Assembly (NCBI GenBank): GCA_024404675.1
Contig: JAKSPO010000001.1
Coordinates: 124,001 to 188,000, forward strand
Direction of reading: 5' to 3'
DNA length: 64,000 nucleotides
Source: Lachnospiraceae bacterium
Lineage (GTDB): Bacteria; Bacillota; Clostridia; Lachnospirales; Lachnospiraceae
Position numbers and translations under genes: made by a program. Every line of letters starts with the position of its first letter. Positions within the stretch are counted from its first letter, which is position 1. Positions 1 to 64,000 of the stretch are shown here, piece after piece. The notes beneath the pieces are model-generated. The model made no database searches. It had not been told where the DNA came from and worked only from the letters and a program-made list of their open reading frames with translations.

Positions 1-1
1 C

Positions 2-913
2 TTAAGTATGCCGATCGGTTACTTTATGACGGCAGAGAATCTGATTACCTTCCGTACCGATGACTTCATCGACAGTATTCGTGAGGTAATGGCCAAGAGA
101 AGAAACCGTGATTTTCCGATTCTTGATCATAAGGGAATATACCGTGGAACCATCTCTCGTCGTAACCTGATGGAGATGAGAAGAAAGCAGGTTATCCTTG
201 TAGACCATAACGAGCCCGGACAGGCTGTTGACGGTGTGGAGGAAGCCGATATTCTTGAGATTATCGACCATCATCGTATCGGCGGTATGTATACCTTCCA
301 GCCGGTGTATTTCCGTAATGAGCCGCTTGGTTGTACCGCGACGATTATTTATATGCTCTTTAAGGAGCAGCAAGTAGAGATTCCGAAGCAGATCGCAGGG
401 CTTCTCAGTGCGGCAATCCTTTCCGATACGCTTGCGTTTCATTCGCCGACCTGTACCTTCCTTGATAAGAGCGCCGCTGAGGATTTGTTTAAGATAGCGG
501 AGCTTGATCGCGAGGAGCTTACAACGGCGATGTTTACGGCAGGAACGCATCTTACCGAGCGTACCCCCGAGGAGATATTCTATCAGGACTACAAGAAGTT
601 CAAGATCGGTGAGATTACGATGGGTGTCGGTCAGATCAATGCTATGAATGCGGACGGCTTGAAGGGCATCGAGGAGCGTCTGAAGCCGTATATGTTAAAT
701 GCAATCAAGAAGGGCGATGTGCGGATGCTTTTCTTTATGATGACGGATATTTCCACCGAATCCTCGCGTGTGATTTATGTCGGCGACGGAGCAGGAGAGG
801 TGATGCAGGAGGCATTTGCTGTGAAGGTAGCGGACAATGTCTGTGAGATCCCGAGACTTGTCTCAAGAAAGAAGCAGCTGATTCCCGGTATTTCGGCAGC
901 GCTTCAGAAATAA
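2..913 (+). CDS. CBS-domain manganese-dependent inorganic pyrophosphatase (5' truncated)
   Basis: This is the C-terminal part of a family II inorganic pyrophosphatase, which hydrolyses PPi to phosphate in the cytoplasm using Mn. The frame is open to the window edge, so the true start lies upstream; the first ATG here (position 8) is internal. The visible part begins in the second CBS half (up to about residue 60, ending near SRRNLMEMRRK), then shows the DHH-family metal motifs VILVDHNE and IIDHH, and a DHHA2 domain with the RK-type substrate loop SRKKQLIPG near the end. Full-length relatives of about 540 residues carry CBS-DRTGG-CBS regulatory modules that bind adenine nucleotides; only the tail of that part is seen. 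It is followed by the tmRNA gene. The family call is firm; the regulatory architecture is inferred. Confidence 0.9.
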   Translation, partial: LSMPIGYFMTAENLITFRTDDFIDSIREVMAKRRNRDFPILDHKGIYRGTISRRNLMEMRRKQVILVDHNEPGQAVDGVEEADILEIIDHHRIGGMYTFQPVYFRNEPLGCTATIIYMLFKEQQVEIPKQIAGLLSAAILSDTLAFHSPTCTFLDKSAAEDLFKIAELDREELTTAMFTAGTHLTERTPEEIFYQDYKKFKIGEITMGVGQINAMNADGLKGIEERLKPYMLNAIKKGDVRMLFFMMTDISTESSRVIYVGDGAGEVMQEAFAVKVADNVCEIPRLVSRKKQLIPGISAALQK

Positions 914-935
914 GTTTTTTTATATCTGCGGTAGA

Positions 936-963
936 TTGACATTTGCCGCAGATATGATAATAT
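936..963 (+). promoter_or_regulatory. Promoter of tmRNA gene
   Basis: TTGACA at 936-941 and TAATAT at 958-963 are separated by 16 bases. The element overlaps a small inverted repeat (ctgcgg near 926, ccgcag near 946) that may end the upstream pyrophosphatase message. The mature tmRNA 5' end is about 29 bases downstream, which leaves a short leader for RNase P to remove. Confidence 0.6.
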
Positions 964-991
964 ATTTTTACAACCTTTCCGGTTGTTACCC

Positions 992-1342
992 GGGCTTGTA
1001 CCGGTTTCGACGGGGGTTTTTAAATTGTGATAGCCATCCATGTGCCGGACACATGTAAAAAACCGGACAAACTAAATATATACGCAGATAATAATCTTGC
1101 ATTTGCTGCCTAATGGCAGCTGTCCGACAGAGTGCACCTACGCATTCTGACCCGGGCATCGATTTCGTAGGAAACGACGTGCGGAAAGCTTTGACCGCAT
1201 GGGCGTATGATGAAGCTACTGAAGGTGTTAGCCCGTTTATCGGCAGATCCGGAGGGAATGGCGCAAGCGTGTAGGTAGACTGTGATGGGAGAGGTTGCAA
1301 TGGCGAGGCTTTCGGACAGGGGTTCGACTCCCCTCAGGTCCA
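992..1342 (+). ncRNA. ssrA: Transfer-messenger RNA (tmRNA)
   Basis: This is tmRNA, which with SmpB rescues stalled ribosomes and adds a degradation tag. The 5' end GGGCTTG (992-998) pairs over seven positions with CAGGTCC (1335-1341), forming the tRNA-like acceptor stem. The hallmark TTTCGACGGGG follows the 5' end, and the T-arm GGTTCGACTCC lies near the 3' end. The tag frame begins with resume codon GCA at 1084 and reads ADNNLAFAA, then TAA at 1111-1113. The stop codon sits in the loop of a GCTGCC/GGCAGC hairpin, as is usual for tmRNA. The discriminator is A1342 and CCA is not encoded (TCT follows), so CCA must be added after processing. The tag ends in AA, as needed for ClpXP-type proteases. 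Confidence 0.95.
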
Positions 1343-1378
1343 TCTTCCTTCGGGAAGTGGAATATGTGTAATGAAGAT

Positions 1379-1407
1379 AACCTGCGGATGCGGGTTTTCT
1401 TTTTTTT
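1379..1407 (+). terminator. Terminator after tmRNA
   Basis: AACCTGC pairs with GCGGGTT around a short GAT loop, followed by a T-rich run (TTTTCTTTTTTTT). Confidence 0.75.
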
Positions 1408-1427
1408 GTATTGGGAATACAAGTAAG

Positions 1428-1457
1428 AAGCTGCCCGGCATATGTCGGGCAGCTTTT
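1428..1457 (+). terminator. Second strong hairpin terminator
   Basis: AAGCTGCCCG and CGGGCAGCTT form a ten-pair stem with a short CATATGT loop, followed by TTTT. It sits about 20 bases after the first terminator and insulates the next promoter. Confidence 0.75.
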
Positions 1458-1477
1458 GTATGCTTTGGAAGCAATTC

Positions 1478-1525
1478 TTGACAAATGTGCCCCTTACTGT
1501 TATATTTTTTGTATAACAAATATAA
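1478..1525 (+). promoter_or_regulatory. Promoter and candidate GntR operator
   Basis: TTGACA at 1478-1483 and TATATT at 1501-1506 have a 17-base spacer. Overlapping and just past the -10 is an inverted repeat TTTGT-ATA-ACAAA (1508-1520), nested inside longer arms TTATATTT (1500-1507) and AAATATAA (1518-1525). GntR regulators often bind such sites in their own promoters, so autoregulation is a reasonable inference, but no site consensus was tested. Confidence 0.6.
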
Positions 1526-1576
1526 CTTTGAGACGAGTATTCGTTTCCTATACAGTCATTTTTGAGGAGCTTTTTT

Positions 1577-1966
1577 ATGATCGTTCGTATTGATTACAAC
1601 AGCGACGAGGCATTTTACGTGCAGCTGAAAAATCAGATTATTATGGGAATCGCAACAGCCGAGATTCGGGAAGGCGAGAGTCTTCCGAGCGTGCGGGATC
1701 TGGCAGAGCTTATCGGAATTAATATGCACACGGTCAACAAGGCGTATTCCATCCTTCGCCAGGAAGGGTATCTGAAGCTCGATCGCCGTAAGGGCGCGGT
1801 CGTATCGCTCAACGCGGATCGAATGCGAGCAATCGAAGAGATTCGCTTTCAGATGAAGAGTGTTGTGGCAAAGGCACTTTGCCGTGATCTTGGGGCTCAG
1901 GACATTCACAAGATTTTGGATGATGTGTTAGAGGAGTTCTACGGCGTCCGTTCCGTGGAACATTAG
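1577..1966 (+). CDS. GntR-family transcriptional regulator, YtrA-like
   Basis: This is a 129-residue DNA-binding regulator. The winged helix of the GntR family fills residues 8-75 (PLYVQLKNQI-like start, then LPSVRDLAELIGINMHTVNKAY as the helix-turn-helix). The short C-terminal tail of about 50 residues is typical of the YtrA subfamily, which lacks a large ligand domain. The ATG at 1577 was chosen because GAGGAG lies 7 bases upstream; a TTG at 1562 overlaps that ribosome site. It starts a cluster with clpC and radA 38 bases further on, in the place where ctsR-mcsA-mcsB sit in many Firmicutes. A role in controlling clpC is an inference from position. Confidence 0.85.
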   Translation: MIVRIDYNSDEAFYVQLKNQIIMGIATAEIREGESLPSVRDLAELIGINMHTVNKAYSILRQEGYLKLDRRKGAVVSLNADRMRAIEEIRFQMKSVVAKALCRDLGAQDIHKILDDVLEEFYGVRSVEH

Positions 1967-2003
1967 CATGGTTTTAGGATATTAAACGAAAAGGATTACC
2001 GAT

Positions 2004-4421
2004 ATGATTAGTCAATATACCAATACAGCCGAGCAGGTACTTGAATATGCGGAAATGTATGCAAAAAGCAAGCATGCGGCATATATCGGCACCGAGCATT
2101 TGCTAATTGCTTTGTACAGTGTGAAATCGACCGTCAGCCAGGCACTTGACGGAAAGCTTGACGAGGACGCGCTCGAGCTTCTGATGGATACGATGGTGAA
2201 CAGCCAGTCAAGAAAGCGTAAGCTTACTAAGACACCGGAGCTTGTGCAGGCCCTTAACGGTGCTGAGCAGCTTGCGGAAAGTATGCACATGGAACTTGTC
2301 GGAACGGAGCACATGATGCTTTCGTTACTTAGAGAGCGTGATTGTATTGCGGTTCGCCTGATGAATTCACTGAATATCAATCTGACCGGGTTATATAAAG
2401 ATGTCCTTAGCGGCATGAATCTGACGCGTGAGGAGATCAAGCAGCAGATTGCGGGCGTGAAGGAGTCAAGAAAAGGGCAGACTGCCATCGCTGAGTTCTG
2501 CTCTGATCTGACGGAGAAGGCAGCGGAGGGACTTTTAGATCCGGTTATCGGTCGTGTCGATGAGACGGAACGTGTTATCCGCATTCTCAGCAGAAGAACG
2601 AAGAATAACCCTTGTATGGTCGGAGAACCTGGTGTCGGCAAGACTGCAGTTGTTGAGGGACTTGCACAGCGCATTGTGCAGGGCCTTGTTCCCGAGCATA
2701 TGCAGAACAAGCGTATTTATACGTTAAATATGTCCTCGATGGTTGCCGGGGCCAAATACCGCGGCGAGTTTGAGGAACGTATCCGCCAGGTAATCGATGA
2801 GGTTACCGCAGACGGTAATATCATTCTGTTCATTGATGAGCTGCATACGATTATCGGTGCAGGCAATGCGGAGGGCTCTTTGGATGCAGCCAATATTTTT
2901 AAGCCGGCGCTTTCAAGAGGCGGACTGCAGATTATCGGTGCGACGACACTTGAGGAGTACCGGAAGCATATTGAGAAGGACTCTGCATTAGAGAGACGAT
3001 TCCAGCCTGTTACGGTTGAGGAACCGTCCGAGGAGCAGACACTTGCAATCCTTCAGGGCTTGAAGAGCCGCTACGAAAAGCATCATGGTGTTACAATCAG
3101 CGAGGAGGCACTGAAGGCTTCCGTATCGCTTTCGAAGAGATTTTTAAATGATCGATACCTGCCCGATAAGGCAATCGATCTGATGGATGAGGCAGCAAGC
3201 TATGTGCATCTTTCCGGCCGCGATGACGTTCGTGAGAAGATTTCCGTTAAGGAAACGCTTCGGGCACTTTCCGAGGAGAAGGAGGCTTTGTTTCTTAACG
3301 GTGATTATGAGGGTGCGAAGAAGGTTGGGCGGAAGCAGGAGCGACTGGAGAAGAAGTACCGCGAGCTTTCAAACGTGGAGCCCGGTGAGGCTTCGTTCGT
3401 TGTTTCCGAGAAGGAGGTCGCAACCGTAATATCCTCCTGGACGAAGATTCCGCTTTCGAAGGTGACGGAATCCGAAGGTGAGAAGCTTCTCAATATGGAG
3501 AAGGAGTTACATAAGCGCGTCATCGGTCAGAAGGAGGCTGTAGAGGTAATCTCGAAAGCAATCCGCAGAGGCCGCGTTGGTCTGAAGGATCCGAAGAGAC
3601 CGGTTGGCTCATTTCTCTTCTTAGGACCTACCGGTGTTGGTAAGACCGAGCTTTGTAAAGCGCTTGCCGAGGTTCTGTTCGGCAATGAGGATGCAATGAT
3701 CCGCGTTGATATGTCCGAATATATGGAGAAGCACAGCGTATCGAAGATGATCGGTAGCCCTCCCGGCTATGTCGGTTTTGACGAGGGCGGTCAGCTGAGC
3801 GACCGTGTTCGGAGAAAGCCTTATTCCGTCATTCTATTCGACGAAATTGAAAAGGCACATCCGGATGTCTTCAACATTCTTCTGCAGGTACTTGACGACG
3901 GTCGTATTACCGATTCGACAGGCCGTGTCGTTGATTTTAAGAACACGGTTATCATTATGACCAGCAACGCCGGTGCGCAGACGATTATTGAACCGAAGCG
4001 TCTTGGGTTCGGTTCCTCGAATGATGCCGAGGCGGATTATCGCAATATGAAGTCCGGTGTGATGGACGAGGTCAAGCGGGTATTCCGTCCCGAGTTTTTG
4101 AATCGTATCGATGATATCGTCGTATTCCATACGCTTTCCGATGAGGAGCTTCGCCAGATTGTTGATCTGTTGTCAGCTTCCCTTGTAAAGCGGTGCCTTG
4201 AGAGCTATGATATCAAGCTAACGATAGAGGATTCCGTGCTTGCGCATATTGCGGTTCGCGGACATGATCCGAAGTACGGTGCTAGACCGATTCGAAGAGC
4301 GATCCAGGAGGATATTGAGAATCTGCTCGCCGAGGAGATTCTCTCGGGAAGAATCAAGCCCGGGGCAAGTATTTGCCTGCAATACAGTGAAGATAAAGGA
4401 TATACTTATGGCGAAAGATAA
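2004..4421 (+). CDS. clpC: ATP-dependent Clp protease ATPase subunit ClpC
   Basis: This 805-residue AAA+ unfoldase feeds proteins to ClpP in the cytoplasm. It has two Clp-N repeats (residues 1-145), a first nucleotide domain with Walker A GEPGVGKT near residue 208 and Walker [10 protein letters not shown], a middle region with a UVR-like segment (about 420-455, [16 protein letters not shown]), and a second nucleotide domain with GPTGVGKT near residue 541 and a [10 protein letters not shown] segment. The length matches ClpC (about 810) rather than ClpB. It follows a GntR regulator and overlaps radA by 14 bases, so the three are probably cotranscribed. The usual adaptors McsA/McsB and repressor CtsR are absent from the neighbourhood. 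Confidence 0.95.
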
Positions 4422-5781
4422 AACAGCTTTTTTCTGTAAGGAGTGCGGTGCGGAATCCGCCAAATGGCTTGGCCAGTGTCCTGCCTGTAAGGCTTGGGAC
4501 TCTATGGTAGAGGCCCCGCGTGAGAAAAAGAAGAGCGCGCCCGCAGGCTATGCGAATCCGTTTCGCAGAAGTACGCCGGTACCCTTAGGTGCCATCAGTA
4601 CAGAGGACGAGAAGCGCCTTCCCTCAGGAATGGGAGAGCTCGACCGTGTGCTTGGCGGCGGTATTGTAGCAGGCTCTTTGGTGCTTGCGTCCGGTGACCC
4701 CGGTATCGGTAAGTCAACGCTTCTTCTGCAGATGTGTCGTAATCTTAGCAGTAACGGAACGAAGGTTTTATATGTTTCCGGCGAGGAATCGCTTCGACAG
4801 GTCAAGCTTCGTGCGAATCGTATCGGTGAATTCACGGATAGCCTTCTCTTTTTGGCCGAGAACAATATCGATTCGGTTAGAGAGAGTATGCTTGAGTCGC
4901 ATCCGGAGGTCGTAATCATCGATTCCATCCAGACGATGCTTCTTCCCGAGCTTGATTCGCCCGCGGGAAGCATCACGCAGGTGAAGGAGATTACTTCGTT
5001 TCTGTTAAGACTTGCGAAGGAAGAGGAGATCAGTGTATTCATCGTCGGTCATGTGACGAAGGAAGGCTCCGTTGCAGGACCGAGAATGCTTGAACATATG
5101 GTGGACACCGTGTTATACTTTGAGGGAGACACGACAACGCCTTACCGAATTCTTCGTGCCGTGAAGAATCGTTTCGGTTCTACGAACGAGATCGGTGTAT
5201 TCTCGATGGAGCGCTGTGGTCTGGTGGAGGTTGAGAACCCGTCCGAGCAGATGCTTTCCGGTATGCCGGTAGACGAGCCCGGCTCTGTGATTACCGTAAC
5301 GCTTGAGGGCACAAGACCGATTCTTGTAGAGGTGCAGGCACTTGTCTGCAAGACGAATTTTAACTTTCCGAAGAGAACGGCCGCGGGCACGGACAGCAAT
5401 CGTGTGAATCTGCTCCTTGCAGTGCTTGAAAAAAGACTGGGCATCGGCCTTTCCGGTTGTGATGCCTATGTGAATGTGGCCGGCGGTATGCGAGTTACCG
5501 AGCCTGCACTTGACCTTGGCGTCGTGCTTGCGATTCTTTCCGGTTATGCGAACAAAGCGCTTGCTTCCCATACGGTAGCCTTCGGTGAGATTGGCTTGAT
5601 TGGTGAGATTCGTTCGGTTCCGCAGGCAATGCTTCGCGTGAAGGAGGCAGCCAAGCTTGGGTACAAGACCTGTATTCTTCCGAAGATCGATGCGGATAAG
5701 CTTACCGAGCTTCCGAAGGGTGTAAGAATCATCGGCGTTTCGAATGTCAGAGATCTGAAGAAGGTTCTGAGCGAAAGCTGA
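4408..5781 (+). CDS. radA: DNA repair protein RadA (Sms)
   Basis: This 457-residue RecA-like helicase helps process recombination intermediates. It has the N-terminal C4 zinc finger CKECGAESAKWLGQCPAC (residues 9-26), a RecA-type ATPase with Walker A GDPGIGKST near residue 95, the RadA signature KNRFG near residue 253, and a C-terminal Lon-like domain (GGMRVTEPALDLGVVLAI). The ATG at 4408 was chosen because AAAGGA lies upstream and the zinc finger then starts at once; upstream in-frame codons lie inside clpC. It overlaps clpC by 14 bases. The clpC-radA order is common in Firmicutes. Confidence 0.95.
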   Translation: MAKDKTAFFCKECGAESAKWLGQCPACKAWDSMVEAPREKKKSAPAGYANPFRRSTPVPLGAISTEDEKRLPSGMGELDRVLGGGIVAGSLVLASGDPGIGKSTLLLQMCRNLSSNGTKVLYVSGEESLRQVKLRANRIGEFTDSLLFLAENNIDSVRESMLESHPEVVIIDSIQTMLLPELDSPAGSITQVKEITSFLLRLAKEEEISVFIVGHVTKEGSVAGPRMLEHMVDTVLYFEGDTTTPYRILRAVKNRFGSTNEIGVFSMERCGLVEVENPSEQMLSGMPVDEPGSVITVTLEGTRPILVEVQALVCKTNFNFPKRTAAGTDSNRVNLLLAVLEKRLGIGLSGCDAYVNVAGGMRVTEPALDLGVVLAILSGYANKALASHTVAFGEIGLIGEIRSVPQAMLRVKEAAKLGYKTCILPKIDADKLTELPKGVRIIGVSNVRDLKKVLSES

Positions 5782-5825
5782 TGCTTCGGGGATTTTCCGA
5801 AAGGATTTATGAAAGGATGATTCGT

Positions 5826-7211
5826 ATGAATAAATCAATACGAAAATGGATAGTCTTTGCGATGATAATGACATTTCTTACCGGGTGCGGTTCGACCGGC
5901 CGCAAGAAGACCTCGCGAGACGAGTATGCCTTTTGCGAGCATATTGTAAGCGTTAATTCTTTGGGACAGGATACGATTCCCGGCAATGTTGTACTCGATG
6001 CGGACGGTTTTATCGCTGTTAAGGAGAATGTGTATGTTAATACCGATTCTTTGAATATCAGACGGGAGCCTCGTAACGAATCGCAGCTTGTTTCCGCAGC
6101 ACCCTACGGAACGATGCTCGTTCGTACCGGTATCGGTCAGGAGGGCTGGGACCGAGTGGAGTATGATTCCGGTGTATGCTATGTCGGACATGAACTGGTA
6201 ACTTCCGTTCCGATTCAGCCGAACAAGAGCTTTGATTTTTCGACGGCAGCACTTGCAGTTGTTGATACCAAGCGTCAGCAGTACACCTATGACGATATGG
6301 TGAACGATCTGAAGGAGCTTCGGGAAAGCTTTGGCGCCCATATGAAGTTAAACAGCCTTGGTACGACTGCGGATAACCGTAACGTTTACGAGGTTGTCAT
6401 CGGTTCACAAAATGCAAGAAGAGATATTTATTTCATCGGAGGCGTATGCGGTGCAGAGTATATGACCAGCCTTGTTGTGATGAAGCAGATTGAGTATTAT
6501 CTGCATTATTACGAGGAAGGCAACTATGATGGATATGCTTATACGGATCTTTTCGATAATGTCCGTATCCATGCCGTTCCGATGCTTAATCCGGACAGTG
6601 TGGAGATCAGTCAGCACTATCTGTCCGGTATCAGAGCGGAGCAGACGAAGCTTCTTTTAAAGGAGTGGTATGATCGTGACCGTTCAGGTGGCGGCATCAA
6701 TCTGAATCTCGACAATTACCTGATGTTCTTCTATGCAAACTCTAAGGGTACCGATCTTCGAAAGAACTTTCCGTACCAGTGGGATCTAACCGCAACACAG
6801 GCATTTCCCGGCTCGAACGGATTCCGTGGCGATATGTCCGCTTCGGAAGCCGAGACGAAGGCAATTCTTCATAGCATTCATGAGAACGCGCCGTCGGTTG
6901 TTGTGACATATCATACCTCCGGCAGCCGAATCTATTACAATTATGCGCAGTCCGAGGAGATTTTAAAGAAGGCAAGAGAGTACGGTGCGTATCTTGGTCG
7001 TATGATGACATACGAGAACAATGACCGTAAGCTTTTAGAGGACGGCTACGGCACCTTAAGCGGCTATTGCAACAATGTTCTTAAGATCCCTGCACTTACG
7101 GTTTATATGGGCAACGGTTCCGCACCGCTTTCCTTAAACGAGTTCAGTGCAATCTGGAATGCCTGCAGAGATTCCTGGGCTGCGATGCAGATCAAAATGA
7201 TTGAGTGGTAG
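5826..7211 (+). CDS. SH3b-M14 carboxypeptidase-like lipoprotein, probably catalytically degenerate
   Basis: This 461-residue protein has a lipoprotein signal peptide with lipobox FLTGC (lipidated Cys21), so it is anchored outside the cell membrane. A bacterial SH3 domain follows (about residues 65-130, with DSLNIRREP), then a zinc carboxypeptidase M14 fold. The fold is recognised by GTDLRKNFPYQW (substrate arginine region), TYHTSG (third zinc ligand His363) and IPALTVYMGN. Two key residues differ: the HxxE zinc motif is CGAE (Cys208, Glu211), and the catalytic Glu of TVE is Tyr427. The protein may therefore bind peptidoglycan peptides without cutting them. ATG 5826 has GAAAGG nine bases upstream; ATG 5817 in the same frame is too close to it. 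It lies 45 bases after radA. The family is clear; loss of activity is inferred. Confidence 0.8.
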   Translation: MNKSIRKWIVFAMIMTFLTGCGSTGRKKTSRDEYAFCEHIVSVNSLGQDTIPGNVVLDADGFIAVKENVYVNTDSLNIRREPRNESQLVSAAPYGTMLVRTGIGQEGWDRVEYDSGVCYVGHELVTSVPIQPNKSFDFSTAALAVVDTKRQQYTYDDMVNDLKELRESFGAHMKLNSLGTTADNRNVYEVVIGSQNARRDIYFIGGVCGAEYMTSLVVMKQIEYYLHYYEEGNYDGYAYTDLFDNVRIHAVPMLNPDSVEISQHYLSGIRAEQTKLLLKEWYDRDRSGGGINLNLDNYLMFFYANSKGTDLRKNFPYQWDLTATQAFPGSNGFRGDMSASEAETKAILHSIHENAPSVVVTYHTSGSRIYYNYAQSEEILKKAREYGAYLGRMMTYENNDRKLLEDGYGTLSGYCNNVLKIPALTVYMGNGSAPLSLNEFSAIWNACRDSWAAMQIKMIEW

Positions 7212-7235
7212 AACGTATATTTTTTGATTTTTCTG

Positions 7236-7264
7236 TTGACAAATGTATTTTTGTAAGCTATGAT
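7236..7264 (+). promoter_or_regulatory. Promoter of the T-box leader
   Basis: TTGACA (7236-7241), a 17-base spacer and TATGAT (7259-7264) form a near-consensus sigma-A promoter just before the T-box leader. Confidence 0.8.
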
Positions 7265-7284
7265 TGCAGACAGAATTGAATAAC

Positions 7285-7548
7285 TTGCGTTGATAAGGAA
7301 TAGTACCGAGCTGATCGGGTTTCAGAAAACTGTCGGTTGATGCGAGACAGTCGAAGATATCTTGGGAACTCGCCTTGGAGCAGCGGATTGAAGACATTTG
7401 ATGTTGTGTAGACACCGCCGGAGGCCCACCGTTAGAGGGGCAGAGCATCGAGTATATCTGTGCTTGTTTGAGATGATAGATTATCATAAAGTAGAGTGGT
7501 ACCGCGTATATTACGCCTCTATTCCGAAAGGAGTGGAGGCGTTTTTTA
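7285..7548 (+). promoter_or_regulatory. Leucine-specific T-box riboswitch leader
   Basis: This leader reads the charging state of a tRNA and controls transcription antitermination. Stem I starts with GCGTTG paired to CAGCG, and has a GA-type kink-turn. The specifier loop shows AGTA (7302-7305) opposite GAA (7366-7368), and the trinucleotide right after GAA is CTC (7369-7371), a leucine codon. The apical part CTGTC-GGTTGATGCGA-GACAG fits the stem I distal loop. The T-box AGAGTGGTACCGCG is at 7493-7506; its TGGT bulge pairs with an ACCA tRNA end, and tRNA-Leu has discriminator A. A terminator follows. High Leu-tRNA charging should stop transcription and leucine starvation should allow it. Its target is unexpected, being an isomerase/acyl-CoA ligase fusion and not a synthetase or ilv/leu gene. 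Confidence 0.9.
7513..7547 (+). terminator. T-box terminator
   Basis: ACGCCTC (7513-7519) pairs with GAGGCGT (7536-7542), with an inner CC/GG helix, and is followed by TTTTTT. The alternative antiterminator would use the T-box motif at 7493-7506. Confidence 0.85.
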
Positions 7549-7627
7549 ATTGTATTAAACGGCACCGGCCATTTATGAATAGGAAATGCAAGTAAGAATT
7601 CTAAATTATATTTGGAGGTTTTAGAAT

Positions 7628-10150
7628 ATGAAGATCAGTTTTTCAACGCTTGGATGTCCGGATTATTCCTGGACTGACATTTACACCATGGCGAAAGACC
7701 TTGGGTATCACGGAATTGAGGTTCGTGGTCTTGGTGAAGACATCAGTGTTTACAAGGCAAAGCCCTTCGCAGACAGCAATGTTGATGCGACGGCAGAGAA
7801 GCTTCGCGAGATTGGACTTGAGATTTCCTGCTTCTCCTCAGGCTGCGTATTGAAGTATCAGGATAACCTTGCTCGTTCCGTGGAAGAGCTTACCGCATAT
7901 GCAAAGCTTGCCAATAAGCTTGGCACCTGCTATATCCGCGTTCTTGCCGATGAGAATCCGAAGCCCGAGGGAGATGTGGATGACGCACAGATTATTGAAG
8001 CCTTGAAGCTTCTTGTTCCGATCGCTGAGGAATACAATGTAACGATGTGCGTTGAGACAAACGGTGTATATTCCGACACAAAGCGTCTTAGAAATATTCT
8101 TGATGCCGTAAACTGCAGAAAGATTGCTGCACTTTGGGATATTCACCATCCTTACCGGAACTGCGGCGAGACACCCGCCGAGACGGTTGCAAATCTTGGT
8201 GAGTTCATCAAATATGTACATGTTAAGGATTCCGTTTGCGTAAACGGTGAGGTTTCCTACCGTATGATGGGACAGGGCGATATGCCGCTTGCCGAGGTAT
8301 GGGAGGCTCTTAAGAGCATGCATTATACCGGTTATGTTTCCCTTGAGTGGGTTAAGCGTTGGAGTAAGGAGCTTGCGGATGCTTGGACCGTATTCCCGCA
8401 GTTCGCTCACTATATGGCTCCTTATAAGACGATTCACAAGAACCCGCTTCAGGTAAGCAATCGTGGCGTCGGCAACTATATCTGGCCGAAGAACCATCTG
8501 ATTCCTTATACCTTCCCGGATGTACTGGATCGTATCTGTGAGGTATTCCCGACCCAGTATGCATTCCGTTATACCGAGCTTGATTATACAAGAACCTATC
8601 CGGAGTTCCGTGATGATGTGGATAATTTCGCACGTGCTTTGATCGCCATGGGCGTTAAGAAGGGCGACCATGTAGCAATCTGGGCAACCAACGTACCCGC
8701 ATGGTATATTACCTTCTGGGCTACCACGAAGATCGGTGCTGTTTTGGTTACGGTCAATACCGCATACAAGATTCATGAGATCGAGTATCTGCTTCGTCAG
8801 TCCGATACCCATACGCTTGTTATGATTGACGGCTTCAAGGATTGTGACTATGTTGGAATCGTTAAGGAGCTTTGCCCTGAGCTTGAAACAAGCGTTCCCG
8901 GTGAGCTGCACGCAGAACGTCTTCCCGTACTTAGAAATATCGTTACCGTTGACAGTAAGCAGAAGGGTTGCTTTACTTGGGATGAGGCATTGGAACTTGG
9001 TTCCGAGATTCCTTATACCGAGGTTGAGAACCGTCGTAGAATGATCGATAAGGATGATGTCTGCAACATGCAGTACACTTCCGGTACGACCGGCTTCCCG
9101 AAGGGTGTTATGCTTACCCACTATAACGTAGTTAATAACGGTAAAGCAATCGGTGACTGTATGGACCTTTCTACCGAGGACCGTATGATGATTCAGGTTC
9201 CGATGTTCCATTGCTTCGGTATGGTACTTGCAATGACTGCATCCGTAACACACGGTGTTACCATGAGCCCGATTCCGGCATTTTCCCCGAGAAAGGGTCT
9301 CAAGTGTATCAACCAGGAGAAGATTACCTGCTTCCACGGTGTACCGACGATGTTCATCGCTATGCTTGGACATGAGGATTTCGATAAGACGGATTTCTCC
9401 CATATGCGTACCGGTATCATGGCTGGTTCTCCTTGCCCGATCAAGGCAATGCAGGATGTTATTGAGAAGATGCATATGCCTGAGATCTGCATTACCTATG
9501 GTCAGACCGAGGCTTCTCCGGCAACTACCATGAGTAAGACGACCGATTCCATTGAAACCCGTGTTAATACTGTAGGTGGTCCGATTTACGCCGTAGAGTG
9601 TAAGATTGTTGATCCCGAGACCGGTAAGGATCTTCCGGACAATGTTGACGGTGAGTTCGTTGCCCGCGGTTATAATATCATGAAGGGCTATTATAAGATG
9701 CCTGAGGCTACCGCTGCAGCAATCGACGAGAACGGCTGGTTACATACCGGTGACCTTGCAAGAAGACTTCCCGACGGTAACTACAAGATTACCGGACGTA
9801 TCAAGGATATGATTATCCGTGGTGGTGAGAACATCTACCCGAAGGAGATCGAGGACTTCCTTTATACCTATCCGAAGGTAAATGATGTACAGGTTATCGG
9901 TGTTCCGGACAAGGATTACGGTGAGGAGATTATGGCCTGTATCGTATTGAAGCCCGGCGAGACCGCAACCGAAGAGGAGATTAAGACCTTCGTTCGTGAC
10001 CATATGGCTAAGCATAAGGTTCCTCGCTATGTAGATTTCGTAGAGGGCTTCCCGATGAATGCAGCCGGCAAGATCCTCAAGTATAAGATGCGTGAGGAAG
10101 CAGTAGAGCGTCATAACCTTCAGCAGGCAAGTAAGATTGAGACTGCTTAA
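7628..10150 (+). CDS. Fusion of TIM-barrel sugar isomerase/epimerase and AMP-forming acyl-CoA synthetase
   Basis: This 840-residue protein joins two enzymes. Residues 1-270 are a xylose-isomerase-like TIM barrel; likely metal ligands are in CVETNG, ALWDIHHPY, YVHVKD and SLEWVK. Residues about 290-830 are an ANL-family acyl-CoA synthetase with P-loop YTSGTTGFPKG near residue 482, YGQTEAS, the hinge motif GRIKDMIIRGGENIYPKE and catalytic lysine in AAGKILK. The ligase half most resembles medium/long-chain fatty acyl-CoA synthetases; its acyl substrate cannot be read from sequence. GGAGG lies 9 bases before the ATG. The gene has its own Leu T-box and is followed by tRNA-Trp, so it is monocistronic. 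Leucine control suggests a link to branched-chain acids (isovalerate or related), which is an inference. Confidence 0.85.
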   Translation: MKISFSTLGCPDYSWTDIYTMAKDLGYHGIEVRGLGEDISVYKAKPFADSNVDATAEKLREIGLEISCFSSGCVLKYQDNLARSVEELTAYAKLANKLGTCYIRVLADENPKPEGDVDDAQIIEALKLLVPIAEEYNVTMCVETNGVYSDTKRLRNILDAVNCRKIAALWDIHHPYRNCGETPAETVANLGEFIKYVHVKDSVCVNGEVSYRMMGQGDMPLAEVWEALKSMHYTGYVSLEWVKRWSKELADAWTVFPQFAHYMAPYKTIHKNPLQVSNRGVGNYIWPKNHLIPYTFPDVLDRICEVFPTQYAFRYTELDYTRTYPEFRDDVDNFARALIAMGVKKGDHVAIWATNVPAWYITFWATTKIGAVLVTVNTAYKIHEIEYLLRQSDTHTLVMIDGFKDCDYVGIVKELCPELETSVPGELHAERLPVLRNIVTVDSKQKGCFTWDEALELGSEIPYTEVENRRRMIDKDDVCNMQYTSGTTGFPKGVMLTHYNVVNNGKAIGDCMDLSTEDRMMIQVPMFHCFGMVLAMTASVTHGVTMSPIPAFSPRKGLKCINQEKITCFHGVPTMFIAMLGHEDFDKTDFSHMRTGIMAGSPCPIKAMQDVIEKMHMPEICITYGQTEASPATTMSKTTDSIETRVNTVGGPIYAVECKIVDPETGKDLPDNVDGEFVARGYNIMKGYYKMPEATAAAIDENGWLHTGDLARRLPDGNYKITGRIKDMIIRGGENIYPKEIEDFLYTYPKVNDVQVIGVPDKDYGEEIMACIVLKPGETATEEEIKTFVRDHMAKHKVPRYVDFVEGFPMNAAGKILKYKMREEAVERHNLQQASKIETA

Positions 10151-10185
10151 TGAAAATAGTCTTTCGATTGTGCCTGAAATAAAGG

Positions 10186-10214
10186 TTGACATTTTGGTTT
10201 TTCTGTTGTAATAT
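10186..10214 (+). promoter_or_regulatory. Promoter of tRNA-Trp
   Basis: TTGACA (10186-10191) and TAATAT (10209-10214) with a 17-base spacer, about 35 bases before the tRNA. A hairpin GCGGTTGA/TCAACCGC (10221-10240) lies in the short leader. Confidence 0.75.
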
Positions 10215-10248
10215 ATGAAAGCGGTTGAGAAATCAACCGCTGATATAT

Positions 10249-10321
10249 AGGGGTATAGTTCAGCTGGTAGAATATCGGTCTCCAAAACCGCAGGTCGTGG
10301 GTTCGAATCCTACTGCCCCTG
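10249..10321 (+). tRNA. tRNA-Trp (CCA anticodon)
   Basis: A cloverleaf of 73 bases: acceptor AGGGGTA pairs with TGCCCCT, the anticodon loop is CTCCAAA with anticodon CCA, and the T-arm is GTGGG-TTCGAAT-CCTAC. The discriminator is G, as expected for bacterial tRNA-Trp. CCA is not encoded. The outermost anticodon-stem pair (T-C) looks mismatched. Confidence 0.95.
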
Positions 10322-10323
10322 GT

Positions 10324-10356
10324 AAAACGTCTTTTGCTTAAGCAGAAGGCGTTTTT
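10324..10356 (+). terminator. Terminator after tRNA-Trp
   Basis: ACGTCTTTTGC and GCAGAAGGCGT pair around TTAA, followed by TTTTT. Confidence 0.8.
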
Positions 10357-10423
10357 ATTTGTCATTTCAGGGTGGAATTCCCGCAATTTTTCGTGAATTG
10401 TAGCGGAAAAGGTAGAAACGTAA

Positions 10424-10452
10424 TTGAAGTTTACGTCATATTTTGGTACAAT
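10424..10452 (+). promoter_or_regulatory. Promoter before the small membrane protein gene
   Basis: TTGAAG (10424-10429), 17-base spacer, TACAAT (10447-10452). The start codon at 10473 is 20 bases further on. Confidence 0.6.
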
Positions 10453-10472
10453 CGTATGAGGAGGTGAGAATT

Positions 10473-10853
10473 ATGAAACTTTATGAAGAGAACGAGGCTT
10501 TGCAGGAAGTGGTCATTCCTGAGATACCGATGGAAGATGATTCCGTGAAGATTATTCGTGAGCTTAGTGAGAATAGCCCTAAGGAGTCCGTTGAGATGAC
10601 TCCCGAGAAGAGAGATAAGGGCGATTCCATCTTCAGTACATTACTTTGCGGTGCGCCGCTTGCAATCGGTGCAGTGCTTCTTCTGATGGCCGCCTTCGGC
10701 ACGAGCTCGGAGGGCGGAATGAAGGTTGCCAAGACGGTTTCCGACGCTGTGGGAGCTGAGGGTTCTACCGGTTCTTTGGCAGTCGGCGGATTTATTTTTA
10801 TATTCTTCGGTATATTGTTTTATTGGCTTACCAACAATGTTAAGAAGGATTGA
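10473..10853 (+). CDS. Small two-helix membrane protein of unknown function
   Basis: This 126-residue protein is not recognised. Residues 1-50 are charged and acidic, likely cytoplasmic (MKLYEENEALQ start). Two hydrophobic segments follow: APLAIGAVLLLMAAFG (about 60-76) and LAVGGFIFIFFGILFYWL (about 100-118), joined by a short Gly/Ser/Thr loop. The start is set by AGGAGGTGAG before the ATG; an upstream TTG-type start has no better site. It begins an apparent operon with a DHH phosphoesterase, tgt and yajC, the last of which is also a small membrane protein. No function is claimed. Confidence 0.7.
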   Translation: MKLYEENEALQEVVIPEIPMEDDSVKIIRELSENSPKESVEMTPEKRDKGDSIFSTLLCGAPLAIGAVLLLMAAFGTSSEGGMKVAKTVSDAVGAEGSTGSLAVGGFIFIFFGILFYWLTNNVKKD

Positions 10854-10873
10854 TGATTGACTGGGAGTGTGAG

Positions 10874-11878
10874 ATGGGTAACTCATTTCTTGACTTGGTG
10901 AAATTGTTAAAGGGCCACCGAGTATTCATTCAGACGCATGATTTCCCGGATCCGGATGCGATCGCAACTGCATACGGACTGCAGGAATTGTTAAAATGGA
11001 AGGGCATTTCTTCCGAGATATGTTATTTCGGAAGTATTGATAAGATCAATACCAAGCTTCTGGTAGAAGAATATCATATGGATATTTATAAGCCGACGGA
11101 GATTGACAGGCTTTCTGAAGAGGATTATGTCATCACAGTTGACGGCCAGAAGGATAATTCGAACTTTACGGATATGACGGGAGCAGAGGTTGCGTGTATC
11201 GATCACCATCCCTGGTCTACGCAGTATACGTATCAGTTTGTGAAGCATACAATCTGCGGTGCCTGCTCCAGTATTATTACGGATTGGATCATCGAGGCCG
11301 GTATGCCTGTTGATCGTAAGCTTGCAACGATTCTTCTGTACGGACTTAAGATGGATACGCAGAGCTTCAGTACCGGCGTTACGGCTTTAGATATTAAGAC
11401 ATTTGGCTTTTTGAACGAGCTTGCGGACAAGGCTATGCTTTCCTTCTTTGAGAACAGCGAGCTTGAGCTTTCCGACCTTCGTGCGTACGGAGCTGCGATT
11501 GAGAATGTGACGGTTTACGAGGATATGGGCTTTTCGTATATTCCTTTCGAATGCCCGGACGGACTGATTGCTGCGGTTGCGGAGTTTCTTCTTGCGATTT
11601 CCTCCGTAAGCATTGCGGTTGTATATGCCAATCGAAACGGTGGACTTAAGTTCTCGGCGCGTTCTGTTTCGCCTGAGCTGAATGTCGGCCGACTGATTCG
11701 TAAGGCGCTTGCCGAGATCGGAAACGGCGGCGGACACGCAACCATGGCCGGCGGTATTATTTTTCGTGAATCCTTAGCGCTTCTCGGAAAAGGGCGGGAG
11801 ATCGAGTATTCGATTCGAGACCGGTTTTTAAAGAACGAGAAGCTTATCAAAGAAGAGATGAGGTTGGTGAATGTATAA
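10874..11878 (+). CDS. DHH-family phosphoesterase (NrnA-like)
   Basis: This is a DHH/DHHA1 phosphoesterase of about 334 residues, probably a bifunctional oligoribonuclease or nucleotide phosphatase like NrnA, acting in the cytoplasm. Motifs in order: IQTHDFPDPDAIATAYG near the N-terminus, ITVDGQ, ACIDHHPW (the DHH motif), and GGGHATMAGG near the C-terminus (DHHA1 RNA-binding). The ATG at 10874 has GGGAG about 8 bases upstream; an ATG at 10853 that overlaps the previous stop codon is an equally possible start. The 3' end overlaps tgt by 8 bases. The exact substrate (nanoRNA, pAp or c-di-AMP breakdown product) cannot be told by eye. Confidence 0.85.
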   Translation: MGNSFLDLVKLLKGHRVFIQTHDFPDPDAIATAYGLQELLKWKGISSEICYFGSIDKINTKLLVEEYHMDIYKPTEIDRLSEEDYVITVDGQKDNSNFTDMTGAEVACIDHHPWSTQYTYQFVKHTICGACSSIITDWIIEAGMPVDRKLATILLYGLKMDTQSFSTGVTALDIKTFGFLNELADKAMLSFFENSELELSDLRAYGAAIENVTVYEDMGFSYIPFECPDGLIAAVAEFLLAISSVSIAVVYANRNGGLKFSARSVSPELNVGRLIRKALAEIGNGGGHATMAGGIIFRESLALLGKGREIEYSIRDRFLKNEKLIKEEMRLVNV

Positions 11879-13004
11879 GATTCTTCATACAGACGGAATG
11901 GCTAAGCGTGCTGCGTTTACGACGGTGCATGGAACGGTCCAGACGCCTGTTTTCATGAATGTCGGCACGGTTGCTGCAATCAAGGGAGCGGTATCCTCGA
12001 TTGATCTTAAGGGAATCGGTACGCAGATTGAGCTTTGTAATACCTATCATCTGCATGTTCGTCCCGGTGACGAGCTTGTTGCCTCGATGGGAGGTCTGAA
12101 TCCGTTTATGGGCTGGAACGGTCCGACGCTTACGGATTCCGGCGGATTTCAGGTATTTTCCCTTGCTAAGCTTCGCAAGATCAAGGAAGAGGGCGTTACC
12201 TTTCACTCGCATGTGGACGGACGTCTGATTTTTATGGGACCGGAGCAGAGTATGCAGATTCAGTCGCACCTGGCATCTACAATTGCGATGGCCTTCGATG
12301 AGTGTCCTTCGAGTGTAGCGGAGCGTTCCTACATTCAGCAGTCTGTGGACAGGACGACGAGATGGCTTGAGCGCTGTAAGAAGGAAATGGCGCGCCTTAA
12401 CAGTCTTCCGGAGACCATCAATAAGCAGCAGATGCTTTTCGGTATCAATCAGGGCGGTGTCTTTGACGATATTCGAATCGAGCACGCGAAGCGTATTCGT
12501 GAGCTTGACCTTGACGGCTATGCAATCGGCGGTCTGGCGGTCGGTGAGTCGCACGAGGAGATGTATCGGATCCTGGATTCGACGGTTCCGTACCTGCCGA
12601 AGGATAAGCCTGTTTATCTGATGGGCGTCGGAACGCCTGCGAATATTCTTGAGGGTGTGGAACGAGGTGTTGATTTCTTTGATTGCGTTTATCCTACAAG
12701 AAACGGTCGTCATGGACATGCCTACACAAAATACGGCAAATTAAACCTTCGTAACGAGCGATTTAAGAACGATGACCGCCCGATTGAGGAGGGCTGTGAT
12801 TGCCCTGCCTGCCGAAATCACTCAAGAGCATACATCAGGCACCTGCTTGTAGCAGGGGAAATGCTCGGACTTCGTTTAATGGTATTGCATAATTTGCGTT
12901 TTTATAATAGAATGATGGAGGAAATTCGCGAGGCAATCGAACAGGATCGCTTTGCTGAATATAAAAAGATGCGCTTAGAGGGCTTTGCCGCAGGAGAGAA
13001 TTAA
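11871..13004 (+). CDS. tgt: Queuine/preQ1 tRNA-guanine transglycosylase
   Basis: This 377-residue enzyme swaps guanine-34 for preQ1 in tRNAs with GUN anticodons. It has the barrel signatures FMNVGTVAAIKG, TDSGGFQVFSL and DFFDCVYPTRNGRHG (nucleophile Asp region), and the zinc site CDCPACRNHSRAYIRHLL near residue 310. The length is standard. It overlaps the upstream phosphoesterase by 8 bases and is followed 27 bases later by yajC, a common tgt-yajC order in bacteria. Confidence 0.97.
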   Translation: MYKILHTDGMAKRAAFTTVHGTVQTPVFMNVGTVAAIKGAVSSIDLKGIGTQIELCNTYHLHVRPGDELVASMGGLNPFMGWNGPTLTDSGGFQVFSLAKLRKIKEEGVTFHSHVDGRLIFMGPEQSMQIQSHLASTIAMAFDECPSSVAERSYIQQSVDRTTRWLERCKKEMARLNSLPETINKQQMLFGINQGGVFDDIRIEHAKRIRELDLDGYAIGGLAVGESHEEMYRILDSTVPYLPKDKPVYLMGVGTPANILEGVERGVDFFDCVYPTRNGRHGHAYTKYGKLNLRNERFKNDDRPIEEGCDCPACRNHSRAYIRHLLVAGEMLGLRLMVLHNLRFYNRMMEEIREAIEQDRFAEYKKMRLEGFAAGEN

Positions 13005-13031
13005 GCTAAGCGACAGTAAAGGAGAACAAGT

Positions 13032-13358
13032 ATGATGAATTTGATTTTTGCTGAAGCTGCCGGACAGGGCGGCGGAATGCTGGGAACTCTGATCTATTTC
13101 GGATTCTTCGCTATTCTGATCGGTGGTTTTTATTTCATTGGTATTCGTCCGCAGCAGAAGGAAGAGAAGAGAAGAAGAGCTCTTCTTGAGACGATTGAGA
13201 TCGGTGACAGTGTTGTAACGACTGCCGGCTTCTATGGCGTTGTAATCGATATGATTGAGGAGCAGGGGATTGTTGTTGTGGAATTTGGTAACAACAAAAA
13301 CTGCCGTATTCCGATGAAGAAGGGTCATATTGTTGAGGTTGAGAAGCCTTCTAAGTAA
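13032..13358 (+). CDS. yajC: Sec translocon accessory protein YajC
   Basis: This 108-residue protein has one membrane helix (LIYFGFFAILIGGFYFIG, about residues 18-36) followed by the conserved RPQQKEEKRR segment and a small soluble domain with GDSVVTTAGFYG. It associates with SecDF in the membrane. It ends the operon begun at 10473. The partner gene secDF is in the same window but 37 kb away, so the two are not cotranscribed. ATG is doubled at 13032 and 13035; either could serve. Confidence 0.93.
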   Translation: MMNLIFAEAAGQGGGMLGTLIYFGFFAILIGGFYFIGIRPQQKEEKRRRALLETIEIGDSVVTTAGFYGVVIDMIEEQGIVVVEFGNNKNCRIPMKKGHIVEVEKPSK

Positions 13359-13374
13359 TTAAAGGGAATAGATT

Positions 13375-13421
13375 AGGAACCGTGAAGGATGTGTAAGCAT
13401 TGCATCATTGGTTCCTTTTTC
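13375..13421 (+). terminator. Terminator after yajC
   Basis: AGGAACC (13375-13381) pairs with GGTTCCT (13410-13416), enclosing an inner GATG/CATC pairing, and is followed by TTTTTCTTT. A second hairpin GAGCACAT/ATGTGCTC (13427-13452) comes directly after it. The rest of the gap up to 13602 holds no clear gene. Confidence 0.75.
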
Positions 13422-13527
13422 TTTACGAGCACATTCATTTGGGATGTGCTCTTTAGACAGAAGCGCCAACTAAGATTACATATGAGATACGTTTTGGAGC
13501 AGGAAATATTGTGAATGGAAAGGTGGC

Positions 13528-13589
13528 AAATCGTTTGGGATTTAGCACAAATCGTGATATGTGTATTAAAACCGGAAGCCAAACGATTT
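13528..13589 (+). repeat. Perfect 11-bp inverted repeat before the island genes
   Basis: AAATCGTTTGG (13528-13538) is the exact reverse complement of CCAAACGATTT (13579-13589), with a 40-base loop. It ends 12 bases before the start codon at 13602 and could form a hairpin next to the ribosome site. There is no T-run after it, so it is not an ordinary terminator. Confidence 0.6.
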
Positions 13590-13601
13590 CATGGTAAATC
13601 A

Positions 13602-14231
13602 ATGGGGAAGAGAAAGATTATTGTCATTTGCCTATGCTGTATTATATGTGCATCACTTGTTGCCGTGTTTATCTGCTATCGAAAGGGCATGTTTACAAAA
13701 GCAAGCGAACAGCAGATTAGATATATGACTAATATTAATGAGGCGAATTCTGTTATTTACTACTATGGGAACATTGATCCGGGGAAAGAGATAACCGTGA
13801 ATTGTGTTAAGGTTAGTGACTTTACAGAGGATTCCATTGGTGATAAGAAGCAGGAATTTTTTTATCATGCTATTGTGATATTTGATTTCGACGGCACTAT
13901 GAATTTGTCTGACGAGGAACTGCTTTTAGCAAAGGAGTACTGTGAAAGAAACTATTATGATCTGTTGTATTATGGAACAAAACATATAGAAAATTTTGTA
14001 AGATGTGGGTATTTTACTATTCTTTCAGAAAATGATTATGGTTTTTCCTATAATGGTTCGTATTGGAAACATAGGAATGGTAAGGAGGAATGGATTAATC
14101 CTTACCTTCTTACAGGAAACTGGACAAAGGAAGATCATGATTATTATGGTACAAAAGACACCCATAAGATATGGAAATTTGTGATAGGTTTTGTTGTAGA
14201 TATGGTTAAAGATTCTCTGGAAGGAGCATAA
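13602..14231 (+). CDS. Membrane-anchored protein of unknown function
   Basis: This roughly 209-residue protein starts MGKRKIIVICLCC and has one N-terminal hydrophobic segment (about residues 5-25), so it is likely anchored with the rest outside. The C-terminal part is rich in Tyr, Asp and Asn and also ends in a partly hydrophobic stretch (WKFVIGFVVDMV). It is not recognised. The start is uncertain: no strong ribosome site is seen before 13602, and an in-frame ATG at 13515 would add 29 residues that run through an inverted repeat. Codons are AT-richer than those of the flanking genes, as in the next gene 30 bases downstream, an ABC transporter it may serve. Confidence 0.6.
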   Translation: MGKRKIIVICLCCIICASLVAVFICYRKGMFTKASEQQIRYMTNINEANSVIYYYGNIDPGKEITVNCVKVSDFTEDSIGDKKQEFFYHAIVIFDFDGTMNLSDEELLLAKEYCERNYYDLLYYGTKHIENFVRCGYFTILSENDYGFSYNGSYWKHRNGKEEWINPYLLTGNWTKEDHDYYGTKDTHKIWKFVIGFVVDMVKDSLEGA

Positions 14232-14261
14232 GCTTCTTCCAGTTTTTGAGTGGAGGAGAAG

Positions 14262-16571
14262 ATGATTTGCATAAAGAATCTAAGCAAAGATTACAAAGAT
14301 TCTGAGACTGAGGTTACAAAAGCCTTATGTGGTATTGACTTGGAATTACCCGCTAACGGACTTGTTGTACTTTTAGGACAGAGCGGGTGTGGAAAAACAA
14401 CGCTTATCAATCTTTTGTCCGGATTGGATCATCCAAGTGGTGGAGAAATCTATTGGAATCATAATCGTATCGATAACCAGACAGAAGAGAAGTGGGATGA
14501 GTTTCGAAGAAAACATATTAGTATTATGTTTCAGAATTTTAATTTAATTGAGAATCTTACAGTGTTTGAGAATATACGTCTGGCACTTTCTTTGGCAGGG
14601 GAACCTGTGCGTGATGTTTCAACGCATATTCAAATGGTTGCAGAAGAACTTGGTATTAGTGAATTTCTCAATAAAAAATGCAATAAACTGAGCGGTGGAC
14701 AGAAACAAAGAGCTGCGCTTGCTCGTGCAATGGCTGTTGGAACTGAGCTAATATTAGCCGATGAGCCGACAGGAAATCTTGATAGAGATAATAGCGAGAA
14801 GATTTTTGAAGCTTTGCGTTGCGTGGCAAGAAATAGCCTGGTAATTGTAGTGACACATGACGAATCCCTAGCTAGGCAATATGCTGACCGCATTATTCGT
14901 ATGTCTTATGGAAATCTGGTGGAAGACTCCGGAATAAAATCAAATGAAGGAGACAGAGAAGATCAGAAATTAGATTCAAACCAAACAGAAAAGGGGAAAG
15001 GGTTAGGGAAAAAGGATTGCCTTCACTTTGCGATTCAGGCGATGAAACTTCGAAAGGTGAGATGTTCGATTTCAGTACTAATCTTTTCGTTAACGCTTTT
15101 GGTAATTCTTGTATTCATGAATTTGATTTTTCGTGATGATGGTTATGCGCTGGCAGAATATCAGTTTAAGAAAGGAAATTATATATCCGTTACTTATACC
15201 GAAACAAAGGATGAGTATAAGGATATTGCTGGCGCAGATAGAGTCTACTACGGTAAGAACTTTTGTGATTTGTTAGAAAAACTGATTGGAAAGGATCGTC
15301 TATTATTTCTGGGAGACGAATGTTCAATTACAACAAATACTCAGAATGTAACAGATGCTCATGTAGTATATTTTGGAGAAGGTTTTGAAAAATATATAAA
15401 AATCCAAGGAAGAATTCCTGTTAAGGAAGATGAAGTTGCCTTGTCCTTAGAAATGATTAATGAATGTGGTGGCGAAGAAGTCATTGGAAATACTGTTCGT
15501 ATCAACGATCGAGATTTTCTTGTGTCCGGAATCATTGAAGCTATAGGAAATGTCGCTACGGATGTCCTTTTTTTGGAAAATGAGTATGATGAAAATGTAC
15601 TCGCAAATTCAATATATATGAAAAAAGAGGCCTATTCTTTTTTGCATGAAGGAGAGCCTGTTTTTATATCCGGTTTCGGAGGGATGCTTCAAAATATTCT
15701 CTTTTATGAAACTTCAATTCAATATAAGATTGGAAGGGTCGGTACGCAGAATACTGTTATTTCCGGAAGGCTGCCACAGTCTTTCGAAGAAATTGCGATA
15801 GATATATCTTTAGTTCAGTCCGGTGCTATTTCGTCGGGCGATGTATTGGGAAAAACATATCCTATCCATAATTTGAATGATGAGAAGTATGGAAGAACAT
15901 TTTGGGACAGAATTAATCTCTTCGATTATATGGGAGGAGAGTATCGTGTCGTAGGAATTGTAGATGGCGATTACCAGGTTTATTTGGATAATCATTTATA
16001 TGAGAAAATTGAATCCGAGTATAGGGATGCTATGAATCTACGCATTGGAGTTGTATCTCTTGAAAATTCGCTGCATAAGGATATCTCGACACTATTAAAG
16101 AAGGGATTCTATATTAATGATCGTGAATTGGAAAAAGTCTATTCCATTATTGAAACCATTGCATCATTTCGATGGGGCGTGTATATTTTTATTGGGGTGA
16201 TGGGACTTATTACCCTACTGCAGATGGTTTCGTTATACTCATATAGCATTCAAGATTCGAAAAAAACGATTGGTATACTTCGTACACTGGGGGCGCGCAA
16301 ATCGGATGTAATGCAGATTTTTTCGCTGGAATGTGTTCTTATCACTGCGATTTCGCTTGTGAATGCAATTGTACTTAGCTGCTTGGTTGCGGTGTTTATA
16401 AATGGATATTTTGCAGATACTGTTTTGGATATTCCTGATTTCATGTTTTACAGGAGTGGAGTAGTAAACGCAACCTGTGTTATTGTTCTCGGTGTACTCC
16501 TTGGCATTTTGTCTGTAATCATACCGTTGAAAAAGCATATGAAAAAAAGTATCGTGGAGCTGGTTAGATAG
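14262..16571 (+). CDS. MacB/FtsX-type ABC transporter, fused ATPase and permease
   Basis: This 769-residue protein has an ABC ATPase at residues 1-225 (Walker A GQSGCGKTT, signature [14 protein letters not shown], Walker [13 protein letters not shown]), then a charged linker, one membrane helix near residue 275 (SVLIFSLTLLVILVFMNLIF), a large extracellular domain of about 330 residues, and three C-terminal helices of the FtsX type. This is the type VII (MacB) layout, which works as a mechanotransmitter or exporter of peptides and lipoproteins and has no channel for small solutes. GGAGG lies just before ATG 14262. AT-rich codons and a private small anchored partner suggest gain by transfer. 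Antimicrobial peptide resistance is one possibility; the substrate is unknown. Confidence 0.85.
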   Translation: MICIKNLSKDYKDSETEVTKALCGIDLELPANGLVVLLGQSGCGKTTLINLLSGLDHPSGGEIYWNHNRIDNQTEEKWDEFRRKHISIMFQNFNLIENLTVFENIRLALSLAGEPVRDVSTHIQMVAEELGISEFLNKKCNKLSGGQKQRAALARAMAVGTELILADEPTGNLDRDNSEKIFEALRCVARNSLVIVVTHDESLARQYADRIIRMSYGNLVEDSGIKSNEGDREDQKLDSNQTEKGKGLGKKDCLHFAIQAMKLRKVRCSISVLIFSLTLLVILVFMNLIFRDDGYALAEYQFKKGNYISVTYTETKDEYKDIAGADRVYYGKNFCDLLEKLIGKDRLLFLGDECSITTNTQNVTDAHVVYFGEGFEKYIKIQGRIPVKEDEVALSLEMINECGGEEVIGNTVRINDRDFLVSGIIEAIGNVATDVLFLENEYDENVLANSIYMKKEAYSFLHEGEPVFISGFGGMLQNILFYETSIQYKIGRVGTQNTVISGRLPQSFEEIAIDISLVQSGAISSGDVLGKTYPIHNLNDEKYGRTFWDRINLFDYMGGEYRVVGIVDGDYQVYLDNHLYEKIESEYRDAMNLRIGVVSLENSLHKDISTLLKKGFYINDRELEKVYSIIETIASFRWGVYIFIGVMGLITLLQMVSLYSYSIQDSKKTIGILRTLGARKSDVMQIFSLECVLITAISLVNAIVLSCLVAVFINGYFADTVLDIPDFMFYRSGVVNATCVIVLGVLLGILSVIIPLKKHMKKSIVELVR

Positions 16572-16628
16572 TATGAACCAAAAGAGTCTTTTTTACGAAT
16601 AAAAAGATGCGATAATAGTTTTATTACA

Positions 16629-16677
16629 AACGAGGCTATGAAAAGTGTTTACACATTTTTTGTAGCCTCGCTTTTTA
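16629..16677. terminator. Bidirectional terminator between convergent genes
   Basis: CGAGGCTA and TAGCCTCG pair, with AAAAGTG/CACATTTTT extending the stem, and T-runs occur on both strands. It separates the + strand ABC gene from the - strand PHP gene. Confidence 0.75.
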
Positions 16678-16704
16678 TGGCATGATACTTGGCTGTTTTT
16701 CAAT

Positions 16705-17589
16705 TTACTTCTTTAGCACGGTGACGTCCTCTTTTTGAATGCACCAGCCGTTCCCATAGCCGCTTCCAAGGCTTAATCCCGGCTTTACCGCACCGTGATA
16801 ATCAGAACCGCCGGAGACTTTAAGGCTATATCGTCGGCAAAGGGAGCGCAGATACATCTCGTCCTCGCGGTCGTAGGAGGAATATCTGGCTTCCATTGCA
16901 TCTAATCCAAAGTCGGCGAACGTTTCAATCATTCGGATTAATCTATCGGAGGAAAGCTTATAATGGAGCGGATGTGCCAGACAGGCAATGCCGCCGGCAT
17001 CGTGAATGGTATGAATGACCGTTTCGGGATCAAGGAATTCGCGTTTCACATAATAATAGCTGTCGTCGCCGAGAAATCTAGTGAATGCATCCGGAAAATC
17101 CTTCGCATAGCCTTTCTCCACCAGGACGCGGGCAAAATGCGCACGGGTGATTTTGGTTTCGGTGCTGAACGAAAGCAGGTCCTCCATTCGGACGTCGAAG
17201 CCGTCTTTTTGAAAACGGGAAAGCATCGTCCGGTTTCTCTGATCTCTTGATTCGGCGGCCGTTTCTAAGAGTGTAAGAAGCGGCTTATATGTGGTATCAA
17301 TGTATAGACCAAGCATATGAATGTCACGGTTATAGAAGGAAACGCTGAATTCGCATCCGGGAATTACGTGAAAATCGATTTCGGATTTGCGAAGCTCGGC
17401 GGCTTCGGCGAGTGCTTCCTTTACGCCGTAGACTGTGTCGTGATCGGTAAGCGCAATAACGGAAAGTCCAAGGTCTGCAGCCTTTTTGACAAGTGCGCTT
17501 GGGGTGTCGAGTCCGTCCGAGGCGGTAGAATGTGTATGTAAATCGATACAACCCTTAAGGCTGTATCCGGGTTCGGTTTTTGTATTCAT
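16705..17589 (-). CDS. PHP-domain phosphoesterase (YciV/TrpH-like)
   Basis: This 294-residue protein has the PHP metal motifs DLHTHSTASDG at residues 17-26, ALTDHDT, GCEFS, CLAHPLHY and SGGSDYHG. Enzymes of this group include RNase AM / 3',5'-nucleotide bisphosphate phosphatases that clear pAp-like products and mature rRNA 5' ends; which substrate applies here is not shown. It is a single gene on the - strand with its own promoter, and is convergent with the AT-rich ABC gene. Confidence 0.88.
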   Translation of the reverse strand: MNTKTEPGYSLKGCIDLHTHSTASDGLDTPSALVKKAADLGLSVIALTDHDTVYGVKEALAEAAELRKSEIDFHVIPGCEFSVSFYNRDIHMLGLYIDTTYKPLLTLLETAAESRDQRNRTMLSRFQKDGFDVRMEDLLSFSTETKITRAHFARVLVEKGYAKDFPDAFTRFLGDDSYYYVKREFLDPETVIHTIHDAGGIACLAHPLHYKLSSDRLIRMIETFADFGLDAMEARYSSYDREDEMYLRSLCRRYSLKVSGGSDYHGAVKPGLSLGSGYGNGWCIQKEDVTVLKK

Positions 17590-17618
17590 TTGCTGACCTC
17601 ATCTCATTTGATGTAAAT

Positions 17619-17647
17619 ATCGTAACATTTTTCGCTCGGCTTTTCAA
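17619..17647 (-). promoter_or_regulatory. Promoter of the PHP gene
   Basis: Read on the - strand: TTGAAA (17647-17642), 17-base spacer, TACGAT (17624-17619). It overlaps the upstream flank of the 6S-like RNA promoter on the + strand. Confidence 0.6.
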
Positions 17648-17655
17648 TGTTTTGA

Positions 17656-17684
17656 TTGCGGTTAAGAGACAAATGGAGTATAAT
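17656..17684 (+). promoter_or_regulatory. Promoter of the 6S-like RNA
   Basis: TTGCGG (17656-17661), 17-base spacer, consensus TATAAT (17679-17684). Predicted RNA start is near 17691-17695. Confidence 0.65.
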
Positions 17685-17692
17685 CGGATTAG

Positions 17693-17865
17693 GAAAATAG
17701 ATTCCTGGGATGTTCGATAACTCCTGTATTTTTGAACCTACAACTTTAAAAAGGGATTCCTATATCGGTAAGTGGATGTCAGGCCTCCTTCGAGTGGAAG
17801 GCAGCAAGCTTACTTGCGGTTACCCACCTGGCTTATGTGCTGGGAGTCAAAAAGCAGGAACCGGC
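17693..17865 (+). ncRNA. ssrS: 6S RNA (candidate)
   Basis: This stretch has its own promoter and no good gene, and looks like 6S RNA, which binds sigma-A RNA polymerase by mimicking an open promoter. The 5' segment TTCCTG (17702-17707) pairs with CAGGAA (17855-17860) to close a long rod of about 165 bases. The 5' arm carries GGGATGTTCG and a TTTTTGAACCTACAAC element that resembles the one in Firmicute 6S RNAs. A terminator follows at 17893. The exact ends are uncertain and no covariance search was run. Confidence 0.7.
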
Positions 17866-17892
17866 ATCTTGGGATTTTTGGGCGCATTATGG

Positions 17893-17920
17893 GCTTCGCA
17901 GGAATCTGCGGAGCTTTTTT
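17893..17920 (+). terminator. Terminator after the 6S-like RNA
   Basis: GCTTCGCAG and CTGCGGAGC form nine pairs around GAAT, followed by TTTTTT. Confidence 0.8.
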
Positions 17921-17974
17921 GGTAAATACTTCAAATGTCGCCTGCAAAGAGACATATTTCGTACATGCAATGTG

Positions 17975-18012
17975 TATAATGTCAGTTAGAAGCATTCCGG
18001 TAATGCTTTTTG
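17975..18012 (+). promoter_or_regulatory. addB leader: -10 element and small hairpin
   Basis: TATAAT at 17975-17980 has no strong -35 partner. Shortly after, AGCATT and AATGCT (17992-18007) pair around CCGGT and are followed by TTTTTG, which looks like a weak terminator in the addB leader. It could reduce addAB expression, but the stem is short. Confidence 0.4.
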
Positions 18013-18047
18013 ATAAGAAGTGCAGTTTTGCGGATAGGAGGATCAGA

Positions 18048-21000
18048 ATGGCGATTCGTTATGTCATCGGAAGTGAAGGGAGCGGGAAGATGGATTGGAT
18101 CTATCGTGAGATGCTTCGTGTTGCCGAGGAGCAGCCGGAGCGTGCGATACTTTATCTTGTACCGGATCAGGCGACGTTACAGGCGCAGAAGGAGCTTGTT
18201 TCCTACCAGCGTAACGGCTGTGTGATGAATATTGATATTCTGAGCTTCAGTCGTTTAAAATACAGGCTTTCCGAAGAGCTTGGGGATTGCTTTCCGACGG
18301 TTTTAGACGATATCGGAAAGAGTATGATCCTTAAGAAGGTATTACTGAATTCTGACAGTGAACTCACGCTTTACGGGGGGAAGTATCGTCTGCCAGGCTT
18401 TATCTCCGAGGTAAAGTCTGTCATTTCTGAGTTCCAGAGATATCTTGTCGATGAAGAGGCGCTTTCCGCACTTTGTAAGGATACAACGGATGGTATGCTG
18501 TCTGCAAAGCTTTCTGATTTTTCTTTGATTTTAAAGCGTTTTCGCGAGGCACTCGGAACACGTTTTATGACGGAGGAGGATGTATATTCTGCGATGTGTG
18601 AGCCGATAGCACGCTCGGAGAAGCTTCGCCATGCCTACATATATCTGAATGGGTTCACCGGCTTTACACCTTCACAGTATCTGATGCTTCGTAGCCTTCT
18701 TCAGGTGAGCGATTCGTTTACGCTTGCACTTACGATGGATGCAGAACTTTATGGTCAGACGCTTAAGGCGAATTCGATGTTTCGTATTACCGCGAAAACG
18801 ATAGATGCGATCAATCGAATCGCAGAGGAAGAGGGGATTTCTTTCGATACGCCTGAACTTCTTTCGAAAGCGGAAGGTAAGGGGGCGCTTGCCTTTTTAA
18901 AGAATCATCTGTTTCGAAGGGACGGTAAGCATTATTCCTTGGCTTGTGACGATGTTACTGTCTGTGCGCTTCCAAACAGACAGGAGGAAGTACGGTATCT
19001 CCTTACAAACATCGAACGGCTTGTTCGAACGAAGGGATATCGCTATCGGGAGATTGCTGTTATCTGCGGAGATGTACAGACCTATGCGCAGGATATTGAG
19101 GAGCTCACGGAAACCAAGGGGATTCCATGCTTTATTGATTATAAGTCTGATGTGATGAACGATCCGCTGATCGACTTTTTGAGAAGTGCGCTTCGCGTAT
19201 TAACAACCGATTTTCGTCAGGATGCGGTAACACATTATACGAAGAACCGTCTTAGCGGCTATGATTATGAGGAGGCGTGTCTTCTTGAGAATTATCTGCT
19301 TGCAAAGGGAATTCGAGGCTATTCGTCTTACAGGAAGCCGTTTCGGTATCGTTACAGAAGTATTCATCCGGATCCGCTTGGTCAGGTGAATGTGATTCGA
19401 GAGAAGCTTTTAGCTGATCTGGGGGTACTTCGTGACGGACTAAGGGGAGCGTCCCTTGTCAGTGATATGGTGCGGGTTTTCTATGATTTTTTGTGCAGCC
19501 ATAAGGTTTACGAGAATATGGATGCGCTTTCTGAAGAGCTTTCGGAGATTCCTTCACGTGCCGCAAGCAGACGAAGCGAGGAGTACCGAAGGATTTATAA
19601 GGCAGTGATTGAGGTTCTTGAACGAATGAACGACCTCATGGGAGAGCTTTCTATCTCAATTGAAGAGTTTGCGGAGGTTTTGGAGGCTGGTTTTCGTGAA
19701 TTGAAGATCGGATTTATTCCGCCGGAGAATGATGCAATTACCGTCGGTGATGTGAAGCGTTCCCGTTTGAACGGCATCAGACACCTGTTTCTTATTGGAA
19801 TTAACGAAGGTGTTGTTCCGGGCAATGGTCACGGGTCGGAGCTTCTTACCGAGAAGGAAAGAGAGCAGCTGAAGGAACGTTCCGTGGAGCTTTCCGACCT
19901 GCCGAAGGAGAATCTTCCGACGGAGGAGTTCTATCTTTATCTTGCCTGCGCGAAGCCTGCCGAAGGGCTTACGCTTACTTGCCGCAAAACAGACGATTCC
20001 GGCAAGGAATCAAAGCCGTCCTATATTCTATATCGTATCCTTGGTATGCTTGACCGACTTGAGTGGTCGGGAAGTACGGAGGGGACACTTTTCGAGGCAG
20101 TTGCAGGAGATAACGGGCGGCGTGCATTTCTTCGTGCGATGCTTGGAGAGGGCAAGGTCTCTTCGCTTGAAAGAAAGGTACTTGCCTGGTTTTCGAGTGA
20201 AGAAGGACGAAAGTATGCACCCGGAGATGAAGCCTGGTTAAGAAAGGCTAAGGCAGGGGAGCTGCTGCCGAAGCAGATTCATGAGGCTATTGCAAGAGCA
20301 CTGTACGGACAGCGGCTTAAGGGCAGTGTTTCCACATTGGAAGCATATGCGGAATGCGGCTTTAGAAACTTTTTACAAAACGGTTTAAAGCTGGAGCCAA
20401 GACCTGAGTACGAGGCAACCTCTGCGGATATCGGTGATATCGTGCATACTGCACTTGAACGGTATTCGGAGCGGGTTCGTAAGGAAGGGCTTTCCTTTGT
20501 CACGGTATCGGATTCGGACGCGGAACGCTTTATGAATGAAGCAGTTGATGAGATTCTTAGTGAGGACAGTCGTGAGATCTTTCATTCCGACCGCCGTACT
20601 GCATATCTTGCGAATCGAATTCGTAACGTACTTAAGCATATGACCGGGATTATCAAAAGACAGTTGAGTACCGGTGTGTTCGAACCGTCACGCTTTGAGG
20701 AACGATTCAGCTTCTCTACGGAGCATATGGAGGTTGTCGGTAAGATTGACCGTATTGACAGTATTACTGCGAATAACCGAACCTTTTTAAAGCTTGTAGA
20801 TTATAAATCCTCGGATAAGGAGCTTTCGTTTGGTAAGATTTATGAAGGTCGGCAGGTACAGTTGCCGTTATATATGGATTCGCTTCTTTTAGAGCATCCC
20901 GAGGCGATTCCTGCTGCCATGCTATACCAGAATACGGACGACCCGTATGTGGAATGTGATGCGAATACGAATATCGAGGAGGCAAGGATCGATGCGCTTT

Positions 21001-21434
21001 CACCTTCTGGGTTTGTAATCAATGACCGAGAAGCAGTCGGTTATATGGATGCATCGTTACTAAGACTTTCGAAATATAAATCGCAGTCGATTCCTGTTAA
21101 GAGTGAGAAGGACGGACAGCTTACCGGAAGCAGTCTTCTTTCCGAGACAGAGCTTCGTCTTCTGTCCTCATATGCCTTATCTATCCTTTGTAAGGAGGCT
21201 GACGAGATTCTTGCGGGTGATATCAAAAGAAATCCATGCAGGAACGGACAGAATACCTCCTGCACCTATTGTAACTATAAAGATTTTTGCACATCCCTTA
21301 CGCAAAAGGAGCTTCGCTCGGAAAGAAAGATGAGTAAGACAGAATTCTTCGAGGCTATTGCGCCAAAGGATGATGATAAAGCTGGTTCTGATACCGGAAA
21401 GGAGGCCGAAGATGGCGGTGAGCTTAACGAGTGA
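18048..21434 (+). CDS. addB: ATP-dependent helicase/nuclease subunit B (AddB)
   Basis: This 1128-residue subunit of the AddAB complex resects double-strand breaks up to a Chi-like site. The N-terminal helicase-like half starts MAIRYVIGSEGSGK; the Walker A lysine is present but the usual following Thr is Met. The C-terminal RecB-type nuclease has LVDYKSSD near residue 917. The four iron-sulfur cysteines are seen as one in YAECGF near residue 769 and three in CRNGQNTSCTYCNYKDFC near residues 1064-1081. ATG 18048 is preceded by AGGAGG; the frame is open further upstream but that part runs through the 6S-like RNA. It overlaps addA by 23 bases. Confidence 0.93.
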   Translation: MAIRYVIGSEGSGKMDWIYREMLRVAEEQPERAILYLVPDQATLQAQKELVSYQRNGCVMNIDILSFSRLKYRLSEELGDCFPTVLDDIGKSMILKKVLLNSDSELTLYGGKYRLPGFISEVKSVISEFQRYLVDEEALSALCKDTTDGMLSAKLSDFSLILKRFREALGTRFMTEEDVYSAMCEPIARSEKLRHAYIYLNGFTGFTPSQYLMLRSLLQVSDSFTLALTMDAELYGQTLKANSMFRITAKTIDAINRIAEEEGISFDTPELLSKAEGKGALAFLKNHLFRRDGKHYSLACDDVTVCALPNRQEEVRYLLTNIERLVRTKGYRYREIAVICGDVQTYAQDIEELTETKGIPCFIDYKSDVMNDPLIDFLRSALRVLTTDFRQDAVTHYTKNRLSGYDYEEACLLENYLLAKGIRGYSSYRKPFRYRYRSIHPDPLGQVNVIREKLLADLGVLRDGLRGASLVSDMVRVFYDFLCSHKVYENMDALSEELSEIPSRAASRRSEEYRRIYKAVIEVLERMNDLMGELSISIEEFAEVLEAGFRELKIGFIPPENDAITVGDVKRSRLNGIRHLFLIGINEGVVPGNGHGSELLTEKEREQLKERSVELSDLPKENLPTEEFYLYLACAKPAEGLTLTCRKTDDSGKESKPSYILYRILGMLDRLEWSGSTEGTLFEAVAGDNGRRAFLRAMLGEGKVSSLERKVLAWFSSEEGRKYAPGDEAWLRKAKAGELLPKQIHEAIARALYGQRLKGSVSTLEAYAECGFRNFLQNGLKLEPRPEYEATSADIGDIVHTALERYSERVRKEGLSFVTVSDSDAERFMNEAVDEILSEDSREIFHSDRRTAYLANRIRNVLKHMTGIIKRQLSTGVFEPSRFEERFSFSTEHMEVVGKIDRIDSITANNRTFLKLVDYKSSDKELSFGKIYEGRQVQLPLYMDSLLLEHPEAIPAAMLYQNTDDPYVECDANTNIEEARIDALSPSGFVINDREAVGYMDASLLRLSKYKSQSIPVKSEKDGQLTGSSLLSETELRLLSSYALSILCKEADEILAGDIKRNPCRNGQNTSCTYCNYKDFCTSLTQKELRSERKMSKTEFFEAIAPKDDDKAGSDTGKEAEDGGELNE

Positions 21435-24400
21435 ACAGCAGTCCGTTGTTGATGCGAAGACTGCGGATATTCTGGTTGCAGCGGCTGCGGGTTCCGGTAA
21501 AACTGCGGTTTTGGTGGAACGTATTCTTAAAAAGATTATGGACGAGCGGGAGCCGGTCAATATTGATGAGTTTCTGATCGTTACGTTCACAAACGATGCC
21601 GCAACGCAGATGCGTGATCGTATTCGAAGAGCCATTGATGAGCGACTTACGAAAGAGCCGGAGAACGAAAGGCTTATTTTACAGAGTGAGCGCTTGAATT
21701 TTGCATCGATTATGACGCTTGACAGCTTCTGTCAAAGTGCTGTAAGAAGATACTTTCACGTGCTGAATATTGACCCTGGCTTTCGTATCCTTGATGATAC
21801 CGACCGAAAGATGCTTTGGAAGAAAGCTATGGAAGAGACAATCGAGGCTTGGCACGAGGAGGGACGTGAGGATTTCTTTCGCCTTCTTGAGATGTATGCA
21901 ACGAAGCGGAGCGACCAGACGCTTCAGAATATTGTCGATGAAATCTGTCGATTTGCCGACAGCAGTCCCTTCCCGGAGGAATGGATTGAGCAGTCGTATT
22001 CGTATCTGTTAAGTATCCAAACCGAAGAGGATTTGTTAGGCTCCACTTATGCGAATTCGGCTTATACCTTTATGATGAATACCTTGCCGACGCATCGGGA
22101 GCAGCTTATCAAATTGATTCGGTTAGCGGAGCTTCCGGACGGCCCGGCACATTATGCTTCAGTACTTCGGGAAGATCTTGATCTCTGTGAGAAGATGATG
22201 GCTTCCGGAAGCTTCTCGGGAATTGCCAAGTTTCTTACGGATGTTAAGTTTCCTGCTATCCCTAGCAAAAAAGGTGTTTTTTTGAATCGAGAGTATATAA
22301 AAGATTCCCGCAATGCAATCCTTGATGTGTGGAAAGCCTGGAAGAAGCAGTATTTTTCTATGAGCTTCCCGGATCAGCTTTCGATTCTTCAGAATGCAGC
22401 GGCTTCGATGAAGACACTCGGAGAGCTTTGCATCGCTTCAAGACAGCGATATGAAGCCTTCATGAAAGAGGAGAATGCCTATGATTTTGCTTCCGTAGAG
22501 CATATGACCTTGAAGCTCTTTCTTACAAAGGATGAAGATGGGAATATCGGATATAGCGAGGTTTCTAAGCAATACAGAAGCCTTTATAAAGAGATTATGG
22601 TCGATGAATACCAGGACAGCAACCTTGTACAGGAGCTCTTTTTAAAGGCGGTTTCCTCCGGTGAGGAGGGGAAGCCGAATATGTTCATGGTCGGTGATAT
22701 CAAGCAGAGTATTTATAAGTTTCGTCTGGCCAGACCCGAGCTTTTCATGGAGAAGTTTGATTCTTTTTTGAAGGAAGCGGATGCAAAGCAGAGACTGATT
22801 CTTCTTACCGCGAATTTCAGAAGTCGAGAGTCTGTCATCGAGGGCATCAATCAGGTCTTTCGTATGATTATGCATAAGGAGCTTGGCGGCGTAGAGTATG
22901 ATACGGATGCAGAGCTTCATTATCGGGCCGGGTACCAGCATACGCTTTCCGAAGAAGAAGCAACGAATGAGGTGCTGATTGTTCCGAAGGAAGAGGACAT
23001 GGATGCAGGTATTCATGCCATCATCAATCGAATTAAAGAGCTTACCGATCCGATTCACGGTTTCCCGGTAACCGAAAAGGACCATACAAGAATTGCCGGA
23101 TACGGGGATATTGCGATTATATGCCGTACGATGACAAAGCTTGCTTATCCCTTGATTGAGGCCTTGATGGATGCGGGTATTCCCGCTTATGCAGCGAAGA
23201 TGACAGGGTATTTTTCGACAAGTGAGGTGCGAAATGTCCTGAATCTTATTCGTGTTTTGGATAACCCGTTACAGGATATTCCTTTCGCAGCGGCGTTGCA
23301 AAGCCCTATCGGCGGATTCGATTATAACGACCTTTCCATGCTTCGTATTCTTGCTGCGGAGCTTGCGGGTGGCGGTAAGACCGATTATCTCTATCAGGTG
23401 CTTTTAAAGCTTCGGGATATGGAATATGTGAAGGAATGTTATTATGGAATCAGGGAGAAGGGTAATGCATTTTTAGACCTTTTAGCATATCTTCGTAAGA
23501 AGAAGCTGTATCTTTCCGTACCGCAGCTGATTACGGAGCTGTACCGTGTGACTGGGTATCTGTCGTATGTTTCCGTTATGCCCGCAGGAATTGTCAGAGA
23601 ACGGAATCTTAATATGCTTGTGGAGAAGGCGAAGGCATTTGCCGGCGGATTAAATACCGAGCTTAGCGATTTCGTTCGTTATATCGACGATATGATTCGC
23701 TATGATGCCAATCCGGAGCCGGAGCTTTCCGAGAACGGCAATGCGGTTCGGGTGATGACCATTCATAAGAGCAAGGGATTAGAGTTCCCGATTGTATTTC
23801 TGATCGATGCGGACAGAGAGATGAACTCCCCTGCAAGAAATGTTCCGGTCAAATGCCACAGCGACCTTGGGTTCGGACCGAAATCCTTATATCCGGAGAC
23901 GAGACAGTCCTTCAGAACCTTTGCAAGAGATGTCATTGAGGAGCGCATTAAGGATGATGAGAAGGGAGAGGCACTGCGTCTTTTGTATGTTGCAATGACG
24001 AGAGCGAAGGAGAAGCTGATTGTTGTTGCGGAAGAGACTGCGAAGAGCTTTTCCGACTATCTTGTCAATATTCCGAGTCCCGGTGCGTCGCTTGGCTACG
24101 AGCGAGTTTCGCATGCGAAGACTTATATGGATCTTATCATGCCCTGTATTCTTTCGGAGCTTCCGCAGGAGACCGTTGCGCGTATCACCCCGATTGATCA
24201 TGCGATCTGGGTTCATTTTGAACCGGTGCAGGGAGGCTTTTGGCGGATTATCCAGACGAAAAAGGCAGAGGAAGTAAGGGCTGGTTCGGTAGCAGAAGCC
24301 ATGGAAGGCTTTGAAACGGACGGCTATGATGAGCTCGAGGAATATTTTACCTACAGCTATCCGTTCAACAGAAACAACACGCCTGTGAAGGTTTCGGTAT

Positions 24401-25059
24401 CTGCTCTGAAGCACAGCGCCATGGAGGAATATGCGATCAATCATGACCATCCGGCAGTGCTTATAGAGCATGCTGAGGAGAATCCGGCGCCGGTACCAAC
24501 CTTTATTGATCCGGATGCTAAGTCGCTTGCTACGCCTGCGGGTGCTATCAGAGGTACGATGTATCATCGGATTTTAGAACTGCATGATTATAAACGGGAC
24601 GGCAGTGAAGCGGACAGCAGGGAAGAGGCTCTTGCACTTTTACAGAAGGGATATGTTCCGGAGGAGATGCTTTCTTCGGTATCCTTTGATAAGCTTTCTA
24701 ACTTCTATTGTTCCGAGCTCGGTCTTCGTATGAAGAAAGCCTTCTTGGCAGGAAAGCTGAAACGGGAGCAGCCCTTTGTTATGCGTGTTTCTGCCGCTAC
24801 GGTTTCTAAGGATTATGATCCGGAGGAAACGGTTTTAGTGCAGGGAATTATCGATGCATTTTTCGAAGAGGACGGGGAATATGTACTATTGGATTATAAA
24901 ACCGACCGTGTTCCCGTAGGAGATGACGGCAGCTTTCTGATTAACCGTTATAAGACGCAGCTTGATTATTATGCTAAGGCAATTGAGCGCGGAACGGGAA
25001 TTCCCGTAAAAGAAATATATATTTACAGTTTTGCTCTTCAAAAAATCGTAAGATTGTAG
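21412..25059 (+). CDS. addA: ATP-dependent helicase/nuclease subunit A (AddA)
   Basis: This 1215-residue partner of AddB combines a UvrD-like helicase and a RecB nuclease. Walker A AAAGSGKTAVLVERI is near residue 28, Walker B region MVDEYQDSN near 395, the helicase motif MTIHKSKGLEFP near 785, MTRAKEK near 865, and the nuclease motif LLDYKTDR near 1159. AAAGGAGG precedes ATG 21412, which lies inside the end of addB, so the two are translationally coupled. The length is normal for the family. Confidence 0.95.
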   Translation: MAVSLTSEQQSVVDAKTADILVAAAAGSGKTAVLVERILKKIMDEREPVNIDEFLIVTFTNDAATQMRDRIRRAIDERLTKEPENERLILQSERLNFASIMTLDSFCQSAVRRYFHVLNIDPGFRILDDTDRKMLWKKAMEETIEAWHEEGREDFFRLLEMYATKRSDQTLQNIVDEICRFADSSPFPEEWIEQSYSYLLSIQTEEDLLGSTYANSAYTFMMNTLPTHREQLIKLIRLAELPDGPAHYASVLREDLDLCEKMMASGSFSGIAKFLTDVKFPAIPSKKGVFLNREYIKDSRNAILDVWKAWKKQYFSMSFPDQLSILQNAAASMKTLGELCIASRQRYEAFMKEENAYDFASVEHMTLKLFLTKDEDGNIGYSEVSKQYRSLYKEIMVDEYQDSNLVQELFLKAVSSGEEGKPNMFMVGDIKQSIYKFRLARPELFMEKFDSFLKEADAKQRLILLTANFRSRESVIEGINQVFRMIMHKELGGVEYDTDAELHYRAGYQHTLSEEEATNEVLIVPKEEDMDAGIHAIINRIKELTDPIHGFPVTEKDHTRIAGYGDIAIICRTMTKLAYPLIEALMDAGIPAYAAKMTGYFSTSEVRNVLNLIRVLDNPLQDIPFAAALQSPIGGFDYNDLSMLRILAAELAGGGKTDYLYQVLLKLRDMEYVKECYYGIREKGNAFLDLLAYLRKKKLYLSVPQLITELYRVTGYLSYVSVMPAGIVRERNLNMLVEKAKAFAGGLNTELSDFVRYIDDMIRYDANPEPELSENGNAVRVMTIHKSKGLEFPIVFLIDADREMNSPARNVPVKCHSDLGFGPKSLYPETRQSFRTFARDVIEERIKDDEKGEALRLLYVAMTRAKEKLIVVAEETAKSFSDYLVNIPSPGASLGYERVSHAKTYMDLIMPCILSELPQETVARITPIDHAIWVHFEPVQGGFWRIIQTKKAEEVRAGSVAEAMEGFETDGYDELEEYFTYSYPFNRNNTPVKVSVSALKHSAMEEYAINHDHPAVLIEHAEENPAPVPTFIDPDAKSLATPAGAIRGTMYHRILELHDYKRDGSEADSREEALALLQKGYVPEEMLSSVSFDKLSNFYCSELGLRMKKAFLAGKLKREQPFVMRVSAATVSKDYDPEETVLVQGIIDAFFEEDGEYVLLDYKTDRVPVGDDGSFLINRYKTQLDYYAKAIERGTGIPVKEIYIYSFALQKIVRL

Positions 25060-25127
25060 TATAATGTTTTTTGGTTCGTCTTTTTATAAGCGATTCTACT
25101 TGTTGTGTGAGGGAAAGGAGGCATTTG

Positions 25128-26066
25128 ATGCGAGATAAAATTTTATTTGTTTATAACCCGAATGCCGGAAAGAAGAAGCTTCAGGGTAAGCTCAGTGACA
25201 TTGTTAATGAGCTTGTTGAGGACGAGTGTGACCTTGTATTGAGTCCTACCAAAAAGCATGGTGATGCACAGGAAACGGTTAGAACCTATATGAAGGAAGG
25301 AATGTGCAAGAGAATCATCTGCTCCGGCGGAGACGGTACGCTTCACGAGGTTGTGAACGGTATGCTTTCTGTCAATACACTGGGTAAACAGATTCCGCTT
25401 CTTTACATTCCGTGTGGCAGTACGAATGATTTCGGTAATTCGCTTCGCCTTCCGAAGGATATGGTCGAGGGGGCAAAGCTTAGCAAGGAAGGCATGCATT
25501 TTCCTTGCGATATGGCGCTTTTTAACGGAGAGTATTTCGTTTATACCGCTGCGTTCGGCCTTTTTACCGAGGTGTCTTATGCGACGCCGCAGGGCATGAA
25601 GAATGTGTTCGGACATATGGCATATGTGCTTGCGGGTGCGGCATCGCTTACGAATATTCATAAGTATAACATGAAGATTTCCTACGATGAACACTATACG
25701 GAGGGACGCTTTGTGTATGGTATGGTCGTTAGCTCTGAATCCATCGGAGGCTTCAAGGGAATCACCGGTAAGGATGTTTCTCTGAATGACGGCTATTATG
25801 AGATGCTTTTGGTAAGAGATTTCAAGGCCTATGAGCTGCCGGATATTATTAACTGCCTGATGAAGGGCGATTTTTCGAATCCGAATCTTCTTCACACTCG
25901 GGTAAAGCGTGTGCGTATCGAAAGCGAGGAGGAGGTTCCTTACACACTTGACGGAGAGTTCGGCGGAAGCTGTAAGCTTGCCGAGATTTCGGTAAAGCAT
26001 AAGTGTATGGACCTGATCATTCCGAAGTCGCTTCTTGGTATCTGGGAGGCTTCGGACAGAGCCTAG
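25128..26066 (+). CDS. Diacylglycerol/lipid kinase family protein
   Basis: This 312-residue enzyme belongs to the DagK/YegS family, which phosphorylates diacylglycerol or related lipids at the inner membrane face. Motifs: FVYNPNAGKKK at the start, CSGGDGTLHEVVNG near residue 65, and PCGSTNDFGNSLRLP near residue 100. The C-terminal half contains TLDGEF as usual. AAAGGAGG precedes ATG 25128. It follows addA with a 68-base gap that contains a TATAAT (25060-25065) but no good -35. The true lipid substrate is not known. Confidence 0.88.
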   Translation: MRDKILFVYNPNAGKKKLQGKLSDIVNELVEDECDLVLSPTKKHGDAQETVRTYMKEGMCKRIICSGGDGTLHEVVNGMLSVNTLGKQIPLLYIPCGSTNDFGNSLRLPKDMVEGAKLSKEGMHFPCDMALFNGEYFVYTAAFGLFTEVSYATPQGMKNVFGHMAYVLAGAASLTNIHKYNMKISYDEHYTEGRFVYGMVVSSESIGGFKGITGKDVSLNDGYYEMLLVRDFKAYELPDIINCLMKGDFSNPNLLHTRVKRVRIESEEEVPYTLDGEFGGSCKLAEISVKHKCMDLIIPKSLLGIWEASDRA

Positions 26067-26082
26067 AACTTTGGGCTCGACC

Positions 26083-26111
26083 TTGACGAAATACCTGTTT
26101 TTTGGTATTAT
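26083..26111 (+). promoter_or_regulatory. Promoter of the xylulokinase gene
   Basis: TTGACG (26083-26088), 17-base spacer, TATTAT (26106-26111), 60 bases before the start codon. Confidence 0.7.
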
Positions 26112-26171
26112 TATTTTTGAGTTTTAGCATGGAATTTGCTGAACTATATCATTATTTCGGAGGGAATTTTT

Positions 26172-27653
26172 ATGTACTATATCGGTGTTGATCTGGGTAC
26201 ATCATCCGTTAAGCTTCTTATGATGGATGAGAATGGTGAGATTAAGAACATCGTGTCTAAGGAGTATCCTTTGTACTTCCCTAAGACCGGTTGGTCCGAG
26301 CAGAAGCCGGAGGACTGGTGGACACAGATGAAGGTTGGTGTGAAAGAGCTTGTAGCAGGCTTTGATGCTTCCAAGGTTGCCGGCATCAGCTTCGGCGGTC
26401 AGATGCACGGCCTTGTAATTCTTGACAGTGAGGACAACGTGCTTCGTCCCGCAATCCTTTGGAATGACGGACGTACGCAGGCGGAATGTGATTATCTGAA
26501 TAACGAGATCGGACGCGAGAAGGTTTCCGAGTATACTGCGAATATGGCACTTACCGGATTCACCGCACCGAAGCTTCTGTGGGTGAAGAAGAATGAGCCT
26601 GAGATTTTTGATAAGATCTGCAAGATCATGCTTCCGAAGGATTATATCGCATATAAGCTTTCCGGCGTTCATTGCACCGATGTTTCCGATGCATCCGGTA
26701 TGCTTCTTTTTGATGTAAAGAACAAGTGCTGGTCCAAGGAGATGTGTGAGATCGTTGGCGTAAAGGAAAGCCAGCTTGCTAAGATTTACGAGAGCTATGA
26801 GGTTGTCGGAACGATTCTTCCCGAGATTGCCAAGGAGCTTGGCCTTCCCGAGACCGTAAAGATTATTGCCGGTGCAGGCGATAACGCAGCAGGTGCTGTT
26901 GGTACCGGTACTCTTGAGAACGGTATGTGCAGCCTTTCCCTCGGAACCTCCGGAACCGTATTCATCTCTACGGATGAGTTCGCTGTAGATGATAAGAATG
27001 CGATGCATTCCTTCGCTCATGCAAACGGCCGTTATCATTTCCTCGGCTGTATGCTTTCCGCAGCTTCCTCTAACAAGTGGTGGATGGATGACATCATCGG
27101 TACGAAGGATTATGCAGCAGAGCAGAAGAACATTACCGAGATTGGTAAGAACAATGTATACTACCTGCCTTATCTGATGGGTGAGCGTACTCCTCATAAT
27201 AATCCGAACGCAAGAGGTTGCTTCATCGGTCTTTCGATGGATACGAAGCGTGAGGATATGACGCTTGCTGTTATGGAAGGTGTTACCTACGCACTTCGTG
27301 ATGCACTTGAGATTGCTCGTTCCTTCGGTGTTAAGATTGAGCGTGTACGTGCAATCGGCGGTGGTGCTAAGAGCCCGCTCTGGTGTAAGGTAATCGCAAA
27401 CATTATGAACGTTAAGGTTGATAAGATTAACTGTGAAGAGGGTCCCGGCTACGGCGCAGCAATTCTTGCTGCAGTAGGTTGCGGCGAGTTCGCTTCCGTA
27501 GAAGAGGCTTCCGGAAAGCTCATTCGTGTGGTTGACACCATTGAGCAGGATCCGCAGATCGTTGCAGAATACGAGAAGCGTTATCAGATCTTCCGTGGTT
27601 TGTATCCGGCATTGGTTCCGTCCTTTGCTTCCATGGCTGAATTGAATAAGTAA
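26172..27653 (+). CDS. xylB: Xylulokinase (FGGY family)
   Basis: This 493-residue sugar kinase phosphorylates D-xylulose to xylulose 5-phosphate. N-terminal phosphate motif GVDLGTSSVKLL, substrate region SFGGQMHGLV, LWNDGRT, and the second phosphate motif SLGTSGTVF, then the adenosine motif AIGGGAKSPLW. The MHG motif favours xylulokinase over glycerol or gluconate kinase. GGAGGG precedes ATG 26172. No xylose isomerase or pentose transporter is next to it, so it works with genes elsewhere. It has its own promoter and terminator. Confidence 0.9.
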   Translation: MYYIGVDLGTSSVKLLMMDENGEIKNIVSKEYPLYFPKTGWSEQKPEDWWTQMKVGVKELVAGFDASKVAGISFGGQMHGLVILDSEDNVLRPAILWNDGRTQAECDYLNNEIGREKVSEYTANMALTGFTAPKLLWVKKNEPEIFDKICKIMLPKDYIAYKLSGVHCTDVSDASGMLLFDVKNKCWSKEMCEIVGVKESQLAKIYESYEVVGTILPEIAKELGLPETVKIIAGAGDNAAGAVGTGTLENGMCSLSLGTSGTVFISTDEFAVDDKNAMHSFAHANGRYHFLGCMLSAASSNKWWMDDIIGTKDYAAEQKNITEIGKNNVYYLPYLMGERTPHNNPNARGCFIGLSMDTKREDMTLAVMEGVTYALRDALEIARSFGVKIERVRAIGGGAKSPLWCKVIANIMNVKVDKINCEEGPGYGAAILAAVGCGEFASVEEASGKLIRVVDTIEQDPQIVAEYEKRYQIFRGLYPALVPSFASMAELNK

Positions 27654-27666
27654 TCTATTACCATGT

Positions 27667-27706
27667 GGCGGACCCCTTTCACGGGGTTCGCCTTATGGCG
27701 TTTTTA
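27667..27706 (+). terminator. Terminator after xylB
   Basis: GGCGGACCCC and GGGGTTCGCC form ten pairs (two G-U) around TTTCAC; the T-run (GTTTTTA) lies a few bases further on, so it may be imperfect. Confidence 0.6.
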
Positions 27707-27753
27707 TGCGGCAGATTAACAGGGGCGAAAGCCCTTACTTTTTGGAGTGAAAT

Positions 27754-28548
27754 ATGGACGCTTACACCGGCTTTGCGGAAATTTATGATATGTGTATGGA
27801 TAATATTCCTTACGATGAATGGGCAAAGAATCTGACTACGCTTCTTCGTCGTTACGGAATCGTAGACGGCCTTCTTTGTGAGCTTGGCTGCGGTACCGGT
27901 GAGATGACCATACGGCTTTCCGAAAGCGGTTATGATATGATTGGAATTGATAATTCCGAGGATATGCTCATGGTTGCCAGAGAGAAGGAATATGAGCGTA
28001 TGGATGCGGGCGAGACCTCACAGATTTTGTATCTTCTGCAGGATATGCGTTCGTTCGAGCTGTTCGGCACGGTTCGCGGTATCGTAAGCGTATGCGACTC
28101 CATGAATTACCTTCTGACGGAAGAGGACCTGCTTGCAACCTTCCGTCTGGTGAATAACTATCTCGACAGAGAAGGCATCTTTATATTTGATATGAAAACT
28201 GCGGCCTGCTTTGCGGCACTTGGAAATGAAACGAGAGTCGAGCAGCTGCGCGGCGCAACTCTCATATGGGAGAACGCCTATATGAAACGAAAGAAGAGAA
28301 ATACCTACCGCCTTACGATTTTTGAAAAGGAATCCGGAGATCTGTACCGAAAGATGTCGGAGACACACATTCAGCAGACTTACTCCGTAGATACGATTCG
28401 AAGACTTCTTACCGAGGCGGGAATGGAATATATAGAGGCAATCGATGCGAACACGATGGGAATGGTTACCGAAACCACGGAACGTGTTCTTTACATTGCA
28501 AAAGAGGGCTTTCAGAAGGACAAATGCTATCAGGCCCCGGAGGATTGA
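27754..28548 (+). CDS. Class I SAM-dependent methyltransferase
   Basis: This 264-residue protein has the SAM-binding motif LCELGCGTGEMT near residue 47 and DNSEDML after it, with DMRSF and SVCDSMNYL as later motifs. The small-molecule methyltransferase fold is clear; the substrate is not. GGAG lies 9 bases before the ATG. It ends one base before hslO, so the two are cotranscribed. Confidence 0.85.
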   Translation: MDAYTGFAEIYDMCMDNIPYDEWAKNLTTLLRRYGIVDGLLCELGCGTGEMTIRLSESGYDMIGIDNSEDMLMVAREKEYERMDAGETSQILYLLQDMRSFELFGTVRGIVSVCDSMNYLLTEEDLLATFRLVNNYLDREGIFIFDMKTAACFAALGNETRVEQLRGATLIWENAYMKRKKRNTYRLTIFEKESGDLYRKMSETHIQQTYSVDTIRRLLTEAGMEYIEAIDANTMGMVTETTERVLYIAKEGFQKDKCYQAPED

Positions 28549-28549
28549 T

Positions 28550-29437
28550 ATGAGTGATAAGATTGTAAGAGGAACGGCCGCGGACGGATTTATCCGTGCA
28601 TTTGCCGCTTCCACGAAAGAAATTGTTGAGTTTGCAAGAGAAGCGCATAACACTAGCCCTGTCTGTACTGCAGCGCTCGGAAGACTTCTTACGGCAGCTT
28701 CCATGATGGGTACCATGATGAAAAGTGCTGCAGATATTATGACTGTGAAGATTGCCTGCGACGGACCGATTGGCGGACTTTGCGTAACTGCGGATGCTTC
28801 CGGTAATGTAAAGGGCTTCGTTAAGAATCCGCTTGTTGACCTGCCGGCGAAGGCGAATCATCATTTTGATGTCGGCGGAGCACTTGGAAACGGTATTCTG
28901 TCTGTACTTAGAGACCTCGGGTTAAAGGAGCCGTATGTCGGAGAGGTTCCGCTGCAGACCGGTGAGATTGCTGAGGATCTGACATATTATTATGCCGCAT
29001 CTGAGCAGACTCCCTCCTGTGTAGGGCTGGGAGTACTTATGAATAAGGACAACACGGTTTCCGAGGCAGGCGGCTTCATCATTCAGCTGATGCCTGATTG
29101 CCCGGACGATGTGATTGCAAAGCTTGAAGAGAATATCAAAGGTCTTTCCTCCGTGACGGATATGCTTTCTACGGGGATGAGCCCGGAGGACATCCTGAAT
29201 AAGGTTCTTGAAGGCTTTTCGCCTACATTTAACGATACGATTTACCCTGCGTATGTATGTAACTGCTCTAAGGAGCGTTATACGAAGGGACTTCTCAGTC
29301 TTGGTAAGAAGGAGCTTGAAACGCTTTACAAAGACGGTGAGGCAATCGAGGTCGTATGTCAGTTCTGCAGAAAGAAATATTATTTCCAGCCTGACGAGCT
29401 TAGGGAAATGATTGATTATTTGAATGAGAATGCGTAA
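28550..29437 (+). CDS. hslO: Redox-regulated chaperone Hsp33
   Basis: This 295-residue cytoplasmic holdase protects proteins under oxidative stress. The N-terminal domain has FAREAHNTSPVCTAALGRLLTA, typical of Hsp33. The zinc-switch cysteines are all present: CNC near residue 237 and CQFC near residue 270. Start ATG 28550 is 2 bases after the methyltransferase stop and has GGAGG upstream. Confidence 0.95.
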   Translation: MSDKIVRGTAADGFIRAFAASTKEIVEFAREAHNTSPVCTAALGRLLTAASMMGTMMKSAADIMTVKIACDGPIGGLCVTADASGNVKGFVKNPLVDLPAKANHHFDVGGALGNGILSVLRDLGLKEPYVGEVPLQTGEIAEDLTYYYAASEQTPSCVGLGVLMNKDNTVSEAGGFIIQLMPDCPDDVIAKLEENIKGLSSVTDMLSTGMSPEDILNKVLEGFSPTFNDTIYPAYVCNCSKERYTKGLLSLGKKELETLYKDGEAIEVVCQFCRKKYYFQPDELREMIDYLNENA

Positions 29438-29455
29438 TAACGGAGGTTTACAGTA

Positions 29456-30835
29456 ATGGCAATTGACAGAAAAGGCAAGAATGCATGGTTGAAATATGAT
29501 AAAAAAACGCTCGATAAGGTGATGGATTTTGCTGAAGAATACCGCGTATTTCTGAGCCGGAATAAGACCGAGCGTGAGTGCGTAGAGACGGTTGTAAAGA
29601 AGGCGAAGGAGCTTGGATATAAGGATCTTTACAGCGTTAAGAGCGTGAAAGAGGGAGACAAGCTTTATGCAACGCTTATGGGTAAGACCGTTGCTTTGTT
29701 CTTGGTTGGCTCCGAGCCGCTTGAGAAGGGCATGAAGATTCTTGGCGCGCACATCGATTCCCCCCGTCTTGATCTGAAGCAGGTTCCGCTTTATGAGGAT
29801 ACCGAGATTGCGCTTTTAGATACACATTATTATGGCGGTGTGAAGAAGTACCAGTGGGTTACCGTACCGATGGCGATTCATGGCGTGATCTGCCGTAAGG
29901 ACGGTAAGGTTGTGAAGGTTTCCATCGGTGATGCACCGGAAGATCCGGTATTTGGCGTAAGCGATCTTTTGATCCATCTGAGTGCCGATCAGCTGCAGAA
30001 GAAGGCTTCTGAGGTCGTTACCGGTGAGGATCTTAATGTCACATTTGCCTCTATGCCGCTTAAGGGCGAAGAGAAGGATGCTGTTTTTGCAAATGCCATG
30101 AAGATTCTTTCGAAGAAATATAAAGTGGAGGACGAGGATTTTCTTTCCGCTGAGCTTGAGATTGTTCCGGCAGGCGATGCAAGAGATATGGGGATTGATC
30201 GAAGCCTGATTATGGGCTACGGTCATGACGACAGAGTATGCGCATATCCTTCCGCAGAAGCTTTGTTCCGCCTTGAGAAGACTGACAGAACGGCTGTATG
30301 CCTTCTGGTGGATAAGGAGGAGATCGGAAGTGTCGGTGCAACGGGTATGCATTCGAGATTCTTTGAAAATTGTGTTGCGGAGCTTATGAGCCGCACAGAG
30401 GAATATTCCGAGCTGAAGGTTCGCCGTGCATTGCAGAACTCCGATATGCTTTCTTCGGATGTCAGTGCCGCATACGATCCGAATTATCCTTCTGTTAATG
30501 AGCGTAAGAATACTGCTTACTTCGGCCACGGCCTTGTATTTAACAAATACACCGGCAGCCGCGGCAAGAGTGGTTCGAACGATGCAAGCCCTGAGTTTTT
30601 TGCTAAAATCCGTAAGATTTTCGACGATGCTAACGTGAGCTATCAGACGGCTGAGCTTGGTAAGGTTGACCAGGGCGGCGGTGGAACAATCGCTTATATC
30701 ATGGGCAACTACGGTATGAATGTCATCGATAGCGGTGTTGCGGTACAGAATATGCACGCACCGTGGGAGGTTATCAGCAAGGCAGACCTCTATGAGGCAC
30801 TTATGGGCTATATCGCATTCTATGAAGGGATTTAA
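29456..30835 (+). CDS. M18-family aminopeptidase
   Basis: This 459-residue zinc peptidase removes N-terminal, often acidic, residues from peptides in the cytoplasm. Metal and catalytic motifs: ILGAHIDSPRLDL, ELEIVPAG, MGYGHDDRVCAY, VDKEEIGSVGATG, FGHGLVFNKYTGSRG and HAPWEVISKADLYE. The length fits bacterial M18 enzymes (aspartyl aminopeptidase/ApeA group). CGGAGG lies before the ATG. It sits 18 bases after hslO and 9 bases before a dUTPase. Confidence 0.93.
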   Translation: MAIDRKGKNAWLKYDKKTLDKVMDFAEEYRVFLSRNKTERECVETVVKKAKELGYKDLYSVKSVKEGDKLYATLMGKTVALFLVGSEPLEKGMKILGAHIDSPRLDLKQVPLYEDTEIALLDTHYYGGVKKYQWVTVPMAIHGVICRKDGKVVKVSIGDAPEDPVFGVSDLLIHLSADQLQKKASEVVTGEDLNVTFASMPLKGEEKDAVFANAMKILSKKYKVEDEDFLSAELEIVPAGDARDMGIDRSLIMGYGHDDRVCAYPSAEALFRLEKTDRTAVCLLVDKEEIGSVGATGMHSRFFENCVAELMSRTEEYSELKVRRALQNSDMLSSDVSAAYDPNYPSVNERKNTAYFGHGLVFNKYTGSRGKSGSNDASPEFFAKIRKIFDDANVSYQTAELGKVDQGGGGTIAYIMGNYGMNVIDSGVAVQNMHAPWEVISKADLYEALMGYIAFYEGI

Positions 30836-30844
30836 GGAGAAGTT

Positions 30845-31279
30845 ATGCTGCCGATTAAGATTCGTTATATCAGTGACAAAATAGAAAAGCTTCGTTATGT
30901 TGACGGCGTGTCCGATTGGATTGATCTTCGTTCCGCGGAGGATGTTGATCTGAAGGCGGGAGAGTTCAGACTGATTCGTCTCGGAATTGCGGTTATGCTG
31001 CCAGAGGGATACGAAGCACATATTGTTCCGAGAAGCAGTACCTATAAGAATTTTGGTATCATTCAGACCAATCATATGGGTGTTGTGGACCACAGCTATT
31101 GCGGCGATGAGGACGAGTGGCGCTTTCCGGTACTTGCCATGCGTGATACGCACATTTCGGTTAATGACCGCATCTGTCAGTTCCGTGTGATGGAGAATCA
31201 GCCGCAGCTTGTATTTGAAGAGGTTGAGCATCTTAGCGCCAAATCCCGTGGCGGTTTCGGTACGACGGGAATACAGTAG
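30845..31279 (+). CDS. dut: dUTP diphosphatase (trimeric type)
   Basis: This 144-residue enzyme hydrolyses dUTP to dUMP and PPi, keeping uracil out of DNA. Conserved motifs can be followed: WIDLRSAED (motif 1, divergent from AGxDL), PRSSTYKNFG (2), GVVDHSYCGDEDEW (3), RICQFRV (4), SRGGFGTTG (5). GGAG lies 5 bases upstream. Divergent motif 1 and the length resemble the YosS/YncF-type dUTPases of Bacillus. It is probably transcribed with the preceding aminopeptidase. Confidence 0.88.
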   Translation: MLPIKIRYISDKIEKLRYVDGVSDWIDLRSAEDVDLKAGEFRLIRLGIAVMLPEGYEAHIVPRSSTYKNFGIIQTNHMGVVDHSYCGDEDEWRFPVLAMRDTHISVNDRICQFRVMENQPQLVFEEVEHLSAKSRGGFGTTGIQ

Positions 31280-31334
31280 TGTAACTGTTCCGAAAGGAAT
31301 TTGTATAGAATCAGTAGATAAAGTGAGGTAAGAC

Positions 31335-32522
31335 ATGATTAAGATTGATATTTTCTCCGGCTTCCTTGGTGCCGGAAAGACGACCCTTATCAAAAAGCTT
31401 CTGGCTGACGGATATAAGGGTGAGAAGGTTGTTTTGATTGAGAATGAGTTTGGTGAGATCGGTATTGACGGTGGCTTTTTGAAGGAGGCCGGTGTTGAGA
31501 TTACCGAGATGAATTCCGGTTGTATCTGCTGCTCCTTAGTCGGCGATTTCGGCGAGGCTTTGGTTAAGGTAAAGGAGCAGTTCCATCCGGATCGTATCAT
31601 CATTGAGCCCTCCGGTGTCGGCAAGCTTTCCGATGTTGAGAAAGCTGTTGCGGATATTAAAGATCCTGAGTTCGAGATCAACAGTCTTGTTACTGTTGTC
31701 GATGCAGGCAAATGCCGTATTTACATGAAGAACTTCGGTGAGTTCTTCAATAACCAGGTTGAATATGCACATACCATTCTTCTGAGCCGCTCCCAGAATG
31801 TTTCTGAGGATAAGCTGCAGGCATGCGTAGCAATGCTTCGTGAGAAGAATGCAGATGCAGTAATCGTTACTACACCTTGGGACCAGCTTACCGGCGCACA
31901 GATTTTGCATGCTATGTCTGTGAAGGTAGACCTTTCCAAGATTTTATTTGAAGAAGAGGATATCTGCCCTTGCTGCGGTCATCACCACGATGATGACGAG
32001 GAGTGTGATCATGAGCATCACCATCATCACCACCATGACGATGATGAGGAGTGCTGCTGTGGCCACCATCATGATGACGATGATGACGATGACGATGACG
32101 ATCATGATCATGAGCACCACCACCATCACCACCATGACGATGATGAGGAGTGCTGCTGCGGCCACCATCATGATGACGATGACGACCATGACCACGAGCA
32201 TGAGCATCATCATGAGCACGGACATCACCATCACCACCATCATGCAGATGAGGTATTTACCAGCTGGGGTAAGGAATCTCCGAAGAAGTATGACGAGTCG
32301 GTTCTTGAGGATATTCTTGAGAAGCTTGCAAACTTTGAGGAGTACGGTATCATCCTTCGTGCAAAGGGTATCGTTCCGAGCACCGACGGTCGTTGGCTTC
32401 ATTTTGACCTGACACCCGGTGAGTTTGAGATTCGTGAAGGCGCATCCGATATTATCGGTCGTCTGTGCGTAATCGGCAGCCAGCTTAAGGAGAAAGAGAT
32501 CGCCGATTTGTTTGAGGCATAA
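31335..32522 (+). CDS. COG0523 (CobW-type) GTPase with long His/Asp/Cys metal-binding insert
   Basis: This 395-residue putative metallochaperone has Walker A GFLGAGKTT (residues 9-17), the COG0523 hallmark GCICC near residue 65 and a CobW C-terminal domain (about 307-395). Between them, residues about 211-303 are almost only His, Asp, Glu and Cys, with tandem units of the form DDDEECCCGHHH. The DNA shows a clear 99-base repeat (33 codons). Proteins of this family pass zinc, cobalt or nickel to target enzymes; His-rich stretches store metal. The G4 motif NKxD is replaced by SRSQ, which is unusual. A second COG0523 gene follows 14 bases later. No Zur-type operator was recognised upstream. Which metal it carries is not known. 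Confidence 0.88.
   Translation: MIKIDIFSGFLGAGKTTLIKKLLADGYKGEKVVLIENEFGEIGIDGGFLKEAGVEITEMNSGCICCSLVGDFGEALVKVKEQFHPDRIIIEPSGVGKLSDVEKAVADIKDPEFEINSLVTVVDAGKCRIYMKNFGEFFNNQVEYAHTILLSRSQNVSEDKLQACVAMLREKNADAVIVTTPWDQLTGAQILHAMSVKVDLSKILFEEEDICPCCGHHHDDDEECDHEHHHHHHHDDDEECCCGHHHDDDDDDDDDDHDHEHHHHHHHDDDEECCCGHHHDDDDDHDHEHEHHHEHGHHHHHHHADEVFTSWGKESPKKYDESVLEDILEKLANFEEYGIILRAKGIVPSTDGRWLHFDLTPGEFEIREGASDIIGRLCVIGSQLKEKEIADLFEA
31966..32249 (+). repeat. Tandem repeats coding for the His/Asp/Cys insert
   Basis: Units run from His-rich to Asp-rich to GAGGAGTGC-type Cys codons. The GAGGAG markers are at 31998, 32046 and 32145, so two units are 99 bases apart and a shorter one is 48 bases away. The last copies read nearly base for base alike (about 32019-32080 against 32118-32179). 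Confidence 0.85.
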
Positions 32523-32536
32523 GAAAGGGATTTATC

Positions 32537-33487
32537 ATGGAAAAGCCCGTATTTATTATCAACGGTTTCCTTGACAGCGGTAAGACAACCTTCATCGAGG
32601 AGACCCTGAATGACCCGCAGTTTCTTGAGGGCGGTAAGCTTTTGATCATCCAGTGTGAAGAGGGTGAAGAGGAGCTTGATGAGATTGCGCTTTCAAAGAA
32701 GGGTGTGCAGATCATCAGTGTAGAAGAGCAGTCACAGCTCACCGGTCAGTTCCTGAACGGTCTTGAGCTCTACTATAACCCGAACATGATTCTGTTCGAG
32801 GTGAACGGTATGTGGAGCATGGACGAGATGATGGAACTGGATTATCCGGAGAACTGGGTGCCTGCGCAGGTGATTTCCCTGATTGACGGTACCACGATTG
32901 AAAGTTATCTGAATAACATGAAGAAAATGGTGCTCGACAATGTTCGTTACTCCGATATTGTTATTGTTAATCGTTGCGATGATAATACCAATAAGACGAT
33001 GATCCGTAGAAGTATCAAGCCGGTGAATCGTAAGGCACAGATCATTTATGAGCGTGCCGACGGAGCCGAGGTTGCACCCGAGGAGGAAGAACTTCCTTAC
33101 GATATGACCAAGGATTATCTAGAGATTACCGATGAGGATTACGGTATCTTCTATATGGACTGTATGGATAACCCGAAGAATTATGAGGGTAAGACCGTGC
33201 ATTATCTTGGTATGATGTATATGTCTCCGAGACTTCCGAAGGGATATTGTGTTCCAGGACGTATGGCTATGACATGCTGCGCGGACGATATCGCATTTGT
33301 CGGTATGCTTGCAAAGCTTCCTGCAGTTGTGGATTCTTCCCTTTTGAAGAGCCGTGCGTGGGTATGGGTTACCGCAACCGTTAAGATTGAATATCAGAAG
33401 GAATATAAGGGCAAAGGACCGGTGCTTTATGCAACCAAGCTTGAGCGTGCCGAGGAGCCTCTCGAGAAGACAGTTTATTTTACTTAA
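32537..33487 (+). CDS. Fusion of COG0523-like GTPase and DUF1980-type domain
   Basis: This 316-residue protein begins with a short CobW/P-loop GTPase domain (Walker A NGFLDSGKTTF, G4-like VNRCDDN) but lacks the CxCC motif and the usual CobW C-terminal domain. From about residue 215 it has a domain like the C-terminus of the YcgQ/TIGR03943 (DUF1980) family: YEGKTVHYLGMMY, then GRMAMTCCADDIAFVG and a final WVWVTATVKIEY strand set. In other bacteria DUF1980 proteins pair with a permease of the YcgR type; none is seen here. It stands 14 bases after the His-rich GTPase gene, so the two probably act together in metal handling. The fusion is read from motifs, not from a search. Confidence 0.75.
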   Translation: MEKPVFIINGFLDSGKTTFIEETLNDPQFLEGGKLLIIQCEEGEEELDEIALSKKGVQIISVEEQSQLTGQFLNGLELYYNPNMILFEVNGMWSMDEMMELDYPENWVPAQVISLIDGTTIESYLNNMKKMVLDNVRYSDIVIVNRCDDNTNKTMIRRSIKPVNRKAQIIYERADGAEVAPEEEELPYDMTKDYLEITDEDYGIFYMDCMDNPKNYEGKTVHYLGMMYMSPRLPKGYCVPGRMAMTCCADDIAFVGMLAKLPAVVDSSLLKSRAWVWVTATVKIEYQKEYKGKGPVLYATKLERAEEPLEKTVYFT

Positions 33488-33500
33488 TTGAGGAACATGA

Positions 33501-34646
33501 ATGCATCTATCTGAAGAATTTAAGAAAAATATTAAGGTTTTGGGACGTGCCTCCTCGGAGGAGCCGTATGTTCTGTTCTGGACCGGAAGCCGTTATGAGA
33601 TGAATGTGAAGGCAAGCAGCCTGAGCGTTAAGATAAGGGCTTCCTACGGCAATCAGGAGCAGTGGATCTGTGTTCTGGTGGATGGCGTAAGGCTAATTCG
33701 CATGCCGCTTTCTAACGGTGAGAATGAGATCATGATTCTTCGAAACCGTAATAGGGAGCAGGAGCACAATATTCGTATTGTGAAGGATACGCCGATTATG
33801 CCCGGAGACGGAGAGCATTATATTGAGCTTACTGATGTGCTTATTGACGGTGAGCTTCTGCCGGTTTCCGAAAGAAAGCATAAGCTTCTTTTCATCGGCG
33901 ATTCGATTACCTCGGGAGAGGGGGCAATCGGTGCCAGAGGTGAGAATGACTGGGTTTCAGAGCTCTTTTCTGCAACCGATAACTATGCTTATATGACAGC
34001 GGAACTGGTAGATGCCGATTATCAGAGCCTTTCCCAAAGCGGTTGGGGCGTATGCTGCGGTTATGATAATGACACGCGCCATGTGATGCCGATTGCCTGG
34101 GATAAGGTATGTGCGCTTGCGTATGCTGACGGTCCGGCAAGACCGATTCGCGGTGCGGAAAAGGATTATGATTTTCAGGCATTTGTTCCTGATGCGATTA
34201 TTATCAATCTCGGAACCAATGATGCAAACGGCGTAACAATGCCGCCGATGAAGAATCCGGATACCGGGGTGACTTTCGGTATGAAGCTTGCGGAAGATGG
34301 TTCGCTTTCTAAGGAGAGTGCAGAGGCGTTTCTTAACAGTGCGGTACCGTTTCTTTCTAAGATTTATGAGGCTTACCCGAAGGCTAAGCTTTACTGGACG
34401 TATGGAATGCTTGGAACACTTTTAGAGCCTGTCATCAAAGAGGCACTTTCTACCTTTGCAAAGCTGCATCAGACCGAATGCCCGGAGTATATTGCGCTTC
34501 CGGAGATTACTGATGACACTGTGGGCGCCCGCTTTCATCCGGGACTTCCGTGTCACAGACAGACTGCCAATCGTATCGCAGGTGTCTTGAATCGATATTT
34601 TCAACAACTTGACGGGAAGGAGATTTGCAGTGAAAAAGTTAAGTAA
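33501..34646 (+). CDS. SGNH-hydrolase esterase, CE2-like
   Basis: This 381-residue protein has an N-terminal beta-sandwich (residues 1-115) and an SGNH hydrolase domain: block I GDSITSGEG near residue 133, Gly block SQSGWGV, block III LGTNDANG near residue 238, and block V ARFHPG near residue 350. The layout matches carbohydrate esterase family 2 (acetyl esterases), which deacetylate xylo- or mannooligosaccharides. No signal peptide is seen, so it probably acts on imported sugars in the cytoplasm. It overlaps the next gene by 17 bases. Confidence 0.8.
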   Translation: MHLSEEFKKNIKVLGRASSEEPYVLFWTGSRYEMNVKASSLSVKIRASYGNQEQWICVLVDGVRLIRMPLSNGENEIMILRNRNREQEHNIRIVKDTPIMPGDGEHYIELTDVLIDGELLPVSERKHKLLFIGDSITSGEGAIGARGENDWVSELFSATDNYAYMTAELVDADYQSLSQSGWGVCCGYDNDTRHVMPIAWDKVCALAYADGPARPIRGAEKDYDFQAFVPDAIIINLGTNDANGVTMPPMKNPDTGVTFGMKLAEDGSLSKESAEAFLNSAVPFLSKIYEAYPKAKLYWTYGMLGTLLEPVIKEALSTFAKLHQTECPEYIALPEITDDTVGARFHPGLPCHRQTANRIAGVLNRYFQQLDGKEICSEKVK

Positions 34647-35142
34647 TAACCAGCAGATTGCCCTTCTTTTGGCTGTAGTGGTCATTGTTGTCGCAGCTAT
34701 CATCGGGCTTTCCGTGAAGCTTCTGGGGGATCGTAAGAAGAATACGACACCTGAGGTCAGTATGCCCCCGACAATATTAAGTACCCCGACACCGGAACCG
34801 TCTTCGGAGCCTACCGAGGCGCTTACGCCGACGCCTACCTACTATGATGAAGGCTTGCTTCCGATTGTTCCGGCAAGCTCACCGACACCGGTTCCGACGG
34901 AGGAGCCGGAGTTAACACCCGGAGTATTGCCTTCGGTGACGCCCTTGGTTACAGAAGCAGTAACGCCGATCGTGACAGAAGAACCGACGCAGGCGGTTAG
35001 TCCTACGATGACACCTTTGGTTACGCCAAGCAGTACACCAACTGTTACAACCGTACCGACCGCAACAGCTACGCCTGTTCCTACGGCAGCGCCGAAGCCT
35101 ACGAGCAATAGTATCGAACTTCCGTTTATTCCGTTCAACTAG
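34630..35142 (+). CDS. Membrane-anchored Pro/Thr-rich stalk protein
   Basis: This 170-residue protein starts with GTG at 34630 (AAGGAG upstream), has one membrane helix (about residues 10-33, QIALLLAVVVIVVAAIIGL) and then about 130 residues rich in Thr, Pro, Val and Ser (TPTPEPSSEP, VTPLVTPSST), typical of an extended extracellular stalk. No folded domain follows the stalk; it ends IELPFIPFN. It overlaps the esterase gene and is 49 bases before an ABC gene, so it may be a partner of those transporters. Function unknown. Confidence 0.65.
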   Translation: MKKLSNNQQIALLLAVVVIVVAAIIGLSVKLLGDRKKNTTPEVSMPPTILSTPTPEPSSEPTEALTPTPTYYDEGLLPIVPASSPTPVPTEEPELTPGVLPSVTPLVTEAVTPIVTEEPTQAVSPTMTPLVTPSSTPTVTTVPTATATPVPTAAPKPTSNSIELPFIPFN

Positions 35143-35191
35143 GATAAACTTGAAGCATATTTTTAAATTGTGTGGTAAGGAGAATAACTAC

Positions 35192-37183
35192 ATGGCTTTT
35201 TTGCAACTGAAAGACATTGGTAAGATTTATGTTTCCGACAATGTAGTCACGGTCGGAATCCGAAACGTGAATCTTTCCTTTGAACGTGGCGAATTTGTCG
35301 CCATCACCGGTGCCTCCGGTTCCGGTAAATCCACGCTTCTTAATGTTATTAGCGGAATGGATTCTTATGAGGAGGGTGAACTGTATATTGAAGGGAATCC
35401 CACCTCGCATTTTATCCAGTCAGACTGGGAGGAATACCGAGAGAAGTATATTTCCTTTATCTTCCAGGATTATAATATTCTTGAGAGCTTTACCGTTTTA
35501 CAGAATGTTGAGCTTGCGCTCATGAATATCATTAATCCGAGAGAACGTCGCCAGCGTGCAATTGAGCTTTTGGAGCGCGTTGGTCTTGGCGGACATCTTA
35601 AGCAGAAGGGAAGCCAGCTTTCCGGCGGACAGAAGCAGCGTTGCGTTATTGCAAGAGCACTCGCAAAGGATAGCCCAATCATTCTGGCGGATGAGCCTAC
35701 CGGTAACCTGGATGCACAGTCCTCGAAGGAAATCATCGAGCTTCTTCGCGAGGTTTCAAAGGACAAGCTTCTCTTCGTTGTAACGCATAACTTTGATGAG
35801 GTTGAGAATTGTGCAACCAGACATGTGCGTGTCTTTGATGGTGCGATTGAGTCGGATCATGTATTGATTCCGGACACTGAGATTACTGATTCGGTACCGG
35901 TAAATGAGACGAATAACAATACCGTGACCAACAATCTTTCGCTTGGCTTTGAGCTTGGACGGGCAACCTTCCATGCACAGCCGAAGCTGACGACTTTGAT
36001 GTGCTTTTTCTTACTGATTGGTACAATTGGTGTTACTTTGATCTCGGGACTTCTTGCGGACAGCTTTCAGCTCTTTGATAAGTATTATATGTTTAAGCCG
36101 ATGGACGGACGTCTTATTATCAGTAAGAGTCAGCCGGCCGAATTTACCGAGGAAGAGCTTATCAGGCTCAAGGACAAATACGGCGCAGAGTCCTACTATA
36201 TGTACGATGCTATTTTCGACGTAAAAACCGTTCTGGTTGATGATATTAAGGTCGAATTGAATCGATTCGGCAATACAAGCTTCAACTATGAAAATGTGTT
36301 GTTCAATATCTCAAGAGAGAACTACGGAAAGCCTACCTTCGGACGTTATCCGAAGAGTGACGACGAAGTGCTTTTGTATCTTCCGCTTTCCTATAAGAAC
36401 TATTACGGTCACAATGAAATCAACCCGAAAGCCGATGAGATTCGTTTCGGAGGCCGGGCATATGATGTTGTCGGTGTTAAGTATTTTATCGATAATACGA
36501 AGAAGCCCAGAATTGTTGTAACCGATTCCGCTTATGCGAAGCTTTCCGTAACGATTTCCAGAAACTGGAAGAACTTTAAAAATCTTGGGGATAACGGATT
36601 TTTCTCCGGTTGGTCGAATATACTCGAAATGCTTGAGCAGGATGACGGTATCTATAATCAGGCATCGCTTTTCTTCAAGAATAATCGTGCGGCTAAAAAG
36701 GCCGTTTCGGGTATCATTAAGGACGGATATATTGCATGTCCTTCCGATGCGACCTACAGCCCTGATATTATTTCGGTTATCGAGAGAATTATCGAATGCG
36801 GCGGAAGTCTTTTTATGTGGTTCGCAATTGTAATGTTCCTTGCATTTTTCGTAAACCTTTGTACGCATAATTCCCTTGCGAAGGTGAAGACGGACCTGGT
36901 TATCCTTCGCTCGATGGGTATTCCGGTTCGTGTAATTAAAGTAAGTCTTTATATCCGAATGTATCTGTCTTTGATTCCGGGAATCATCATTACCGCAATC
37001 GGTGCTACTCTGATATTCCTTTCTCCGAACTGGAACGGAATGTTCAGCTTCCTGCACTGGTATCAGTACCTGATGATTCTGATTGGTATGCTTTATATTA
37101 CAACCAATGTAACAAAGAAGCAGATCAGGAGCCTTTTCTCAGAGAGTGTTAAGAAGTCTTTGAAAGGGGGTGCAGAAGCATGA
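35192..37183 (+). CDS. ABC transporter, fused ATPase and FtsX-type permease (first of pair)
   Basis: This 663-residue protein has an ATPase at residues 1-225 (Walker [10 protein letters not shown], signature [14 protein letters not shown], Walker [12 protein letters not shown]), a membrane helix near residue 270, an extracellular region of about 220 residues and three C-terminal helices. AAGGAG lies before ATG 35192. It overlaps the next ABC gene by 4 bases (ATGA), so the two chains likely form a heterodimer. Normal codon use indicates it is long resident in this genome, unlike the ABC gene at 14262. Substrate unknown. Confidence 0.85.
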
Positions 37184-39507
37184 TTAAGCTGAATTCCCTG
37201 CAGAAGTATTTTAATATGGGCAAATCCAATGAAATACATGTTATCAATGATGTAACATTGGAGTTTCCGGATCATGGAATGGTTGCCCTTTTTGGTCGAA
37301 GCGGATGCGGTAAGACAACGCTTCTTAATGTTATCGGCGGACTGGACCGTGTGCAGAGCGGTACGGTGGAAATCGGCGGTCAGTTAATGAATCACAACTC
37401 GGATGAGTTAAGAAACCGCTATATCGGCTATATATTCCAGAATTATTATCTGAATATGCGTGAGTCCTGCTATGATAATGTAGCGGATTCCCTTCGCCTT
37501 TGCGGTATGGAGGATGCTTCCGAGATTGACAGACGTGTTATGGCTGCGCTTGACGCTGTCGGAATGAAGCAGTATTATAAGCGAATGCCTGATGCGCTTT
37601 CCGGTGGTCAGCAGCAGAGAATTGCCATTGCAAGAGCAATTGTAAAGAATGCTCCGATTATTCTTGCGGATGAGCCTACCGGTAACCTTGACGAGAATAA
37701 TACCGTGATGATCATGGATATTCTGAAGCAGTTCTCGAAGGAGCATCTGGTTCTTCTGGTAACACATGAAGAGAAGCTGGTTGACCATTACTGTGATATG
37801 GTTATTCAGCTTTCGGACGGTAGGGTTGCGGATTCTCGTAACAATGCTTCGGCCAACGGTTATACGGCGAAGAACAAGAATACGATTTATCTCGGTGAAT
37901 ATGAGAAGACTGAGCTGGAAAATGAAGAGCTGAATGTAGCCTACTACGGCGAAAAGCCCGAAAAGCCGATTGATCTCAAGCTGATCAATCGAAACGGAGT
38001 GTTCTACCTTAAGGTGGAAACACCGGGAATTCATGTCCTCGATGAAACGAGCGAGATTATTCTTGAGCAGGGCACCTTTGTTGAAGAAACGAAGAGTGAA
38101 ACGGGTGCCGGCGATATCGATCTTTCGGCATTTGTCCCGTTTGAAGGAAAGAACTACGGTAAGCTGTTCAATTTCAGAAACAGTGTTCGTGATGGTTATT
38201 ATCAGGTGTTCAGTACCTTGAAAACCAAGAAGAGCACCAAGCGACTCAGAAGAGTAATGTTTCTGTTCGCTGCTGCGATGGTATTCATGGTTTCGATTAT
38301 GGGTGTGTCCATTAAGAAGTTTAAGGACATCCATGATACCTATAATTTTAATGCAATCAGTGTGAATACCACCGGAAAGGATGACACGACAGCAATAGAG
38401 AAGGCAGCATCAGATCCGGCAAGTAAGATTGACAGACTGATTTATACGACCAATACTTATGACGGTGCGAGGGAAAGCTTTGATGTTGTCTTTGGCAGCT
38501 TTGAAACCTATAGCCGTCAGAGTATCATTCGTTTGAATGATGATTACGGATTCAGATCCAATATCAGACCGCTTGGTGATTTGAAGAATCCGAAAGCGAT
38601 TTCCGGAACGACGAAGACCTTGGATATGTATGATATTGTCATTACGCGTAATATTGCTGATCAGATTCTTAAGAAATCGCCGTACAAATTTGTAGATAAT
38701 TATGACAGCCTGATCGGATTTTTGTGTTTCACATACTTCGCGCAGGAATATTCGGAGGGAAAGCTTGACGAGCTGTGGAACGATTTTCAGAATCAATTCG
38801 GTGAGGAGGATGAATATAATCAGGAAAAGTATGATGAGTTCGATGCGATGGTAGAAGATGAACGCAGACAGAAATTCCTTCGTATTGTCGGTATTATTGA
38901 TTCTGACGAGCTTGCGGTTTTCGCTGACGAGAGGCTTTTTGTTGGAATGTATTCCTTATCACATGATGAGGATCAGCATTTTCCGCTCGCGATTGTATAT
39001 TCCTCCGATGTGGAAGCAACCAAGAAGTATCTTTCCGATCATACCGATCTGAGCTTTGTTGTGGTGGCAGAGTATGCTTACAATGATACACTCAGAGAAG
39101 CTAAGCTTGTTTTGAAGAGTAAGCTTTTTGCAATGCTTATGTTTGCACTGATTCTTGCTGTTTGCATGTACTTTATCATGAGAACGATCTATATGAATCG
39201 TGTGAAGGAGCTTGGTATATTCCGTGCGATCGGCGTTTCGAAGAAGAACCTTCTGTATCGCGCGTCGATTGAATCGGGAGTGCTTACGACTTTGACGGTC
39301 ATGTTCGGTTATCTTGTGACAACCTTGCTGGTTTCCTACATCCAGTCAGTGATGTCACTCGCATCGGATATGTTTTACTATCCATGGTGGCTGAAGCTTG
39401 CAACACTTGTCTTTTTATATGTTATCTGCATCTTCAGCGGTACGCTTTCCGCAAGACTGATTCTTCGAAAGACACCTGCCGAAATTATGGCAAAATACGA
39501 TATCTGA
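37180..39507 (+). CDS. ABC transporter, fused ATPase and FtsX-type permease (second of pair)
   Basis: This 775-residue chain has an ATPase at residues 1-220 (Walker A GRSGCGKTT, signature [27 protein letters not shown]), then an acidic linker of about 110 residues that holds a small beta-rich segment, a helix near residue 363 (RVMFLFAAAMVFMVSIMGV), an extracellular region, and three C-terminal helices. It overlaps the upstream chain by 4 bases. The pair has MacB/LolCDE-like layout with one ATPase in each chain. Together with the stalk protein and esterase it forms a compact locus at 33501-39507. Confidence 0.85.
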   Translation: MIKLNSLQKYFNMGKSNEIHVINDVTLEFPDHGMVALFGRSGCGKTTLLNVIGGLDRVQSGTVEIGGQLMNHNSDELRNRYIGYIFQNYYLNMRESCYDNVADSLRLCGMEDASEIDRRVMAALDAVGMKQYYKRMPDALSGGQQQRIAIARAIVKNAPIILADEPTGNLDENNTVMIMDILKQFSKEHLVLLVTHEEKLVDHYCDMVIQLSDGRVADSRNNASANGYTAKNKNTIYLGEYEKTELENEELNVAYYGEKPEKPIDLKLINRNGVFYLKVETPGIHVLDETSEIILEQGTFVEETKSETGAGDIDLSAFVPFEGKNYGKLFNFRNSVRDGYYQVFSTLKTKKSTKRLRRVMFLFAAAMVFMVSIMGVSIKKFKDIHDTYNFNAISVNTTGKDDTTAIEKAASDPASKIDRLIYTTNTYDGARESFDVVFGSFETYSRQSIIRLNDDYGFRSNIRPLGDLKNPKAISGTTKTLDMYDIVITRNIADQILKKSPYKFVDNYDSLIGFLCFTYFAQEYSEGKLDELWNDFQNQFGEEDEYNQEKYDEFDAMVEDERRQKFLRIVGIIDSDELAVFADERLFVGMYSLSHDEDQHFPLAIVYSSDVEATKKYLSDHTDLSFVVVAEYAYNDTLREAKLVLKSKLFAMLMFALILAVCMYFIMRTIYMNRVKELGIFRAIGVSKKNLLYRASIESGVLTTLTVMFGYLVTTLLVSYIQSVMSLASDMFYYPWWLKLATLVFLYVICIFSGTLSARLILRKTPAEIMAKYDI

Positions 39508-39574
39508 TTTCAATTTCTGCCTGTACCGCTCGGTGCGGGCAGAAGCTTTCTATGAACATGTTTTGGAGTGATTG

Positions 39575-40585
39575 ATGAAATACATATATCCGGATTATTA
39601 TGATAAATTTCAATGCATCGCGGACCGTTGCCCTTGTACCTGCTGCGCAGGCTGGGCAATCGAAATTGATGATGCTTCGCTTACGAAATATCGGCAAATG
39701 AAACTCAATTCCGTCGATTATTCGGAAGGCTGCTTTCTGCAGGACGGAAGCAAGGATAAGCGCTGCAGCAATCTCTGTGACAATGGTTTATGCAGACTGA
39801 TCCTTGAGCATGGAGAGGATATTCTTTGCGATACCTGCAGAATGTTTCCGAGACATGTGGAGGAATATGAGGGCGTAAGAGAGTATTCTCTTAGTATATC
39901 CTGTCCGGTTGTTTCTTCGATGCTTCTTACACGAACCGAGCCGGTTAGCTACCTGAAACGCGAGGATTCGGCTTCTGACCCTGAAGAATATGATGAATAT
40001 GAGCAGTCGGTATATGAAGAGCTTTCTGAACTAAGATGGGAGCTCCTTAAGCTTCTGAATCGGGTGGATATACCGCTTTCCGAGCGCTGCAGAAGACTTC
40101 TGACTCGGGTTTCTGACTTTCAGAATCAACTTGATGATGTCGCGGAAGCAGCCCACAAAAAGCCCGATACAGAGGCAATTTTTCGGTTCATGGAGCAATG
40201 GGAGTTTACGAATGAGGACTTTCCCGCGCTACTAAGTAAGTCCGCGAAGAGGCTTTTTGCTAACAAAGGCTTCGGTAAGACTGATCCGTTATCGTTACTT
40301 GATGATGAGCTTCTTTCCGGAAGGCTTTGCAGGATCATCGAGTATTTTCTGTATACATATCTGTGCGGTTCGGTATATGATGCGTATTATTACGGCATGG
40401 CGCAGCTTTGCGTTGGCGCAGCGATTCATATCAAGCTTCTTTGTGACGCGCACAGAATGGCCACAGGAAGCCTTTCTGACAGTGATGTGGAACGATTTAC
40501 CTATCTGTATGCAAGAGAGCTTGAGCATTCGATTCCGAACGTTTTGAAGACAGAAGCGTGGATGGAAGAGAACCGAATTATATAG
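39575..40585 (+). CDS. FliB-like lysine-N-methylase homologue
   Basis: This 336-residue protein resembles flagellin lysine-N-methylase FliB. Its N-terminal half is Cys-rich: CIADRCPCTCCAGW near residue 12, then CSNLCDNGLC and LCDTCRMFPRHVEEY, which likely bind an iron-sulfur cluster. The C-terminal half is mainly helical. GGAG lies 10 bases before ATG 39575. No flagellar gene is near, so the substrate may be a protein coded elsewhere. It is convergent with icd. Confidence 0.78.
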   Translation: MKYIYPDYYDKFQCIADRCPCTCCAGWAIEIDDASLTKYRQMKLNSVDYSEGCFLQDGSKDKRCSNLCDNGLCRLILEHGEDILCDTCRMFPRHVEEYEGVREYSLSISCPVVSSMLLTRTEPVSYLKREDSASDPEEYDEYEQSVYEELSELRWELLKLLNRVDIPLSERCRRLLTRVSDFQNQLDDVAEAAHKKPDTEAIFRFMEQWEFTNEDFPALLSKSAKRLFANKGFGKTDPLSLLDDELLSGRLCRIIEYFLYTYLCGSVYDAYYYGMAQLCVGAAIHIKLLCDAHRMATGSLSDSDVERFTYLYARELEHSIPNVLKTEAWMEENRII

Positions 40586-40596
40586 TTATGTAGCAT

Positions 40597-40628
40597 AAAA
40601 GGGCCCAACCATTGTCGAGCCCTTTCTT
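40597..40628. terminator. Bidirectional terminator between fliB-like gene and icd
   Basis: AAAGGGC and GCCCTTT pair around a 14-base loop, with A-run upstream and T-rich tail downstream, so it can serve both convergent genes. Confidence 0.75.
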
Positions 40629-40672
40629 ACATTTAACCTATAATGCAAACGATAAGGAAGCTATCGCTTCGA

Positions 40673-41884
40673 TTACATGGAAGCTTCCAGTCTCTCGCGG
40701 ATTGCCTTGATGAAATCAAAGCTGTTAACAGAAGTAGCGGTATAGCCTTCGCTTACAAGACCTGCAAGGTCCTTGGTCATGATACCGTCGTCAAGAGTCT
40801 TGATAACAGCTGCTTCAAGCTTATCGGCAAATGCCTGCAGCTCGGTAAGACCGTCCTTCTCGCCACGCTTTCTGAGCGCGCCGGACCATGCGTAAATCGT
40901 TGCTACAGGGTTCGTGGAGGTCTCCTCACCCTTCAGGTAACGATAGTAGTGACGGGTTACAGTACCGTGAGCAGCCTCGTACTCATAGTTGCCATCGGGG
41001 CTTACGAGAACGCTGGTCATCATAGCGAGAGAACCGAAGGCGGTACTTACCATATCACTCATAACGTCGCCGTCGTAGTTCTTACAAGCCCAGATAAAGC
41101 CACCCTTAGAGCGGATAACACGTGCAACCGCATCATCGATCAGTGTATAGAAATAGGTGATGCCTGCAGCCTCAAAGCGCTCCTTGTACTCATTATCGTA
41201 AATCTCCTGGAAGATATCCTTAAAGGTATGATCATACTTCTTGGAAATCGTATCCTTTGTAGAGAACCAGAGATCCTGCTTTACGGAGAGCGCATACTCA
41301 AAGCAGCTCTTTGCAAAGGAGGTGATGGAGGTGTCCTTGTTGTACTGACCCTGCAATACACCGGCACACTCGTAATCATAGATGGTTTCTCTCATCTCGG
41401 TACCATCAGCGGCAGTGAACAGAAGCTCAGCCTTTCCGGGACCGGGGATACGGAACTCGGTATTCTTATATACATCGCCATATGCATGACGGGCAATCGT
41501 GATCGGCTTCTCCCAGCTACGAACATTGGGCTTAATGGAATCAATCATGATCGGTGCACGGAATACAGTACCGTCAAGAATGGAACGAATCGTGCCGTTC
41601 GGGCTCTTCCACATCTTGGTAAGGTTGTATTCCTCGACACGCTGTGCGTTCGGGGTGATTGTAGCACATTTTACGGCAACGCCGTACTTCTTAGCAGCAT
41701 AGCTTGAGTCAAGCGTTACCTGATCCTTCGTGCGCTCACGCTCCGGAAGACCAAGGTCGTAATACTCGCTCTTAAGATCGACAAAGGGAAGAATCAGCTC
41801 GTCCTTAATCATCTTCCAGAGAATTCTGGTCATTTCGTCGCCATCCATCTCAACGAGAGGAGTGGTCATCTGAATCTTAGCCAT
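40673..41884 (-). CDS. icd: NADP-dependent isocitrate dehydrogenase
   Basis: This 403-residue enzyme oxidises isocitrate to 2-oxoglutarate and makes NADPH. The start [20 protein letters not shown] and motifs [28 protein letters not shown] and [10 protein letters not shown] match the eukaryote-type (subfamily II) homodimeric NADP enzyme, not the E. coli Icd type. It lies 14 bases after aconitase on the same strand, in one operon. No citrate synthase is seen in the window. Confidence 0.95.
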
Positions 41885-41898
41885 GGTTGAAAACCTCC

Positions 41899-44139
41899 TT
41901 ATTTGTTCTGTTCAGCATAGTAGTTGATGAGACAGCCGTCAAGGATGATGGTTTTCTCATCGGGGGTAAGGCCCTTAATCTGAAGGGTAATATCGTCCAT
42001 CGTTCCGTCAGCCTTCAAAACCTTAGCGGCAAATGTCTCTACGCCGTTCATGATGCCCTCGCGAACATTCGGAACAAATACGTAGTCGCCCTCACTGTAA
42101 GGGAAGTCAGCGCCCTCGGGAAGGGTGAAGGGAAGAATACCCCAGTTGATACAGTTGCTGCGGTAACGCTTAGTAGCGTACTCGTAGCAGATATTTGCAT
42201 AGCCGCCAAGTACCTTCTGACAGGAAGCAGCCTGCTCACGTGCGGAACCGTCACCCGGTCTGTTTGCAAAGACACAGGAACCGTACTGCGTGTTCTTAAG
42301 AAGCGAAGATGCATCTCCGAAATTGGAAAGAACCTTTACAAGCTCTTCTGGAGCCTTGCCGTCACGACGCTCGAGATCAAGTGCATGAATTGCCTTGCTG
42401 CGACCAACGTACTCGGGTACGCGTCTTGAGAGAGCGAACTCGGAAAGACGAAGCGGGTTAGAGCGGTAGGAGCTTGTCTCACCGGAAGGAATCAGCTCAT
42501 CGGTAGTCGTTACCGGATCACGGATAACTGCAGCAAGCTTAACAAGCATATTGTCTGCAAGTGCTTCCATCTTCGGCCAGTCGGTAATGTTCGGTCCGAG
42601 AATCAGCTCGGCATCCTTATCTGCCTTGCCATAGCCGTAGTAGAGACGGTTTCTGTATACGGTCTTATCAAAATGATACTCGTTGTGAGGAACCTCATAA
42701 TCGATATCGGTAGCAGCGGTGATGATACCGCCGTTTGCTGCGGTTGCTGCGATGCTTCTTGCATCCATCAGTGCTACGCCGCAAAGCTGTCCGTCGCTCG
42801 GCTTACTGCCTTCACGGTTCGGGAAGTTTCTTGTGGTATGACGAAGGGAAAGTCCGTCATTCGCAGGAACATCGCCGGCACCGAAGCAGGGACCGCAGAA
42901 GGAAGGCTTAATCACAGCGCCGGCCTTCAGAAGCTCAGAAGTTGCGCCAACCTTTGTAAGCTCAAGGCTTACCGGAACGCTTGTAGGATATACATTGAGG
43001 GAGAAATACCCGTTGCCGCAGCTCTTATCCTTAAGAATAGCGGCAGCCTCGTCGATGTTATCGAAAAGTCCGCCTGCGCAGCCTGCGATAACACCCTGGT
43101 CTGCATAAACCTTACCGTCCTTAACCTTGTTCGTCAGATGATAGTTGACACCCTTGAACTTGGTAGCGGCTTCCTTCTCAACGGAAGCGAGGATCTCGGT
43201 TGCATTTTCCACAAATTCATGGATGGTATATGCATTGGAGGGATGGAAGGGAAGAGCGATCATGGACTCTGCCTTATCCAGCTCAAGTGTAATAAAGCGA
43301 TCGTAATAAGCACCGTCCTTGGGAGCAAGCTTCTTATAGCACTCGCCGCGCTCATGAGCCTTGTAGAAGCCCTCGGTAATCTCGTCGGTTTCCCAGATAG
43401 AAGAAAGACAGGTCGTCTCGGTCGTCATAACATCGACACCGTTTCTGAAATCAATCGGAAGATTCTTGATGCCGGGGCCTACGAACTCGAGCACACGGTT
43501 CTTTACAAAGCCGCTTGCAAAGGTTGCCTTTACAAGGGAAAGAGCAATATCGTGAGGTCCGATACCACGCTTCGGGGTACCGGTTACATATACTAAAACA
43601 ACCTCGGGCATATCAAGATCCCAGGTGTTCTTCAAAAGCTGTTTTACAAGCTCGGGGCCGCCCTCGCCGACACCCATGGTACCAAGCGCACCGTAACGGG
43701 TATGGGAATCGGAACCGAGAATCATATTGCCGCAAGCGGTCAGCTCTTCACGTGCGTAGGAGTGGATAACGCTCTGGTTGGCGGGAACATAGATACCGCC
43801 GAACTTCTTAGCAGCGGAAAGACCGAATACGTGGTCATCCTCGTTAATCGTACCGCCGACAGCACAAAGAGAGTTGTGACAGTTGGTCATTGCATACGGA
43901 AGCGGGAACTCGGTAAGTCCGCTCGCACGTGCGGTCTGAATGATGCCGACATAGGTAATGTCATGGCTTACCATAGCATCGAATTTGATTTTTAATTTGT
44001 CCGGATTACCGGAAGTGTTGTGACCGGCAAGAATCGAGTAAGCGATGGTGTTCTTCTTAGCCTCTGCCTTATCTAAGGAGCAGTCCTGAACGGGTACGCC
44101 GTTCTTCAAAAACACACCGCCGTCATGTAAAGTAATCAT
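41899..44139 (-). CDS. Aconitate hydratase
   Basis: This 746-residue iron-sulfur enzyme interconverts citrate and isocitrate. Cluster cysteines are in [10 protein letters not shown] (about residue 361) and FCGPCFGAG (about 428-431); [19 protein letters not shown] and the swivelling-domain sequence at the C-terminus ([15 protein letters not shown]) are present. The layout with a single cluster domain and C-terminal swivel domain resembles mitochondrial-type aconitases. With icd it forms the oxidative branch that makes 2-oxoglutarate for glutamate, as is common in anaerobes without a full TCA cycle. Confidence 0.92.
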
Positions 44140-44186
44140 GCAGCAACCTCCTAAAATGGTTTTGTGAACTTACGCAATCAGAAATT

Positions 44187-44215
44187 ATTATAAAAAAATC
44201 GGTTCCCTATGTCAA
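44187..44215 (-). promoter_or_regulatory. Promoter of aconitase-icd operon
   Basis: On the - strand: TTGACA (44215-44210), 17-base spacer, TATAAT (44192-44187). This is a full consensus promoter. Confidence 0.85.
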
Positions 44216-44336
44216 TAAAAATAAGGTAAGGAAGACGGATTTTCTTGCGTTGCGGAAATTCGGAGTAAATTCTATCGGGAAATGCATGAAATAAGGCATT
44301 TTTCGTGAAAAAAAGCAAAAAAAGAACAAAAATCAA

Positions 44337-44365
44337 ATGACAAAGTGAAAAAAGTATGATATAGT
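44337..44365 (+). promoter_or_regulatory. Promoter of the unknown membrane protein gene
   Basis: ATGACA (44337-44342), 17-base spacer, TATAGT (44360-44365). Confidence 0.6.
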
Positions 44366-44380
44366 CATTATTAGGCGGTT

Positions 44381-44402
44381 AAACTACAAAATGTTGTAGT
44401 TT
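44381..44402 (+). promoter_or_regulatory. Inverted repeat in the 5' leader (candidate operator or stem)
   Basis: AAACTACA (44381-44388) and TGTAGTTT (44395-44402) are exact inverted copies with a 6-base spacer, starting about 15 bases past the -10. The half-site TGTAGTTTT is shared with the palindrome at the degV promoter (50264-50284), there in the opposite arrangement. It could be a regulator site or an mRNA 5' stem. Confidence 0.5.
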
Positions 44403-44467
44403 TCCGTGTGTTTTCGGCCGCGGAATGGGATGCCGCAGGCTTATGTTTTTTATGCGGAGGAACAGCT

Positions 44468-45268
44468 ATGAGCGTGAATTCGGTAGTTAAGCATTGTGTG
44501 ATGCCGAAGGATATGTATGTCGCTAAGATGTGGAAGAGCGAGAAGGTTTATATCGGAGAAAGTGAGTATGATATTTGCGTTTCTCCGGCTTCTAAAAAGA
44601 ACGGCGCAATCCAGTTTCATATCGCAGCGCTTTCGGGCGGTGAGGTCGTTCGATTTATGGACCTTAATAAGTCGCTTCTTAATGTTACAATTGAAAAGTA
44701 CCTTGACGAGCTGAATACAAGACTTGCTAAGGTTTTGGAGCAGCATATTGCCTGGCAGAATACCGGTAATCATGATCTTTATATTTCCTACGGCGGAATC
44801 GAGCAGTGGGAGGAAGGCACCAGTCTTAAGGAGACCGGAATTCGAATCATTCTTATGGTTAAGAATGTGCAGCCGATGCCTGATACCGAGGAGAAGCTTG
44901 TTCGTAAGCTTCTGAAGGCAGAGGTTGTCGAGTGGATTGAGGCTGTCTGCTTTGATAAGCCTGCTATTGAGAAGACGAAAGAGGATTACGAGAACGATAT
45001 CGTCAACGTAATGGATATTTCCATGCTGCCGCACGAGAAGAACGATGTAAATCCGGTTCCGATCATGACATTTCTCGGACTTACCTGTGCGATTCTTGCA
45101 GTGTTTTATTATGGGCTTCTGGTATTTCAGGTTTGCTCTCTTGTAATCTGTACCTATGCAGCTTACCGTGCATATCAGGAGGACAATAAGGGCTATATGA
45201 CGATTAATGCACTGGTTGCGGTATGGTCCCTTTATTTCATATATTACGGCTACGTCAACGCCGCATAA
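44468..45268 (+). CDS. Membrane protein of unknown function
   Basis: This 266-residue protein is not recognised. Residues 1-195 are soluble, with mixed alpha/beta character (DLYISYGGIEQWEEGTS) and acidic parts; residues about 200-262 hold two or three hydrophobic helices (IMTFLGLTCAILAVFYYGLLVF, then INALVAVWSLYFIYYGYV). So it is a soluble domain tethered at the C-terminus. GGAGG lies before ATG 44468. It ends 16 bases before the WYL-HAD gene and shares its transcript. Confidence 0.7.
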   Translation: MSVNSVVKHCVMPKDMYVAKMWKSEKVYIGESEYDICVSPASKKNGAIQFHIAALSGGEVVRFMDLNKSLLNVTIEKYLDELNTRLAKVLEQHIAWQNTGNHDLYISYGGIEQWEEGTSLKETGIRIILMVKNVQPMPDTEEKLVRKLLKAEVVEWIEAVCFDKPAIEKTKEDYENDIVNVMDISMLPHEKNDVNPVPIMTFLGLTCAILAVFYYGLLVFQVCSLVICTYAAYRAYQEDNKGYMTINALVAVWSLYFIYYGYVNAA

Positions 45269-45284
45269 CGGATGGAGAAGAAGG

Positions 45285-46922
45285 ATGGCAAAATCCTTAT
45301 ATCAAAAACTGAAATTATTATATTTACTTAAGATATTCCGGGAAGATACGGACGAGAATCATGGCCTTTCTATGGAGGAAATCATCAAGAAACTTGCGCT
45401 TTGCAACATTGAGGCAGAGCGTAAGAGTCTTTATGACGATATGGATATGCTTGATCAGTTCGGCTATGAGATCATCAGACAGAAGATCGGCCATACGACC
45501 TTATATTCCCTTGGAAATCGCGAGTTCTCTGTCGGGGAGCTGAAATTGCTTGTGGATGCGGTTCAGTCTTCCCGTTTTTTGACGAAGAAGAAATCGGAAG
45601 AGCTCACGGAAAAGCTGACGCAGCTTCTTAGTCGCTATGATGCATCGAGTCTTAAAAGACAGGTGCAGGTGACCGGTCGTGTGAAGACGATGAACGAAAC
45701 AATCTTCATCTCAGTGGACAGTATCTATGCGGCGATGTCTAATAATCATACGATTTCCTTTGAATATCATGAGTGGAATGAGAATCGAAGACTGGTGCTT
45801 CGTAAGGATGGACACAAGAAGCATATCAGCCCCTGGGCAATGGTTTGGGATAATGAGTTTTATTACCTCGTCGCATATGATCCGGAGCGTAAGGGGTTAA
45901 GACATTACCGTGTTGATAAGATTAAGCATGTCAACGAAGAGGAGTTCATTAGAGAAGGTAAAGACTGCTTTTTGGATGCTGAGATAGAAACCTATGTTGA
46001 GCAGCGATTTTCCATGTTTGCAGGAGAGAAGGAGCTGATCAGTATAGAGTGTCCGAAACGGTATATCGGACCGTTCATTGACCGCTTCGGTGAGGATATG
46101 CATATTCGTAAGCTTGATGAGGATACGCTTCGAATCAGCTTTCATGTTGCGGTGACGCCCGTGTTCTTCGGATGGATCACAGGACTTGGCGATCAGGTCA
46201 GAATTGTAGAGCCGAAGCATGTCGTTTCGGATATGGCAATGTTCGGCGCAGGGATTTGTAAAAGGCATTCCGAACAGAAGGTTCGGGCCGTCATCTTTGA
46301 TCTCGGGATGGTACTTGTAGACTTCCGTTATCATGATTATATGATTGACCTTGGCTTTGATGCTGAAACGATTCGCTTTTTTGAGGACAATATCGTGCTT
46401 TCGCCGAAATGGCTGGAGCTCGACAGGGCATTAACGACCGAAGAGGAAGCGATTCAATACTGGAAGACGACATATCCGTTGTATGCGTCGTTTCTTGACC
46501 GATTTTTTGAAGATTATACGGAGATGGTTGTTGCTTATTCCGATTCGAAGGCACTTGTTAAAAGCCTTCGGGATTGCGGCTATGAAGTCTATCTTTTAAC
46601 CAACTATCCGGATAAGATGTATGATATTCACAGCAAATGCTTCCCCTTCACGGAGCTTGCAAACGGCGTTCTGGTTTCTGCGAAGCTTCGGATGGCGAAG
46701 CCAGACCGTGGAATCTTTGAGCACCTTCTCAGGGAATACAACCTTTCGCCGGAGGAGTGCATCTTCCTTGATGACCGTGAAGAGAATATCAAAGGCGCAC
46801 GAAGCTTAGGTATCCGCGGAATTGTCGTAAATCATCGTGAAGAAGCCTTCCGGAAGCTTTTCGATGAGTTGCTGGTGCTTGGAAAGTACGGCGAACCCGC
46901 ACCGTTTGGCGAGACGGACTGA
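45285..46922 (+). CDS. WYL-domain regulator fused to a HAD hydrolase
   Basis: This 545-residue protein joins an HTH/WYL transcription regulator (residues 1-325) and a HAD phosphatase (about 330-530). The first part has a winged helix (LSMEEIIKKLALCNIEAERKS) and a WYL domain (ISPWAMVWDNEFYYLVAYD, HYRVDKI). The second has HAD motifs VIFDLGMVLVDF, LLTNYPD, MAKPDRGIF and CIFLDDREENIKGA; the FDLG form of motif I is normal for YihX-like phosphatases. RBS GGAGAAGAAGG precedes ATG 45285. The 3' end overlaps a convergent GNAT gene by 117 bases. A phosphatase covalently joined to a ligand-sensing regulator suggests control by a phosphorylated metabolite, an inference. Confidence 0.82.
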   Translation: MAKSLYQKLKLLYLLKIFREDTDENHGLSMEEIIKKLALCNIEAERKSLYDDMDMLDQFGYEIIRQKIGHTTLYSLGNREFSVGELKLLVDAVQSSRFLTKKKSEELTEKLTQLLSRYDASSLKRQVQVTGRVKTMNETIFISVDSIYAAMSNNHTISFEYHEWNENRRLVLRKDGHKKHISPWAMVWDNEFYYLVAYDPERKGLRHYRVDKIKHVNEEEFIREGKDCFLDAEIETYVEQRFSMFAGEKELISIECPKRYIGPFIDRFGEDMHIRKLDEDTLRISFHVAVTPVFFGWITGLGDQVRIVEPKHVVSDMAMFGAGICKRHSEQKVRAVIFDLGMVLVDFRYHDYMIDLGFDAETIRFFEDNIVLSPKWLELDRALTTEEEAIQYWKTTYPLYASFLDRFFEDYTEMVVAYSDSKALVKSLRDCGYEVYLLTNYPDKMYDIHSKCFPFTELANGVLVSAKLRMAKPDRGIFEHLLREYNLSPEECIFLDDREENIKGARSLGIRGIVVNHREEAFRKLFDELLVLGKYGEPAPFGETD

Positions 46923-47651
46923 CGGCTTGTTGGAGCGGTGAATGACTGCAAGAAGCGGTGTGCTTCCAAGTAGATGGCGCCTTCCGTTAAGAAAGGCCTT
47001 CACGGCATTTGTGGCGATACCCTGGGCACGCTTTTTAGGTATGATATAGTACGAAAGATTGGCTGCCTCTTCGGATAGAAGGCTCGGCTCTATTGCGATA
47101 TAACCAATCATTTCCTCGGATCCGTTTTCCGCGAAGCCGTAGACAGTGTAAAGCGATTGGAGTCTTGAAAGGCTTATGTCTCTTTGGTACCGAAGATGAA
47201 GCTCTTCTTCGGTCAGATGCTTATAGGAATCGGGCAGAAGATAGGGCTCTTCACATTGCATTTTATAAAAGCTTCGATAATCCTCATAACCAAGCCGATA
47301 GAAATCGAAATCTCCTGAGAAGAAGGATAGAATGCTTTTTTCTGATGCATACGCTTCGATATCGGACAGGTCCTCCGGATAGAGCTCTTCGATATCGCTA
47401 ACGATTTCTTGGCAGGTTAACCGAATCGAATCGTGCTCGTAGCCAACCGAACAGCCACCCATTTGGGTCCAATAATCGAGCGAAGCCTGGATGTCGCTTA
47501 TCAGAAGCAAGCCGTGTTCAGACGGGTTTGTGCCTTCTACGTAGGGGTAGACAAGCAGCTCTCCGTCAAGCATATTCTGCTTCCAAAGTTTGAATTCATT
47601 ATTAAGAACTTCATCCGTAAAATGATAGAAGATTGCCGACAATGTTCGCAC
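46806..47651 (-). CDS. GNAT-family acetyltransferase
   Basis: This roughly 281-residue protein has a C-terminal GNAT domain (about residues 160-270): MIGYIAIEPSLL strand, then IIPKKRAQGIATNAVKAFL, the acetyl-CoA binding segment, and NKPSVRLAKRCGFAVL. The N-terminal 150 residues are not recognised and may be a second, degenerate GNAT domain. The start is uncertain: GTG at 47651 has little room for a ribosome site, while TTG at 47642 follows GAGGTG by 8 bases. Its 3' end runs 117 bases into the convergent WYL-HAD gene. Confidence 0.75.
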   Translation of the reverse strand: MRTLSAIFYHFTDEVLNNEFKLWKQNMLDGELLVYPYVEGTNPSEHGLLLISDIQASLDYWTQMGGCSVGYEHDSIRLTCQEIVSDIEELYPEDLSDIEAYASEKSILSFFSGDFDFYRLGYEDYRSFYKMQCEEPYLLPDSYKHLTEEELHLRYQRDISLSRLQSLYTVYGFAENGSEEMIGYIAIEPSLLSEEAANLSYYIIPKKRAQGIATNAVKAFLNGRRHLLGSTPLLAVIHRSNKPSVRLAKRCGFAVLSKHQQLIEKLPEGFFTMIYDNSADT

Positions 47652-47713
47652 CTCACTTTCATTGATAAATTAGCATAAATCGTTCTTGTGTACAAGATAA
47701 ATCGGAGGTCATG

Positions 47714-48238
47714 ATGGAAATTGAAAGAAAATTCCTGCTTTCGTCCTTGCCGGAGCAGTTTAATACATATGAGGCAATCGAGATGGAACAGGGATATCTG
47801 ATAACTGACGGGTGCACACTTCGAATCCGTAGAGCCGGGGAGGAATGTTATCTTACTTTAAAGCAGAAATCCGGAAATACACTGTCCAGGGGGGTTGCTA
47901 TTGAGAATGAAGAGTACGAAACGGAGATTCCGAGACAGGCTTATGAGGCAATGAAGCAGTTGGTTGTCGGTGGTTTTGTGACGAAGACGAGAACGAGGAT
48001 TCCGTATCTGAATCATGTGATTGAAGTGGATGTATTCCATGGCGCACTCGAAGGACTGGTGTTCGCTGAGATCGAATACCTGGACAGAGAGGATGCACAA
48101 ACCCTTCCGCTTCCGAGCTGGTTTTCTAAGGATGTTTCGTCCGACAAGCGTTTTCGGAATACCAAATTAAGACTGATGGAGGAAGAGGAAATCAGAGATT
48201 TTCTTACTGAAATCGGGCAGATTGCACTTGTTTTATGA
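47714..48238 (+). CDS. CYTH-domain protein
   Basis: This 174-residue protein has the CYTH signature EIERKFLL at the N-terminus, followed by RIRRAGEECYLTLKQKSG and EIEYLDRED, the acidic and basic residues that line the triphosphate tunnel. Such proteins are triphosphatases or class IV adenylate cyclases; the bacterial short forms usually hydrolyse tripolyphosphate. GGAGG lies 5 bases before ATG 47714 (a second ATG at 47711 is too close). A terminator follows. Confidence 0.88.
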   Translation: MEIERKFLLSSLPEQFNTYEAIEMEQGYLITDGCTLRIRRAGEECYLTLKQKSGNTLSRGVAIENEEYETEIPRQAYEAMKQLVVGGFVTKTRTRIPYLNHVIEVDVFHGALEGLVFAEIEYLDREDAQTLPLPSWFSKDVSSDKRFRNTKLRLMEEEEIRDFLTEIGQIALVL

Positions 48239-48250
48239 TATTTTTTTATG

Positions 48251-48281
48251 AAAGGCAACTCTTTAAAGGAGTTGCTTTTTT
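48251..48281 (+). terminator. Terminator after the CYTH gene
   Basis: AAGGCAACTC and GAGTTGCTTT pair around TTTAAAG, then TTTTTT. The remaining 120 bases before the next gene show no clear promoter apart from a weak TTTACG/TATAAA pair. Confidence 0.8.
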
Positions 48282-48401
48282 CTGTGCAACTACGCATATG
48301 CGATAAATCGTAGATTGTACATAGGGGCTACAGAATCAGCAGTTTACGAACCCTTCTGGAAAGCGATATAAATAAGTCACTACGCATTTGGAGGTTCGTT
48401 T

Positions 48402-49325
48402 ATGTTGATTTCCTTCTGGTCCCCGGTAAGGGATGAATATGTATCTGCGATTGCATCCCTGACGGCAATCAGCGGCTGTACGGATTTTTTATGTAAGGTT
48501 GTTCTTTGTGAGAATCATGTCGGTGCAGGTAATTACGGACATTGTCTGTTCGGCGATGCCTATCAGCGCCTTAGAAAGGAATATGATAAGTACCAATCCG
48601 GCTATTACGAGCGCGGCGATTCGTTTCTTAAGTTTCTTGCAAAGCAAACCGGTAAGAGCTTAAGCCATGGAAGGACACTTGAGATTGTAAAGGATTATCT
48701 GTTCTTTCTTCCGTTAAACCAAAGCCTTCGGAATGACATTTATGAGTACGGGTTTGACCAGGAGTTGCACGAGATTTTAGAATTTGCCGAAAGGCATTTT
48801 GATTTTCTTTTTATGAATACTGCAGATTCCGGTAATCTCAGTACGAAAACGATTCTGAATCTATCCGAAACTGTCGTTGTCTGTCTGCCAGCATCGGAGT
48901 GGATTGTCGATTATTTTATGGAGCATTACAGTGGACTTATCGAGAAATCGGTTCTTTTAATTCATGGTGAGCCGGATTCCGGATTTTATAAACGGATTCG
49001 GAGAAAATATGCTTTGTTTCGGGACAGGATGATGTATCTGCCGATTACGGAGGAACTTAAGGAATATGTAAGAGAGGGAAGAATTACCGATTACTGGTTT
49101 CAAAACGAAGCGATGCCTCGAGCGAAGGGGAAGGATACTTTACAGAAGCTTAAATATCTTTCGTTTCAACTGCTTCGACGGGAGCGTAAGAACGGAATGC
49201 TTCGCTATGAGGAGATGCGAGAGCGGTTTCTTTCTAGGAGAATCGATCCTTTTACGCATAAATATATTCTCCCGACCGCAAGAACAATCGTTGCGGAACG
49301 GGAGAATACCGAATATGATCTTTAG
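48402..49325 (+). CDS. TadZ/CpaE-like protein lacking the Walker A motif
   Basis: This 307-residue protein resembles MinD/ParA-type TadZ proteins of Clostridia, which place pilus or secretion machines. Like them it starts LISFWSPV, has a central strand FDFLFMNTADSGNLSTKTI (Walker B region) and TVVVCLPASEWIVDYFMEHY, and ends with DRMMYLPITEELKEYVREG. Where family members have a glycine-rich P-loop after SFWSP, this one reads VRDEYVSAIAS, with no Gly or Lys, so nucleotide binding is probably lost. It stands alone, with GGAGG before the ATG and no pilus genes near. The family call is by pattern. Confidence 0.65.
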   Translation: MLISFWSPVRDEYVSAIASLTAISGCTDFLCKVVLCENHVGAGNYGHCLFGDAYQRLRKEYDKYQSGYYERGDSFLKFLAKQTGKSLSHGRTLEIVKDYLFFLPLNQSLRNDIYEYGFDQELHEILEFAERHFDFLFMNTADSGNLSTKTILNLSETVVVCLPASEWIVDYFMEHYSGLIEKSVLLIHGEPDSGFYKRIRRKYALFRDRMMYLPITEELKEYVREGRITDYWFQNEAMPRAKGKDTLQKLKYLSFQLLRRERKNGMLRYEEMRERFLSRRIDPFTHKYILPTARTIVAERENTEYDL

Positions 49326-49328
49326 TTA

Positions 49329-50201
49329 TTAATCCTGGCGACGATCACCGAAGAAGAAAAGCGCCAGTGTACCAGGGCCTGCATGGGAACCGATTGTCGG
49401 GCAGATGCCGCTGTACATAATGTCTTTAATACCAAAACGCTCTGTAATCATAGCACCGAGTGTCTTTGCATCCTCAACGCAATCCGCATGGGAGATGAAT
49501 ACATAATCGTTTTTATAAGTGCCAATCGTTTCTGCCATGCGATCCACGAGGCTCTGTAAAGCCTTCTTACGGCCGCGCACCTTGGTTCTCGGAATGAGAT
49601 GTCCCTCGTTATCAACGAAGAGAATTGGCTTAACATTGATCAAAGTACCGAGAAATGCAGTAGTCTTACTGATACGACCGCCGTTCTTTAGATACTCAAG
49701 GTCATCCACGGTAAATACGTGGCATACATGAAGCTTCATTGCTTCAAGCCAGTCGGCATTCTCCTGAATGGTAAGGCCATCTGCCTGCTTTCTTACTGCA
49801 GCATCTACGAAAAGACCCTGACCAAGAGAAGCACTCAGGGAGTCGATTACGATAATCGTACGATCCGGGAAGTCTTCACGAACCATATCTGCAGCAAGTA
49901 CAGCGTTAGAATAGGTGCAGCTGAGACCGGAGGAGAATGCGAGATAAAGAATATCCTTACCCTCCGAAAGGACCTCACGCATAGCCTGTGTAACCTTATC
50001 TACATTGCTGGCCATAGTCTTAGGCATATCGCCTGCACGCATCTTGTCGTAAAACTCTTTCGTATCAAGTACGATTTCGTCACCGTATATGGTATCGTCG
50101 GTGAAGGAGTAGTAAAGCGGAATCAGCTTAATATTATGCTTTGCGATATAGGAATCGGGCAAATCGCTGGTGTTCTCTGTGAAAATTACATATTCCGACA
50201 T
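49329..50201 (-). CDS. DegV-family fatty-acid-binding protein
   Basis: This 290-residue protein binds a fatty acid and, in Firmicutes, hands it to FakA kinase. The DegV fold is shown by YVIFTENTSDLPDSY at the start, TMASNVDKVTQAM, LAFSSGLSCTYSNA, DSLSASLGQGLFV and the C-terminal PTIGSHAGPGTLALFF. ATG at 50201 has GGGAGG upstream; an open frame further upstream crosses its promoter. It is a single gene on the - strand. Confidence 0.9.
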   Translation of the reverse strand: MSEYVIFTENTSDLPDSYIAKHNIKLIPLYYSFTDDTIYGDEIVLDTKEFYDKMRAGDMPKTMASNVDKVTQAMREVLSEGKDILYLAFSSGLSCTYSNAVLAADMVREDFPDRTIIVIDSLSASLGQGLFVDAAVRKQADGLTIQENADWLEAMKLHVCHVFTVDDLEYLKNGGRISKTTAFLGTLINVKPILFVDNEGHLIPRTKVRGRKKALQSLVDRMAETIGTYKNDYVFISHADCVEDAKTLGAMITERFGIKDIMYSGICPTIGSHAGPGTLALFFFGDRRQD

Positions 50202-50263
50202 CTGAGAAAGCCTCCCTGTAATTCGATTGTATTGTGTATTGCAAAAGTTTATGAAAACTTCGC

Positions 50264-50284
50264 ATGTAGTTTTGAAAACTACAT
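50264..50284 (-). promoter_or_regulatory. Perfect palindrome at the degV transcription start
   Basis: Arms ATGTAGTTTT (50264-50273) and AAAACTACAT (50275-50284) flank one central base. It starts a few bases after the -10 element on the - strand, so it covers the expected transcription start. A repressor site is likely; a 5' stem is the alternative. Confidence 0.6.
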
Positions 50285-50288
50285 ACAT

Positions 50289-50317
50289 ATCATAGCATAT
50301 ATGCAGGAATCTCGCAA
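50289..50317 (-). promoter_or_regulatory. Promoter of degV
   Basis: On the - strand: TTGCGA (50317-50312), 17-base spacer, TATGAT (50294-50289). Confidence 0.7.
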
Positions 50318-50334
50318 TAATTAAATAAAAAAAC

Positions 50335-50363
50335 TTTTCATATCGGAAAATATGTGTTATAAT
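50335..50363 (+). promoter_or_regulatory. Promoter of secDF
   Basis: TTTTCA (50335-50340), 17-base spacer, consensus TATAAT (50358-50363). The -35 is weak. Confidence 0.5.
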
Positions 50364-50437
50364 GCTTCTCAGTCAGTGCAAAGGTATAACTATGCCCTTT
50401 TTCGTTATCCTGCACAGTTAAGAGAGGAAGTTTTATC

Positions 50438-52714
50438 ATGAAAGAAAGAAGCAACAAGCGTCAGGGCATCTGGCAGATTATCGTAATCGCTGCTATTTTG
50501 GCCTGCATGGGTGTTTGGATCGGAATGAGCTTTTACTACGATTTCGCATTTCAGCCCCAGAACATCAAGCGTGGTCTTGATCTGAACGGTGGTGTAAGCA
50601 TCACCTACGAGGCAAAGGACAAGAGCAGTGCTACCGAACAGCAGATGGAGGACGCACTCAGTAAGTTCCAGAAGAGAGCAGAGGCTTTCTCAACCGAAAG
50701 TAATGTTTATCTGGAAGGTAAATATCGTATCAACGTAGACATTCCCGGTGCAAAGGATGCACAGGAGGTGCTCGCATCTCTTGGCTCCGCAGGTAATATC
50801 TACTTTATCTATGCAGAAGACAAGAACGGCAAGGTTAACGTAACCACCAATGCAGAAGGTAAGTATGTTCTTGCTCGTTCCCTTGAGGATATTATTAACG
50901 ATGGCGGCGTTGTTGTAGACGGCTCCGCAATCAGCAGTGCTGAAGGCTCTACGGTTATCGATCAGATGAATCGTACTTCTAACATTGTATCCCTTGAGTT
51001 TAAGCCCGAGGGTACCACGGCATTTAAGGAAGCTACCGCATGGTGTGCCGGTCAGAGCAACATGAGAAACCGCATCGCTATCGTATACGACGGCGAGGTT
51101 GTAAGCTGCCCCGGCGTTCGTGAGACGATTGCAGACGGTAAGGCGCAGATCGACAACATGGAGTCTCTTGCCGTAGCACAGAATCTTGCGACTATCGTAC
51201 GTATCGGTGCACTTCCGATTGAGGTTGTTCCGATCCGTTCCAACATTGTTGGTGCTACGCTTGGTAGTAAGGCACTTTCCACCAGCCTTCTTGCAGGTCT
51301 GATCGGTTTCATTCTGGTATGCATTTTCATGATTCTTTTCTATCGCATTCCGGGTCTTGCAGCAAGTGTCAGCCTGATTATGTACCTTGGAATCGTTGTT
51401 GCATTGATGCTCGCATTTGATGTTACGCTTACCCTTCCCGGTATTGCAGGTATCATTCTTTCCGTCGGTATGGCGGTTGATGCGAATGTCATCATCTTCA
51501 CGCGTATCCGAGAGGAGATTGCTACCGGTAAGACGGTTCGTTCCTCCATTAAGCTTGGCTACAGTAAGGCTACCTCCGCTATCGTAGACGGTAACGTAAC
51601 GACCCTTATTGCAGCACTTGTATTGTATTTCCTTGGTTCCGGTGTGATTAAGGGCTTTGCCATCACACTTGGTATCGGTATTGTGGTTTCCATGTTCAGC
51701 GGACTTTGTGTAACCCGTTGGATCATGAACTGCTTCTATAATCTCGGTGCTACCAAGAGCTCTCTTTACGGTAGAGAGACCCGTAAGAGACAGCTTAAGA
51801 TTGTTGAGAACTGGAAGATTTATACCGCTATTTCCGGTTCTATCATCGTTCTTTGCATCGTGATGCTTTTCGTAAACAGAAGTCAGATTGACAATGCATT
51901 GAATTACGGTCTTGACTTTGTCGGCGGTTCCTCCGTTCAGGTTAACTTCGAGAATGAAATTCCGAAGAGAGCAGAGGTTGAGGCACTTGTACAGAGCGCT
52001 ATCGGCGAGACCTGTTCCGTATCTGAAGTTAAGGGCGAGAATGCCATTATCATTAAGACCAAGGCATTCCTTGATGATGACAACACCATGAGCGGCGGCG
52101 ATGGCAGTAAGACGCTCCAGAGCCTTAAAAATGCTATTGTAGCGAAGTATGGTGTATCCGAAAGCAGTATCGAGACTGAGACAATCAGCGGTACCGTTTC
52201 CGGCGAGATGAAGAGAGATGCGATTATGGCAGTTATTATTGCTACCATCTGCATGCTTATTTACATCTGGATTCGTTTCAGCAACATCGCATTTGCTACC
52301 AGTGCTGTTGTAGCATTGATTCATGATGTACTTGTAGTTCTCTGCCTGTACGCTGCAGCACGTATCACTGTAGATACTTCCTTCATCGCTTGTATGCTTA
52401 CGCTCGTAGGTTACAGTATCAACGCAACAATCGTTATCTTCGACAGAATCCGTGAGAATATGCGTTCTATGCTTCACAAGGATTCTCTTAAGGATGTTGT
52501 AAACAGAAGTATTTCCGAGACCTTCACAAGAAGTATCAACACCTCCATCACCACGTTATTGACGGTTGTTGTTCTTATCATTCTTGGTGTTGAGTCGATT
52601 CGTATCTTCGCAGTACCGCTTGCAGTTGGCTTGGTTTGCGGTACCTACTCATCTATCTGTATCACCGGTACACTCTGGTACGGATTTAAGACACGTTTTG
52701 GAAAGAAAAAGTAA
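50438..52714 (+). CDS. secDF: Protein translocase subunit SecDF (fused)
   Basis: This 758-residue membrane protein uses the proton gradient to help pull proteins out of the Sec channel. It is one chain, as in Bacillus: SecD part (residues 1-440) with N-terminal helix, RGLDLNGGVSITYEA and a five-helix bundle; SecF part (about 450-758) with YGLDFVGGSSVQV and a second bundle with VGYSINATIVIFDRIREN. GAGAGGAAG lies before the ATG. recJ follows with no gap. Confidence 0.95.
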   Translation: MKERSNKRQGIWQIIVIAAILACMGVWIGMSFYYDFAFQPQNIKRGLDLNGGVSITYEAKDKSSATEQQMEDALSKFQKRAEAFSTESNVYLEGKYRINVDIPGAKDAQEVLASLGSAGNIYFIYAEDKNGKVNVTTNAEGKYVLARSLEDIINDGGVVVDGSAISSAEGSTVIDQMNRTSNIVSLEFKPEGTTAFKEATAWCAGQSNMRNRIAIVYDGEVVSCPGVRETIADGKAQIDNMESLAVAQNLATIVRIGALPIEVVPIRSNIVGATLGSKALSTSLLAGLIGFILVCIFMILFYRIPGLAASVSLIMYLGIVVALMLAFDVTLTLPGIAGIILSVGMAVDANVIIFTRIREEIATGKTVRSSIKLGYSKATSAIVDGNVTTLIAALVLYFLGSGVIKGFAITLGIGIVVSMFSGLCVTRWIMNCFYNLGATKSSLYGRETRKRQLKIVENWKIYTAISGSIIVLCIVMLFVNRSQIDNALNYGLDFVGGSSVQVNFENEIPKRAEVEALVQSAIGETCSVSEVKGENAIIIKTKAFLDDDNTMSGGDGSKTLQSLKNAIVAKYGVSESSIETETISGTVSGEMKRDAIMAVIIATICMLIYIWIRFSNIAFATSAVVALIHDVLVVLCLYAAARITVDTSFIACMLTLVGYSINATIVIFDRIRENMRSMLHKDSLKDVVNRSISETFTRSINTSITTLLTVVVLIILGVESIRIFAVPLAVGLVCGTYSSICITGTLWYGFKTRFGKKK

Positions 52715-54460
52715 ATGAATACAAAACAGGAAAAATGGGTTGTGAAACGCCGAGGTGGAGCCATGGAGGACATGGTTGCCAAACTCGGCATCACACCGGG
52801 ATTTGCCAGAATACTTTGCGGACGAGGCTTTGATACCGTAGAGAAGGCATCCGCCTATTTGTACCCTGACAGCGCAGAACTGACTCCTGCTGCGGCTTTG
52901 CCGGATGCAGAGCGCTTCTGCGCTTTTTTGTTTCAGGCGAGAGAGCTTGGGCAAAGGGTACGAATCATCGGCGATTACGATGCCGACGGTGTTACTTCGA
53001 CGTATATTATGCTTTCTGCATTAAAACGCTTTGGAATTGAAGCGGATTACCGGATTCCGAACCGTGTTACGGATGGCTACGGAATCAGTGCGGATATGGT
53101 GCGTGAAGCTAAGGCGGACAATGTACAGGTTATCATAACGGTCGATAACGGCATTGCCGCTGTAAGTCAGATTGCACTTGCCAAGGAGCTTCAGATTACG
53201 GTACTGATTACTGATCACCATGAACCCCAGGAAGTGCTTCCGAAAGCGGATGCAATCGTCGATTTTAAGTGTCATAGCGATTATCCCGGCAGTGCAGTAT
53301 GCGGCTGCGTTGTAGCCGGCAAATTAATGGATATGCTTCTTAGTAAGGATGGGAAGCCCGGTTTCTTTTTAGAAAATGTCGAGATTTTTGCTCTTGCGAC
53401 GGTATCGGATGTGATGGAGCTTTCCGGTGAGAACCGGACGATTGTCAGAATGGGGCTTTCGAAGCCTGTCAGTGAATGGAACATGGGTCTTAGGAAGCTT
53501 GTAGAGGCGAATCATCTTAAGACGGAGCCGAAGGCATATTCTCTTGGGTTTGTGCTTGCACCCTGCATCAATGCATTTGGACGACTTGCCAGTGCGGACC
53601 CGGGTGTCTCGCTACTTCTTGAAACCGATGAAAGAGAAGCGTTCAAGCTTGCGGCTTCTATGGTTGATGCCAATTCGCTTCGTAAGGATCTTACGGTTCG
53701 CTCCATCAAGGCAGCAACGACAGCGCTTGATCCGCATAGAAGCGAAGGAGATTATCCGATTGTGTACCTTGCGGAGGAATGCCACGAAAGCATCGCAGGC
53801 ATAGTAGCAGGTAAGCTTCGTGAGCGGTATTATCTTCCGTCAATCGTATTATGCAGAAGTACAGAGGACCCGGGACTTTTAAAGGGCTCCGGTCGAAGCG
53901 TAGAAGGGTATTCCATCTTTGACGGCTTACAAGCCTGCGGAGAGCTTTTTGAACGCTTTGGCGGGCATGCACAGGCTTGCGGTCTGTCGATTCGTGAGGA
54001 GAAGCTTTCGGAATTCAGAAGTAGACTGACAGAGCATTATCAAAAGGCAGGAATTGAGGCCGTAGAGAAGATTACAATTGATCTGGTGGTGAATTTCTCG
54101 GATGTAACCAAAGAATTGATATCTGAAATCGGCAGAATGGAGCCGTTTGGAGCCGGCAACCAAAGACCGGTTTTTGCAGCAAGAAATGTTACGCTTGTGA
54201 AGCTAAGCCATTTCGGAAGAACGGTAAGATATACAAGAATGTCCTTTAAAGACGAGAGTAATCAGTATGTGAATGCAGTATATTTCGGCGATGCCGATGA
54301 GATTATCACAGAGATGAAGCTTGTATGGGGAGAGGAAACGGTCACGGCAGCTTATGCAGGCAGAGGTAAATCGCTGATGCATATTCTGTTTACACCGCAG
54401 ATCAGTAGCTACAATAGCGAAGTTGAAATCATACTTGATCATTATCAGCTGCTTCAGTGA
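52715..54460 (+). CDS. recJ: Single-stranded-DNA-specific exonuclease RecJ
   Basis: This 581-residue 5'-3' exonuclease acts in recombination and mismatch repair. DHH motifs: IIGDYDADGVTSTYI near residue 88, ITVDNGIA, LITDHHEP near residue 166, CGCVVAGK, and the DHHA1 motif FGGHAQACGLSI near residue 412, with an OB-like tail. The ATG at 52715 directly follows the secDF stop; the KWVVKR start fits the family, so it was kept although a later ATG at 52763 exists. With addAB and radA, three recombination loci occur in this window. Confidence 0.92.
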   Translation: MNTKQEKWVVKRRGGAMEDMVAKLGITPGFARILCGRGFDTVEKASAYLYPDSAELTPAAALPDAERFCAFLFQARELGQRVRIIGDYDADGVTSTYIMLSALKRFGIEADYRIPNRVTDGYGISADMVREAKADNVQVIITVDNGIAAVSQIALAKELQITVLITDHHEPQEVLPKADAIVDFKCHSDYPGSAVCGCVVAGKLMDMLLSKDGKPGFFLENVEIFALATVSDVMELSGENRTIVRMGLSKPVSEWNMGLRKLVEANHLKTEPKAYSLGFVLAPCINAFGRLASADPGVSLLLETDEREAFKLAASMVDANSLRKDLTVRSIKAATTALDPHRSEGDYPIVYLAEECHESIAGIVAGKLRERYYLPSIVLCRSTEDPGLLKGSGRSVEGYSIFDGLQACGELFERFGGHAQACGLSIREEKLSEFRSRLTEHYQKAGIEAVEKITIDLVVNFSDVTKELISEIGRMEPFGAGNQRPVFAARNVTLVKLSHFGRTVRYTRMSFKDESNQYVNAVYFGDADEIITEMKLVWGEETVTAAYAGRGKSLMHILFTPQISSYNSEVEIILDHYQLLQ

Positions 54461-54462
54461 AT

Positions 54463-55092
54463 TTAAGATTCATCGCCCATATAGGATTCGGCTACAAGAA
54501 GGATTCCTTCTTCGAAGGTGATGCTTACCGTATCCGATAGCCAGCTGTTTCCAAGTCCTAACGGAAAGGAATTCTTCAGTTCAATACGTTCAACGTCGTA
54601 TTTGGCGCCGTGAATGGTAAGCGCCTTACAGGAATCCGTGAGTGCGAACAGTGACAATGAGGTGTCAGGCTTATACTTAAGCTGATAGCTTCCGGGACGC
54701 AATGCACGAAGCTGTTCCTTCTTTGAAAGAATCTCACAACAGGCGCCATGCTGGGCCGCATAATGCATGCTTTGAATATTCGCATAGGTATGGTCGAGAC
54801 GGTTTCCGAGCGCGCAGAGGAGCGTGATTTGGTCACAGCCTTTACCGAGAGCGTATTTGATGGCGAGCATCGTGTCCGTATCATCCTTTTCGATCGGATA
54901 GGTGAGAAGAGTAAAGCCATCGGCAGTCGGCCGTTCATCGATTGAATCAAAGTCGCCGAGTACGATATCGGGCTTTAAGCCAAGCATCTGTGCATAGCGG
55001 TAGCCCTTGTCGCAGGCGATGATGAGGTTCGGTTGTAAAGCAACCGGCGGAACATCATATGCCCCGCCGGAAATAATAAGTGCTTGTTTCAT
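54463..55092 (-). CDS. thiN: Thiamine diphosphokinase
   Basis: This 209-residue kinase converts thiamine to thiamine diphosphate. Family motifs: ALIISGGAYD, IACDKGYRYAQMLGLKPDIVLGDFDS and TYPIEKDDTDTMLAI. It lies 3 bases after thiT in one operon under a TPP riboswitch. Importer and activating kinase together form a salvage pathway. Confidence 0.93.
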   Translation of the reverse strand: MKQALIISGGAYDVPPVALQPNLIIACDKGYRYAQMLGLKPDIVLGDFDSIDERPTADGFTLLTYPIEKDDTDTMLAIKYALGKGCDQITLLCALGNRLDHTYANIQSMHYAAQHGACCEILSKKEQLRALRPGSYQLKYKPDTSLSLFALTDSCKALTIHGAKYDVERIELKNSFPLGLGNSWLSDTVSITFEEGILLVAESYMGDES

Positions 55093-55095
55093 AGT

Positions 55096-55665
55096 TTACT
55101 TTTCGGCTACAAAGAGCTTGGGAGTTTTAGCTGCAAGAATGGCAATTAAAACCGCAACGATAATCGTGTCCGGAAGCATGTAGGCGCCGTTATAAAGAAA
55201 GCTATATACGGGAGCCGCCATTCCTTCGGGAGCGTAGCTGCCCCACAAAAGCCAGCCGGACAAAAAGCTGCAGATGAATCTTAAGACACATACAACCACG
55301 GAACCGGTTACATAAGCCGCAACCTTGTTCTTGCTTATCAAGAATCTGGCAAAAATCAGGGCAAGACCGAGCACGGAAAATGCAAGCAGATAATCCAATA
55401 AGATACAGCCTGCCTGAGCAAGAAGCGTATTACAATACATAACATTTGAGAAACCGATGATCATCTGAATGAGGCCGTGAACAAAGCCGGTTAAAACGCC
55501 CCATTTTGCTCCGCGACGAAGACCCATTATAATCAGAGGGAGCATCTCAAGCGTTATACTTCCGCCAAACGGCATTTCAAAGATTTTGAGATAGGACAGT
55601 ACGGTGGCTACGGCAATCAGCATTGCACCCTCCACCAGGATCAAAAGGTTGTTCTTTTTAGACAT
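55096..55665 (-). CDS. thiT: Energy-coupled thiamine transporter ThiT
   Basis: This 189-residue S-component of an ECF transporter binds thiamine in the membrane. It has about six hydrophobic helices, and the ThiT sequence MPFGGSITLEMLPLIIMGLRRGAKWG that forms the binding loop and AT-module contact. The ECF ATPases and EcfT are not in the window. AGGAGG before the ATG lies inside the riboswitch expression hairpin. Confidence 0.93.
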   Translation of the reverse strand: MSKKNNLLILVEGAMLIAVATVLSYLKIFEMPFGGSITLEMLPLIIMGLRRGAKWGVLTGFVHGLIQMIIGFSNVMYCNTLLAQAGCILLDYLLAFSVLGLALIFARFLISKNKVAAYVTGSVVVCVLRFICSFLSGWLLWGSYAPEGMAAPVYSFLYNGAYMLPDTIIVAVLIAILAAKTPKLFVAEK

Positions 55666-55669
55666 AAAA

Positions 55670-55698
55670 AATCCTCCTGCTTTTCGGCCGGAGGTGCT
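55670..55698 (-). promoter_or_regulatory. Hairpin at the thiT ribosome site
   Basis: On the - strand, CCTCC pairs with GGAGG of the thiT ribosome site across a 12-base loop, and is followed by TTTTTT. It can hide the ribosome site or act as a terminator when TPP is bound. Confidence 0.65.
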
Positions 55699-55727
55699 AT
55701 GTGCGGACGTATCCTTAGATCGTTCCG

Positions 55728-55816
55728 TTGCTTCCTTACACCGGTATTAGCCGGATCAAGTTATGAGGGTTCCCGGATAAATCCGGTTCTCAGCGCGTAT
55801 GGCACCCCTAGCAAAT
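55728..55816 (-). promoter_or_regulatory. TPP riboswitch (thi-box)
   Basis: Read on the - strand the conserved parts appear in order: GGGGTGCC, GCTGAGA, ACCCTC, AACTTGATCCGG, TAATACCGG and GTAAGGAAGC. This is the thiamine diphosphate aptamer, which lowers expression of thiT-thiN when TPP is plentiful. Confidence 0.95.
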
Positions 55817-55833
55817 ATTTATATTGTGCTTCG

Positions 55834-55862
55834 ATGATATAATGGAGGAGGCAATCTGTCAA
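55834..55862 (-). promoter_or_regulatory. Promoter of thiT-thiN
   Basis: On the - strand: TTGACA (55862-55857), 17-base spacer, TATCAT (55839-55834), about 18 bases before the riboswitch. Confidence 0.8.
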
Positions 55863-55935
55863 GTTGTTTTTTATTTGTTAAAAAGAAATGTTTATTAAGT
55901 TAAGATGATTCATGAATTAAAGGAGGAAGGTTCTG

Positions 55936-56766
55936 ATGGGTTATATTGAGGTGGAGGAAGGAATTTCTCTATACTATGAGGAGTTCGGAACGGGTGATAA
56001 TTATATTCTTTCGGCGCAGATGGGCTTTTACAAAAAAGGAATGCAGCAACGGATGGCAGAGCTTGGATATCATGTCTTTTGCATGACAATCCGTGGATTT
56101 TCACCGTCGTCAAGTGTTTCTACAGATTACGGGGAGCACTGGTATGATGTTTTTGCTGAGGATGTTGTAAGATTTGCCGATGCGATGCAGATTGATACCT
56201 TTACCTATATGGGAGCATCACACGGTGCAGGCATCGGCTGGCATCTGATGCTTTTGCACCCTGAGCGTGTGAAGGCATTTGTCGCGGTTGTCGGCGGTCC
56301 TCATAGCCTCGATGCAGGAAGGATGTCCTATCGGCAGATGCTTGAGCAGGGCATTATCAAGGAAATCCCTCCTTTTAATCCGCCGATTGATAACGATCCC
56401 GAAAGAGAAACGAGAAGGAGAATCCGTGCGGAGCATATTGCGTCACTCCCGCCTGCACCGGAGGGCGAGAGACATATTGATTACGGAAGACCGCTTATGA
56501 GACTCGGAAGCGAAGAAGCATTGATAGAAGCGCTTAAAGGAATTGAGACGCCTGTATTGATGCTTGGCGGCATCGAGGATCCGATCAGTACGCCTGAGCT
56601 GATGCTTCGGAGTGCCAAGGCGGTTCCGCATTGTAAGCTTGTTTTATATGCGAACTGCGGGCACGATATCGATACCGATCTGATTGAAGAAACTACCTTT
56701 GAAGCAGACCGTTTTCTTAAGAATGTAGCGCTTAACGGCAAATGCTATGAAAAGGTGATAGAATAA
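55936..56766 (+). CDS. Alpha/beta hydrolase
   Basis: This 276-residue protein has the alpha/beta hydrolase fold with nucleophile elbow GASHG near residue 96, acid region LGGIEDPIS near residue 215, and the catalytic histidine in NCGHDID near residue 240. The substrate is unknown. GGAGGAAGG precedes the ATG. It has its own terminator and is divergent from thiT. Confidence 0.85.
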   Translation: MGYIEVEEGISLYYEEFGTGDNYILSAQMGFYKKGMQQRMAELGYHVFCMTIRGFSPSSSVSTDYGEHWYDVFAEDVVRFADAMQIDTFTYMGASHGAGIGWHLMLLHPERVKAFVAVVGGPHSLDAGRMSYRQMLEQGIIKEIPPFNPPIDNDPERETRRRIRAEHIASLPPAPEGERHIDYGRPLMRLGSEEALIEALKGIETPVLMLGGIEDPISTPELMLRSAKAVPHCKLVLYANCGHDIDTDLIEETTFEADRFLKNVALNGKCYEKVIE

Positions 56767-56771
56767 GACGA

Positions 56772-56801
56772 AGGAACTTCTCTTGCGGGAAGTTCTTTTT
56801 C
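56772..56801 (+). terminator. Terminator after the alpha/beta hydrolase gene
   Basis: AGGAACTTC and GAAGTTCTT pair around TCTTGCGG, then TTTTTC. Confidence 0.75.
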
Positions 56802-56830
56802 TTGCAGACTTACGGATAATGTGTTAAAAT
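56802..56830 (+). promoter_or_regulatory. Promoter of pyrC-pyrF
   Basis: TTGCAG (56802-56807), 17-base spacer, TAAAAT (56825-56830). No PyrR-type leader is visible in the 48 bases before pyrC. Confidence 0.65.
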
Positions 56831-56877
56831 ATCAATAATTATGGGCAGAAAGCGCATAGGAAAGGACGTGGGGCATT

Positions 56878-58185
56878 ATGTTATTTGAAGGACGCGTTGT
56901 TTTGAAGGGCGGACATATTGTGGATCCCGTAAGCGGAATCGATGAGGTTATGGATCTTCGTATGGACGACGGTATCATTCTTGATGTCGAGAAGAATCTG
57001 AATCCGACGCCCGGTGAGCAGGTGATTGATTGTGAGGGAAATTATGTATTTCCCGGCTTTGTAGATCTGCATGTGCATTTTCGTGATCCGGGACTTACCT
57101 ATAAGGAGACGCTTACGACCGGTACGAGAGCGGCTGCGGCAGGCGGTTATACCGCTGTATGTCCGATGCCGAATACGCTTCCTGCAACCGACAGTCTTGA
57201 GAAGCTTTCTGTTTTGCTGAAGCGCTGTAAGGAAGAGGCCGCTGTGAAGGTATTTCCGATTTCGGCTGTTACAAAGGATCAGGCGGGAACGGAGCTTGTA
57301 GATATTGCTGCCGTTAAGCTTGGAGGCGCCGTTGCACTTTCCGAGGACGGAAAGTCTGTTATGGATATTAAGCTTTATGAGAAGGCTATGCGGATTGCTG
57401 CGAAGGAGAACATTCCCGTATTTGCCCATTGTGAAGATAAGAACCTTGTTAACGGTGGTGTGATCAATGCCGGAAAGAAGGCGGAGGAGCTTCATTTGCC
57501 TGGCATTTCGAATGCCGTTGAGGATGTTATTACCGCAAGAGATATCTTTCTTGCAGGGGAGACCGGTGCGAGACTGCATCTGTGCCATTGCTCCACAAAG
57601 GCAAGTGTGGCACTTGTACTACTCGCAAAGCAGCTTGGCTATCAGGTTACCGCAGAGGTGTGCCCACATCATTTTGCGATGTGTGAAGACGATATCAAGC
57701 TTGATGACGGTATGTATAAGATGAATCCGCCGCTTCGTAAGAAGGAGGACATGATTGCGCTTCGCGAGGGTCTTCGCCTTGGTGTGATTGATTGTATCTC
57801 TACGGACCATGCGCCGCACTCTGAGGAGGAGAAGGCGGAGGGCTTTATGAAGTCCCCGTTTGGTATTGTAGGGCTTGAGACCGCATTTGCCTTAAGCTAT
57901 ACAACGCTTGTGCGGGAAGGCCAGATGTCTTTAATGGATCTGATTCGTGTGATGAGTACGAATCCTGCGAAGATTATTGGTTATAACGGTGGTTCCCTAG
58001 CCGCAGGGAAGGCTGCGGATATTACGGTTTGCTCCCTTGAGGAATGGACGGTTGACCGCAATGCTTTCGTTTCGAAGGGACACAATACCCCGTTCCATGG
58101 CAGAAGCGTATACGGAAAGGTGCTTCGTACCTTTGTAAACGGTAAGCAGGTATACCAGAATCCGGATTGTAATGTTTTATATTAA
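56878..58185 (+). CDS. pyrC: Dihydroorotase
   Basis: This 435-residue zinc enzyme closes carbamoyl aspartate to dihydroorotate in pyrimidine synthesis. Motifs: DLHVHFRDPG near residue 62 with the first metal ligands, PVFAHCED, HLCHCST, STDHAPHS near residue 306. It is class I (multifunctional) dihydroorotase. pyrF follows 21 bases later. Confidence 0.95.
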   Translation: MLFEGRVVLKGGHIVDPVSGIDEVMDLRMDDGIILDVEKNLNPTPGEQVIDCEGNYVFPGFVDLHVHFRDPGLTYKETLTTGTRAAAAGGYTAVCPMPNTLPATDSLEKLSVLLKRCKEEAAVKVFPISAVTKDQAGTELVDIAAVKLGGAVALSEDGKSVMDIKLYEKAMRIAAKENIPVFAHCEDKNLVNGGVINAGKKAEELHLPGISNAVEDVITARDIFLAGETGARLHLCHCSTKASVALVLLAKQLGYQVTAEVCPHHFAMCEDDIKLDDGMYKMNPPLRKKEDMIALREGLRLGVIDCISTDHAPHSEEEKAEGFMKSPFGIVGLETAFALSYTTLVREGQMSLMDLIRVMSTNPAKIIGYNGGSLAAGKAADITVCSLEEWTVDRNAFVSKGHNTPFHGRSVYGKVLRTFVNGKQVYQNPDCNVLY

Positions 58186-58206
58186 TTAATAGATAGGAGA
58201 TTTCAT

Positions 58207-59136
58207 ATGATTTCTAAGCTGATTAACAACATTGTTAAGACCGATGCACCCATCGTTGTAGGACTTGATCCGATGCTTTCCTACATCCCGGAGCATATTC
58301 AGAAGGAGGCTTTTGCACGCTACGGTGAGACGCTTGAGGGCGCTGCGGAGGCAATTTATGTATTCAACAAGGCAATTGTTGATGCAACCTATGATCTGAT
58401 TCCTGCAGTAAAGCCGCAGATTGCAATGTATGAGCAGTTCGGCATTCCGGGACTTGTAGCATATAAAAAGACTGTTGATTACTGTAAGAGTAAGGGACTT
58501 GTTGTAATCGGCGATGTTAAGCGTGGCGACATCGGTTCTACGTCGGCTGCTTATGCGACTGCACATATCGGTAAGGTTGCGGTTGGAAGCAACACCTATG
58601 TGCCTTTTGACGAGGATTTTGCTACTGTGAATCCGTATTTCGGAATCGATGGTGTAAAGCCCTTCTTAGATGTCTGCAACGAGAATGACCGCGGAATCTT
58701 CCTTCTTGTTAAGACCTCCAATCCTTCAAGCGGAGAGTTTCAGGATCGTCTGATTGACGGCCGTCCGCTTTATGAATGGGTTGGTGAGAAGGTTAACGAG
58801 TGGGGCGCACTCAGCATGGACGGAGAGTACAGTAACGTTGGCTGTGTTGTCGGTGCAACCTATCCCGAGATGGGCAAGCTTCTTCGTTCCGTTATGCCGA
58901 AGTCTTATATTCTTGTTCCCGGCTACGGTGCACAGGGCGGTACGGCAGAAGGTCTTAAGCCTTACTTTAACGCTGACGGTCTTGGTGCAATTGTCAATTC
59001 CTCAAGAGGCATCATTGCCGCATATAAGAAGGAGCCTTATCTTTCCAAGTTCGGTGCTGAGCATTTTGCGGATGCATCCCGCCAGGCCGTACTTGATATG
59101 ATTGCGGATATTAACGGCGCCGTATTCGGCAAATAA
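58207..59136 (+). CDS. pyrF: Orotidine 5'-phosphate decarboxylase
   Basis: This 309-residue enzyme makes UMP from OMP. Motifs: VVGLDPML at the start, KPQIAMYEQFG, and the catalytic VIGDVKRGDIGST near residue 101. The length marks the longer group 2 form. AGGAG lies before the ATG. It is in one operon with pyrC. Confidence 0.95.
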   Translation: MISKLINNIVKTDAPIVVGLDPMLSYIPEHIQKEAFARYGETLEGAAEAIYVFNKAIVDATYDLIPAVKPQIAMYEQFGIPGLVAYKKTVDYCKSKGLVVIGDVKRGDIGSTSAAYATAHIGKVAVGSNTYVPFDEDFATVNPYFGIDGVKPFLDVCNENDRGIFLLVKTSNPSSGEFQDRLIDGRPLYEWVGEKVNEWGALSMDGEYSNVGCVVGATYPEMGKLLRSVMPKSYILVPGYGAQGGTAEGLKPYFNADGLGAIVNSSRGIIAAYKKEPYLSKFGAEHFADASRQAVLDMIADINGAVFGK

Positions 59137-59200
59137 TTTAGAATAATAGGTCTTAGCCCTCGGGCATAGGCTTCTATTGATAGAATAAAGGAGTTCTGAT

Positions 59201-61636
59201 ATGGGTATTTATGATTACAAGGCCATTGAAAGCAAATGGCAGAAGTACTGGGAAGAAAACCAGACCTTCAAAACGGATGTCTGGGACTTCTCGAAGCCGA
59301 AGTATTATGTTCTTGATATGTTTCCTTATCCGTCCGGTGTAGGTCTTCATGCAGGTCATCCTGAGGGCTATACCGCAACCGATATTATGTCTCGTATGAA
59401 GAGAATGCAGGGCTACAATGTCCTTCATCCGATGGGCTATGATTCCTTCGGTCTTCCGGCAGAGCAGTATGCGGTTACGACCGGTAATCATCCGAACGGC
59501 TTTACACAGGAGAATATTAAGGCCTTCTCGAAGCAGCTCAGAGAGCTTGGCTTTGACTACGACTGGACGAAGCTTCTTGCAACCTCTGATCCGAAGTTTT
59601 ATAAGTGGACACAGTGGATTTTTAAGCAGCTTTATCTTGACGGCTATGCAAAGCATATCGATATGCCTGTAAACTGGTGTGAGGAGCTTGGTACCGTTCT
59701 CAGTAACGATGAGGTTATTGACGGTAAGAGTGAGCGTGGCGGCTATCCTGTTATTCGTAAGAATATGAAGCAGTGGGTTATCGACCAGCCGGCATTTGCC
59801 GAGAAGCTTCTTGAGGGACTTGAGGAGATTGACTGGCCGGAGTCTACCAAGCTGATGCAGAAGAACTGGATTGGTAAGTCTACCGGTGTTGAGGTTAAGT
59901 TTGATATCGTAGGCGGCGGTGAGTTCAGCATCTTTACGACCTGTATCGAAACGATTTACGGTATTACCTTTATGGTACTTGCTCCGGACGGAGAGATTGT
60001 AAAGGGCTTGATGCCTCGTATCACGAACAAGGAAGAGGTACAGGCTTATATTGATGAAACCTTGAAGAAGAACGATATGGACCGTACCGAGCTTAATAAG
60101 ACGAAGTCCGGCTGTGAGCTGAAGGGTGTTACGTGTATCAACCCGGTAAATGGTCACGAGGTTCGTATGTTCATCGGTGATTTCGTACTCGCAAGCTATG
60201 GTACCGGTGCTGTTATGGCAGTTCCGAGCCATGACCAGCGTGATTTTGAATATGCAATCGCTCATAACATTGATATGATTCAGGTTATCGACGGAGACGG
60301 AGAGAAGCTTACGCATGTTGATGTCAGTGAGAAGGCATTTGAGAAATATGATTATCTCGGAAAAGGCTATCGCCTGATTAATTCCGAGGAATTCACCGGT
60401 CTTACCGTTGAAGAGGCTAAGGAAGCGATTACCGTAAAGCTTGAGGGCATGGGCGTAGCGAAGCGTACCGTGAACTATCATTTCCGTGAATGGATCTTCG
60501 CTCGTCAGCGTTACTGGGGTGAGCCTGTTCCGGTTGTGCATACCGAGAACGGTATCTACGCACTTCCTGACGAGGAGCTGCCGGTTGTTCTTCCGGAGCT
60601 TGAGGATTATAAGGGACATAACGGCAAGGCACCGCTTGAGAATGCAACCGAGTGGAAACAGTATGATAATAACGGCGTAAAGGGTCTTCGTGAGACTTCT
60701 ACGATGCCCGGTTCCGCAGGCTCTTCCTGGTATTTCCTTCGTTATATCGATCCGGACAACAATGATGAGTTCGCGAATCAGGAGCTTTTGAAGCACTGGA
60801 TGCCTGTTGACCTTTATATCGGTGGTCCGGAGCATGCGGTTGGTCATCTGATGTATTCAAGAATCTGGAACCGTTACCTTTACGATAAGGGCCTGGCACC
60901 TACAAAGGAGCCCTTCAAGAAGCTTGTTCATCAGGGTATGATCCTTGGTGCAAACGGTATCAAGATGGGTAAGCGTTTCCCTGAATTTGTTGTTAATCCA
61001 AGCGATATTGTTCGTGATTTCGGTGCCGACACACTTCGTCTTTATGAAATGTTCATGGGACCGCTTGAGGTTAGTAAGCCCTGGAGCAACACCGGTGTAG
61101 AGGGTGCGAAGAAATTCCTGAACCGTGTATGGAACTTCTTCACTGATGAGGCTAACATTAACGACAGTGCCGCTAAGGAGCTTGAAAAGGTATATCATCA
61201 GACTGTTAAGAAGGTTTCCGCTGACTTCGAGCGTCTTGCATTCAATACCGCAATCAGCCAGATGATGATTTTCGTCAATGCTTGCTACAAGGTAGGCTCC
61301 TGTCCGAAGGAGTATGCTGAGGGACTCATTAAGATGCTTAGCTGTATTGCGCCGCATATCGGTGAGGAAATCTGGAGCATTCTCGGTCACGACAACACCA
61401 TTGCCTACGAGAGCTGGCCGACCTACGACGAAGAGAAGACCAAGGAGGATACGATTGAGATCGCTGTTCAGGTTAATGGTAAGGTTCGCGCTAAGGTGAA
61501 TGTTACGATGGAGGATGAGCAGGAGGCCGTTATGGAGATGGTTATGAAGTCTGAAGCAGCAAAGTTCATCAATGGCTTTACAATCGTTAAGCAGATCTAC
61601 ATTAAGGGTAAGATCTTCAATATTGTTGTTAAGTAG
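59201..61636 (+). CDS. leuS: Leucyl-tRNA synthetase
   Basis: This 811-residue class I synthetase charges tRNA-Leu. It has the HIGH-type motif HAGH in PYPSGVGLHAGHPEGYT (residues 38-54), the editing domain, the ARQRYWG motif, and the KMSKS-region as KMGKR near residue 588. The spacing and GADTLRLYEMFMGP after it are normal. The 64 bases before it hold only a small GCCCTCGGGC hairpin and an AAAGGAG site; there is no T-box, unlike the leader at 7285. Confidence 0.96.
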   Translation: MGIYDYKAIESKWQKYWEENQTFKTDVWDFSKPKYYVLDMFPYPSGVGLHAGHPEGYTATDIMSRMKRMQGYNVLHPMGYDSFGLPAEQYAVTTGNHPNGFTQENIKAFSKQLRELGFDYDWTKLLATSDPKFYKWTQWIFKQLYLDGYAKHIDMPVNWCEELGTVLSNDEVIDGKSERGGYPVIRKNMKQWVIDQPAFAEKLLEGLEEIDWPESTKLMQKNWIGKSTGVEVKFDIVGGGEFSIFTTCIETIYGITFMVLAPDGEIVKGLMPRITNKEEVQAYIDETLKKNDMDRTELNKTKSGCELKGVTCINPVNGHEVRMFIGDFVLASYGTGAVMAVPSHDQRDFEYAIAHNIDMIQVIDGDGEKLTHVDVSEKAFEKYDYLGKGYRLINSEEFTGLTVEEAKEAITVKLEGMGVAKRTVNYHFREWIFARQRYWGEPVPVVHTENGIYALPDEELPVVLPELEDYKGHNGKAPLENATEWKQYDNNGVKGLRETSTMPGSAGSSWYFLRYIDPDNNDEFANQELLKHWMPVDLYIGGPEHAVGHLMYSRIWNRYLYDKGLAPTKEPFKKLVHQGMILGANGIKMGKRFPEFVVNPSDIVRDFGADTLRLYEMFMGPLEVSKPWSNTGVEGAKKFLNRVWNFFTDEANINDSAAKELEKVYHQTVKKVSADFERLAFNTAISQMMIFVNACYKVGSCPKEYAEGLIKMLSCIAPHIGEEIWSILGHDNTIAYESWPTYDEEKTKEDTIEIAVQVNGKVRAKVNVTMEDEQEAVMEMVMKSEAAKFINGFTIVKQIYIKGKIFNIVVK

Positions 61637-61663
61637 ATTCCTTCGTTTTAGTGAAATAGTTAG

Positions 61664-61696
61664 TAAAAAAGCGACACCGCAAAGTGTCGCTTTTTT
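61664..61696. terminator. Bidirectional terminator after leuS
   Basis: AAAAAAGCGACAC and GTGTCGCTTTTTT pair around CGCAAA. It serves both leuS and the convergent GGDEF gene. Confidence 0.9.
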
Positions 61697-61701
61697 GATC
61701 T

Positions 61702-63603
61702 TTATTGCGCGGATTCCGATGTGGAAGATTCGAGTTCGGCGCGCCTTTTGTTTTGTTTGCGAAGTTTTTTGTTCTGATACATCAGCTTGTCGACTTCCTT
61801 AAAGAGTGTCTGGAAGTCCGTGTCCTCAGACTGATATACACCAATACTGGAGGAAACCTTATAAGGCTTTCCGGAATGCAGGTTATAATCGATGATATAA
61901 TCCTGAATGGATTCAAAGATGCGTTTCGGATCGCAGGGCTTTGTGAGAATCGCAATCATTTCATCACCGCCATAACGACAGCACAAGCCGTCATAGCAGG
62001 CATTATGCAGGGCATCAGCCACTACGGAAAGCGCTGCGTCACCTTCGGAATGATTAAAATCATCATTGATGTACTTGAGATCATCCAGATCGCACATAAC
62101 AATGGTAACCTGCTTTGGATGCCGCTCCTTAAGGAAGGTATCGTAATGCTGTAAAAAGCTACTTCGTGTATTGAGTCCGGTTACGGCATCATAACGGTAG
62201 CGCTCCTCAATCATCTGTTGCATATGATACTGGTAACGCATATTCCGGTATCCACCGATTGCCATATTGAGACGAGCGGCAAATTGACCGACTTTCAATA
62301 GATGCTGTCTGTTATCCTCACTGAAGTGGAAGCACAGATAGCCAAGCGGAATATTTAAGTAGCTTAACGCAATTAATATCAATGGATGTCCTTCGTCCAG
62401 AAGGGATTGCATATGCGGAAGGAGATCTTCCCGCATAAGACTATGCTCGTAATTGATATCCGGACGTTCGGAATCGTATATTACGAAGAGGGATTCGCCG
62501 TATGTTGAGGTGGATCGTATATCAAGCGGAGACTGTAATTCATCCAGACACTCATTCTTCAGGACACAAATCATATCATAGAACAGAGGATGATACATTG
62601 CCTGGCAAAGCTCCTTCGTCGTTTTACAGCTCTGAAGTCGCATGGAAAGCTTATCAAGCACGCGTCCTTCACCGTGGAAGCGCTGGAAGTTATTCGATAA
62701 TTCATTGATATAGTCAAAGGACGAGGCGCGTAGCTCTGAGGTACAGCCACAGGATTCCTGAATGATAAGTTCGGGAACAATTTTGATGACGGAATCCGGC
62801 ACGATACCGTTTTGTAAATCGATGATAGCCTTACCTAATGCTTCTGCGAGCTTAGGGTAATCACATTTGCATGAAGTAATCTTCGGGTCGGAATAGTAGA
62901 TTCCTTCATTGCCGTCAAAGCCTGTAACAATAACATCCTCGGGCACCTTGTAGCCGTTAGCAATCAGCTCTGTTGATACAGCGATAGCCATACCGTCATT
63001 GGCACAGATGATTGCCTTGGGAACACGATTTTCAGCAATCAGCTTGCGGGTTTCCTCGATTGCGGGAACAGACCAGAAGTCGCCGTAGCTAATCTGCTCT
63101 TTACCAAAAGGAATCGCATACTCGTCTGCAACCTTTGCAACAACCGCTTCACGCTCTAGAGAGAACGGATTGTTTCGAAAACCAGCCATAAAATGGATAT
63201 CTCTTACGCCGTGTTCCTCAATGACATGGCGGACAACCTTTTCAAAGCCTGCGGTATAGTCGAAGCGGATATTGATGCACCCTTCGATAATCTCATCTAC
63301 AATAAATACAGGCTTGCCGGACTGCTTCGCAAGCTCAATATACTTCTTTTTGATTTCGGTAGAAAGTGCGGTGGAACCAAAGAATATAACAGAATCAACA
63401 ATATTATAATCAATCAGATCGAAAATCTGAAGCTCGCCCGGCTCAATAACCGTAGCAGAGTACAGATCAGAATCGGTTGTAAAGCACATCACGCGCCAGC
63501 CAAATTTAGCAAGGTAGCGATTCAGTGCAAATACGAAATCGGAATGCTCCTGATCATGTATACGCGCAACACACAAGGCTGCAATATGATAACCCTTCAG
63601 CAT
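61702..63603 (-). CDS. LacI-type sensor domain fused to GGDEF diguanylate cyclase
   Basis: This 633-residue protein has an N-terminal periplasmic-binding-protein-like (LacI/PurR type) sensor domain (residues 1-300) without any DNA-binding helix, signal peptide or membrane helix, a linker region of about 170 residues, and a C-terminal GGDEF domain (about 470-615) with CDLDDLKYINDDFNHSEGD and active site RYGGDEM. Diguanylate cyclase activity is likely; the RxxD inhibitory site before GGDEM is not seen. The sensor part suggests that a cytoplasmic sugar or similar ligand controls c-di-GMP. ATG 63603 has GGAGGG upstream. It is a single gene on the - strand. Confidence 0.85.
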   Translation of the reverse strand: MLKGYHIAALCVARIHDQEHSDFVFALNRYLAKFGWRVMCFTTDSDLYSATVIEPGELQIFDLIDYNIVDSVIFFGSTALSTEIKKKYIELAKQSGKPVFIVDEIIEGCINIRFDYTAGFEKVVRHVIEEHGVRDIHFMAGFRNNPFSLEREAVVAKVADEYAIPFGKEQISYGDFWSVPAIEETRKLIAENRVPKAIICANDGMAIAVSTELIANGYKVPEDVIVTGFDGNEGIYYSDPKITSCKCDYPKLAEALGKAIIDLQNGIVPDSVIKIVPELIIQESCGCTSELRASSFDYINELSNNFQRFHGEGRVLDKLSMRLQSCKTTKELCQAMYHPLFYDMICVLKNECLDELQSPLDIRSTSTYGESLFVIYDSERPDINYEHSLMREDLLPHMQSLLDEGHPLILIALSYLNIPLGYLCFHFSEDNRQHLLKVGQFAARLNMAIGGYRNMRYQYHMQQMIEERYRYDAVTGLNTRSSFLQHYDTFLKERHPKQVTIVMCDLDDLKYINDDFNHSEGDAALSVVADALHNACYDGLCCRYGGDEMIAILTKPCDPKRIFESIQDYIIDYNLHSGKPYKVSSSIGVYQSEDTDFQTLFKEVDKLMYQNKKLRKQNKRRAELESSTSESAQ

Positions 63604-63666
63604 GTAAACCCTCCATGGTTTTTGAATAGGAAAACCCCACACCCATTCATTATTTTCATCAATTCT

Positions 63667-63695
63667 ATTATAAAAGTGTGCACTTGTTAGTTCAA
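63667..63695 (-). promoter_or_regulatory. Promoter of the sensor-GGDEF gene
   Basis: On the - strand: TTGAAC (63695-63690), 17-base spacer, consensus TATAAT (63672-63667). Confidence 0.7.
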
Positions 63696-63895
63696 ATTGA
63701 TTATTATGACGTTTTTATGGTGATTTTGTGTTTTGACAAATAATATAGCAAAAATTGGCTATTAATTTTTGAGAACAAGTCTGTTATAATAGCAGTATAA
63801 AGAAAAAGGACGTATGGATGCAGCTTATCAAAATATACCGTTATGTCGGAAAATATTCAGCAATACCTGTTATGGTCAGAAAGAAAGGATGAATT

Positions 63896-64000
63896 ATGAA
63901 AATTGTGTTTTTGGAAGCGAATACTCTTGGAACGGATGTATCGCTTGATTGTTTTGATACACTTGGTGAGATCGTAAAATACCCGCTTTCCGAACCTTCG
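63896..64000 (+). CDS. D-2-hydroxyacid dehydrogenase (N-terminal part, cut by window end)
   Basis: Only 35 residues are seen, beginning MKIVFLEANTLGTDVSLDCF. They resemble the N-terminal substrate domain of the glycerate/hydroxypyruvate reductase group of D-2-hydroxyacid dehydrogenases. AAAGGAT lies before the ATG, and a TATAAT (63785-63790) without a good -35 lies 105 bases upstream. The call is tentative as the NAD domain is outside the window. Confidence 0.55.
   Translation, partial: MKIVFLEANTLGTDVSLDCFDTLGEIVKYPLSEPS

Follow-up and report, generated by a model that had tools for sequence, protein, structure and literature searches.

The locus raises the question why a leucine T-box should precede a gene for an acyl-CoA ligase fusion. 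The window, i.e., the whole stretch of DNA analysed (64,000 nucleotides), was studied together with the genome of the gut bacterium to which it belongs (the host genome) and with orthologous loci. Quite probably the T-box drives a ligase that activates isovalerate for carboxylation to leucine by a ketoisovalerate:ferredoxin oxidoreductase (VOR), where we infer both the substrate and the direction of the VOR reaction. The features are:

7236..7264, forward strand: sigma-70-type promoter (TTGACA 7236-7241, 17-nt spacer, TATGAT 7259-7264), by sequence reading
7281..7523, forward strand: T-box riboswitch RF00230, whole model 1-219, by Rfam covariance model
7302-7305, forward strand: AGTA of the specifier loop, by sequence reading
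7366-7368, forward strand: GAA preceding the specifier, by sequence reading
7369..7371, forward strand: specifier codon CTC (Leu), by covariance model and the frame rule from the host's own T-boxes
7493..7506, forward strand: T-box sequence AGAGTGGTACCGCG with the UGGU bulge at 7497-7500, by sequence reading
7513..7547, forward strand: intrinsic terminator hairpin (about 7513-7542) and T-run, by sequence, the hairpin being present in both computed folds
7614-7618, forward strand: GGAGG, by sequence reading
7628, forward strand: ATG start of the fusion gene, by sequence reading
7628..10150, forward strand: fusion gene, 840 aa, predicted isovalerate:CoA ligase (Pfam, NCBIfam and AlphaFold model; substrate presumed)

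The leader is a real T-box with a CUC (Leu) specifier. The original prediction had named its parts (AGTA/GAA specifier loop with CTC, T-box sequence, terminator), and these are confirmed by sequence reading and by a match to RF00230 that scores 107.0 bits (gathering score 93; E 1.2e-22). It is the sole T-box match (Rfam) within the window and one of 10 T-boxes at E <= 0.001 (Rfam) in the whole host genome. MFE folding of the leader beats shuffles only mildly (z -1.63, 11 of 200 shuffles as good); its identity is carried by the covariance model. The T-box stem of the model alignment and the terminator hairpin at 7513-7542 overlap in bases, as judged by sequence only. Leu-specific T-boxes have the same build (stem I with the AGTA/GAA loop, CUC specifier, UGGU bulge, terminator), and the leader is an ordinary member of the known T-box class; it differs from them in its gene, which is an acyl-CoA ligase fusion and not a synthetase, a classical amino acid synthesis gene or a transporter. 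The claim that leuS (about 59201, named by eye) lacks a T-box was also correct, with no Rfam match there. Neither a motif scan nor the Rfam genome search found a T-box at the host operon leuA-leuC-leuD-leuB-ilvB.

The specifier was read with the rule codon-N-5nt-GAG/GAT, which gives several matches per leader; of these, the match on the 3' flank of the specifier loop was picked by eye. Tried on eight other host T-boxes whose downstream gene's amino acid could be named by eye, the rule was correct in seven (valS GTA, tyrS TAC, trpE TGG, pheS TTC, metG ATG, trpB TGG, ileS ATC); for the eighth, that of thrS, it yields CCA, and ACC sits one base upstream. The covariance model places CTC where this rule does. 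In the accessible part of PMC7778990 the specifier is defined as positions 2-4 counted from the 3' end of the bulge, and CUC is given as the specifier of 74% of the Leu T-boxes in TBDB; in the leader, CTC is followed by G and then by the closing helix, in agreement with the position rule.

The UGGU bulge suits a tRNA with discriminator base A, and the six host Leu tRNAs end in A (by eye). A pattern search for tRNA-Leu(GAG) gave no answer, and the 10 long tRNAs among 37 tRNA matches in the host genome were read instead (six Leu, four Ser). The Leu anticodons are UAA, UAG twice, CAG, CAA and AAG. There is no tRNA-Leu(GAG) among these 10 long tRNAs of the 37 matches, in a genome 98.66% complete; tRNA-Leu(AAG) reads CUC only after editing of A34 to inosine.

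The first gene had been described as an isomerase-like/acyl-CoA ligase fusion, and Pfam matches above cut-offs bear this out: PF01261 (residues 22-245, 104.7 bits), PF00501 (302-689, 307.9 bits) and PF13193 (740-815, 69.8 bits). A xylose isomerase-like TIM barrel occupies approximately residues 1-280 and an AMP-forming acyl-CoA ligase approximately 290-835. In the structure search the AlphaFold model resembles 4-coumarate:CoA ligase (5bsr, E 7.1e-43); its best 50 rows consist of adenylate-forming proteins of the ligase fold, which are of no help for the TIM barrel. By sequence search the barrel has weak matches to MJ1311, D-tagatose 3-epimerase, 2zds and AsbF. Its residues E143, D171, H174 and E240, which we take to be the Glu/Asp/His/Glu metal ligands, are conserved in 26 of 27 aligned relatives; in relative L138, H174 and E240 are lost. 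The best NCBIfam match is PRK12583 (NF009233) with 697.6 bits (699.4 for the ligase part alone), below the curated score of 832, and the ligase is apparently a relative of PRK12583 outside that family. No profile model singles out isovalerate among short acids, as the top NCBIfam match is a generic fatty-acid ligase at a sub-cut-off score, and the MbcS model NF047394 is absent from the 25 best models listed for the whole protein and for the ligase part alone.

Orthologues were compared at 80 loci, four of which have less than 400 nt of upstream sequence. A T-box lies upstream of the fusion in 15 of them, with a CTC specifier in every case (Rfam E <= 0.001 for all, nine above the gathering score); in L042 and L047 a small ORF stands between T-box and fusion. 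Weak T-box-like motifs in L027, L039 and L065 were left out of this count. Three further relatives (G120, G096, G081) carry a CTC T-box before a LeuA-like gene and the fusion. A screen for leader peptides, i.e., short upstream ORFs in which 5 or more of 9 residues are Leu, returned 15 of the 80 loci against 2.45 expected from shuffles. Eight were accepted by eye (L058, L061, L076, L077, L081, L084, L085, L088), and six of these (L061, L076, L081, L084, L085, L088) have a terminator-like hairpin between leader peptide and gene. The Leu-rich ORFs of L027, L033, L037, L045, L055, L086 and L047 pass the count and were rejected by eye; L047 has a T-box. Among the 65 loci without a T-box, at least 6 identical residues in 10 are reached by Leu in five, by Asp in one and by other residues in none. 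At E <= 0.01, Rfam has no match in the leaders of L058, L081, L084 and L088. In 57 of the 80 loci, including L023 and L043 of R. flavefaciens, there is no T-box motif and no leader peptide that was accepted. Leucine control appears to track the fusion gene, by two mechanisms with one signal.

In the proposed pathway the T-box would act as a transcription attenuator that binds uncharged tRNA-Leu, and when leucine is short RNA polymerase would read through into the single TIM-barrel/acyl-CoA ligase fusion gene. The ligase would convert isovalerate (3-methylbutyrate) to isovaleryl-CoA, VorDBAC, a ketoisovalerate-type ferredoxin oxidoreductase, would carboxylate this to 2-ketoisocaproate, and a branched-chain transaminase would form leucine. 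Isovalerate is an amino acid fermentation product in rumen and hindgut; VOR is reversible and can work in degradation.

The distribution of VorB, a subunit of VOR, is consistent with this pathway. In a family sample of 150 genomes (10 fusion carriers and 140 others) VorB is above cut-off in 9 of 10 carriers versus 5 of 140 others (Fisher p 2.3e-10), and of 40 fusion genomes drawn from several families, a set that has no matched control, 38 have it. VorB above cut-off is lacking in carrier G115, and both VorB and LeuB above cut-off in fusion genomes G150 and G151, the former holding the second-nearest orthologue, which has a CTC T-box; gaps in the assemblies may be the reason. Among the 150 family genomes, 134 have LeuB above cut-off, but of the 10 carriers the host genome is the only one with an intact LeuB, which is absent from eight and split in a ninth. 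Loss of LeuB as a general rule was rejected, with LeuB found in 23 of 40 fusion genomes beyond the family sample; given these 23 and the window's own genome, the isovalerate pathway would often supplement de novo synthesis.

The other branched-chain amino acids appear to have parallel systems. In the host, VorB is above cut-off at contig C29, 8912-9976, with VorA, VorC and a ferredoxin-like ORF, in an operon of the order Ile T-box, HTH-cupin-MbcS-like ligase, P-loop ATPase, ferredoxin-like VorD, VorB, VorA, VorC, which would lead from 2-methylbutyrate to isoleucine. The best model of its ligase is MbcS NF047394 (430 bits against a curated 850), and MbcS is the best family model of all tested Ile/Val T-box ligases, each below cut-off. 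In the relative G075 a Val T-box precedes an MbcS-like ligase, IlvE (above cut-off), P-loop ATPase, VorD, VorB, VorA and VorC, seemingly a complete set from isobutyrate to valine. T-box control of VOR is rare, with two of nine VOR regions in the family sample (L128, L137) and one of a second set of 20 (L192). In L181 the Ile T-box close to VOR precedes an ilvA-like ORF (label by eye) and was removed from the ligase set; another T-box of L181 precedes a tyrS-like ORF (label by eye).

The 80 loci were searched for an operon conserved around the fusion. Most have no pathway neighbour, and the sole pathway-linked partner is an MbcS-like ligase, which adjoins the fusion in five. It lies 19-59 nt upstream on the same strand in L013, L050, L066 and L069 (47-50% identity to the host's own), and L062 has the fusion with its CTC T-box and, divergently beside it, an HTH-cupin-MbcS-like ligase that has an ATC T-box.

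Several other accounts of the leader and its gene were weighed. The leader might be misassigned, or left over from a leucine gene that was lost, and stand before the fusion by chance; the 57 loci without a detected leucine element speak for this. CTC leaders before the fusion in 15 orthologues of the 80 show, however, that it is no such relic, and Leu-rich leader peptides elsewhere add to this; the orthologues largely refute the reading, which is hardly credible. Two outcomes had been set to refute the original prediction, namely a different specifier in the covariance model and orthologue leaders that belong to a deleted gene; neither was observed, and the prediction is supported. The original prediction had hinted at a role for isovalerate, isocaproate or another leucine-derived acid. 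Isocaproate or 2-hydroxyisocaproate, from reductive leucine fermentation with leucine control as feedback on breakdown, is very unlikely. Longer acids are possible in view of the best NCBIfam models, which describe generic fatty-acid ligases, but T-boxes raise expression upon lack of the cognate amino acid, the wrong sign for breakdown, and no recurrent pathway neighbours were noticed in the 80 loci, whose neighbours were clustered and not all named. Among the acids named, the comparative evidence favours isovalerate, most likely the ligase substrate, and the favoured direction, absent from that prediction, is leucine synthesis from isovalerate and not breakdown.

Isovaleryl-CoA could also prime iso-branched membrane fatty acids without any leucine being made: leucine is the normal source of this primer, so its shortage would turn on salvage of external isovalerate, and the same substrate would account for the T-box. 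S. aureus MbcS has such a role for other isoacids according to the available text of PMC10026030. Against this stand the co-occurrence of the fusion with VorB, the state of LeuB in nine of the 10 family-sample carriers, and the Ile/Val T-boxes on ligase and VOR operons, one including the transaminase IlvE, which point to amino acids as the product. As sole fate the fatty-acid role is unlikely; both fates could occur at once. A further reading starts from G120, G096 and G081, none of which shows LeuB and whose LeuA-like protein consists of HMGL and LeuA_dimer domains. LeuA-like enzyme, TIM barrel and ligase might catalyse successive steps to isovaleryl-CoA or 2-ketoisocaproate, needing neither LeuB nor outside isovalerate, and the fusion of the window's species would then be a remnant of that route. 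This is a doubtful proposition; if true, it would be a leucine pathway so far undescribed.

Activation of isovalerate for leucine synthesis is the preferred reading. Weighing against it are the 57 loci without a leucine element, the rarity of T-boxes on VOR, the fusion genomes without VorB, the presence of LeuB in 23 of 40 fusion genomes, the usual lack of pathway neighbours, the reversibility of VOR, the generic profile matches and the absence of tRNA-Leu(GAG) among the long tRNAs read. The reading touches several known systems. MbcS of S. aureus (NF047394) likewise activates environmental branched short-chain acids with ATP, as stated in the sections of PMC10026030 at hand; it feeds fatty acids, and the purified enzyme accepts 2-methylbutyrate and isobutyrate and uses isovalerate poorly, so that a separate isovalerate ligase is to be expected. 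The leucine-controlled fusion, in contrast, is nearest to the PRK12583 subfamily. Leu-rich leader-peptide attenuators are reported from S. aureus in the portion seen of PMC5794164, likewise with a short upstream ORF, whereas here they precede an acyl-CoA ligase fusion in Clostridia. A search of an accessible set of papers found no published T-box use on such a fusion. If the reading is true, the T-box-controlled gene set extends to carboxylic acid scavenging, and amino-acid-matched T-boxes on acyl-CoA ligases would be a genetic mark for isoacid-using bacteria.

The isovalerate carboxylation route of leucine synthesis in rumen bacteria was reportedly described by Allison and co-workers in 1962 and 1966. 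In the extract available, PMC7356843 cites rumen carboxylation of isovalerate to leucine and 1960s work by which rumen bacteria make Leu, Ile and Val from isovalerate, 2-methylbutyrate and isobutyrate; isoacids serve as ruminant feed additives (PMC12272956, as far as its accessible text goes). Acid, product and habitat are shared with the present case; the pathway was described there, whereas a gene for the ligase and control of this gene by leucine are proposed here. They would supply candidate genes and wiring for that pathway and, if the reading is true, a concrete gene for its isovalerate-activating step. Orthologues exist in R. flavefaciens, where two genomes (L023/G158, L043/G167) carry both the fusion and VorB.

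The original prediction placed a T-box ahead of an isomerase-like/acyl-CoA ligase fusion, and this is borne out by the Rfam covariance model, which finds a single T-box in the window (RF00230, 107 bits, E 1.2e-22). From the sequence, it sits between an upstream TTGACA/TATGAT promoter and a downstream terminator. The 840-aa ORF directly after the leader joins a xylose-isomerase-like TIM barrel (PF01261) to a complete AMP-forming acyl-CoA ligase (PF00501 + PF13193). It is a solitary gene, followed by a tRNA-Trp, a 136-aa ORF and three ORFs whose proteins, on inspection, look like a DHH-family protein, Tgt and YajC. These two features and three further Rfam matches in the window are:

7281-7523, plus strand, T-box
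7628-10150, plus strand, fusion gene
992-1345, plus strand, tmRNA
17699-17879, plus strand, 6S RNA
55716-55819, minus strand, TPP riboswitch

The structure of the fusion was predicted from 28 aligned sequences (mean pLDDT 84, pTM 0.66), and in a structure search the ligase part of the model matched 4-coumarate:CoA ligases. Identity to the window protein in 27 relatives is lower for the TIM barrel (27-83%) than for the ligase (65-93%), and in genome G075 the barrel has lost two putative metal residues; the ligase reaction may therefore proceed without it.

Ten T-boxes were found in the window's own genome, eight of them preceding genes whose amino acid can be named by eye from the protein. The specifier was read at the 3' side of the specifier loop as a codon followed by one base, five bases, and GAG or GAT; this pattern matches several times per leader, and the match at the loop was picked by eye. 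The rule was correct for seven of the eight T-boxes, the exception being thrS, for which it reads CCA, and ACC lies a single base further upstream. The TBDB paper (PMC7778990) gives an equivalent position rule and reports that 74% of leucine specifiers are CUC. Applied to the window leader the rule yields CTC, in agreement with the leucine specifier predicted originally; the tenth T-box of the genome yields ATC. The window T-box has a UGGU bulge, and all six Leu tRNAs read from the genome have A as their last base. No tRNA-Leu(GAG) is among these six, and just one of the long tRNAs that were read decodes CUY:

Contig C6, 45062-45144 (locus L203), tRNA-Leu, anticodon AAG

Pairing with the CUC specifier would therefore need inosine at position 34.

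One scan of named genomes gave at least 80 full-length orthologues of the fusion with 70-90% identity; among the matches listed, the hosts are mostly Lachnospiraceae, Oscillospiraceae and Ruminococcus of rumen and hindgut. Comparison of the leaders placed a CTC T-box ahead of the same gene in 15 of the 80 loci listed. All 15 match the Rfam model with E between 8.5e-29 and 4.9e-07, nine of them above its gathering score, and all carry the CTC specifier, while the triplet before it varies (GAA, CAA, CAG, CCT, TAG, TTT, ATA, CAT). Weak T-box-like matches in L027 and L039 were left out. A small ORF separates T-box and fusion in L042 and L047; it reads as a membrane protein and may resemble DUF1294. 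Leucine-rich leader peptides were accepted by eye in eight loci without a T-box (L058, L061, L076, L077, L081, L084, L085, L088). A terminator-like hairpin lies between peptide and fusion in six of them (absent in L058 and L077), in a loose scan that was also positive in many other loci. At least five Leu in nine residues occurred in 15 of the 80 loci listed vs 2.45 expected from shuffles, and a comparison of all 20 residues singles out leucine. For four of these leader-peptide loci of Clostridia (L058, L081, L084, L088), an Rfam scan gave no family at E ≤ 0.01. No leucine element was detected in 57 of the 80 loci listed, four of which have less than 400 nt of sequence ahead of the fusion. Mapped onto a quick tree of 84 sequences, the T-box label required nine changes and the leader-peptide label four. 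CTC T-boxes sit in the deepest branches (G081, G120/G096, L079/L087/L089), which suggests that the link between leucine control and the fusion is old, although long branches at those nodes make this unsure.

In the proposed mechanism, leucine shortage would raise uncharged tRNA-Leu, which would bind the T-box and allow the antiterminator to form, so that the fusion is transcribed. Its ligase would convert isovalerate, ATP and CoA to isovaleryl-CoA; a ketoisovalerate-type ferredoxin oxidoreductase (VOR) would then carboxylate isovaleryl-CoA with reduced ferredoxin and CO2 to 2-ketoisocaproate, and a transaminase would form leucine. The tRNA-sensing part rests on a well-known class, the T-box riboswitch; from context we infer isovalerate as substrate and the carboxylating direction of VOR. 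It has long been known, as cited in PMC7356843, that isovalerate is carboxylated to leucine in the rumen. In the literature searched, no paper was found to connect T-boxes with acyl-CoA ligases or reductive carboxylation, judged by title, opening of the abstract or counts of terms; the two main T-box surveys (PMC2271356, PMC2650889) lay outside the search, and an earlier mention is possible. The single paper that combined all the terms of one search was on another topic, the 2-ketoglutarate:ferredoxin oxidoreductase of Bacteroides fragilis (PMC11304471). In the main text, PMC2494555 contains no acyl-CoA, ferredoxin or ketoisovalerate, and PMC3766115 no acyl-CoA or ferredoxin.

Among 150 genomes of the window's family, VorB (NF005507) exceeded the cut-off in 14, and reading of the scan results gave ten fusion carriers:

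Fusion whole or nearly so: G000 (the window's genome), G134, G039, G120, G096, G081, G075
Fusion cut by a contig end: G092
Fusion in two pieces: G097, G115

VorB is present in nine of these ten (not G115) vs 5/140 other family genomes (p 2.3e-10). It was also found in 38 of 40 further fusion genomes (misses: G150, G151), a set that represents 40 of the 80 loci (13 with T-box, seven with leader peptide), spans several families without a matched control, and shares one genome or more with the family set (G166, apparently the same as G039). One family genome that lacks the fusion, G133, has eight VorB-like genes over the cut-off.

LeuB, a step of classical leucine synthesis, exceeded the cut-off in 134/150 family genomes. 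Of the ten carriers, the window's genome alone has an intact LeuB and G097 has a split one; LeuB is missing from 7/140 non-carriers, incomplete genomes among them (p 1.3e-9, or 5.0e-8 with G097 counted as LeuB-positive). In the window's genome leuA, leuC, leuD, leuB and ilvB lie in a row (leuC, leuD and ilvB named by eye). LeuB was found in 23 of the 40 further fusion genomes, so the classical pathway is not generally replaced. An undescribed LeuB-free route through a LeuA-like protein, the TIM barrel and the ligase, which we regard as improbable, rests on a shortened LeuA relative (PF00682 + PF08502, LeuA_dimer) encoded just upstream of the fusion in G120, G096, G081 and G075, four genomes in which LeuB was not found:

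L130, 4111-5556, shortened LeuA relative
L131, 6136-7527, shortened LeuA relative
L142, 7677-9083, shortened LeuA relative
L138, 6119-7507, shortened LeuA relative

The isovalerate scheme has apparent counterparts for isoleucine and valine. The tenth T-box of the window's genome (ATC) leads a gene run of HTH-cupin-ligase, P-loop ATPase, VorD (a ferredoxin-like ORF), VorB, VorA and VorC:

Contig C29 (L128, 7613-13540), minus strand, Ile T-box operon

The HTH-cupin-ligase has 754 aa, and its best model is MbcS, the S. aureus short-chain acyl-CoA synthetase (430 bits, below the 850 cut-off). An acyl-CoA ligase that carries a DNA-binding/cupin part is in itself unusual. An ATC T-box followed by this gene order, compared without VorD, also occurs in G172, the genome of L057 and a near relative. 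G075 has two adjacent MbcS-like ligases (L137, contig C62, minus strand), one behind an ATC T-box and the other behind a GTA (Val) T-box. The Val operon comprises MbcS-like ligase, IlvE (NF009897, 483 bits, cut-off 307), P-loop ATPase, VorD, VorB, VorA and VorC, a full set for isobutyrate to valine. T-boxes on VOR operons are rare (2/9 VOR regions in one set, 1/20 in another). According to PMC10026030, S. aureus MbcS activates 2-methylbutyrate and isobutyrate, and isovalerate poorly; a separate leucine-controlled isovalerate ligase would thus be needed in the scheme, a place that the fusion would fit. In L013, L050, L066 and L069 an MbcS-like ligase directly precedes the fusion in the same orientation, with 19-59 nt between them. 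In L062 the fusion, with a CTC T-box, has as its divergent neighbour an HTH-cupin-MbcS-like ligase with an ATC T-box.
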